From a virus, in IMG/VR virus record IMGVR_UViG_3300010313_000005, positions 1-33,280 of that record: a DNA stretch of 33,280 bases; one strand, 5' to 3'. Positions 1 to 33,280 of this stretch are shown piece after piece. The notes below the pieces were generated by a model. That model ran no database searches. It saw nothing but the letters and a program-made list of their open reading frames with translations, and was not told the origin of the DNA. Made by a program: the position numbers and the translations under genes. Position 1 is the stretch's first letter, and each line of letters opens with the position of its first letter.

Positions 1-1607
1 ACAGCCCAACCCCGCTGAGCATGATGGAAGTGCGCCAGCTGCTCCGCGACGCCAAGACACACGCCGAGGCCGCGATCGCCGAGGAGGCAAAAGTGCGCTG
101 CGCGCGGGCTGAGAAGAAGCTGGACGACATGCTTGTCGAGGGGCAGTTCATTGAGGCCCTGGATCAGTTTCTCGACGACCTGTGCATCTATCCGACTGCG
201 TTCCTCAAGGGGCCTGTGGTGCGCCGCAAGGCCAAGTTGTCGTGGGTACAGGGCGAGGACGGCGCCTACAAACCAGATGTCACTGTGTCTCCCCAGCCTG
301 TGTGGGAGCGGGTGGACGCCATGGACATCTACCCTGCCCCGTGGGCTCGCACTGCCAACGACGCGTTCCTCATCGAGCGCCACCGCCTGTCAGCCCAGTC
401 GCTGAACGAGCTGATCGGCGTGGAGGGCTACAGCGCTGACGCCATCCGCGCAGTGATTGACATGTACGGCAAGGGTGGGTTGCACCAATGGCTCGCCTCG
501 GACAGCGAGCGCGCGGTCGCAGAGGGTCGTATGAACACCGCGTTCGACATGTCGTCCGATCTGATCGACGCCCTCCAGTATTGGGGATCGGCCACAGGCA
601 AGCAACTCGCAGAGTGGGGCCTGCCAAAGGACCAGGTGCCGGACGAAGCGGCCGTGTACCAGATCGAAGCCTGGCTCATCGGCCAGTGGGTCATCAAGGC
701 GGCCATCAACGCGGACCCGCTGGCCCGCCGCCCCTACTTCGCCAACAGCTTCAAGCGTGTACCAGGCTCGATCTGGGGCCTGTCCTTGTACGACACCATG
801 GCCGACTGCCAGGACATGTGCAACGCCTCCGCGCGCGCCCTGTCCAACAACCTGGGCATTGCCTCCGGCCCCCAGGTGTGGGTCAACGTGGATCGCATCC
901 CGGCCGGCGAGGACATCCAGGAGATGTTCCCATGGAAGATCACCCAGACGACCAGCGACCCCATGGGGTCGAGCGCTGCCCCGATGGGGTTCTTCCAACC
1001 AACCAGCAATGCGGCCGAGCTGATGGGTGTGTACGAGAAGTTCAGCCAGCTGGCTGACGAGTACACGGGCATCCCTCGCTACATGACTGGCGACGGCAAC
1101 GTAGGTGGAGCCGGCCGCACGGCGTCGGGCATGTCCATGATGGTGGGCAACGCAGGCAAGACCATCAAGAACACCGTGTCGGGTATCGACCTGAACGTCA
1201 TCGGGCCGGCCATCAGCCGCGCCTACGAATTCATGATGCGCTACGACAGCGACATGGACATCAAGGGTGACCTCCAGGTGGTGGCGCGCGGCGCACTGAC
1301 GCTCGTCACGAAGGACGCCGCACAGGTTCGACGCAACGAGTTCTTGGCCCTGGTCCTGAACAGCCCCGTGGTACAGGAAATGATCGGCCCAGAGGGGATC
1401 GCATCCCTCCTGCGCGCTACGACACGCACCCTGGAGCTGGATTCCGAGCACATCGTTCCGTCCACCAGCGAGCTTCGCATGCGCCTGGCAGCGATCCAGC
1501 AAGCGCAGGTCGCGCAGCGCCAGTTACCCAACCAGGCGACCAATGCCCCAACTGCTTCGGCCGAGCTGGCGAACGGGGCTCCCGTCACAGACAATTTTGG
1601 TGCTTGA
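1..1607 (+). CDS. Portal protein, 5' partial at window edge
   Basis: This gene encodes the dodecameric ring at the unique capsid vertex through which DNA is packaged and ejected. The reading frame is open to the window edge, with codons in phase from position 3, so the first ATG visible at 21 is probably internal. P22-type portals run to about 700 residues and only about 535 are here. Visible features fit the family: a long helical stretch at the start, a central region with YPAPWAR and YFANSFKRVPGSIWG, the segment GIPRYMTGDG, and a G/S-rich AGRTASGMSMMVGNA segment before the C-terminal helical and barrel part. Scaffold and capsid genes follow, as expected. The stop codon TGA (1605-1607) is shared with the -35 box of the next promoter. 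The family assignment comes from sequence recall and gene order. Confidence 0.85.
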   Translation, partial: SPTPLSMMEVRQLLRDAKTHAEAAIAEEAKVRCARAEKKLDDMLVEGQFIEALDQFLDDLCIYPTAFLKGPVVRRKAKLSWVQGEDGAYKPDVTVSPQPVWERVDAMDIYPAPWARTANDAFLIERHRLSAQSLNELIGVEGYSADAIRAVIDMYGKGGLHQWLASDSERAVAEGRMNTAFDMSSDLIDALQYWGSATGKQLAEWGLPKDQVPDEAAVYQIEAWLIGQWVIKAAINADPLARRPYFANSFKRVPGSIWGLSLYDTMADCQDMCNASARALSNNLGIASGPQVWVNVDRIPAGEDIQEMFPWKITQTTSDPMGSSAAPMGFFQPTSNAAELMGVYEKFSQLADEYTGIPRYMTGDGNVGGAGRTASGMSMMVGNAGKTIKNTVSGIDLNVIGPAISRAYEFMMRYDSDMDIKGDLQVVARGALTLVTKDAAQVRRNEFLALVLNSPVVQEMIGPEGIASLLRATTRTLELDSEHIVPSTSELRMRLAAIQQAQVAQRQLPNQATNAPTASAELANGAPVTDNFGA

Positions 1608-1633
1608 CACTAACGTGTTAGATAAGATACGCT
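1604..1633 (+). promoter_or_regulatory. Promoter with embedded CTAAC-NN-GTTAG operator (site 1)
   Basis: A perfect -35 box TTGACA (1604-1609) overlaps the portal stop codon. It is followed at once by the inverted repeat CTAACGTGTTAG (1610-1621). The -10 is weak: TACGCT at 1628-1633 with 18-bp spacing, or TAAGAT at 1623-1628 with short spacing. The repeat fills the space between -35 and -10, where a bound repressor would block RNA polymerase. It would drive the small gene, scaffold and capsid. Confidence 0.6.
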
Positions 1634-1653
1634 ACACGAATTAAGGAATGTGA

Positions 1654-1884
1654 GTGCTAACTAACAAAGACATGCAGCTGTTTGAATCCGTAGCGCGGAA
1701 CCACCCCCGCCTGCGCGAATGGCTCGTCACGGAGTTGGCCTCAAAGCATGAGGTGTTAGTCAAGATGGCCGACATGGAGCAGCTCCGTCGTACCCAAGGG
1801 TACGCGCAATGCCTGCAGACCTTGATCGAGAACCTTGACGCCGCCACCAAGTCCCCCCGCGGCAACGCGGGTTCCGCAACCTGA
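1654..1884 (+). CDS. Small conserved-position protein between portal and scaffold
   Basis: This is a 76-residue soluble protein with a GTG start. The start is supported by AAGGA (1643-1647) six bases upstream. It is predicted to be largely helical, with charged and hydrophobic residues alternating (QLFESVARNHPRLREWL near residues 9-23, MEQLRRTQGY near 42-51). I do not recognise a family. It is the first gene after the operator-bearing promoter and lies 26 bp upstream of the scaffold gene. Small genes in this place in other podophages are often assembly chaperones or head accessory factors, but nothing in the sequence proves that here. Confidence 0.7.
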   Translation: MLTNKDMQLFESVARNHPRLREWLVTELASKHEVLVKMADMEQLRRTQGYAQCLQTLIENLDAATKSPRGNAGSAT

Positions 1885-1910
1885 CAGGCCACAGTGCCCA
1901 GGATTTTTCA

Positions 1911-2879
1911 ATGAGCAAACTCCCACAGCGAATTCAGCAACAACTCGACCAGGCCAACGCCATCCTCTCCGCCGCTAATCCAGCACAGGTGGAGCAACCG
2001 AGCGCTGCCCCAGTAGAGCCAGCACCTGAATCCGCTTCCCCAGTTGAGCCCGCACCCGCAGCGCAAGCTCCCGCCCCCACCCCCGTAGTCCAGAACGACC
2101 CCGAGGAAAAGTGGGAGGCCCGCTACAAGACGCTGCAGGGCATGCACAACCGGAACATCGAGGACATGAAGGGGCGTCTTCGCGCCTTCGAGCAGCAGAA
2201 CCAGCAACTGGCTGCACAGCTCGAAAACGCGACCAAGGCCCTGCAAACCTCGCAAAAGCCAGATCCCAAGGACGCAGAAGTCTTTGGTCAAGACCTGGTG
2301 GAGATGGTCCAGCGCGTAGCTGAAAACATGTTCGGGTCTGCCGCAAAGCAGATCGGCGAGCGGTTGGATGCGATCGAGCGCAAGTTGGCCGGAACCACGC
2401 AGGCCGTGACCCAGACGGCTGAGGAAATTTTCCTGAGTCGCCTGAAAGAGGCTGTGCCTGACTACGTTGCCATCAACTCCAACCCCGACTTTTTGGCGTG
2501 GCTGGCAGAGATCGACGACGTGTACGGCCTGCCTCGTCAAAGCGCCCTGACCTCGGCTGCAGATGCCCTGGATGCAGACCGCGTGGCCAAAGTTTTCAAG
2601 GCGTTCATCGCTACGCAAACGGCACGTACTCCAGCCCCAGTTGAGCCTCAGCCTGAGCCAGCGCAGCGATCCGCAGCGTCTGAGCTGGAACGACAAATTG
2701 CCCCGAGCACTGTTGCCTCCAACCCTGTCCCCACCGGACAACCGACCACGTTCCGCGTAGCCGACGTTCAAGAGTTCTACAACGACGTGCGTCTCGGTAA
2801 GTACCGTGGGCGTGAGCAAGAGGCCGCAGCAATCGAGGCTCGCATCAACACCGCGCTTGCAGAAGGACGCATTGTCTAA
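1911..2879 (+). CDS. Capsid scaffolding protein
   Basis: This is the probable internal scaffold that guides coat assembly and is lost before DNA fills the head. The 322-residue product has a proline/alanine-rich N-terminus (about residues 25-65, AAPVEPAPE-type repeats). A charged coiled coil follows (about 67-115, EEKWEARYKTLQGMHNRNIE onward), then a mostly helical middle. A second P/A-rich linker lies near 240-285 and a basic/charged C-terminal segment (VRLGKYRGREQEA) may bind coat. The layout and position directly upstream of the capsid gene are typical. AGGA at 1900-1903 gives a seven-base spacing to ATG. The assignment rests on context and architecture more than on motif identity. Confidence 0.75.
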   Translation: MSKLPQRIQQQLDQANAILSAANPAQVEQPSAAPVEPAPESASPVEPAPAAQAPAPTPVVQNDPEEKWEARYKTLQGMHNRNIEDMKGRLRAFEQQNQQLAAQLENATKALQTSQKPDPKDAEVFGQDLVEMVQRVAENMFGSAAKQIGERLDAIERKLAGTTQAVTQTAEEIFLSRLKEAVPDYVAINSNPDFLAWLAEIDDVYGLPRQSALTSAADALDADRVAKVFKAFIATQTARTPAPVEPQPEPAQRSAASELERQIAPSTVASNPVPTGQPTTFRVADVQEFYNDVRLGKYRGREQEAAAIEARINTALAEGRIV

Positions 2880-2907
2880 CTGGGCGCCCTCATAGAGGAA
2901 GATCGAG

Positions 2908-3909
2908 ATGTCCACGATTACCCCAGCAGCAACGTTTCCCGTAGCTGCCCCGTTCAACACGAACCCCGCCATGTCGGGCACGTTCATCCCCGCCGTTTGG
3001 TCGGCAAAGATGAACGCCAAGTTCTATGCCGCCTCGACTTTCGCAGACGTGTCTAACACGAACTGGGAAGGCGAAGTCTCCGGCATGGGTGACAAGGTGA
3101 TTATCAACACGGCGCCGGACATCACCGTGTCCAACTACGTGGCTGGTACGCCCCTGAACTATCAGGTGCCCACCCCAAGCACCCAGGAACTGCTGATCGA
3201 CAAGGGTAAGTATTTCGCCTTCCAGGTGAACGACGTGCTGGCCTACCAGTCGCAGCCCAACCTGATCGACACGTTCTCTGAGAACGCTGCCGAGCAGATG
3301 CGCACGACCATCGACTCCCAGTGCTGGTACAACACCTTCTCCGGCGCTGCCGCCGCGAACAAGGGTGCCACCGCAGGTGCGAAGTCGGGCAGCTACAACC
3401 TTGGCACCGACACGGCTCCCCTGACCCTGACCAACGCCAACGTGCTGGCCACCATCCTGCAGATGGCCTCCGTGTTGGACGAGCAGAACGTGCCCGAGTC
3501 CGACCGCTGGCTGGTGATCGACCCCTTCACCCGTTCGCTGCTGTTCCAGAGCGACCTGGCCAAGGTGGACATCACTGGTGACGCGACCAGCCCCGTGCGC
3601 AACGGCCTGATCGGCTCGGTGGACCGCTTCCGCGTGTATGTGTCCAACCACATGCCTCGCGCAGTGGCCGGCACTGCCACCCCCTGGCTGTCGGGCGATG
3701 GTTCGGAGAACAGCATCACCTCCACGTCGAACCTCAAGCGTCGCGTGCTGATCGCAGGTCACAAGTCCGCAATGACTTTCGCCTCGCAGATCACAAAGAT
3801 GGAGACCGTGCGTAACCCCAACGACTTCGGTGACTTCATCCGCTCGCTGAATGTGTTCGGCTTCAAGGTGGTGAAGCCCGAGGCTCTGACGGTCGCTGTG
3901 GTTGCCTGA
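2908..3909 (+). CDS. Major capsid protein (HK97-fold type)
   Basis: This is the shell subunit of the icosahedral head, 333 residues long. The sequence has the features of podophage coat proteins: an N-terminal stretch ending in FIPAVWSAKMNAKFYAAS, an E-loop-like region with GDKVIINTAPDITVSNYV, the conserved region ESDRWLVIDPFTRSLLF in the P-domain, and a C-terminal part with RRVLIAGHKSAMTFASQI and SLNVFGFKVVKPEA. The start is supported by GAGGAA (2895-2900) seven bases upstream. It follows the scaffold gene and is followed by a terminator, which would allow it to be expressed strongly and apart from the tail genes. Confidence 0.9.
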   Translation: MSTITPAATFPVAAPFNTNPAMSGTFIPAVWSAKMNAKFYAASTFADVSNTNWEGEVSGMGDKVIINTAPDITVSNYVAGTPLNYQVPTPSTQELLIDKGKYFAFQVNDVLAYQSQPNLIDTFSENAAEQMRTTIDSQCWYNTFSGAAAANKGATAGAKSGSYNLGTDTAPLTLTNANVLATILQMASVLDEQNVPESDRWLVIDPFTRSLLFQSDLAKVDITGDATSPVRNGLIGSVDRFRVYVSNHMPRAVAGTATPWLSGDGSENSITSTSNLKRRVLIAGHKSAMTFASQITKMETVRNPNDFGDFIRSLNVFGFKVVKPEALTVAVVA

Positions 3910-3917
3910 TGACGGCA

Positions 3918-3946
3918 TAGACACTAACGTGTTAGTGCGATAGAAT
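3918..3946 (+). promoter_or_regulatory. Promoter with embedded CTAAC-NN-GTTAG operator (site 2)
   Basis: This is the best sigma70-like promoter of the set: -35 TAGACA (3918-3923), exact 17-bp spacer, -10 TAGAAT (3941-3946). The first 12 spacer bases are the repeat CTAACGTGTTAG (3924-3935). The expected start point, about 3952-3954, lies within the left arm of the terminator that follows. It would drive the adaptor and tail genes. Confidence 0.7.
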
Positions 3947-3948
3947 GA

Positions 3949-3977
3949 CCCCGGCCCCAGTGCCGGGGTTTCTTTTT
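3949..3977 (+). terminator. Intrinsic terminator after the capsid gene
   Basis: A perfect 7-bp GC stem, CCCCGGC (3949-3955) with GCCGGGG (3962-3968), has a six-base loop and is followed by the T-rich tract TTTCTTTTT (3969-3977). It would stop transcripts coming from the capsid gene. Confidence 0.85.
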
Positions 3978-3988
3978 GGACGGAGCCG

Positions 3989-4630
3989 ATGGTCCCTTTG
4001 GACGCTTTCATGTCACGACTGATGCCACGAGTTCCAGGGGCACCTGACCCCATGGTTCGGCTGGCGCTCGTTGACTCGGGCATAGAGTTCTGTGAGAAGA
4101 CCGGCGCCGTGCGCATCACGTCCGACCCCGTGCCGAGCCAAAAGGGTGTCAGCACGTACGACATCGACCTGCCGATGGACATCGAGTTCTCCCGAGTCCT
4201 GGCCGTGTGGGTTGGCTCGCGCAAGATTTACACCGCCCCCGACGTTACGGTATCCGACGTGCGGGGCGTGTTTCCGCAGGAAGTGCCTGACACAGGCGCG
4301 GCTTCGTACGGGGTAGTGATCGAACCCAAGGCGCTGACGCTCGTGCCGGCCCCTGACCAGGACGACCTGCCAATCATCATCCGGTCAACCACCCGTCCGA
4401 GCCGTAATGCAAAGACCTTGGACGACAGCCTGTTCGACCAGTGGGCCGAGGTCATCATCCACGGGGCCCTGTTCCGCCTGTGCAGCACGCCTGGCCAGTC
4501 TTTCAGCGACTCACTACTGGCTGGTCAATCTGAGGCCCGGTTCTACGCTGCCATCGGTCACGCGAAGATTGACGCAAACCGAGGTCGCGTAATTGGCTCC
4601 ATAGCCGTCAAGCCGCGACCATTCGCTTGA
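3989..4630 (+). CDS. Head-tail adaptor-like protein 1
   Basis: This is a 213-residue protein, probably part of the connector between portal and tail. The N-terminus has the family-like pattern LDAFMSRLMPRVPGAPDP followed by a helical segment (LALVDSGIEFCEKTGAVR). The middle is beta-rich and the C-terminal part is helical (LFDQWAEVIIHGALFRLC). I recall this layout from podophage genes next to the capsid gene that are annotated as tail tubular protein A or adaptor. The start at 3989 has GGA/GGAG close upstream; a second ATG at 4010 is possible, but the N-terminal pattern favours 3989. It is the first gene downstream of operator promoter 2. Confidence 0.65.
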   Translation: MVPLDAFMSRLMPRVPGAPDPMVRLALVDSGIEFCEKTGAVRITSDPVPSQKGVSTYDIDLPMDIEFSRVLAVWVGSRKIYTAPDVTVSDVRGVFPQEVPDTGAASYGVVIEPKALTLVPAPDQDDLPIIIRSTTRPSRNAKTLDDSLFDQWAEVIIHGALFRLCSTPGQSFSDSLLAGQSEARFYAAIGHAKIDANRGRVIGSIAVKPRPFA

Positions 4631-4637
4631 GGTGCCT

Positions 4638-5282
4638 GTGAACTACACGTCACCTACCCCTACGACCACGTTCCTGACTGACATCCGCATCGCACTGCAA
4701 GACCCGTCAGGCGTGCGATGGAGCGACGCGGAAATCGTGGGCTACATCAACCGCGCCCAGGTTGACATCCAGCGGGTGCGCCCAGACACAACGGCAGTGG
4801 TGAAGCCCGTCACCCTGCGGTCCGGTGTTCGTCAGGCCCTGCCCGCGGAGGCGGCGTCACTGATCGACATCCCGAACAACAGCAGTGGTGGTGCCGTCAC
4901 AAAGGTCAACAAGCTGACCCTTGACGCAGTGGACCGCCAATGGCGCTCGCGCGACCCGTCGGCTGTGATCCTGCATTTCATGCACGACCTTCGGACGCCT
5001 CGGCAGTTCGACGTGTACCCCCCTGCCGCACCTGGTGCCCGCGTGGACATGGGGTTCTCAGCGTACCCAACCCCTGTTGTTCCCCAGGCTGGTGGATTCA
5101 CCGACCTTACGATCGCTCCACAGTGGCTCACAGCCCTCTATCACCTGGTCCTGTTCTATGCCTGGGCCAAGGACGCCGAGTTCGCCGCCAACGCGACGCT
5201 TGCCGCAGGGAACCTGAGCCGCGCTGAGCAGATTTTGGGTACAGAGCTGCAGACATCCGCGACGGTGGCACCGAAGGATTGA
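4638..5282 (+). CDS. Head-tail adaptor-like protein 2 (DUF6682-like)
   Basis: This is a roughly 214-residue protein resembling the phage adaptor family often labelled DUF6682. The N-terminal region reads IRIALQDPSGVRWSDAEIVGYIN, in which a WSDAE motif and a helix with an asparagine (YINRAQVDIQ) are typical. A C-terminal helical segment (LYHLVLFYAWAKDAEFAAN) is also typical. I prefer GTG 4638, with GAGG (4629-4632) five bases upstream, over the in-frame GTG at 4632, which has no spaced ribosome site. It follows the first adaptor almost without a gap, so the two are probably translationally coupled and function together at the head-tail interface. Confidence 0.7.
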   Translation: MNYTSPTPTTTFLTDIRIALQDPSGVRWSDAEIVGYINRAQVDIQRVRPDTTAVVKPVTLRSGVRQALPAEAASLIDIPNNSSGGAVTKVNKLTLDAVDRQWRSRDPSAVILHFMHDLRTPRQFDVYPPAAPGARVDMGFSAYPTPVVPQAGGFTDLTIAPQWLTALYHLVLFYAWAKDAEFAANATLAAGNLSRAEQILGTELQTSATVAPKD

Positions 5283-5286
5283 GGAC

Positions 5287-5568
5287 ATGGGATTCATCGC
5301 AAAACACGTCAAGCAGCCGGCCGAAGTGCTGGACTACCGGTTCGACTTTCGTGAGTTCCTCCAAGGGGTGAACGACGTTGCCGATACCTTCACTGTGGAG
5401 GCCACAGACGGGGTGACCGTCGAATCTTCCTCGATGGTACGAGGCGTTGTCAGCGCTTTCGTGTCGGGTGGTGTTTCTGGCCGCACCTACAAGCTCAGCG
5501 CAACTTTGACAACTGTCGGCGGCCGTGTGAAGCAGCTCGACATCCAGTTGAAGGTCAAGGAAATCTAA
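5287..5568 (+). CDS. Fiber-tail adaptor-like protein, copy 1
   Basis: This 93-residue, beta-rich protein matches the pattern of small podophage proteins annotated as fiber-tail adaptors. It has an N-terminal PAEVLDYRFDFREFL motif, a central Ig-like part and a C-terminal GGRVKQLDIQLKVKEI strand. It would help attach fibers to the tail. It is clearly related to the 95-residue product encoded at 6582-6869: both have LDY/KDY-x-xDF-x-x-(F/W), a G-x-TY motif and GRVK near the end. GAGG of the preceding stop region lies immediately upstream. Confidence 0.65.
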   Translation: MGFIAKHVKQPAEVLDYRFDFREFLQGVNDVADTFTVEATDGVTVESSSMVRGVVSAFVSGGVSGRTYKLSATLTTVGGRVKQLDIQLKVKEI

Positions 5569-5583
5569 CTCAAGGAGTCTTAC

Positions 5584-6000
5584 ATGGCTGGCTTTTCGAC
5601 ATCTCTCGCCAATGCGGTCATCAATGCGACGCTGCGCGGCCAATCGTTCCCAACGATTCGCACCACCTACTTTGCGCTGTTCACCTCGGACCCCACCGAC
5701 GCGTTCACCGCAGGCACTGAGGTTGCAGCAGCCTGGTACGCGCGCCAGCCCGCGGGTGCATTTGCGGCCCCCGCCAACGGGGTGTCCTATAACAGCACTC
5801 AGGTGAAGTTTCCGCCCTTGGTCGGGGGCAACGTCACTGTGACCCATGTCGGCATCGTGGAGGGCGCAAGCCCTACCGACCCAACCAGCACCCTGCTTTA
5901 CAGCCAAGCGCTCTCCTCGCCGAAGGTTCTGTCGGTGAACGACGTGTTCGTGGTCGATTCCGAAACGGTGTCGGGCGACTGGACTATCACGCTGGTCTAA
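5584..6000 (+). CDS. Phage tail fiber-associated protein
   Basis: This 138-residue protein resembles a widespread phage family. The conserved N-terminus reads SLANAVINATLRGQSF and is followed by TYFALFTSDPTDAFTAGTEV. A later segment, VTVTHVGIVEG, and a C-terminal GDWTITLV-like strand complete the pattern. Members occur in tail fiber regions and are described only as tail fiber or structural proteins. Strong spacing to AAGGAG upstream (about 5571-5576) supports the ATG at 5584. It lies between the two fiber-tail adaptor paralogues, which suggests a structural role at the fiber base. Confidence 0.65.
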   Translation: MAGFSTSLANAVINATLRGQSFPTIRTTYFALFTSDPTDAFTAGTEVAAAWYARQPAGAFAAPANGVSYNSTQVKFPPLVGGNVTVTHVGIVEGASPTDPTSTLLYSQALSSPKVLSVNDVFVVDSETVSGDWTITLV

Positions 6001-6008
6001 CGGGTTAG
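5997..6008 (+). promoter_or_regulatory. Operator variant CTAAC-GG-GTTAG
   Basis: A twelve-base inverted repeat with the same arms as the promoter-embedded operators, but with GG in the centre, overlaps the stop codon of the upstream gene and ends three bases before the next ATG. No convincing -35 precedes it. It may be a weak binding site, a relic of a promoter, or chance. Confidence 0.35.
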
Positions 6009-6011
6009 CGT

Positions 6012-6581
6012 ATGAACCGAGGTGCAATCAACGGCTATGTCATCAACGGTCGCGGTCAGCGAGGCGGTGCAATTCGCGTCGCAGCTGACCTGATCGCGGA
6101 GGCGTACGTCGTTGCCAGTGCTAGGGTATGGCGCTACTTGACGGGACCGATGACCGTCACCGCAGAGATCGGCCCCGTCGTGGGGACCCGCTTTGCGCGC
6201 AGCCCCTTGATCGCCTCAGCAGAGGCTGTGATCGTGACGACAGCACTGCCGCTCTTGCGCGACGTGTTCAACGTCGTTTGCGCAGCTGCCGTCACTCTGA
6301 CTGCGAAGGCTACGCGCCGGGTTCTAGTGGCTTTCAGCGGGACGGCTAGCACAGCAGTTACGGCCTACGGTCAGCTTCGTGCTTCCGCCGAATTTGAAGG
6401 CACTGCCGCCATAGGGGGCGATTTCACCTCGTTGCGCATCTCCCCAGAGGTGTTCATTGGCCGGGCCGATATTGCGCTCACTGCCGGGGTTCTCAACGAG
6501 TTCCCGTACGACGAGGACGCCCCCGAGGAGCGCGTGTTCATCGTGCCTCCCGAGGACAACGTTTTTTATGTGGTGGTCTGA
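6012..6581 (+). CDS. Tail structural protein, function unknown
   Basis: This 189-residue product has a Gly/Asn/Arg-rich start (MNRGAINGYVINGRGQRGG). A long stretch of alternating small and beta-branched residues (VTAEIGPVV, VTLTAKATRR and similar) is consistent with stacked beta strands. It ends with FIVPPEDNVFYVVV, a C-terminal pattern I associate with short phage structural proteins in tail regions. I recognise no enzyme motif. The ribosome-binding site is weak (GGGTTAG overlaps the operator-like repeat), so translation may depend on the preceding gene. The position between fiber-attachment genes suggests a virion protein. Confidence 0.55.
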   Translation: MNRGAINGYVINGRGQRGGAIRVAADLIAEAYVVASARVWRYLTGPMTVTAEIGPVVGTRFARSPLIASAEAVIVTTALPLLRDVFNVVCAAAVTLTAKATRRVLVAFSGTASTAVTAYGQLRASAEFEGTAAIGGDFTSLRISPEVFIGRADIALTAGVLNEFPYDEDAPEERVFIVPPEDNVFYVVV

Positions 6582-6869
6582 ATGGCACTAGCAACCGTAA
6601 CCCAGCAGCCCGGTGACGTGAAGGACTACGACATCGACTTCGATCAGTGGTTCCCTGTGGGGGACCAGATCGTGTCGGCAGTGGTCACAGCCCTCCCGGC
6701 TATGACAGAGGTCCCCTCCGTAGTGATCTCACCCTCCGCGCGCCGCGTGAAGGTGTGGGTGTACGACGGAGGCTCCGATGGGCTCACCTACACGTTGACG
6801 GTGAAGGCTTCCACCTCGGACGGACGGGTGAAGGAAGTGGAACTCATCGTGAAGATTCGGGAGACTTAA
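6582..6869 (+). CDS. Fiber-tail adaptor-like protein, copy 2
   Basis: This 95-residue protein is paralogous to the product of 5287-5568. Shared points in order are a V-x-DYDIDFDQW motif near residues 14-23, a central strand region with SPSARRVKVWV, a GLTYTL motif, and DGRVKEVELIVKIRET at the end. Its start codon overlaps the upstream stop by one base (TGAATG region), so it is co-translated. The gene directly precedes the main tail fiber, which suggests this copy serves that fiber, while copy 1 may serve another component. The family name comes from recall; function has not been tested here. Confidence 0.65.
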   Translation: MALATVTQQPGDVKDYDIDFDQWFPVGDQIVSAVVTALPAMTEVPSVVISPSARRVKVWVYDGGSDGLTYTLTVKASTSDGRVKEVELIVKIRET

Positions 6870-8189
6870 ATGGCGAAGCAGCTTTGGCTTAACAACTTCG
6901 ACACGGAGCTGACCGGCGCGGTCAAGGCTCTGCCCGACACAGGATCACCTTCGACTGAACTGGGTTACGGGATCATCCAGCTGTCCGGTGCGGTCGGCAC
7001 GGTGCTTCCCGCCCTCTCGGGGGGCAACTGGTTCCTCTTGACCCTATTCGTGATCGACGGCGGGCTTGAATCCAACATGGAGATCGTCAAAGTCACGGAG
7101 GTGGACACCTCTGGTGGCACGGAAACGCGCCTCACTGTGGAACGCGGGCAAGAGGGCACAACGATCCGCGCATATGCCATCGGAGACAAAGTCAGCATGC
7201 GCATGACGGCAGCAACCGCCGCAAATTTTGCTCAGCTGACGATGAATCTCGGCGACCTGCCGAACCCTTCCGCAGCGCTGTCCAACCTGGGCGGCGAGCC
7301 AGCAATCACCGGCAGCACAACGGACAAGTTCTGGCGCGGAGACAAGACCTGGGTCGACTTCGCGGCGACGGTGCGCGCAACGACTCTTGCAGGACTGAGC
7401 ACGGCCACGAACGCCGCCATCACGGTAGCCGACACTGTGCTGGGCGCCTTGGGCAAGCTGCAAAAGCAGATCACTGACCACTTTGGCGCAGGTGGTACCG
7501 CTCACGCGAATGCAACTGCAGGTGGTACAGCTGGCTTCATGACCGGCTCCGACAAGACAAAGTTGGATGGGGTGGCCACCGGGGCAACTGCCAACAGCTC
7601 AGACGCCACGTTGCTCGCCCGCGCCAATCACACTGGGTCCCAGCTTGCATCGACGATCAGCGACTTCGCAGCCACTGTTCGCTCCACTGTTCTCACAGGG
7701 CTGAGCACTGCCACCAACGCAGCGATCGAATCCACAGATGCCGTGCTGGCGGCACTGGGCAAGCTGCAGGCGCAAATCACTGGCCACACGGGGGCCACCA
7801 GCGGAGCACATGCTGCTTCTGCGATCAGCAACACACCCGCAGGGAACATCGCGGCAACCACGGTGCAGGCGGCGATCAACGAGCTGGACGGCGAGAAGCA
7901 GGCCACTCTGGTGAGCGGCGGGAACATCAAGACCTTGAACGGGTCGAGTTTGCTCGGGTCCGGCAATCTGTCAGTCGGCGGCGGAGAGCCAACCACACTG
8001 GCACTCGCCTACAACAGCGATAACACCGTGAACACCGTGACCGAGGACGGGGTCGTAAAGACCTTGTCTTACAACGCGGACGGCACTGTCAACACTATTT
8101 CCTGGTCGGTGGGTGGCGGTCTGACGCGCACCCAAACGTTCTCGTACACAGGTGGGGATCTTACCGGCATGACCACCGCGGAGGCTTAA
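6870..8189 (+). CDS. Tail fiber protein with internal repeats
   Basis: This 439-residue fiber begins with a virion-attachment-like domain (about residues 1-110) containing LTVERGQEGTTIRAYAIGD, a segment common at the N-terminus of phage fibers. The shaft carries typical fiber motifs: GFMTGSDKTKLDGVATGAT, LARANHTGSQ and AINELDGEKQ. A 42-residue unit starting DFAATVR occurs twice (7356-7481 and 7662-7787). The C-terminus has repeats like YNSDNTVNTV and YNADGTVNTI, resembling YD/RHS-type beta repeats. It is short for a complete receptor-binding fiber, so the next gene may supply the distal tip. Confidence 0.8.
   Translation: MAKQLWLNNFDTELTGAVKALPDTGSPSTELGYGIIQLSGAVGTVLPALSGGNWFLLTLFVIDGGLESNMEIVKVTEVDTSGGTETRLTVERGQEGTTIRAYAIGDKVSMRMTAATAANFAQLTMNLGDLPNPSAALSNLGGEPAITGSTTDKFWRGDKTWVDFAATVRATTLAGLSTATNAAITVADTVLGALGKLQKQITDHFGAGGTAHANATAGGTAGFMTGSDKTKLDGVATGATANSSDATLLARANHTGSQLASTISDFAATVRSTVLTGLSTATNAAIESTDAVLAALGKLQAQITGHTGATSGAHAASAISNTPAGNIAATTVQAAINELDGEKQATLVSGGNIKTLNGSSLLGSGNLSVGGGEPTTLALAYNSDNTVNTVTEDGVVKTLSYNADGTVNTISWSVGGGLTRTQTFSYTGGDLTGMTTAEA
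7356..7481 (+). repeat. Fiber repeat unit, copy 1 (42 residues)
   Basis: This unit encodes a segment beginning DFAATVRATTLAGLSTATNA and ending KQITDH. It is aligned without gaps to copy 2 and has clear nucleotide similarity. Confidence 0.75.
7662..7787 (+). repeat. Fiber repeat unit, copy 2 (42 residues)
   Basis: This unit encodes a segment beginning DFAATVRSTVLTGLSTATNA and ending AQITGH. It is the same length as copy 1 and starts 306 bp further on, so the duplication is in phase with the reading frame. Confidence 0.75.
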
Positions 8190-8192
8190 AAC

Positions 8193-8819
8193 ATGTCACT
8201 TATCGCAGCTGTCTACAGCACAGTCCTTGGACTTCGCAAGCGTACCTGGGTCAGCGGCATGACCGTGCGCAAGAACGAGATCGTCAAGAGCCCCGCCGAC
8301 AACGAGGACTACGAGCGCATCACTGCGACTGGAGGCGGTACCACCGACCCGGCCGACGACGTGACCAACTACGTGTCGCGGAGCTACTTGCGAACGGTCG
8401 CTCTGCCTGCCACGCACCTGCATGGTACCGGCAACGGCATGGGGGGTGCGGTGGTCACGAGCGTAGCGACTATTGCAGTGAACACCCGCACTAGTGTCCT
8501 GAGCGTGACCGGACGAGGTGCGCTCAGCTACCTTGGTTTCGTGAAAGACGTGACGGGCTCCGGAACGCGGGTGGAAATTGTTTGCGATGGGCGCAACGTC
8601 TACAACGTGGCGGGCAGTTCGTCGCCGGGTACGTCTTACGGCATGCTCGCGTTCGGCTTGCCCTACTACGATACCTCATCGGTCATAAGCTTGGGCATTG
8701 CCGTCGAGTCCCCGACGCCGCTGGTATTCCGACGGACGCTGCAGGTCTTTGTCACGCCGCTAAGCGCTGGTACAGGAGCTAGTCCGAAGTTGGGTTACAT
8801 AGTGCGGAGCGATGCATGA
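8193..8819 (+). CDS. Probable fiber tip or receptor-contact protein
   Basis: This 208-residue protein lies directly after the fiber gene. Near residues 17-43 it has a pattern like a small carbohydrate-binding module of the CBM5/12 type: RTWVSGMTVRKNEIV, then a tyrosine segment (EDYERIT). Phage fibers often carry this pattern next to receptor-binding domains. The rest is beta-rich with Gly/Ser/Thr turns (GTGNGMGGAVV, VAGSSSPGTSYG). GGAGG at 8180-8184, eight bases before ATG, supports the start. It could form the distal tip or a separate adhesin. The binding role is inferred from position and the module-like motif. Confidence 0.5.
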   Translation: MSLIAAVYSTVLGLRKRTWVSGMTVRKNEIVKSPADNEDYERITATGGGTTDPADDVTNYVSRSYLRTVALPATHLHGTGNGMGGAVVTSVATIAVNTRTSVLSVTGRGALSYLGFVKDVTGSGTRVEIVCDGRNVYNVAGSSSPGTSYGMLAFGLPYYDTSSVISLGIAVESPTPLVFRRTLQVFVTPLSAGTGASPKLGYIVRSDA

Positions 8820-9193
8820 CAAACGCAGTGCAATCACAGCTTGGCAATCTGCTGATCGAAAGCGGGCCCCTGTCCGACGTCGAAACAGAGCCGATGACCC
8901 AGTTCGACCGGGACAAACAGCGGTACACACGCCGTGCGGCCGTGAAAGACCAGCTCATCGCGTACATGGCTGCGGACAACATGAGCCGCGTGCGTGCGGG
9001 TGTCTGGACGGTGCCTCAGCTCATGTCCCTCATGGGCGATCCGGCTGTTGCCGCCGCGAATGCCTACATGACCACGCTGAGCTTTGAGCTGGCGGCCCAG
9101 TCCATCGCCTCTGCCGACACACCGCTGCTTACCCCAGCTATCAAGGCTGACTGGGTTGCGAAGCTGCAGGTCCATTACTACCCGGAGGGTTGA
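8816..9193 (+). CDS. Unknown tail-region protein (125 aa)
   Basis: This 125-residue, mostly helical protein overlaps the upstream stop by ATGA, implying coupled translation with the probable fiber tip. It shows QYTRR/AAVKDQLIAYM and a C-terminal WVAKLQVHYYPEG. I do not recognise a domain, signal peptide or membrane segment. Its tight linkage to the preceding gene suggests it acts with it, for example as a fiber chaperone, but that is only a contextual guess. Confidence 0.6.
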   Translation: MTNAVQSQLGNLLIESGPLSDVETEPMTQFDRDKQRYTRRAAVKDQLIAYMAADNMSRVRAGVWTVPQLMSLMGDPAVAAANAYMTTLSFELAAQSIASADTPLLTPAIKADWVAKLQVHYYPEG

Positions 9194-9195
9194 CC

Positions 9196-9513
9196 ATGCG
9201 CTTCTTCACACTTCTTCGGGCCTACGGGGAACAGGTGTTCATTGCTCTCGACCAGCTAGCGAACGCGCTGATCCCACCCCTCGACGGGACCGTCAGCTAC
9301 GCCGACGAAACCCTGAGCGCGCGCTGCTACCGCGCACACCGCGACGGCAAGATTTTTGGGCGCCTGTTCATGCGGTCAATCGACCTGCTGTTCATCTGGC
9401 AGGGACCGGGCCACTGCAAGAACGCCTACATCAAGGAGTTCGCGCGGAAAAACTACCCGAGCGAGTACCACCCACCCAATGAGCCGCGCTTCACGTCGCG
9501 CAGTGCACGATGA
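9196..9513 (+). CDS. Conserved phage protein of unknown function (105 aa)
   Basis: I choose ATG 9196, preceded by GGAGGG (9184-9189) at six bases, instead of the in-frame TTG at 9190. The product begins MRFFTLLRAYGEQVFIALDQL and later has ADETLSARCYRAHRDGK, LLFIWQGPGHCKNAYIKE and a basic C-terminus. I recall similar small proteins (FF-start, DETLSSRA, W/FFWQ..HC motifs) from many phages and prophages, with no known role. A hydrophobic patch around IDLLFIW is too short to call a membrane helix with confidence. It overlaps the next gene by ATGA. Confidence 0.65.
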   Translation: MRFFTLLRAYGEQVFIALDQLANALIPPLDGTVSYADETLSARCYRAHRDGKIFGRLFMRSIDLLFIWQGPGHCKNAYIKEFARKNYPSEYHPPNEPRFTSRSAR

Positions 9514-10175
9514 ACATCATCAAGTACCTCAAGCTGGCGGGCGTGCCCGTTGAGCTTGAACACCTGGCAGTGCCGGCGCTGATGGATGCAAAGGAGCGGG
9601 CGGCTGGCTTGACCTGGGCCAAGTGGAAGGTGCGCCTGTTCCGCGCGAGCACGATCGCCAAGCTGCTGCCCTGGGAAGTGGAACGCCTGATCGACGTGCG
9701 CCCAGACCTGGCCGACTGGGACATCGCGCCGATGGTCAACATCACGGCCCACGGTGACAACGTGCCTTGGTCAAACGGCCGACCGGCACCTGGTGCCTGG
9801 TTGCAAGACACGCCGGACGCCCGCGCGGCCAACTACTGGTGCGAAGGCGAACATCCGCGCAGTCAGAAGTCACGCAAAGCCTGGTATCGGCGCAACGCTG
9901 GTGAGTATCGCGCATGGCGGCTAGGGCGCCCCGTGGTCCCCGGCGCAACCCGGACATGGAGCGCCAACGGGGTGACGGTCCGAGAGAACAACGGGGCCTG
10001 GCAGATCGTGACGACCGACAAGTTGCTCGGTTTCATTCCGGTGCGCGTACGCCTCGGCTATGAGATCGACAACGTGGTGCGCGACGACGGCACCCAGCTT
10101 TGGTATCCGATCCCGGGGCACGAGCTGCGTGCTCCGCTGACGTGGTCAGTTTTACCCATCCGGAGTGACCAATGA
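9510..10175 (+). CDS. Conserved phage protein of unknown function (221 aa)
   Basis: This 221-residue, tryptophan-rich protein overlaps both neighbours by ATGA, placing it in a tightly coupled run ending in the lysis genes. The N-terminal third is helical and basic (MNIIKYLKLAGVPVE). A central region reads WDIAPMVNITAHGDNVPWSNGRPAPG and then RRNAGEYRAWRLGR. A beta-rich C-terminus contains NGVTVRENNGAWQIVTTDK and LRAPLTWSVLPIR. I recall comparable proteins paired with the preceding family in phages, but I know of no function and see no catalytic motif. Confidence 0.65.
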   Translation: MNIIKYLKLAGVPVELEHLAVPALMDAKERAAGLTWAKWKVRLFRASTIAKLLPWEVERLIDVRPDLADWDIAPMVNITAHGDNVPWSNGRPAPGAWLQDTPDARAANYWCEGEHPRSQKSRKAWYRRNAGEYRAWRLGRPVVPGATRTWSANGVTVRENNGAWQIVTTDKLLGFIPVRVRLGYEIDNVVRDDGTQLWYPIPGHELRAPLTWSVLPIRSDQ

Positions 10176-10609
10176 CAGTTCAGAATTTCAACCGCCGCGA
10201 AGGGGATAAACAAGTGCAAGTTCTCGCCACCCAGATTGCTAACCTGAGCGATGACATCGGCGAGATGAAGGACGGCATCGCGCAGCTCGCGGCAGCCGTC
10301 ACCAAACTGGCGGTCGTCGAAGAACGGCAGACCCACATGATCCTTGCCCAGGAGCGCGCCTTCAAGGCACTGGAGCGCGTGGAACAGCGCCAAGCTGATC
10401 ACGAGAAAGCCTGCCGCCTGCAGGAGAAGGAACTGCGCGAGGAGATATACCGCGAGTCGGAAATGCTGGCCTCCCGCATCTCCGTACTCGAACGCGCTGA
10501 ACCGATGCAGGCCCAGACCAGCAAGTGGGTCATGGGTGCGATGTACGGCACGCTGGGCGTGCTCGCAGCTTTCATCGTCAACCGCGTTCTGGCAGTGGTG
10601 TTCCCATGA
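10172..10609 (+). CDS. Holin-like protein (coiled coil plus C-terminal TM helix)
   Basis: This 145-residue protein has a hydrophilic N-terminal coiled-coil region (about residues 12-110). A single transmembrane helix follows near residues 120-143 (WVMGAMYGTLGVLAAFIVNRV), giving a C-tail-anchored topology. The layout is that of XhlA-type haemolysin/holin-associated phage proteins. Immediately before the endolysin, the simplest role is holin or pinholin permeabilising or depolarising the inner membrane. ATGA overlaps with both the preceding gene and the endolysin show coupling. A non-holin membrane anchor is possible. Confidence 0.6.
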   Translation: MTVQNFNRREGDKQVQVLATQIANLSDDIGEMKDGIAQLAAAVTKLAVVEERQTHMILAQERAFKALERVEQRQADHEKACRLQEKELREEIYRESEMLASRISVLERAEPMQAQTSKWVMGAMYGTLGVLAAFIVNRVLAVVFP

Positions 10610-11112
10610 GCAAGCAGCGCATCGCCGCCTCTGCCCTGGCCCTCTCCGCTGCGGGCTTGATCGCGCTGGTGTCCCACGAGGGCTACACCGACAAGGCCGT
10701 TGTTCCGATCCCGGGGGATCGCCCCACCATCGGCTTCGGCTCCACGTTCAACGAGGGCGGTTCGCCTGTGAAGATGGGCGACACCACGACACCGCAGAAA
10801 GCCCTGCGCGTGACGCTGGCACACATCAAGAAGGACGAGCTGCGGCTCAAGCGCTGCGTGACCGGCGACATGCACCCTGAGGAGTGGGACATCCTGGTGG
10901 ACTTCGCCTACTGGCGGGGTCGAGCCGGAGCATGCCGTTCGGAGGTTGTGCAGGCGATCAACCGGGGCGACTACGTGGCGCAATGCGAGGCGTACCTGAA
11001 CCTGGACTCACGCCGCGCGGCAGGCAAGGACTGCAAGGACCCCGCCAACCGGTGCCGGGGCGTATGGGTGCGCGCGGAGGAGCGCCACCGCAAGTGCATG
11101 GAGGTCCAGTGA
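10606..11112 (+). CDS. SAR-type endolysin (GH24 lysozyme-like)
   Basis: This is a 168-residue peptidoglycan muramidase. The start is ATG 10606, overlapping the holin stop, not the longer upstream reading frame. Residues 6-22 form a weakly hydrophobic, Ala/Ser/Gly-rich segment (IAASALALSAAGLIALV), typical of a signal-anchor-release domain: the enzyme is held inactive in the inner membrane and released when the membrane is depolarised. The catalytic region follows directly: Glu25 in SHEGY, Asp38 in PGDRPTIGFGST, with Thr41 nearby. Six cysteines (in RCV, ACR, QCE, DCK, RCR and KCM) could form disulfides in the periplasm. Fold and role are clear; catalytic residue assignment follows the family pattern. 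Confidence 0.85.
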   Translation: MSKQRIAASALALSAAGLIALVSHEGYTDKAVVPIPGDRPTIGFGSTFNEGGSPVKMGDTTTPQKALRVTLAHIKKDELRLKRCVTGDMHPEEWDILVDFAYWRGRAGACRSEVVQAINRGDYVAQCEAYLNLDSRRAAGKDCKDPANRCRGVWVRAEERHRKCMEVQ

Positions 11113-11627
11113 TCTACACCCACATCATCATCGCCGTCATCGCCGCCCTGGCCACCTGGTTCGTCCAGGGGAACATGCACGACGCACAGCTGGCCAAGCT
11201 CAAGATGGACCACGGCGAAAAGGTTTCGACCATGGAGATCGCAGCCGCCGACGAACGCACCGCCGCTGCCAAGGAAAAGACCGAAGCTGTGCAGAACGCC
11301 CGCGCCGAGGAGCGCGCCATCAACAAGACTTACCAGGAGGCCCTCAATGCCGCTCGTACCCGTGAAGATGCTCAACGCCGCGATGCTCTCGCTGCTCGTG
11401 CTGAGTCTGACAGCCTGCGCTCACAACTGTCCGAAGCCGCCCGACGAATCGCCGACGCTCCCCCCGCGGCCCTCGCTGAGTACGCCGCTACCACCAGTGA
11501 ACTACTCGCTGTCTGCAGCCGAGAGCGAACGTTCTTCGCAGAAAAAGCTGATGGGCACGCGTCTGATGTCCGCACCCTCCGCGACGCCTGGCCGGTAATT
11601 CCCAAGGTGCAGCCAACATCGGAGTGA
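11109..11627 (+). CDS. Inner-membrane spanin (i-spanin, Rz-like)
   Basis: This protein is the inner-membrane part of the two-component spanin that fuses inner and outer membranes at the last step of lysis. The start GTG 11109 overlaps the endolysin stop; the longer frame from 10884 only reads through the endolysin. The 172-residue product has an N-terminal transmembrane anchor (YTHIIIAVIAALATWFV, about residues 3-19). A long periplasmic coiled coil rich in Ala, Glu, Lys and Arg follows (about 25-120), then a C-terminal domain with SRERTFFAEKADGHA. It fully contains the o-spanin ORF in another frame. Confidence 0.85.
   Translation: MIYTHIIIAVIAALATWFVQGNMHDAQLAKLKMDHGEKVSTMEIAAADERTAAAKEKTEAVQNARAEERAINKTYQEALNAARTREDAQRRDALAARAESDSLRSQLSEAARRIADAPPAALAEYAATTSELLAVCSRERTFFAEKADGHASDVRTLRDAWPVIPKVQPTSE
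11347..11598 (+). CDS. Outer-membrane spanin lipoprotein (o-spanin, Rz1-like), nested in i-spanin gene
   Basis: This is an 83-residue lipoprotein encoded in the +1 frame inside the i-spanin gene. A strong AGGAGG (11335-11340) six bases before ATG sets the start. The signal peptide ends in the lipobox LTAC, with Cys24 as the lipidation site. The mature part is proline-rich (PKPPDESPTLPPRP, TPLPPV), as in Rz1 proteins. It would sit in the outer membrane and bind the i-spanin across the periplasm. The fully embedded arrangement is that of lambda Rz/Rz1, and it implies a Gram-negative host. Confidence 0.9.
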   Translation: MPLVPVKMLNAAMLSLLVLSLTACAHNCPKPPDESPTLPPRPSLSTPLPPVNYSLSAAESERSSQKKLMGTRLMSAPSATPGR

Positions 11628-11630
11628 TAG

Positions 11631-14024
11631 ATGACGACCCTGAAAATCGACAGTTTTGGCGGGGAGATGCCATCGGTGTCCCCTCGCGCACTGCCCCCTC
11701 AGGCCGCGCAGACCAACAGCAACCTGTTCCTCGCAACATCGGAGTTCCGTCCGCTGTCCGAGGATTTCACCGTTGCCGCCGCCCCGTTGAACACCAACTC
11801 GGTGTATCGGTTCGCGCGCACCCCCGCGGGTGACCTGAACACGAACACTGCGACCGGATGGGTGACCTCGACCAAGGTGCGCAACTACGTCAAGGGTCAG
11901 ATCAACGATGAGCGGACCGAACGCACCTACTTCACCGTGGGGGATGGTTCGGAGCCGATGAAGGCGATCACGGCAGCCAACCCAACGACACCTCGCCTGG
12001 TGGGTGTCCCTGCCCCCATGAAGCCCACCGCCACGGTGGTGGTCACCGACGAGCTGACTCCTGATGAAGCGAACGACCACATCAACAAGGTGGCGATCCA
12101 CGAGATACACAAGATTCTGCTGGCGGGCATCAATAACCCCAGCAATGTGGCCATCGACGAGGGTCGCCGCACACTGGCCGGACTGCCTGCGGCGGGCTCG
12201 TTCCAACTGTGGGGCATGTACTGGACCGACCATCCTGTGCTACAGGGCGTGTACGCCGACAAGCCGTACTACGCTGTGGCCGTGTTCCCGTACACCGCTG
12301 CAGAGAAGATGAACCTACTGATCGGTGAGATGGACGGTCGCGGCCTCCCACTGGGGAACGGCCCCTATACCAACGCCGCCATCCCCGTGATCGGGGTGCC
12401 GTTCGCCTACTGGTTGAACACCGAAGTGGTGCGCGCTAACCTGCGCACCGTGGTATTCCCGGCGACCGGGTTCGGAGCGAAAAGCGGCCAACGGGTGCTC
12501 ACCGAAGCACAGATCACCGACCTGCTGGTCAAGACGATCAAGTGGTTCACGGCCGACACGTACGCCCGCGCGCAGCGCGAGAAGCTGGACGCTGAAATCC
12601 AGGCGTTCGTCAAACTGCTGGTCGCCGCCCCGGACGGGTCTCACGCCACCGTCATGGCCATGCGCAGCCGCATCGCAGCCGCCACCCACGACGTGAACGT
12701 GAAGTCTGTGGAGCGTCTCAAGCAGTTCTCTGAGGACACGATCTGGGTCAAGGAGTGGGTCGATTCCAAGGGTGGCCCGAGCGCGTTCGTGGGTACGACC
12801 ACCCAGCGCTCCATCGAGACACGGTTCTACGTAGCGACCTTCGTGACCGACTGGGACGAGGAGTCCGCCCCCAGCGAACCCACCGCGGAGCTGGAACTGG
12901 ACCAGAACGATTCCGTGACGGTGTTGCGCCCGGACCTTCCCCCCAGTGAAACCTTCGCAGGCCGGAATATCAACCGGTGGCGCATCTACCGTAGCAACTC
13001 GGGCGGCGAGACCGCATCGTTTCAGTTCACCGAGGAACTGAACATCAACACGACCTCGTACTTAGACACCAAGAAGGCCGCGGCCCTCGGGGAAGTCTGC
13101 CCAACGACCACCTGGGCCATGCCACCCAAGCGCGAGACGGGGACGAATCCTCACATCCGAGGTCTGGTGGGCATGCCCAACGGGATCATGGTGGGGTTCT
13201 TCGACAACACCCTGGCGTTCTGCGAACCATACGTGCCGTACGCGTGGCCTGTCGAGTACCAGATCACGACTGAATTCCCTGTCGTGGGCCTGGGCGTTTT
13301 CGGCCAAACCGTGTTCGTGGGCACCAAGGGCAATCCTTACTTTGTTCACGGCGCGGACTCCGCGAGCATGTCCGCGGTCAAGCTAGATGCCCGCCAGTCC
13401 TGTGCGTCTGCCCGCTCAATCACCACCGTACAAGGGGGCGTGTTGTACGCTTCCCCGGATGGCTTGTGCCTCGCCGACCCCAATGGGGTGCGGCTCATCT
13501 CCAGCGCATTTTTCACCCGTGAGGACTGGCAGAAGCTGGTCCCCGAGACAATGGTGGCCGCAAGCCACGAGAACATTTGCTACATGTTCTACGAGGGCAA
13601 CGGCGGAGGCTGCATCTCGTTTGACGCGCAAGCCGCTAAACTTGGCCGGCTGAACCTGAGCGCAGCAGCAGCATTTTCCGACACCGTGACGGACACCCTC
13701 TATGTGGTGAATGGGACGGAAATTCGCGCAGTGTTCGGTGCGGCCACCCGGCGCACGGGCACCTGGAAGTCTCCGCGCATCACCCTCCCCCGATACACCA
13801 GCTTTAGCTGGCTCAAGGTGTACGGCAATCAGACCCTCACTGCCCCGGTCGTCGTGCGCTTGTTCGGCGATGACACCCTGGTGCACACCGTCTCGATCAG
13901 CGACACGTCTCCCGTGCGTCTCCCAGATGGTCGCCGGCTGGAGTACGAGATTGAGATCGAATCGCGCTCGCGCGTCACCCGGGTGATCATCACCAGCGAC
14001 ACTCAGGAGCTTCAAGCAGTATGA
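11631..14024 (+). CDS. Tail nozzle / tail tubular protein B-like
   Basis: This 797-residue protein is the likely distal tail tube component corresponding to T7 gp12. The N-terminus has the family-like start LKIDSFGGEMPSVSPRALPPQAAQ, then beta-rich domains. In the second half come RNINRWRIYRSNSGG, a fibronectin-like segment, the stretch HIRGLVGMPNGIMVGFFDNTLAFCEPYVPYAWP, and FGQTVFVGTKGNPYFVHG, which I recall from podophage nozzle proteins. The C-terminal part reads TGTWKSPRITLPRYTSFSWLKV. A well-placed GGAGTGAT precedes ATG. It lies after the lysis genes, away from the adaptor genes, which differs from T7 order. Confidence 0.75.
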   Translation: MTTLKIDSFGGEMPSVSPRALPPQAAQTNSNLFLATSEFRPLSEDFTVAAAPLNTNSVYRFARTPAGDLNTNTATGWVTSTKVRNYVKGQINDERTERTYFTVGDGSEPMKAITAANPTTPRLVGVPAPMKPTATVVVTDELTPDEANDHINKVAIHEIHKILLAGINNPSNVAIDEGRRTLAGLPAAGSFQLWGMYWTDHPVLQGVYADKPYYAVAVFPYTAAEKMNLLIGEMDGRGLPLGNGPYTNAAIPVIGVPFAYWLNTEVVRANLRTVVFPATGFGAKSGQRVLTEAQITDLLVKTIKWFTADTYARAQREKLDAEIQAFVKLLVAAPDGSHATVMAMRSRIAAATHDVNVKSVERLKQFSEDTIWVKEWVDSKGGPSAFVGTTTQRSIETRFYVATFVTDWDEESAPSEPTAELELDQNDSVTVLRPDLPPSETFAGRNINRWRIYRSNSGGETASFQFTEELNINTTSYLDTKKAAALGEVCPTTTWAMPPKRETGTNPHIRGLVGMPNGIMVGFFDNTLAFCEPYVPYAWPVEYQITTEFPVVGLGVFGQTVFVGTKGNPYFVHGADSASMSAVKLDARQSCASARSITTVQGGVLYASPDGLCLADPNGVRLISSAFFTREDWQKLVPETMVAASHENICYMFYEGNGGGCISFDAQAAKLGRLNLSAAAAFSDTVTDTLYVVNGTEIRAVFGAATRRTGTWKSPRITLPRYTSFSWLKVYGNQTLTAPVVVRLFGDDTLVHTVSISDTSPVRLPDGRRLEYEIEIESRSRVTRVIITSDTQELQAV

Positions 14025-15031
14025 CAACGAACAACAAAGGGCGGCTTCGCTTGCCGGCGCTTCCGCCCGTGTCTGCTCAGGACCCCTCAATGAAAGCCTG
14101 GGTGCAGGCCGTAACCGAGCACCTGGAAGTGCGACAGGGTCAGCGGAACAATCCTGGGGAGCGGGTCGTCACCCAGAGTGAGCTGGAGGCGTTCATGGCC
14201 CAGACTCCAAACTCCACAGCACCGTCGAGCAACTGGTGGGCCAAGTTCGAGGACATAAACGCCCTCGGTGACGCCTTGCGCCAGACCACAATGCACGATG
14301 ACCTGCTGCGTCGCATCTCTCGCACCAGCAGCGCTCAGGAGCGGGATGAAATTTCTGACCCTGTCGGCTCGTATGACAACGCTCCGACCGGTGGGACCCC
14401 ACCTGCTGCTCTCAACCTTATTCGCAACGACTTGGATTTTTACCGGCTCCCCGCCGTCAGCAGTCGCGTGAGCAGCGTGCTCCAGGAATTTGTGTGCACC
14501 GTAAACACTGCGAATTTTTACAGCCAGGGTGGCAACCACATTGCATTTGCTGTGGATTGCTCGGGGGCCGCAGGTAACGGGGGACCACACAATGGGCCGG
14601 TCATCCGAAACGGCAGCAACCTGTTCGAGTTCGCTCGCGGCTTCATCATTTTCGGCGACGGGCGAGTGTGGTTTGAGCACTGGAATGGCACCGCAAGCCC
14701 AGGTCTGACACCTGTGACATCGACTGTTCCTGGCTTTAACCCTGCCAACATCCCCATATTCACTGTCCGCTTGTCCGCGGGGTATCGCTCGGGCGCCATG
14801 GCCAACTACATGTCTGTGGGCATCCACGCAGGTGGACCAACGGGACCGCTAGTTTTTTCCGGGGCGCAACCTTGGGGGTGGGATTGGACCGGCACGCACG
14901 TAGCCTACATTGCCGCCATCGGCCCGCAGTTCATCACACCGAACGACACCGGGAACGTCGAGCGACTGGGATCAGGAAACTCGCCCAACGCAATCGTTCC
15001 ATTTTCGGGTGCCAAGCTGACCGTATCGTAG
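14021..15031 (+). CDS. Tail structural protein, lectin-like C-terminus possible
   Basis: This 336-residue protein overlaps the nozzle stop by ATGA. The N-terminus (RLPALPPVSAQDPSMKAW, then VQAVTEHLEVRQGQR) matches a pattern I know from podophage virion proteins next to nozzle genes, and likely attaches to the tail. The region VVTQSELEAFM precedes a helical linker (about 75-110). From about residue 135 the protein is beta-rich with aromatic residues (SQGGNHIAFAVDCSG, FGDGRVWFEHWNG, WGWDWTGTHVAYIAAIG), as in jelly-roll carbohydrate-binding domains. It may be a second receptor- or surface-binding protein. Operator promoter 3 begins 12 bp after its stop. Confidence 0.55.
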   Translation: MTTNNKGRLRLPALPPVSAQDPSMKAWVQAVTEHLEVRQGQRNNPGERVVTQSELEAFMAQTPNSTAPSSNWWAKFEDINALGDALRQTTMHDDLLRRISRTSSAQERDEISDPVGSYDNAPTGGTPPAALNLIRNDLDFYRLPAVSSRVSSVLQEFVCTVNTANFYSQGGNHIAFAVDCSGAAGNGGPHNGPVIRNGSNLFEFARGFIIFGDGRVWFEHWNGTASPGLTPVTSTVPGFNPANIPIFTVRLSAGYRSGAMANYMSVGIHAGGPTGPLVFSGAQPWGWDWTGTHVAYIAAIGPQFITPNDTGNVERLGSGNSPNAIVPFSGAKLTVS

Positions 15032-15043
15032 TGCAAGCACTGG

Positions 15044-15071
15044 ATCAAACTAACGTGTTAGAGCATAATCC
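15044..15071 (+). promoter_or_regulatory. Promoter-like site with embedded CTAAC-NN-GTTAG operator (site 3)
   Basis: The repeat CTAACGTGTTAG (15050-15061) lies in the gap before the ejection-protein genes. A -10-like CATAAT (15064-15069) follows. The -35 is weak (ATCAAA at 15044-15049, directly before the repeat, 16 bp from an alternative -10 TAATCC at 15066). AAGGAG and ATG of the next gene follow within 30 bp. Confidence 0.5.
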
Positions 15072-15091
15072 CACTATTTGAAGGAGCCTTC

Positions 15092-15382
15092 ATGAGCGAC
15101 AAAGAACTGATTGCGCGCGGCGCAGAAGTGGTTACCGGCGACCTGATTCTGGGCCGCACCGTTGTGGGTCACTACCGCAATGGTCAGTTCATCCTCACGC
15201 CAGAGGGCGCACACGAGCTGGACAACGTGGTTGAGGTGCAGGCCAAGGATGTCACGGTCCCCACGCGAACGCCCCGTGTAGGCAAGAAGGCCGCACCGGC
15301 AACCACTGATGCTCCACCCTCCGATGCACCAGACGCTGCCGAACTGCTGACCGGCTCGATCGACGACATCCTGAAAGACTGA
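15092..15382 (+). CDS. Small unknown protein heading the ejection-protein operon
   Basis: This 96-residue protein has an excellent ribosome site (AAGGAG before ATG 15092). The first half is beta-rich (DLILGRTVVGHYRNGQFILT). The second half is a basic then acidic, Pro/Ala-rich tail ending LLTGSIDDILKD. I recognise no family. It is the first gene after operator promoter 3 and its stop overlaps the start of the GNAT-like gene (TGATG), so it belongs to the ejection-protein operon. It could be a small virion or assembly factor; nothing more can be read from the sequence. Confidence 0.65.
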   Translation: MSDKELIARGAEVVTGDLILGRTVVGHYRNGQFILTPEGAHELDNVVEVQAKDVTVPTRTPRVGKKAAPATTDAPPSDAPDAAELLTGSIDDILKD

Positions 15383-15798
15383 TGGCATCGCGCCTCATCT
15401 CCAACCCAGCGCGCGTTTTCGCGTTTGTGTCCCAGTTCATGCCCATGGCCCCGGTGGCCGGCATGAAGGGGATAGGGTTGGAGAAAGACGGCGAACTTGT
15501 GGCCGGGGCCCTGTATGAGGGCTTCAATGGTCAGAACGTCTGGGCACACCTTGCCGGGCAACCCGGCAAGCGCTGGATGACCCGAGAGTTCCTGCGGTAC
15601 GGGTTTCACTACCCGTTCAACGAGATGGGCGTGAAGCGCATCAGCGGCTACGTGAACGCAAGCAACACCGAGGCTCGACGCCTCAACGAACACTTTGGTT
15701 ACCAAGAGGAGGCTCGCCTCAAAGGTGCCGCACCCGATGGCGGGGACGTGATTCTCTATGTCATGTGGCGTGAGAACTGCCGATTTTTGGAGAACTGA
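15382..15798 (+). CDS. GNAT-like protein at the T7 gp13 position
   Basis: This 138-residue protein has the shape of a GNAT acetyltransferase. A beta strand pair (GIGLEKDGELVAGALYEGFN, NVWAHLAG) is followed by a helix (TREFLRYGFHYPFNEMGV), then the C-terminal signature KRISGYVNASNTEARRLNEHFGYQEEARL, matching the V-x-x-x-N-x-x-A-x-x-x-x-x-x-x-G-(F/Y) pattern of the family. T7 gp13 and several podophage equivalents in this position also resemble GNAT enzymes and are needed for virion assembly. Whether this one is catalytic is unclear. The start codon overlaps the preceding stop. Confidence 0.75.
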   Translation: MASRLISNPARVFAFVSQFMPMAPVAGMKGIGLEKDGELVAGALYEGFNGQNVWAHLAGQPGKRWMTREFLRYGFHYPFNEMGVKRISGYVNASNTEARRLNEHFGYQEEARLKGAAPDGGDVILYVMWRENCRFLEN

Positions 15799-15800
15799 AC

Positions 15801-16820
15801 ATGGGTTCTAAGAACAGCTCAGCCCCCGCACCTGACCCGCAGCTCATCGCAGCCCAGATTCGCTCGATGGGCATCCAGGATGACGTGATCCAGCGAGTGG
15901 TGAAGCAGTCCGAGGACATGCTCCCACTGCAGCAAGAGCAACTGCGGTTCGGCCTTGACAGCGCGCGCACGGCGTACGAACAGTCCCAGGAGGACCGCGC
16001 GTGGACGCTGGGTAAACGCGCTCAGCTCGACGCTGCACAGGCGCCTCTGTTGGACATGGCCCGCAACTTCAACTACGACACCCGCCGTGCCGACATGATG
16101 GGTGAGGCGACAGCAGACATCACCCAGGCGTTCGATGCGGCCGAAGGGCAAGGTCTGCGTACCTTGAGTCGCATGGGGGTCAACCCCACCGACGGTCGCA
16201 CCGCTGCAATGGTCAGTCAGGGGAACCTCCAGGAGGCGCTGGCAAAAGCAGCTGCCGGCCGGAAGGTGAGCGAAGCCGCACGCGCAGAGGGCATCCAGCT
16301 CAAGAGCAACGCTGCCAACATGCTGTCCGGTTACCCCTCGATGGGTATGCAAGCAACCGGTGCTGGAGCCGGGTTTGGTGCTTCTGGTCTCGGTCTGGCA
16401 AACGCAGGCGCAGATGGCATGACCCGGGGCTTCAACGCAGCTGGCACGATGGCTGGTCAGATGGGTCAAAACGCCACCAGCATGTATGGCGTCCAGTCCC
16501 GCGACTACTACCAGCAAAGCGGTGAATCCCTCGGTGGCATCCTGGGTGGACTTGGTGGTCTCGCCGCAGGTGCCGCGAAGGTCGCGCCGTTGTTCATGTC
16601 TGACCGCCAGCTCAAGACAGACATCGTGCAGGTTGGTGTTGATCGGCGTACCGGCCTGGCCATCTACGAATTCTCATACAAGGAAATCCCGGGTCGCCGG
16701 TTCCGTGGTGTGATGGCTGACGAGGTGCTGCGCGTGATGCCAGATGCCGTGACCCGCATGGCGAACGGATACGACGCTGTGAATTACGAAATGCTCGGTA
16801 TCGAGATGGTGGAGGTCTAA
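15801..16820 (+). CDS. Internal virion protein with S74-like C-terminal domain (T7 gp14 position)
   Basis: This 339-residue protein has a helical, Gln/Ala-rich N-terminal two-thirds with Gly-rich, membrane-interacting-like segments (TGAGAGFGASGLGLANAG; GGILGGLGGLAAGAAKVAP). That suits a protein ejected into the outer membrane. The last 73 residues form an intramolecular chaperone/S74 peptidase-like domain: SDRQLKTDI near 267-275, GRRFRGVMADEVLRVMPDAV, then a tyrosine/aspartate C-terminus (DAVNYEMLGIEMV). The Ser267 to Lys272 spacing equals that of the known self-cleaving Ser-Lys dyad. S74 domains normally sit on tail spikes and fibers, so its presence on a gp14-position protein is notable. 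Confidence 0.75.
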   Translation: MGSKNSSAPAPDPQLIAAQIRSMGIQDDVIQRVVKQSEDMLPLQQEQLRFGLDSARTAYEQSQEDRAWTLGKRAQLDAAQAPLLDMARNFNYDTRRADMMGEATADITQAFDAAEGQGLRTLSRMGVNPTDGRTAAMVSQGNLQEALAKAAAGRKVSEAARAEGIQLKSNAANMLSGYPSMGMQATGAGAGFGASGLGLANAGADGMTRGFNAAGTMAGQMGQNATSMYGVQSRDYYQQSGESLGGILGGLGGLAAGAAKVAPLFMSDRQLKTDIVQVGVDRRTGLAIYEFSYKEIPGRRFRGVMADEVLRVMPDAVTRMANGYDAVNYEMLGIEMVEV

Positions 16821-18599
16821 GTGGCACGACGCAACGGATTTTTGGACGCCATTCAGTCCTTCAACGCCGCCTACGACACTGTCGAGAAGGTCGGCAAGGG
16901 CTTCGAGCAGGCCCGCGCTATGCGTGAGACCCCGCAGGAATCCCGTGGCTACACGACCAACGACGGCGAGATGCTGCGCAACATCGCAGAGGCCCGCGAC
17001 GCAGAGGGCAACCTTGCGTACCAGCTGGAGGCCCGCCCTGATAACACCTACGGATTGAAAGTCCGAGGCCAGGATGGCACGTACACACCTGTGGACGGCC
17101 CAGGTATCGCCGCAGGTGCTGTCACCGACTTCATGGGCAAGCGCACTGCCGGCTCCTTGGACCAAAGTCAGATTGATCGCGCACGCTACAGCAAGATCGC
17201 AGACATCGAGGCGAAATACGACCCGCGCGCTGCTCTGCAGATGCGCCGCGAACTGGTGAACCAGGACCGAGAGGACCAGCGCTTCAACTGGGAGCAGCAA
17301 GCCCAGCCGATGAAGCTGCGCTCGGCAGAACTGGGCCTCAAGTCGGGCGAGCGCACTGAGCGCCAAGGTGAGCGCGGCGACATGATCCAGCAGCTGGACG
17401 ACGCTGTTGCACAAATGCCCCGCGACGCCTTGGAGGTGTACGCCAGCAAGCTCAACACCAACGACTCTCCGTATCCGATGCTCTACACGGGGCAGACGAA
17501 GGATGGGTTCAAGTTCGTCACAACCGACCCAGCAACTGGAAAGCCGAGCGGCAAAGAGTTCGTCCTCAACGAGGCTCAGCTGCGCCAGATGGCGTCGGCC
17601 TCTGTGCTCGGCATGGCTGGCTACGGGCAGGAGTCGATCGCACGCCTGAGCAGCGTAAACAAAGAGATGGCCGACCACATCAAGACGTGGAACGACGCCA
17701 TCTCGAAATCCACGGCATCGGAGAACGATGCCCTCTACAAGGGTGGTCAGCTCGCTGTTGCGCATCAAAACGCCGACACCAACGAGGCATACCGCCGTCA
17801 GATGGCCACAGCTGCGGCCGCACGGGCTTCCGGTGCCGGTGGTGGCAAAGGTGTGGATGCCATCTGGTCGAAAGCTGAGGAAGTTGCCAAAGCCGGTCAC
17901 TACGGTGGCAACGTTGAGCGTGCCTACAGCGCCCTCAAGCGAGGTCAAGATCGCGGCGGCGTGCAGGAAGAAGCCACCAAACTGGAGATCAAGCTGCGCG
18001 AAGCTGGTCAACCAGAGGCGGCCATTCAGCAACAGCTGGGTGCGTTCCTGGTGGCACGTGGCCTACCTCCAGCATCGGAGGTCGCGCGCCTGCGCTCTGG
18101 TGTCGGCCCTGACGGCAAGCCCCTCACCGCCGAGGACTACGCGAGCTGGGACCGCCGATTCCCCGGTATGCCGGCCGAGGACGTGCTGGGCAGCTCCCCT
18201 GTCCCATCCCGTGAACAGCTGGACATCATCCGCCGCGATGCCGAAGCCAACGGGATCAAGAACCCGACGTTCGCATGGGATGCCGGTGGACGCACCACCA
18301 AGGGTTCTGTGCAGACATCCACCCCCACTGCGTCGGGCTTGCCATCGCGCATGACCAAACCTGCTGGCAACCAGCAGGCCGACACCCCAGAGGGCGCACA
18401 ACTGGACGCCGCCCGTGCGGAACTGGCAGACCTTCGCAAATCAGCACCAGGTTTGAAGGCGGGTCTTGCCGCGCGCGAGGAGTACGCCCAGCTGCTCAAG
18501 GAAAAGCAGGCGGCGGTTCGCCAGGCCGAGCAGCAGTACCAACGCTCTCTCGCCGTGCCTCTTGGCCCATACCTGGGCCTTGGTGCCAACTCCCGATAA
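16821..18599 (+). CDS. Internal virion (ejection) protein, T7 gp15 position
   Basis: This 592-residue, highly helical and charged protein lies between the gp14- and gp16-position genes, so it is probably the middle ejection protein that forms part of the trans-periplasmic conduit. The start is GTG 16821 directly after the upstream stop, with GGAGGT at about 16809-16814. Visible features are a helical N-terminus (FLDAIQSFNAAYDTVEKVGKG), a compact domain near 60-115 (YGLKVRGQDGTYTPVDGPGI), coiled-coil-like stretches near 125-200, and a C-terminal coiled coil (about 520-575). No enzymatic motif was found. The functional call rests on gene order and composition. Confidence 0.7.
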   Translation: MARRNGFLDAIQSFNAAYDTVEKVGKGFEQARAMRETPQESRGYTTNDGEMLRNIAEARDAEGNLAYQLEARPDNTYGLKVRGQDGTYTPVDGPGIAAGAVTDFMGKRTAGSLDQSQIDRARYSKIADIEAKYDPRAALQMRRELVNQDREDQRFNWEQQAQPMKLRSAELGLKSGERTERQGERGDMIQQLDDAVAQMPRDALEVYASKLNTNDSPYPMLYTGQTKDGFKFVTTDPATGKPSGKEFVLNEAQLRQMASASVLGMAGYGQESIARLSSVNKEMADHIKTWNDAISKSTASENDALYKGGQLAVAHQNADTNEAYRRQMATAAAARASGAGGGKGVDAIWSKAEEVAKAGHYGGNVERAYSALKRGQDRGGVQEEATKLEIKLREAGQPEAAIQQQLGAFLVARGLPPASEVARLRSGVGPDGKPLTAEDYASWDRRFPGMPAEDVLGSSPVPSREQLDIIRRDAEANGIKNPTFAWDAGGRTTKGSVQTSTPTASGLPSRMTKPAGNQQADTPEGAQLDAARAELADLRKSAPGLKAGLAAREEYAQLLKEKQAAVRQAEQQYQRSLAVPLGPYLGLGANSR

Positions 18600-18611
18600 G
18601 CAAGGAACCAC

Positions 18612-21600
18612 ATGTCAGGACTCTGGGATTCCTACAACCCCGGCGCTCAAAAGCCGGACGACAAGCCTTGGTACAGCGACGCTTATGAGATTGGTCGGCA
18701 AGCAGTTGCCGGTGCCGCCGTTGACCTACCACGAATGGCTGGCCAGGCTGCCCGCTGGGTGGCTCAGGACGGCACAAATCTTGACGAGTGGGGTCGCAGC
18801 ACGGTAGAGGCTGCAGACGCTCGCGCACCGGAGTGGGCGCCAGATATGGAAGGCCGTGGGGGTCTCGCGTCCACGCTCATCAAGGGTGCCCGCGCAGTGG
18901 CTCCAATGGCCCCGGCCATCGCAGCGTCGTTCGTTCCGGGCGGTCAGTGGATCGCACCTGCGGTCGCCGCGGGTCAGTTCGGTGCCAGCTCGGCGCAGGA
19001 CACTGAGGATAAGCTGCGCAACCAGGGTATTTCCGACGCCGACGCCACCGCTGCAGGCTGGCGTACAGGGCTCATCCAGGGCCCAATGGAAGGTATCGCA
19101 ACGGCAGTCGGTGCCCGCGCGTTCGCAGCAGCAAAACCTCTGCTCGGCATCGGCTCCCAAACCACTGCTGGTATCGCTGCGCGCGCCACTGACACAGCCG
19201 TCATCAAGCCTCTGGCCAAGGGCCTCGGTCTCAACTTGCTGGTGCAGCCTGCCACGGAAGTCGCGCAGGACTTGGGCACAGAATTCAACGAGCGCTCTTT
19301 TGGGGCAACCCCACAGGATGCCTGGGAAATCGCAAAGGACAGTGCGCAGGGCGGCATCGGTTTGACACTGCTGCTGGGTCCCTTCGCCGCTGGTGGCCAC
19401 GTGAGCCGCGCGGGTCGCGCTCAGGCGATGAAGGACGCCCTCTACAGTCCGAACACGCCGGAAATGGTGCGCGCCCAGGCGCGCGACCTGATTCTGGCAG
19501 AGGCCCAGAAGCAAGACGTTTCTCCCCAGGACATGGAGTCGTGGCTCGATCAGCAGTTCATGGGTGACGATGCGCGCTTCGCCGATGAGGCGGCCCGTTC
19601 CGCCGACGCTGGTCCTACGCTGGTGACTGAGCCTGCACCACTGCAGGGTCGAATTGACAGCGCCCTTGCCATCGGCGCACCCAGCGAGCGCAAGGGGTAC
19701 GAAAAGCGCTTCGAGGCAGCGGCGTCTGCACCTGGCGGGGTTCGCATTTCCGACCCACAGACCGGTGTCGAGCGTGAACTCTCCGCACTTGAGGTGGCCC
19801 AACGTGGCGTAGATGGCTTGGACAGCCCTCTCGGTGCGCAGCAACCATCCCCTACGGCAAACACCCAAGGTAGTACCGCCGTCACGCAGCTCGCAGAGAC
19901 GCAACGTGCGGCAATTGAACAACGCACCCGGGCCGCAGCTGCAGCTGCTGTACCACCAACTCCCGCCCAGCAAGAGGAAGAAGCTGCCGCGGCAGAACAA
20001 GTGCGCCTCGCCCAAGAGGCAGTGGTCTTCATTCAGCAGAACGGGATCGCGGCCAAGAACGCCCTTCCCGTCGTGAAGGAGATGCTGGCGTCAGGTCAGG
20101 TCCTCACCCCCGCCCTGCGCGGTGCAATGCGCGGCGCCCTTGTCACAGGTGACGTGAACGGCGCTCGCAAGATGCTCGTCGAGGCCAAGAAGGCCAAGGC
20201 CAAAGCCGACGCCGCCGTGGCCAAGGAAATCGAAGCGGTCAACAAGGACCAGGCCGAACAGGACCGCGTTGCGGCCGAGGTCATTGCTGCTCGTGAAAAG
20301 AACCAAGCCCAACAAGGAGCCAAGGTAGATGCCCCCACGCCTGCGAACCCTGGAGCGCAAACAAGCCCAACGACGAGCCCGCAAGGAGCGACGACGAGCG
20401 CAGCGCCAACAGTAGCGGAAAAGACACCTGGTCAGAAGCTGATCGAGGGTATCGAGGCTCGCTCTGGCAAGAAGGTGCACCCACAGGCTAAGCGCCGACT
20501 CTACCTGCTGGCCGGACTGGACCCAGACGAGGGATTCATGGTCGGTAGCCCCAAGACGCTTGAACAAGTCGCAGCGATCGAAGCCGCCATGTTGGGTGCA
20601 TCGAAGGCTGTCAGCCGTGAGGCCATCCGCAAGTCTTTGGCCGTGTACGGCATCAACTCCGACGTGATGAACCGCCTCGGCGCGATGGTCGCTACCCAGG
20701 AGGACGCGAGCGCCACGGAGACCAATGCCGATGGGGAGCTGGTGGATGTGGTCGCACCGGAGGACAACACACCGGTCACACAGGATGAAGCATTCGGTGC
20801 AGCCATGGAGGGGTCTCAGGACTCCGGTGGAGGCATGAGTGTTCGCAGCAACCTCGGCTCCGGAATCGTTGAGCCAGAAAAAACTTCGGCTGTGGCGCGC
20901 GTGGAGAAGCAAGCTGACACCCTGCTGGCCCAGGCCGCTGGTTCCAGCACCAAACGCGGTGCCGATGCTCAGGAACGCCTGAAATCCGCCGTGGACGAGG
21001 CAACAACCCAAGTCGTGAGCCCTGAGCAGATCGCCAAGAATGCTCAGCTCATCGCAGAGAACGCCAAGCTGATCGAGGAGATGAACCGCGAGGTTCAGAC
21101 TCGCTCCAAGCTGCGCAACCTGCTGCCGGAAGCGATGCACGCTGAGATCGAGCGTGCTGCCGAGGACTTTGCTGAGACCATGGCTGAGGGCGATACCGCT
21201 TGGGGTGACCTCGAACCGCAACGCCAAGCACAGTGGGTAAAGGCGTTCGTGTCATGGGACACGGGTAACATCGACACCCGCACCTTCAACAAGATTTTCG
21301 AGGGTATCCAAGATGACACACGACGAGAAGCTGGCCAAGTACGAGGCCAACCTACTCAACCTGGCCCAAAACCTGTCGGACCCCGAGATGGCAATGTACG
21401 ACAAGACGCACCCCGAAATGATGTTCGAGGTGCGGGCGAAGCGACTGGAGCTGCAGAATCTGCCGCCCGAGGAGCACAAGAAGCAGTTGATGGCGCTGGT
21501 GCAGAGCAAGTAGCGCTCGGCCCAGACGAGCGTAGCGGCCTAGATGCAACTACGCAGCGTGAGCGCGATCTGCGTGCCCTTTCGCACGAGGTGGAGCAAC

Positions 21601-24600
21601 CCGGAGATGTGATGCTGGGCAACGACAAGTTCGTTACCCTGGAGCAGGCAAAAGCCGCCGCCCAAGCCGCCATCGACGCAGGAGTGCTGCGTGCAGACGC
21701 ACCCTTCCAGTACAACAACATTCTGGACATCGCCCCCCGCGACTGGGGTCGCATGGTCAAGGAGATGACCGGCCAGCCCCCACTGGAGGTTGGCAATGCC
21801 CGGTTCTCGCGCACGATGCAGCCCATGGGATCGCTGCGCGACAAGGTTGGCAAGCAAGTTCAGGTGATGCCTCAGTCCGTGGCCGACATGGAGCGCACAC
21901 CGGCCATCAAGAAGGTCTTTGACAAGTACCGCGCTGACGGCATCGGGCACATCCTTGGCGCGGTCAAGGACTGGTTCGTCACTGCCAACCGCACCGACTG
22001 GGGCGGCGCCTACACCGAGATCAACGGTCGCCCTGCCGTGGTGATGACCATGCGCACCATGCTGTTCCCCGACCAGGCCGAGTGGACAATGCACCACGAG
22101 ATGGGTCACGCCGTTGACCTGTCGATCCCAGGTGGCGCCTACTCCGGTATGCCGGAGTTCAACCTGCGCATCGTCGGCGACAGCATCCGAGCCCACGGCC
22201 TGATCGCCGAGCAGGTGTTGGACCACTACGAGCAGAACCCTGACTCACCATTTGCTGGAACCATGCGTTACCCACTGGATCGAAAGACCCACGGTGATCT
22301 TGACGCACAGGCCATCCGCGAAGAAATGTTTGCCCAACTCTGGGCTACCTACAATACACGTGCCGGCAAGGAGTACCTGGAGGACAACCTGCCGGACGTG
22401 GCCGATTTCATGGAGACGGTATATGCCGACATCGCCCAAAACCAATACGGAGAAGAAAGCAGCCCTGGCGGCCCGGATGGCGGATCGCCGCAAGGCCGCG
22501 CCAGTCGCAGCCAAGCGCCCCGGTATGCGCGTGCGGAGCCTGGACCCCGAGGGAATGACCAGCCCGTTCGTTTCAGCCGTGGCAGCGCCCTCCAAGCCCA
22601 ACTGACACCAGCGGCCCGGGCCGCATCGGGCGCAACCTCGCAGTTCATCAAGGACGTGAAGTCCCAGGGCATCCTGTGGGGCGCATTCACCGAGGACCTC
22701 ATCAACTCGGTCGCAGCCAAGCTGCCATCCGCCAAAACCTACCTGGACCTGGTCAAGCGCTCGCAGGTGGCGAAGACTCGCGCCGAGCGGGAGATTGAGT
22801 CGATCCTTGACATGTATAACGCCCTGCCCAAAGCGGAGCGCGGTACTGGCCCAGGCAGCGTCAACGCCTTCCTCAAGGACTCCACAATGGCGAAAGCCTG
22901 GGGATACCAGCCGACCTATCTGCACACTGTGCAGATCGACCCGGCCATGGAGGCACGCTACAAGGCCATGTCCCCGCAGGCTCGCCAGCTGGTCACGGCG
23001 GTGTTCAAGCATGGTCACGATAACCTGGTGGCCCTCAAGTCCGCCGTCATCGGCAACATCAACACCGAGTTCGACGCACTGATCGCCGGGTATGAGGCTG
23101 AGGGTGACAAGCGCGCGGCCGACGCTGAGCGCAAGGCCAAGCAAAAAGCCCTGCGGGACTTCGAAAGCCTGAACGCCCTGGACGGCAGCTGGCCCTACGC
23201 CCCGCTCAAGCGCTTCGGTAACCACGTGGTGGTGGGCAAGTCCCAGGCGTACCTGGATGCTGAGGAGGCCGGTGACACCCGCCGCCTGGAGACACTGCGC
23301 GCTGACGAGAATCACTACTTCGTGTCCTTCACCGACACCAAGTACGAGGCCCGCGCGCTGCGCGAGAAAATCTCCGGTCGCTATGCCGACGCCACCAACT
23401 TCGAGAAGGATGGTGTCGAATACGGATCGCGCGACATGCTGGGCGCATTCCGCCGCCTGCGCACCCTGGTGGATGACAGCCAGGACGACAAGCTGTCCAC
23501 GAACGCCAAGAAGGCCATGAACCGCCTGATGGTGGACCTGCACCTGACACTGCTCGGTGAGCAGAGCGCGCGCCAGGCAGAGCGCAACCGTACCGGGGTG
23601 GCCGGTGCAGATGCCGACATGATGCGTGCCTTCGCAACGCAGGGTCGGGCCAGCGCCCACTTCATCGCCAGCCTGACCAACAACGGCCAGATCGCGGAGC
23701 AACTGCGGACCATGCGCCAGGAGGCCGACGGTTTCCGTGGTGCCGAGCGTGAAGGCACGCGGGCAGCCTACAACGAGGTGCTGCGTCGCCATGCCATGGG
23801 CATCGACTACCAGCCCACCCCTCTGGTGGACAAGGCCCTGAGCGCCAGCTCGGTGTGGATGCTGCTGACCAGCCCCGCCTACTTCCTGACCAACGCCACG
23901 CAGCCGTTCGTTATGTCGCTGCCGACCCTGGCTGGCAAGCACGGGTACACCCGCTCGTTCTCGGCCATGACCAAGGCATACAACGACATCTTCCCGCTGG
24001 TGAAGGACGGAACGATCACCCAGGACGACTACAGCCGTATGCCGGCCGATGTGAAGGCGATCATCGAGGACCTGGTGAACCGTGGTCGCATCGACATCTC
24101 GCTGGAGCAAGACCTCGGCCGCTGGCGCTCGACGGAGGACAGCAAGCTGGCTGTGTTCGGGAAGGCCGTGGACAAGATGCGTGGCGTCACCCAGACGGTG
24201 GAATCCGTGAACCGCATCGTCACGGCCATTGCCGCTGCGCGCCTGGAGCTGGGTCGCAACGCCAACCCTTCGCAGGCTGCTGACTACGCCGAGAGCGTGA
24301 TCTTCAACACCCACGGTGACTACAGCGGCTTCAACGCCCCACGCGTCATGCGCACCGGCATCGGCCGCCTGTTGACCCAGTTCCGCAAGTTCCAGCTGAT
24401 CCAAATCTCGCTGTATGCGAAGCTGCTCAACGGGGCGTTCAAGGGTGCCACCGCCGAGGAGCGCCTGGTGGCCCGCAAGGCGCTGGCCTTCAACCTGACC
24501 CACATGTTCCTGCTGGGTGGTGCGCTCGGCATGCCAGGTGCACAGGTGATCGGCTGGGTGCTGCGCCAGGTGTTCGGTGACGACGATGAGCCCGACAACC

Positions 24601-25322
24601 CAGAGGTGACCCTGCGCCGCATGCTGCCCCCGGAGCTTGGTGATCTGCTGGTAAAGGGTGCACCGGCCGCACTTGGCATTGACCTGTCGGGTCGCCTCGG
24701 GGCCGGCAACATGCTGTCGCTGCTGCCATATGCTGACACCTCGATCAGCCGCAAGGGCTACGAAGCCGCGGTGATGGGTGCACTGGGACCATTCGTTGGT
24801 GGCCTGCTGCCGAAGTTCGCTGATGGCATCGACCTGATCGGCCAGGGTGACTACTGGAAGGGTTCCGAGCAGCTGCTGCCCAAGGGGTTCGCAGACCTGT
24901 CGAAGGCCATCCGCCAAGAGACCTCTGGCATGACGCAGCGCAACGGCGACCTGGTGATGAGCCCGGAGGACATCTCGTTCCTGGCTGGCGTATCCCAGGC
25001 CATCGGCCTTCCCAGCACGACGATCACCGACCGCAGCATGCGCGCCAGTGCGAAGTTCAAGGCGGACGAGTTCTTCAACAATCGCACCGCGCAGATCAAG
25101 CGCGAGTACGTGGAGGCTTACCGTTCCGGCGACAACTCTGCGCTCAGCGAGGCCCGCCAGGAGTGGCTGCGCTTGCAGGAGGCTCGCCAGGGGTACGGAT
25201 ACAAGGTTCAGCCGCTGTCCGAGTTGCTCAAGGCCCCCTCAGCGCGCGCCAAGCGCGAGGCCAATACAGCAGGTGGGGTGCAGTTCCGCAAGGAGAACGA
25301 GGCGTTTGTCCGGGCCCTGTAG
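18612..25322 (+). CDS. Giant ejection protein with HEMGH metallopeptidase motif (T7 gp16 position)
   Basis: This 2236-residue protein is the longest product in the window. The N-terminal region (about 1-230) is Gly/Ala-rich with amphipathic, membrane-like segments (APMAPAIAASFVPGGQW; QFGASSAQDTEDKL). A coiled-coil and linker region follows. A central domain carries HHEMGHAVD (His1162, Glu1163, His1166), the HExxH zinc-protease signature, with a candidate third ligand in REEMFAQLW (Glu1237/1238). The C-terminal half is helical, with conserved-looking LLTSPAYFLTNATQPFVMSLP and GRLLTQFRKFQLIQISLYAK. It is followed by a Gly-rich hydrophobic stretch (MFLLGGALGMPGAQVIGWVL). No lytic-transglycosylase motif like that of T7 gp16 was recognised. 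It is probably ejected into the cell envelope. Three nested ORFs lie over its linkers. Confidence 0.8.
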   Translation: MSGLWDSYNPGAQKPDDKPWYSDAYEIGRQAVAGAAVDLPRMAGQAARWVAQDGTNLDEWGRSTVEAADARAPEWAPDMEGRGGLASTLIKGARAVAPMAPAIAASFVPGGQWIAPAVAAGQFGASSAQDTEDKLRNQGISDADATAAGWRTGLIQGPMEGIATAVGARAFAAAKPLLGIGSQTTAGIAARATDTAVIKPLAKGLGLNLLVQPATEVAQDLGTEFNERSFGATPQDAWEIAKDSAQGGIGLTLLLGPFAAGGHVSRAGRAQAMKDALYSPNTPEMVRAQARDLILAEAQKQDVSPQDMESWLDQQFMGDDARFADEAARSADAGPTLVTEPAPLQGRIDSALAIGAPSERKGYEKRFEAAASAPGGVRISDPQTGVERELSALEVAQRGVDGLDSPLGAQQPSPTANTQGSTAVTQLAETQRAAIEQRTRAAAAAAVPPTPAQQEEEAAAAEQVRLAQEAVVFIQQNGIAAKNALPVVKEMLASGQVLTPALRGAMRGALVTGDVNGARKMLVEAKKAKAKADAAVAKEIEAVNKDQAEQDRVAAEVIAAREKNQAQQGAKVDAPTPANPGAQTSPTTSPQGATTSAAPTVAEKTPGQKLIEGIEARSGKKVHPQAKRRLYLLAGLDPDEGFMVGSPKTLEQVAAIEAAMLGASKAVSREAIRKSLAVYGINSDVMNRLGAMVATQEDASATETNADGELVDVVAPEDNTPVTQDEAFGAAMEGSQDSGGGMSVRSNLGSGIVEPEKTSAVARVEKQADTLLAQAAGSSTKRGADAQERLKSAVDEATTQVVSPEQIAKNAQLIAENAKLIEEMNREVQTRSKLRNLLPEAMHAEIERAAEDFAETMAEGDTAWGDLEPQRQAQWVKAFVSWDTGNIDTRTFNKIFEGIQDDTRREAGQVRGQPTQPGPKPVGPRDGNVRQDAPRNDVRGAGEATGAAESAARGAQEAVDGAGAEQVALGPDERSGLDATTQRERDLRALSHEVEQPGDVMLGNDKFVTLEQAKAAAQAAIDAGVLRADAPFQYNNILDIAPRDWGRMVKEMTGQPPLEVGNARFSRTMQPMGSLRDKVGKQVQVMPQSVADMERTPAIKKVFDKYRADGIGHILGAVKDWFVTANRTDWGGAYTEINGRPAVVMTMRTMLFPDQAEWTMHHEMGHAVDLSIPGGAYSGMPEFNLRIVGDSIRAHGLIAEQVLDHYEQNPDSPFAGTMRYPLDRKTHGDLDAQAIREEMFAQLWATYNTRAGKEYLEDNLPDVADFMETVYADIAQNQYGEESSPGGPDGGSPQGRASRSQAPRYARAEPGPRGNDQPVRFSRGSALQAQLTPAARAASGATSQFIKDVKSQGILWGAFTEDLINSVAAKLPSAKTYLDLVKRSQVAKTRAEREIESILDMYNALPKAERGTGPGSVNAFLKDSTMAKAWGYQPTYLHTVQIDPAMEARYKAMSPQARQLVTAVFKHGHDNLVALKSAVIGNINTEFDALIAGYEAEGDKRAADAERKAKQKALRDFESLNALDGSWPYAPLKRFGNHVVVGKSQAYLDAEEAGDTRRLETLRADENHYFVSFTDTKYEARALREKISGRYADATNFEKDGVEYGSRDMLGAFRRLRTLVDDSQDDKLSTNAKKAMNRLMVDLHLTLLGEQSARQAERNRTGVAGADADMMRAFATQGRASAHFIASLTNNGQIAEQLRTMRQEADGFRGAEREGTRAAYNEVLRRHAMGIDYQPTPLVDKALSASSVWMLLTSPAYFLTNATQPFVMSLPTLAGKHGYTRSFSAMTKAYNDIFPLVKDGTITQDDYSRMPADVKAIIEDLVNRGRIDISLEQDLGRWRSTEDSKLAVFGKAVDKMRGVTQTVESVNRIVTAIAAARLELGRNANPSQAADYAESVIFNTHGDYSGFNAPRVMRTGIGRLLTQFRKFQLIQISLYAKLLNGAFKGATAEERLVARKALAFNLTHMFLLGGALGMPGAQVIGWVLRQVFGDDDEPDNPEVTLRRMLPPELGDLLVKGAPAALGIDLSGRLGAGNMLSLLPYADTSISRKGYEAAVMGALGPFVGGLLPKFADGIDLIGQGDYWKGSEQLLPKGFADLSKAIRQETSGMTQRNGDLVMSPEDISFLAGVSQAIGLPSTTITDRSMRASAKFKADEFFNNRTAQIKREYVEAYRSGDNSALSEARQEWLRLQEARQGYGYKVQPLSELLKAPSARAKREANTAGGVQFRKENEAFVRAL
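20329..20415 (+). CDS. Nested 28-codon ORF, basic peptide (candidate)
   Basis: This ORF lies in the +1 frame within the ejection-protein gene. AAGGAG (20314-20319) is nine bases before ATG. The peptide is almost all Arg, Gln, Lys and Ala (RKQAQRRARKERRRAQRQQ in its body), so it could bind nucleic acid. Codon third positions do not distinguish it from the host frame (17 of 28 G/C against 16 of 29, counted by hand), and short ORFs of this size arise by chance. The host frame here encodes a Pro/Thr/Ser/Ala linker (about residues 573-601). Confidence 0.3.
   Translation: MPPRLRTLERKQAQRRARKERRRAQRQQ
21313..21513 (+). CDS. Nested 66-codon gene overprinted in the ejection-protein gene
   Basis: This ORF is in the +1 frame relative to the host gene, with GAGGG (21300-21304) eight bases before ATG. 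The protein looks natural: a charged helical N-terminus (MTHDEKLAKYEANLLNLAQN), a middle with DPEMAMYDKTHPEMM, and a helical C-terminus (RAKRLELQNLPPEEHKKQL). By hand count 59 of 66 codons end in G or C, the genome's normal habit. The host frame over the same bases has only 16 of 67 and encodes a low-complexity Arg/Gly/Gln/Pro/Ala linker. Selection therefore seems to act mainly on the nested frame. I recognise no family; it may be an assembly factor for the ejection proteins. Confidence 0.7.
   Translation: MTHDEKLAKYEANLLNLAQNLSDPEMAMYDKTHPEMMFEVRAKRLELQNLPPEEHKKQLMALVQSK
22423..22605 (+). CDS. Nested 60-codon ORF downstream of the metallopeptidase domain (candidate)
   Basis: This ORF is in the same +1 frame as the two other nested ORFs, with GGAG (22412-22415) seven bases before ATG. 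The product is basic with a natural composition (KKAALAARMADRRKAAP, then RPGMRVRSLDPEGMTSPF and a Ser/Ala/Pro-rich end). By hand count 47 of 60 codons end in G or C, against roughly 60 percent in the host frame, which here encodes a Gly/Ser/Arg/Pro linker (about residues 1271-1331). The longer reading frame from 22252 overlaps the well-conserved protease domain and looks like a shadow before 22423. Confidence 0.45.
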   Translation: MPTSPKTNTEKKAALAARMADRRKAAPVAAKRPGMRVRSLDPEGMTSPFVSAVAAPSKPN

Positions 25323-25352
25323 GGTGTAACATTTCGCGCAAAGGAGAACCCA

Positions 25353-25850
25353 ATGCGCTTACTGCTGCCCCTACTCGTCGCCCTGGCCGCCACTGGATGT
25401 GCCACGAAATACCAGTCCAGCGGAATCGCTGGTGGGTTCACGGAGACCCGTCTGAGCGAAAACACCTGGCGCGTGGCATTCCGAGGGAACGCCCTGTCCA
25501 AGTCGGATCGCACCGACGATCTGGCCATGCTGCGCGCGGCCGACGTTGCCCTGCAGCATGGGTACGGGTTCATCAAGGTCCAGAGCGCCAAAACGACCAC
25601 CTCGACAGTGACCAGCAGCATGCCGACCTACACCACGGTGCAGGGGCAAGCCACCACGACCGGCAACCGGACCAATTTTCGGGCCAACGCGTACACTATC
25701 GGTGGAGACGACAGCGACGAGATCGTGACCTCGACCCTGCTGGTGTCGGCGTACAAGGAGAAGCCTGGTGGGGACTCCGACATCTACGACGCGCGGTTCC
25801 TGTGTGAGTCGATAGGTAAAAAGTACGACGCCACCTGCCAGGTGCGATAA
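25353..25850 (+). CDS. Outer-membrane-type lipoprotein (CC0125/CC1285-like)
   Basis: This 165-residue lipoprotein has a signal peptide MRLLLPLLVALAATGC with lipobox ATGC at Cys16. The next part matches the small lipoprotein family CC0125/CC1285: YQSSGIAGGFTETRLSEN, then WRVAFRGNALSKSDRTDDL and a helix (AMLRAADVALQHGYGFIKV). A Thr/Ser-rich region follows. Two late cysteines (FLCESIG, ATCQVR) could pair. AAAGGAGAA precedes ATG closely. It is the last gene of the virion block, a usual place for genes active on the host surface, such as superinfection-blocking lipoproteins. That function is inference. Confidence 0.75.
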   Translation: MRLLLPLLVALAATGCATKYQSSGIAGGFTETRLSENTWRVAFRGNALSKSDRTDDLAMLRAADVALQHGYGFIKVQSAKTTTSTVTSSMPTYTTVQGQATTTGNRTNFRANAYTIGGDDSDEIVTSTLLVSAYKEKPGGDSDIYDARFLCESIGKKYDATCQVR

Positions 25851-25851
25851 C

Positions 25852-25877
25852 AAAAAGGGCCCCACGGGGGCCCTTTT
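25852..25877. terminator. Bidirectional terminator between convergent blocks
   Basis: The stem GGGCCCC (25857-25863) pairs with GGGGCCC (25867-25873), flanked by AAAAA on the left and TTTT on the right, so it can end transcripts from both strands. It fills the gap between the lipoprotein stop (25850) and the PrimPol stop (25878). Confidence 0.9.
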
Positions 25878-28800
25878 CTATGTGCCGGTTACTTCCGGTA
25901 CGTCATCGTGCTGTGGCTCCTCAACTTCGTTAGTGTCCACTAACTTGAACCCTGTTTCGTTGGAGCGCAGCATGGCGTTGAGCTTTCGGACGTTGAAGGT
26001 GTACGCCTTGCAGCTGATCTTCATGTCCCCCGCCATACCCTTCGTCAGCGACTTCAAGTCGTAGGACCGATTCACCACCCGTTGATTGGCCTTGGGGCCC
26101 ATCGAGCGAGAGTAGGTGATGAGGATGCCGGAGCGGCGCGCGCCGTCGATTACCTGGCGTTCGCTGACGCCCTTCTCCGCACACCACTTCTTGAGCGCGT
26201 CGATGGCCACATAACTCATACCTGTTTCCAGGATGTGGCGAGCCAGGGGCGCATCCGGCACCTTGACATTGAGCGCCCGGTCAACGGCCGTGCGGTAGCC
26301 GCCACCTCCGCTCTCGGTTTGGGTGACGATGGTGTCAGGTGCGATGTCCAGCAGGAAGCGAGCCAGGATTGCCAGTGGGTCATCCGGCAGGGTGTTTTCC
26401 ACCACGTAGTCCACGTTGGCGTCGTAGGCAACCTTGAAGGTCTCGACCAGTTTGTTGGTGTCAAACAGCTCGATGTTCACGTTGCGCAGCACCAGATCGA
26501 GGGCCAGCATCGCACCGAGACCACGAGACTGGAAGCGGGCCGACTGCGTAGCGCCCACTAACTTTTCCGCCCGGGCGACACACCGGGTGACCAGCTTGGA
26601 CATGTTGTTCAACCCGAGAGCGCAAATCTCGCGGTGGATCAGCGCACCCAGTGCCCCGGGGCAGTCTCGGCTCATCTCGCTCCACTCCTCGCGGAATTCG
26701 GCGATCTTGTCCAGGCTGTACTCAGGCATCCCGTCAACGTCGATCTCCAACATCCGGTAGAGAACCGGCCCCGATGCCGACCGCGCGGCCGAGATCAGGT
26801 CACGCTGGGACATGTTCGTGGTGATGATGTTGATGAGGGACCAGGTGGACTCCTGGCGCATGGCGCGGTTGGTCGTGAACGTCTTCTTGCCGGCACCGTT
26901 TGCCACGGAGCTGACCGTTGTGGCCACCTCGCTGGGGCTCAGGTCGCCCATCTCGTCCATGATGCTCGGCAGTGTGCCGTGAAGCGACAGCTGACCGATG
27001 CGGGCGTTCACCGTTGCTCCGGCCTTGCCACTGTCGTTCGACAGCACTCCGGGCATCCCGTAGGCCAGGATGGCGGTCTGCGCGGCAGTGGTCTTGCCTC
27101 GGGCAGTCTCCCGAGAGTACAGAGACACCGTGAGCGAGCTGTTGTTCGGCAGCGTGGGGCCACCTGCGTAGTCACCCGTCACGAACGCCATGAATGGGCT
27201 GGCCAGGCTCAGCATGATCGCCAGCTGGAACCGCTCCATGCCCTCCTCGTGGTAATACTTCGAGATGAACTGGGCGTGTTTGCGAGCACGTGGGACGATG
27301 TAGGAATCCCAGACCTCTGGACCAAACACCTCGGTGGTGGCGTTCGGCAGGGGGATGGTGAAAGCGCGTGCCATCTGGCGCAGCTGCGCCCCCAGCATCG
27401 TCTCGCGGATCGACCCGTCCGGGAAGATCGTGTATTTGCCCTGTGCGCACACCAGCTCTCCGCTGTCGAGGGTGCGCAGCCCCATGTGGTCGGTGACCTT
27501 GAGGTTTTTGCGCTCGCTTCGGATGTGCTGCAACTGGGACTTGACGTAGTCTTGCATTGCTTGTGCTGCCTTCTTGTGTGATGTCGTGTGGATTGCTTTG
27601 CCTGAGAGGAACTCCGTGAGCTTGGACACGCTGGCGACGACAGACTGGTCCATCGTGTAGCGCTTGACGTACTTGCCGGTCCACAGGTTGATGATGACCT
27701 GGGCGTTGTCATCGGTGTCGTCCGCCTCGGCCCACTGGCTGAACCAGAACACGCTGTACGTGAACGGCACATTGATGACGGTCGGGACCATCTCCCCGGT
27801 GGGCGATTCCTTCTCCACCATGAGGCTCATGACCAGCGCATGGCCGCCCGACTTGACGGGCTCCACGCTGAACCCTGCCGGAATGTGTCCGTCCCACGGT
27901 GTGCCGGATGCCGGTTGGACCACAGGGTCGGCCAGGACGATGCGCTCCTCTGGCGGCAGCGTCTCGATCTCGTTGGTCGTCATCAGGCCCAGGTTGATCG
28001 GAGACTTCACCTTGCCGCGATTCGGGCAGGACTGGCATGCCTTGCTGTGCTTGGCGAACTCCATGCAGGTTGTGGGTCCGGTGCTCCATGCGTGGAACTT
28101 GTGGGCCACCTCATCGGGGTCGTATTCTGGGTGTCCGCTGCTCCACTCTTGCGCGATGTCCAGACCTTCGACGGTACGCTTGACCAGGCCCAGCATGGCC
28201 CGCCAGTACGGCTCCTGCACGTTGCCCTGCACCTCTGCCACGTGGGCCAGTGCTCCGCAGTGCTGGATGATCTTCTCGGCGCTCGACGGTGGGCCCTGGT
28301 ACGTGAGGTCCAGGTCATCGTTGACGGCCATGTTGAAGGTCCGAGGCGCGTCCATCAGGCCGAACAGCTCACGCAGCTTCGCCGGATCATGCACGACCCC
28401 CGTGCGCTTGAGGACAGTTACCCGGTTGCCGCTCGGGTGAGGTGCGCCAGGTACTCGCAGGATGCGTGCGCTGTCTTGCGTCACCGAGGGGTCGATCAGC
28501 AGGTTGTGCTTCTCGCCCAGCGACGCCAGCGCCTTGGCCAGCCGGAGCCAGTCAGACGGCTCGATCGCCTCGGTGAGGCAGTAGTAGATGTGCAGCCCTG
28601 CCCCGCTCGACACCACATACGATGGCATCAGGGTCGTATCACGGAAAAAACCCAGACATGCCGCGAGTGCATCTTTCTGGGTTTCGTACACGCCTTCTCC
28701 GCCGTGCTTCTCGAATTTCTCCGGACCCGCGTCGATGTCCAACCGCAGGGACTTGAGAGCTAACACGTTAGCCTGTGTGCGGTTGGCAGTGGTCTGGAAT

Positions 28801-28961
28801 GCGGCCGTACCGAAGTACAGCCCCTGGCGCTCGATGCGGTCCTCTGTGATCTCTACCAGCTCATCCAGGCTGTGCGCCCACACGTGCTGCCCTTGTGGCA
28901 GTAGCGTCAGGCAGTAGCAGCCTGTCTCGGGGAGGATGTCCCCGTAAAACTCTTTCAGCAT
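25878..28961 (-). CDS. PrimPol-helicase replication protein (AEP primase plus DUF927-like ATPase)
   Basis: This 1027-residue protein probably primes and unwinds phage DNA. The N-terminal archaeo-eukaryotic primase-like domain shows motif I LDIDAG (Asp75, Asp77), motif II SSGAGLH (118-124) and motif III DPSV to SARILRVPG (158-172). Cysteines 299, 309 and 312 (TCM, ACQSCPNRG) with Cys235 resemble a zinc-binding insert. The C-terminal part resembles DUF927-type helicases: a Walker A-like SRETARGKTT (616-625, Lys623, lacking the usual first Gly) and Walker B IMDE (667-670). AAAGGGGGG directly upstream supports ATG at 28961. An exact copy of the operator repeat lies about 190 bp inside the gene. 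Confidence 0.8.
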   Translation of the reverse strand: MLKEFYGDILPETGCYCLTLLPQGQHVWAHSLDELVEITEDRIERQGLYFGTAAFQTTANRTQANVLALKSLRLDIDAGPEKFEKHGGEGVYETQKDALAACLGFFRDTTLMPSYVVSSGAGLHIYYCLTEAIEPSDWLRLAKALASLGEKHNLLIDPSVTQDSARILRVPGAPHPSGNRVTVLKRTGVVHDPAKLRELFGLMDAPRTFNMAVNDDLDLTYQGPPSSAEKIIQHCGALAHVAEVQGNVQEPYWRAMLGLVKRTVEGLDIAQEWSSGHPEYDPDEVAHKFHAWSTGPTTCMEFAKHSKACQSCPNRGKVKSPINLGLMTTNEIETLPPEERIVLADPVVQPASGTPWDGHIPAGFSVEPVKSGGHALVMSLMVEKESPTGEMVPTVINVPFTYSVFWFSQWAEADDTDDNAQVIINLWTGKYVKRYTMDQSVVASVSKLTEFLSGKAIHTTSHKKAAQAMQDYVKSQLQHIRSERKNLKVTDHMGLRTLDSGELVCAQGKYTIFPDGSIRETMLGAQLRQMARAFTIPLPNATTEVFGPEVWDSYIVPRARKHAQFISKYYHEEGMERFQLAIMLSLASPFMAFVTGDYAGGPTLPNNSSLTVSLYSRETARGKTTAAQTAILAYGMPGVLSNDSGKAGATVNARIGQLSLHGTLPSIMDEMGDLSPSEVATTVSSVANGAGKKTFTTNRAMRQESTWSLINIITTNMSQRDLISAARSASGPVLYRMLEIDVDGMPEYSLDKIAEFREEWSEMSRDCPGALGALIHREICALGLNNMSKLVTRCVARAEKLVGATQSARFQSRGLGAMLALDLVLRNVNIELFDTNKLVETFKVAYDANVDYVVENTLPDDPLAILARFLLDIAPDTIVTQTESGGGGYRTAVDRALNVKVPDAPLARHILETGMSYVAIDALKKWCAEKGVSERQVIDGARRSGILITYSRSMGPKANQRVVNRSYDLKSLTKGMAGDMKISCKAYTFNVRKLNAMLRSNETGFKLVDTNEVEEPQHDDVPEVTGT
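25929..25944. repeat. Inverted repeat GTTAGTG-TC-CACTAAC in the 3' end of the PrimPol gene
   Basis: Perfect 7-bp arms with a 2-bp centre, made of the same half-site words as the operators but pointing outward. It lies inside coding sequence about 50 bp from the terminator. It may be a binding site or chance. Confidence 0.3.
28760..28771 (-). promoter_or_regulatory. Intragenic copy of the CTAACGTGTTAG repeat
   Basis: On the coding (minus) strand the sequence is identical to operator sites 1-3 and has the same direction relative to transcription. It encodes part of QANVLALK in the primase domain. No -35 or -10 boxes flank it, so it is more likely a binding site than a promoter. Confidence 0.4.
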
Positions 28962-28979
28962 TGGCCCCCCTTTGCCGCG

Positions 28980-29246
28980 TCAGGAAACCGTTGCTTCTGA
29001 TGCCAGTTCTTCGAGAATTTCAGCAACCACCATCCGGGGCGTAACGGTGCTGCTCTTTGTGGGGAGGCGCTTGTCCTCGACACCTTTTGCGATGGCCGCC
29101 ATCACGCGGTTCACGTTGTCCTGCAGCAAGCGGTGAGGCTTCATCTTGCCTGTGACCCACAGGTTCACCGTGGTCCGACTAACACCGCACAGGGTGGCGA
29201 ACTCGTGCTGGCGCAACCCCGACTTGCGAATCAATCCAAAATCCAT
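28980..29246 (-). CDS. Small HTH (XRE/Cro-like) regulator
   Basis: This 88-residue protein has a helix-turn-helix near residues 11-40: LRQHEFATLCGVSRTTVNLW, with the typical A-x-x-x-G-V-S recognition pattern, followed by VTGKMKPHRL. A helical C-terminus (MVVAEILEELASEA) may dimerise. GGAG lies five bases before ATG. It is between the SSB-like gene and PrimPol gene (18-bp gap), inside the replication operon. It could be a Cro-like repressor and is the only obvious DNA-binding regulator in the window, so it is a candidate for the CTAAC-NN-GTTAG sites; a repressor outside the window is equally possible. Confidence 0.75.
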   Translation of the reverse strand: MDFGLIRKSGLRQHEFATLCGVSRTTVNLWVTGKMKPHRLLQDNVNRVMAAIAKGVEDKRLPTKSSTVTPRMVVAEILEELASEATVS

Positions 29247-29298
29247 GTCATCTCCAGAAAATGTGGTGGGTTACGGTTCCCACCGCCTGCCGTAGCCA

Positions 29299-29320
29299 GG
29301 GGAGCTTTAGAGTGCTCCCC
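29299..29320 (-). terminator. Intercistronic hairpin (weak terminator or processing site)
   Basis: A perfect 7-bp stem, GGGGAGC with GCTCCCC, has an eight-base loop and lies in the 112-bp gap between the SSB-like gene and the HTH gene. On the minus strand no T tract follows, so it is not a standard intrinsic terminator. It may partly lower downstream expression or protect the upstream mRNA end. Confidence 0.4.
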
Positions 29321-29358
29321 ATCGCACAGTCGATTTAGGGGGTTTGGCTATCGAGGGA

Positions 29359-30492
29359 TCAGTCGTCTTTCGAGGCCAGCAGGGCCTCCAGGCCGCCCAG
29401 CAGGTCGTCCACCTCAGCCACGCTGGCCTTTGCGATGGTGTCGGCAGCTGACTTGGACTCTGCAGCAGGAGCAGCGACCTTGGTTCCCTGCTTCACTTCG
29501 ACTTCCTGCACATCCTTCACCTTGGTAGCGGTGCGACGTGCGGGCTTCTCGGCGGGCTCAGCCGTGCCCAGTGCTGCGTCCAGGTCCGACAGATCAACTG
29601 CTGCCTTGGAGGTCTCGGCGGCCTTGTTGACCACTTTCTCGCTCTGAGCGGCAGCGGCGTCGCGCGCGGCCTTGGCAGCCAGTGCCGCCTCCAGGTCGGC
29701 CTCGGTGGCTGTGGCTTCGCTCGTAGTCTGCTCTGGGGCAGCGGCACGGACGGGGCCCAGGCCCAGCATTTCCTTGACGGTTTCGTCTTCGTAGATGCCG
29801 CTCACCGCAGCGTACGCAGCGTCGTCCAGCAGGCCCACCAGCTTGAACGTCAGCTTGGGGCTTGGGGCCTCCTTGTCGAAGCCAACCTTGAGCGCCAGGG
29901 CGTTGTAGGGGATACCGCGAGCCTCAGCCGTCTTCACCACGTCGGCGAAGTTAGCGCGAGAGCCGGCTGGCACACGCAGCAGGTAAGGCTCGATCTTCTC
30001 GACGCCCAGGACGTGGTCAGGGTCAACGACCGACAGGCGGGTGTTCACGGTGCAGGCCGTGCCCTTGGCTGCGCTGCCGTCGGGGTTGCGCTTGGACTCC
30101 CACACGGAGTGAGGGCAAATCTGGCACTTCTTGGCCTGCGGGCTGCGTGCGTCGGCCGCAGGGGTTACGCCGTCGTTGGAGTAGCAGTCAGGCTTCGCAG
30201 CCTCGCCCTCAGAGCCTTCAACGTAGGCCTTGGCGTAGAACACGCGGTTCTTGGTGTTAGCGCGAACCACAGCCAGGTTGATGGACTGCAGGACTTCGTC
30301 TGGATCATCGGCGCGGGTCAGCACCTTGCGCTCGCCGTCCTTCACCAGGGTGAACACCTTGCCCTTGATGGACAGAACGGGGAAACCGAGACCACCGCTG
30401 ATAACGTCAGCGTTGATGGTTGCGAGGGCGGCGCGGTTCTGCAGGTAGGCGGGCAGCTTGGCACCAGCGCTGAAAGTAACGATTGCGGACAT
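29359..30492 (-). CDS. SSB-like replication protein with four cysteines and acidic tail
   Basis: This 377-residue protein has an N-terminal globular domain (about 1-240) with beta-strand segments (GFPVLSIKGKVFTLVKDGE, LTFKLVGLL). A cysteine group (Cys103, Cys123, Cys126, Cys147) could bind a metal. From about 250 on it has a low-complexity Ala/Lys/Glu linker and ends in an acidic tail (VDDLLGGLEALLASKDD). A folded domain, flexible linker and acidic C-terminus are the plan of single-stranded DNA-binding proteins, and it sits among replication genes. I recall similar podophage proteins annotated as ssDNA-binding. AAGGAG six bases before ATG supports the start. Moderate certainty. Confidence 0.5.
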   Translation of the reverse strand: MSAIVTFSAGAKLPAYLQNRAALATINADVISGGLGFPVLSIKGKVFTLVKDGERKVLTRADDPDEVLQSINLAVVRANTKNRVFYAKAYVEGSEGEAAKPDCYSNDGVTPAADARSPQAKKCQICPHSVWESKRNPDGSAAKGTACTVNTRLSVVDPDHVLGVEKIEPYLLRVPAGSRANFADVVKTAEARGIPYNALALKVGFDKEAPSPKLTFKLVGLLDDAAYAAVSGIYEDETVKEMLGLGPVRAAAPEQTTSEATATEADLEAALAAKAARDAAAAQSEKVVNKAAETSKAAVDLSDLDAALGTAEPAEKPARRTATKVKDVQEVEVKQGTKVAAPAAESKSAADTIAKASVAEVDDLLGGLEALLASKDD

Positions 30493-30515
30493 GTGGGGCT
30501 CCTTGGAGGTTAGTG

Positions 30516-30544
30516 AGGTTACGTGGTTGGGGTGTTAGAGTCAA
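30516..30544 (-). promoter_or_regulatory. Promoter-like site with operator half-site
   Basis: On the minus strand, -35 TTGACT (30544-30539) overlaps the stop codon of the 126-residue gene. It is followed directly by CTAAC (30538-30534), then, after a 17-bp spacer in total, a weak -10 TAACCT (30521-30516). The right half of the operator is missing. It would feed the SSB-like gene; the arrangement over a stop codon copies site 1. Confidence 0.4.
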
Positions 30545-30921
30545 GGGCGATTGATGCGAACGACGGTCTCCGTGCGCCAGTTGATACCGGGCGGCAAGTC
30601 CTCGTTCTGGTCGATGTAGTCCTTGATCGCGGTCTTCGACGCGCGGATGTCGGCCAGCTCCCACAGGCCCTTGTCGAGGCAGAACTGGCGGAACAGCTCC
30701 TTGTCGGCGACCGTGGCGCTATTGACTGTGGACTTGAAGGCTACGCCAGTGGCACCACCGATGCGGTCTGCTCCGGCCTCGTTCAGCACCTTCATCATGT
30801 GGGCTTCAATCTTGGCCATAGCCTCGTCAACAGGGGCTACCTTGCTATCAAATTCTTGCTTCATCTGCGCTTTTTTGTCGCGCAGAAGGATGTATTTCTC
30901 GATCAGTACGTCAGTGCTCAT
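30541..30921 (-). CDS. Conserved phage protein of unknown function (126 aa)
   Basis: This 126-residue protein has a long N-terminal helical region (about residues 5-48, LIEKYILLRDKKAQMKQEF) that is likely a coiled coil. A compact C-terminal part contains SATVADKELFRQF, GLWELADIRASKTAIKDYI and LPPGINWRTETVVRI. I recall this motif series (SATVAD, ASKTAV, LPPGV) from conserved proteins in early regions of many phages with no known function. AGGAGA five bases before ATG supports the start. It is the first gene after the palindromic operator at 30951-30966, so it is probably expressed early with the SSB-like gene. Confidence 0.7.
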   Translation of the reverse strand: MSTDVLIEKYILLRDKKAQMKQEFDSKVAPVDEAMAKIEAHMMKVLNEAGADRIGGATGVAFKSTVNSATVADKELFRQFCLDKGLWELADIRASKTAIKDYIDQNEDLPPGINWRTETVVRINRP

Positions 30922-30945
30922 GGTGCTCTCCTGTATGGGTTAAAT

Positions 30946-30970
30946 ATTATATCTAACATGTTAGATTCAA
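30946..30970 (-). promoter_or_regulatory. Promoter with perfect palindromic operator (site 4)
   Basis: On the minus strand, TTGAAT (30970-30965) is followed directly by CTAACATGTTAG (30964-30953), the core of a perfect 16-bp palindrome (30951-30966). An overlapping perfect -10 box TATAAT (30951-30946) abuts it. The TTGAAT to TATAAT distance is only 13 bp, so the functional -35 is uncertain; with 17-bp spacing the -10 would be ATATTT. It drives the replication genes and lies just upstream of the 126-residue gene. Confidence 0.6.
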
Positions 30971-32538
30971 GCCCCTTTCAGCATCGAAAGGAGCAAACCC
31001 TGCATTCGCTCTTTACCTTGGAGCCGGTCATAGACCTTGGTCTCCATGGGCGTGGCCTGAATGTTCACGATCAGGGTGTTGAGCTTTTGCCCAGGTCGGG
31101 TCACCCGGGCGCAAGCCTGCTGGTAAATCTCAGCTGAGTACGGCGGCGCGTACCAGATGACGGTGTTCGCCGCTGTTAGCGTGATGCCGTGGGCCATGGT
31201 GCGAGCGTCGGCGACGATGACCCGTGGGTCCTTCGCCTGCTGGAAGTTCTTGAAAATGGTGTCCCGCTGGGTCTTGCTGACGCCGCCGTGAACCATCTCC
31301 ACTGTGAAGTCCTTGCTCAGTTCGCTGGCCACCACCTTGAGCGCTGCGGTGAACGGCACAAACACCAGAACCTTGGCCTCGGCCTCCTCGATCAGCTCGC
31401 GCACCAGCTCGATGCGGGGCTTGGCCGGGATGATGACCTCAGTTTCGTCCGAGCCGTAGGCGACCCCGCTGCAGATTTGCAGCAGCTTGGACAGCTTGAC
31501 CGCTTCGTTGACAGCGGTGATCTCCCCGCCGTCGTGCTCCGCACGGAACTTGCGCAGCATGGTGTCGAACGCGGTCTTCTGCTCTGGCGTCAGCTCGGTC
31601 TGACGGGTCACCACCGTGGTGGGCGGCAAGTCGATACAGTCCTCGCGGGCAAACCGGATGGCTGGCTGCATGACCTCGAACACGTGGTCCAGGGCACCCT
31701 CCCGGGCGACCCACTTGAACTGGGTGATCCGCTTCATCACCTTGTCGTGGAAGTGACCGAAGTGCCGCCCTACTCGACCGGGGTTGATGAGCCGCACCTG
31801 GGCCCATGCATCCGTCGGAGAGTTGGGGATCGGGGTGCCGGTCAGCCCCCAGGCCCACTTTTTGGGCTCGATGTTGAGCTTGGGGTTCCCGTTGATGAGG
31901 GTGTTCAGGCACTTCCACAGCTCGGTCGAAGCGTTGCGGGCCACGGCGATCTCGTCCACCACAATCAGGCCGTTGCCAGGCTTGGCCACCAGCTCAGCCA
32001 GCACATCCTTACCCTTCACGCCGTCATGGTTGATGATGTAGATGTCGAACTGGTTGCGCAGCAGCTTGAGCCGCTTCTCGCGCGAGCCATGCAGGACGCA
32101 GAACGTGAGGTCGGGGAAGTGCCGGAAAATCTCGTCGCCCCAGGCGCGCTCCAGTGTGGAGAGCGGGCTCACCACGACCATCCAATCGACCTCCCCGGCC
32201 TTCTTGAGGTAGTCGAAAGCCCAGAGCACGGAGAGCGTCTTGCCGCTGCCCATGCCGTTCAGGCAAAAGGCCCGGGGGTTGGTGCTCAGGAACTCCCCTG
32301 TCGCACGCTGGTGCATGTAGGGTGGGTAGCGCCCAGGCCAGTCGTAGTAGGCAGCCATGGGGGCCGGTGGGTCGAAGCCAAGGTTGCGCAGGACGCGCAC
32401 CTCGTCGAGCTTGTGGGGCACGGCCACCAGGGTCTGGCCCTTGTACTCCATCAGGCGGGCTGACGGCATCACGGATGTGACCCGGCTGGGGTCACGCAGG
32501 TTGAGCACAAGTTTCTTGTGCGTCTTACTCAGCAGCAT
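30967..32538 (-). CDS. SNF2-family DNA-dependent ATPase
   Basis: This 523-residue superfamily 2 ATPase has both RecA-like lobes. Motif I is GMGSGKT (95-101). Motif II is VDEI (194-197, Asp195-Glu196 in a DExx form). Motif III is LTGTPIPN (232-239). Lobe two has VLVFVPFTAALKVV, VHGGVSK, ARTMAHGITLTAA and motif VI QACARVTRPGQ (474-484, with two arginines). SNF2 proteins move along double-stranded DNA rather than separating strands; phage versions are thought to act in replication, recombination or removal of bound proteins. GGAG lies eight bases before ATG and the gene overlaps the integrase 3' end by 14 bp, so the two are co-transcribed. Confidence 0.85.
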   Translation of the reverse strand: MLLSKTHKKLVLNLRDPSRVTSVMPSARLMEYKGQTLVAVPHKLDEVRVLRNLGFDPPAPMAAYYDWPGRYPPYMHQRATGEFLSTNPRAFCLNGMGSGKTLSVLWAFDYLKKAGEVDWMVVVSPLSTLERAWGDEIFRHFPDLTFCVLHGSREKRLKLLRNQFDIYIINHDGVKGKDVLAELVAKPGNGLIVVDEIAVARNASTELWKCLNTLINGNPKLNIEPKKWAWGLTGTPIPNSPTDAWAQVRLINPGRVGRHFGHFHDKVMKRITQFKWVAREGALDHVFEVMQPAIRFAREDCIDLPPTTVVTRQTELTPEQKTAFDTMLRKFRAEHDGGEITAVNEAVKLSKLLQICSGVAYGSDETEVIIPAKPRIELVRELIEEAEAKVLVFVPFTAALKVVASELSKDFTVEMVHGGVSKTQRDTIFKNFQQAKDPRVIVADARTMAHGITLTAANTVIWYAPPYSAEIYQQACARVTRPGQKLNTLIVNIQATPMETKVYDRLQGKERMQGLLLSMLKGA

Positions 32539-33280
32539 TCAGTTTCTCCGACAGCGCCATGGCGCTCGGGTGTGTATATCGGCGCAGCATCGCCCAGCTC
32601 TGGTGACCAGAGATGAGTGCCACTTCCTGAATCGACAGGCCGCGCTCAAACAGGCGCGAGATGCCCTCGTGCCGTAGGTCGTGAAAGTGCAGATCGTCGA
32701 TGCCAAGGCGCGCGGTAACGCGCTCGAATGACGCACTGACTGACTCCGACTTGTAGGGGAGAATGCGCTCGTCGATAACAGGCAGTGATTCGATTATGGC
32801 GATTGCCTCGGGTGGAATCGGAACTACCTCATCTCGCGGCTCGGTCGGGTGCTTGGTGTCCCGCAACACGATGATCTTGAACCGTTTGTCGTAGTCCACC
32901 CAGCGCATGCCAAGCAGCTCGCCCAGGCGTCGGGGTAAGGCGATGGCCAGCTTCACGATTGTCCCGGTGGGAATCAATGTGGATGGGTACGCCGCAATGC
33001 GGGTGTACTCTGCGTCGATGCGCTGCAGTTCGTCAGCTGTAGGGCGACGCTCGCGCGACTTGCTCTTTGCCACAGCCCCAACCCGGCTCAGCGCAGCGAT
33101 GGCCTCCGACACAGCATTACCGTTCACGTCCAGCCCAAACATCGGCTTTGCCGCGTTCAGCACCGAGCGGATGGTGGCCAGGTTGTGGAGTACCGTGGTG
33201 GGCCCGGTGCCGGCCTTGCGACGGCGACCGGCGAAGTCGCTGAACGTACTGGCCTGCATGTCAGACAGCTTGAGCTTGCT
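32525..33280 (-). CDS. Tyrosine integrase, 5' partial at window edge
   Basis: This is the site-specific recombinase that would insert the phage genome into the host chromosome. The catalytic domain is complete: first Arg in PRRLGELLGMRW, Lys in RDTKHPTE, the box HDLRHEG, His in GHQSW and the nucleophile Tyr in RRYTH near the C-terminus. The frame stays open through the right window edge beyond the ATG at 33259 (seven more codons, SKLKLSD), and the part before the catalytic domain is shorter than usual, so the N-terminal arm- and core-binding domains continue outside the window. It overlaps the SNF2 gene. No attachment site could be identified here. Confidence 0.9.
   Translation of the reverse strand, partial: SKLKLSDMQASTFSDFAGRRRKAGTGPTTVLHNLATIRSVLNAAKPMFGLDVNGNAVSEAIAALSRVGAVAKSKSRERRPTADELQRIDAEYTRIAAYPSTLIPTGTIVKLAIALPRRLGELLGMRWVDYDKRFKIIVLRDTKHPTEPRDEVVPIPPEAIAIIESLPVIDERILPYKSESVSASFERVTARLGIDDLHFHDLRHEGISRLFERGLSIQEVALISGHQSWAMLRRYTHPSAMALSEKLNAAE

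Follow-up and report, generated by a model that had tools for sequence, protein, structure and literature searches.

Positions 21313-21513 of a 33,280-base virus record, the whole of which we call the window, very probably hold a real gene that is predicted to be translated and that lies in the +1 frame of a giant virion-type gene. Its codon signature is extreme, the edges of this signature fall at an ATG and a stop codon, and the substitution patterns of four families of small ORFs nested in related giant genes indicate purifying selection. A preliminary description of the window had taken the ORF to point to a real small protein, and in the light of these three lines of evidence we consider this by far the best reading.

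The giant gene and its nested frame

The virion block of the window comprises a head-tail adaptor, a major head protein and an internal virion protein (phrog_511), and a giant ORF of 2236 residues is placed further along than this block. The features of the giant gene and of the overlap are as follows.

18612..25322, + strand: host giant gene, 2236 aa, the C-terminal ~700 aa DarB-like/PLxRFG
21300..21304, + strand: SD-like GAGGG, 8 nt before the nested ATG at 21313
21312..21512, + strand: overprinting host stretch, an A/G/R/P/Q-rich low-complexity linker, host residues 901-967
21313..21513, + strand: putative nested small gene, 66 aa (MTHDEKLAKYEANLLNLAQNLSDPEMAMYDKTHPEMMFEVRAKRLELQNLPPEEHKKQLMALVQSK), ATG to TAG, +1 relative to the host frame
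21612..21614, + strand: ATG inside the host gene and in its frame, shortly past the end of the nested ORF, preceded by GGAG at 5 nt
~22095-22109, + strand: HEMGH zincin-like motif in the giant gene, read from the translation
~23202-23219, + strand: PLxRFG motif (PLKRFG) in the giant gene, read from the translation, inside the aligned C-terminal region

Recognizable similarity is confined to the C-terminal third of the giant protein, which contains all of its PHROG matches (best phrog_10089, E 2.1e-56) and matches 71 phage records in tblastn searches, while the remainder of the protein is without a match. The C-terminal PHROG match and the PLxRFG motif identify it as a DarB-like/PLxRFG protein, and the same third is homologous to the large polyvalent proteins (Iyer et al., 2017, PMC5512222), other members of which bear nested families. 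It differs from the group described there in that a Pfam search found no domain in it, and hence no LPD domain; the giant proteins of relatives bear LPD37, LPD38 and LPD39. Around the overlap the host gene has no close relatives in the collections searched. The preliminary description had noted that the host frame turns into a low-complexity linker at this point, and we agree: residues 877-954 are the only part of the giant protein in which hydrophobic residues make up 25% or less. GC3 over the entire giant gene is 0.74. The internal ATG at 21612 might, speculatively, act as a separate start for the C-terminal part of the giant gene.

The ORF at 21313-21513 is complete and lies wholly within the host ORF in a different frame, which is open for a further 24 codons upstream of the nested ATG. 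A GAGGG is indeed present eight bases before that ATG, as had been described, and its duplex energy with the anti-SD is -6.4 kcal/mol, compared with a mean of -5.8 for the real starts of the genome. Since 19% of chance +1 ATGs equal this energy, the ribosome-binding site is only average and on its own weak evidence, and we dropped it as an argument for a nested gene. We likewise dropped ORF length, because, when the host gene was shuffled synonymously 3000 times, 93% of the shuffled versions contained an ATG-started +1 ORF of at least 66 residues.

Codon statistics and the predicted product

Recounting gave the same figures as the preliminary description: 59 of the 66 sense codons of the nested frame end in G or C (60/67 with the stop), against 16/67 in the host frame. 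For the host peptide encoded here, shuffles led us to expect 48 +/- 3.6 such codons, so that the observed 16 is about 9 SD too low. The codon log-likelihood of the nested frame was 44.7, which corresponds to the 67th percentile of the phage's true genes. The best of 8100 shadow windows from the same genome reached 14.8 and the maximum over the 3000 synonymous shuffles was 9.5, with 0/3000 near the nested value; the earlier statement that the signal is much stronger than that of a usual shadow ORF thus held up well. The host frame scored -39.6 in the overlap, and the minimum among other 66-codon gene windows in the genome was -12.9. The result was the same when the giant gene was left out of model training. 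As a caveat, when the nested score was split, amino-acid composition contributed 39.9 and synonymous preference only 5.2, and the synonymous signal was found to sit in the host frame of the overlap (-35.8). An unsupervised search for a change point, or maximum-scoring +1 segment, returned 21309-21509, which matches the ends of the ORF to about one codon. Finally, codon usage correlated with that of the genome at 0.61 for the nested frame and 0.04 for the host frame in the overlap. Altogether, the nested codon signature is far beyond what chance produces in a shadow frame.

Among the coding-like +1 segments of the giant gene, the one at 22449-22569 ranks second (score 34.8); it too lies in a low-complexity type of host stretch, rich in G/P/R. 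A 42-residue ATG ORF at 22477-22605, without a convincing SD, weakly suggests a possible second nested gene.

AF2 run on the single sequence predicted four helices for the 66-residue protein with a pLDDT of 79.5, as compared with 49.4 for a control shadow +1 ORF from the same giant gene. Fold searches with the predicted structure gave no match with E below 3, and the protein has no Pfam domain above cut-off, no endonuclease and no PHROG match. A stand-alone homologue, for which the preliminary description had proposed a search, did not turn up: no credible relative was present among phages, IMG/VR, GTDB contigs, 32 related virus records (no tblastn match) or 399 genomes of one order. Three phage matches were obtained, at 30% identity and E about 3.

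Nested families in related giant genes

Because the collections searched contained nothing resembling the 66-residue protein or the host sequence next to it, we moved the test to homologous and analogous giant genes. Relatives were reached via the upstream phrog_511 internal virion protein gene and via the C-terminal region, and their giant genes were scanned with genome-specific codon models. A C-terminal alignment for scanning the relatives proved too divergent and was dropped. The codon scan showed that many relatives carry strong nested ORFs in their giant genes. When genes of at least 900 residues were surveyed uniformly, 9 of 58 clusters had a strong nested ORF at +1 and none had one in the +2 or the three antisense frames, while genes of 300-900 residues gave few matches, spread over the frames. 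Strong survey matches in doubtful hosts (e.g. L111) were left out of the support. All-against-all clustering of nested translations returned mostly trivial shadows of conserved host genes and was used for candidate spotting only, and a possible analogue in L009, ending near 13354, was absent from the strong matches of the codon survey.

At least four unrelated small-ORF families, which we call alpha, beta, gamma and eps, are nested in related giant genes, all in the +1 frame and in low-complexity linkers, and none of the four is annotated in the phage records examined. The 66-residue protein is not homologous to them, as its only tblastn match among 111 loci was its own locus. The window ORF resembles these families in its +1 frame, its low-complexity host linker, its nested coding signal and its ATG with an SD-like site.

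The beta family, of about 105 residues (MNLNNW...), has a mean pairwise identity of 49% over ten cultured or sequenced phages (LASTA, SopranoGao, Pavtok, PEp14, Stean, VvAW1, Itty13, Mwe-JY07, POI1126 and Atu_ph08).

L149-L156, L142, L004: beta loci, nested in PLxRFG/DarB-like giant genes, +1 frame, unannotated

Annotation coordinates place beta at +1 relative to the annotated giant CDS in nine of the ten phages. In Itty13 (L151) the deposited CDS is on the opposite strand; the frame lying one base ahead of beta is uninterrupted, for more than 1000 codons, and the annotation is probably on the wrong strand here. The host frame is open through the overlap in all ten, and in five of them the nested frame closes two codons ahead of its ATG. 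Gamma, with the core DPPSPFDTLQSWK...KQARxIIREK, was found at +1 in the giant genes of five phages or prophages of Rhizobiales and Ruegeria (L102, L104, L006, L141, L142), and in L102 a TAA directly precedes its ATG. The closed frame in five beta phages and the TAA in L102 exclude entry by frameshifting in these cases. PBC5 (L157, L006) is different: there beta forms the C-terminal end of orf33, the upstream gene, and shares its frame, so that the module can also be fused. The giant gene of PBC5 is split at this point, whereas those of its relatives are not, and either natural fission or an error in an old record would explain this. Alpha has four members and eps was found in nine records. Since eps, alone among the families, is without a clear SD, independent initiation may not apply to every relative.

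Eps giant genes also carry, in L121 (from about host residue 1836 on) and L124, a second strong nested +1 ORF (MTQTVDRSDFPIPGSNYQDSNWLAWLDNP...). A further pair of nested +1 ORFs, similar to each other (MSEDxAIxLL...QLILFxQxAPPT/AAPT), is found in the giant genes of L032 (near 21057-21296) and L081 (near 20017-20274).

To compare selection in the two frames we used simple pairwise counts, which are uncorrected for the overlap and come from pairs that are not independent, so that the contrast between frames, rather than any single rate, is the evidence. For beta, pN was below pS in the nested frame in 45/45 pairs, and pN exceeded pS in the host frame in 41/45. Median dN/dS in the nested and host frames, respectively, were 0.62/1.69 and 0.80/0.66 for gamma (5 members), 0.25/0.57 and 0.31/0.27 for alpha (4 members), and 0.36/0.58 and 0.43/0.29 for eps (8 members compared). 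In the eps giant genes, moreover, the overlap had the lowest ratio of third- to first-position change in the host frame of all 60-codon windows (0.88). Judged by these contrasts, purifying selection acts on the nested frame in all four families, that is, in the relatives rather than in the window ORF itself.

Alternative explanations and the age of the two frames

The ORF could in principle be a chance shadow, left open in the +1 frame by an unconstrained, repetitive linker and giving no product. The abundance of equally long +1 ORFs among the shuffles, the low complexity of the host segment and the orphan status of the 66-residue protein in the collections searched are all compatible with this. 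However, neither linkers of the same genome nor synonymous recodings of this linker ever gave gene-like +1 codon statistics, the edges of the signature coincide with the ATG and the stop, the shadow control from the same gene folds poorly in silico, and related giant genes keep their nested proteins under selection; we therefore regard a chance shadow as very improbable. We find it improbable, too, that these residues are in truth part of the giant polypeptide, through two compensating indels (natural or from assembly) or programmed frameshifts into and out of the +1 frame at 21310-21510. The sequence comes from one contig only, which could contain an indel error; the coding signal does change frame at both ends, the nested frame is open before its ATG, and the fused beta module of PBC5 provides a precedent. 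On this reading, though, it would be a coincidence that the two ends of the signal fall on an ATG that has an SD and on a stop codon, and the relatives argue against it, with entry excluded in five beta phages and in the gamma ORF of L102 and the host frame kept open through the overlap in all ten beta phages.

Another candidate is a mobile insertion in which an ORF is concealed out of frame while the host frame is kept open. A known example is the ShiLan HNH endonuclease, which is hidden in a phage methylase gene (PMC11855218). The geometry is the same in both, an out-of-frame ORF in a stretch without host-frame stops, but in the ShiLan case the ORF belongs to a homing insertion, encodes an HNH domain, starts with GTG and lacks a detectable RBS, whereas the window ORF has an ATG and an SD-like site, is only 66 residues long and, by Pfam and PHROG searches, contains neither an HNH nor any other endonuclease domain. 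The nested families of the relatives are also conserved together with their host genes, and we think a mobile insertion hardly likely at all.

The preliminary description had the small gene overprinted in the ejection-protein gene. The overlap is real, but the direction is probably the reverse. By the codon-usage criterion, the ancestral frame is the one whose usage is near that of the genome (reviewed in PMC8227390); because this is the nested frame (0.61) and not the host frame (0.04), the small frame appears to be the older one, which suggests that the linker of the giant gene is the overprinted newcomer. A real nested gene that is younger than its host, born de novo in the linker by classic overprinting, is unlikely on the same criterion, even though overprinted genes that arose de novo are typically orphans and the de novo frame is at +1 in most internal viral overlaps (PMC8227390). 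The codon-usage argument is itself indecisive here, since a de novo gene may, given enough time, come to match the codon usage of its genome.

Our preferred reading is thus that a giant virion-type gene of the DarB-like/PLxRFG kind contains, in its +1 frame, a gene for a small protein. Translation of the latter would start independently, at the GAGGG...ATG within the mRNA of the giant gene, so that the small gene would always be co-transcribed with the giant one. The small frame would be the older, and the giant gene would run through it, its disordered linker being read from the alternate frame; a similar origin has been proposed for the spacer of the hepatitis B virus polymerase over preS (PMC8227390). 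There, too, the alternate frame of a small gene is proposed to join domains of a large multidomain protein, and codon usage is asymmetric, but the virus and the proteins are unrelated, and many phages show the arrangement, with small genes that are unrelated to one another. From co-location and co-transcription we would guess, with little confidence, that the 66-residue product, which is helical and slightly acidic, cooperates with the giant protein, either as its partner in assembly or by being packaged and injected together with it.

Nested out-of-frame phage genes are already known, and it is their recurrence in giant genes that is surprising. In the Rz/Rz1-type lysis genes of lambda, a small gene is embedded out of frame in a larger one, and Rz1 is an outer-membrane lipoprotein of the lysis cassette. 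The window product differs in that it looks soluble and helical, has no lipobox and is encoded in a virion gene block. A search of the literature that took in neither subscription papers nor preprints found no report of nested genes in the DarB-like/polyvalent protein class, and the word 'overlap' is absent from the text of Iyer et al., 2017 (PMC5512222).

We tentatively propose that in tailed phages it is common for giant polyvalent or ejection-type proteins to be built across small genes that are older than they are, that their disordered linkers may be the +1 reading of these genes, and that conserved, unannotated products of the same mRNA could work with the giant protein, the window ORF being an orphan example. 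Gene callers discard ORFs that are nested in a larger gene, and a conserved class of small phage proteins is therefore missed in genomes deposited as complete, among them those of cultured Klebsiella, Erwinia, Vibrio and Rhizobiales phages. Provided that they are translated, these ORFs would form a testable set of partners of, or proteins co-injected with, the large DarB-like virion proteins, and the nested families point to a concrete way in which phage proteins with several domains may gain their linkers.
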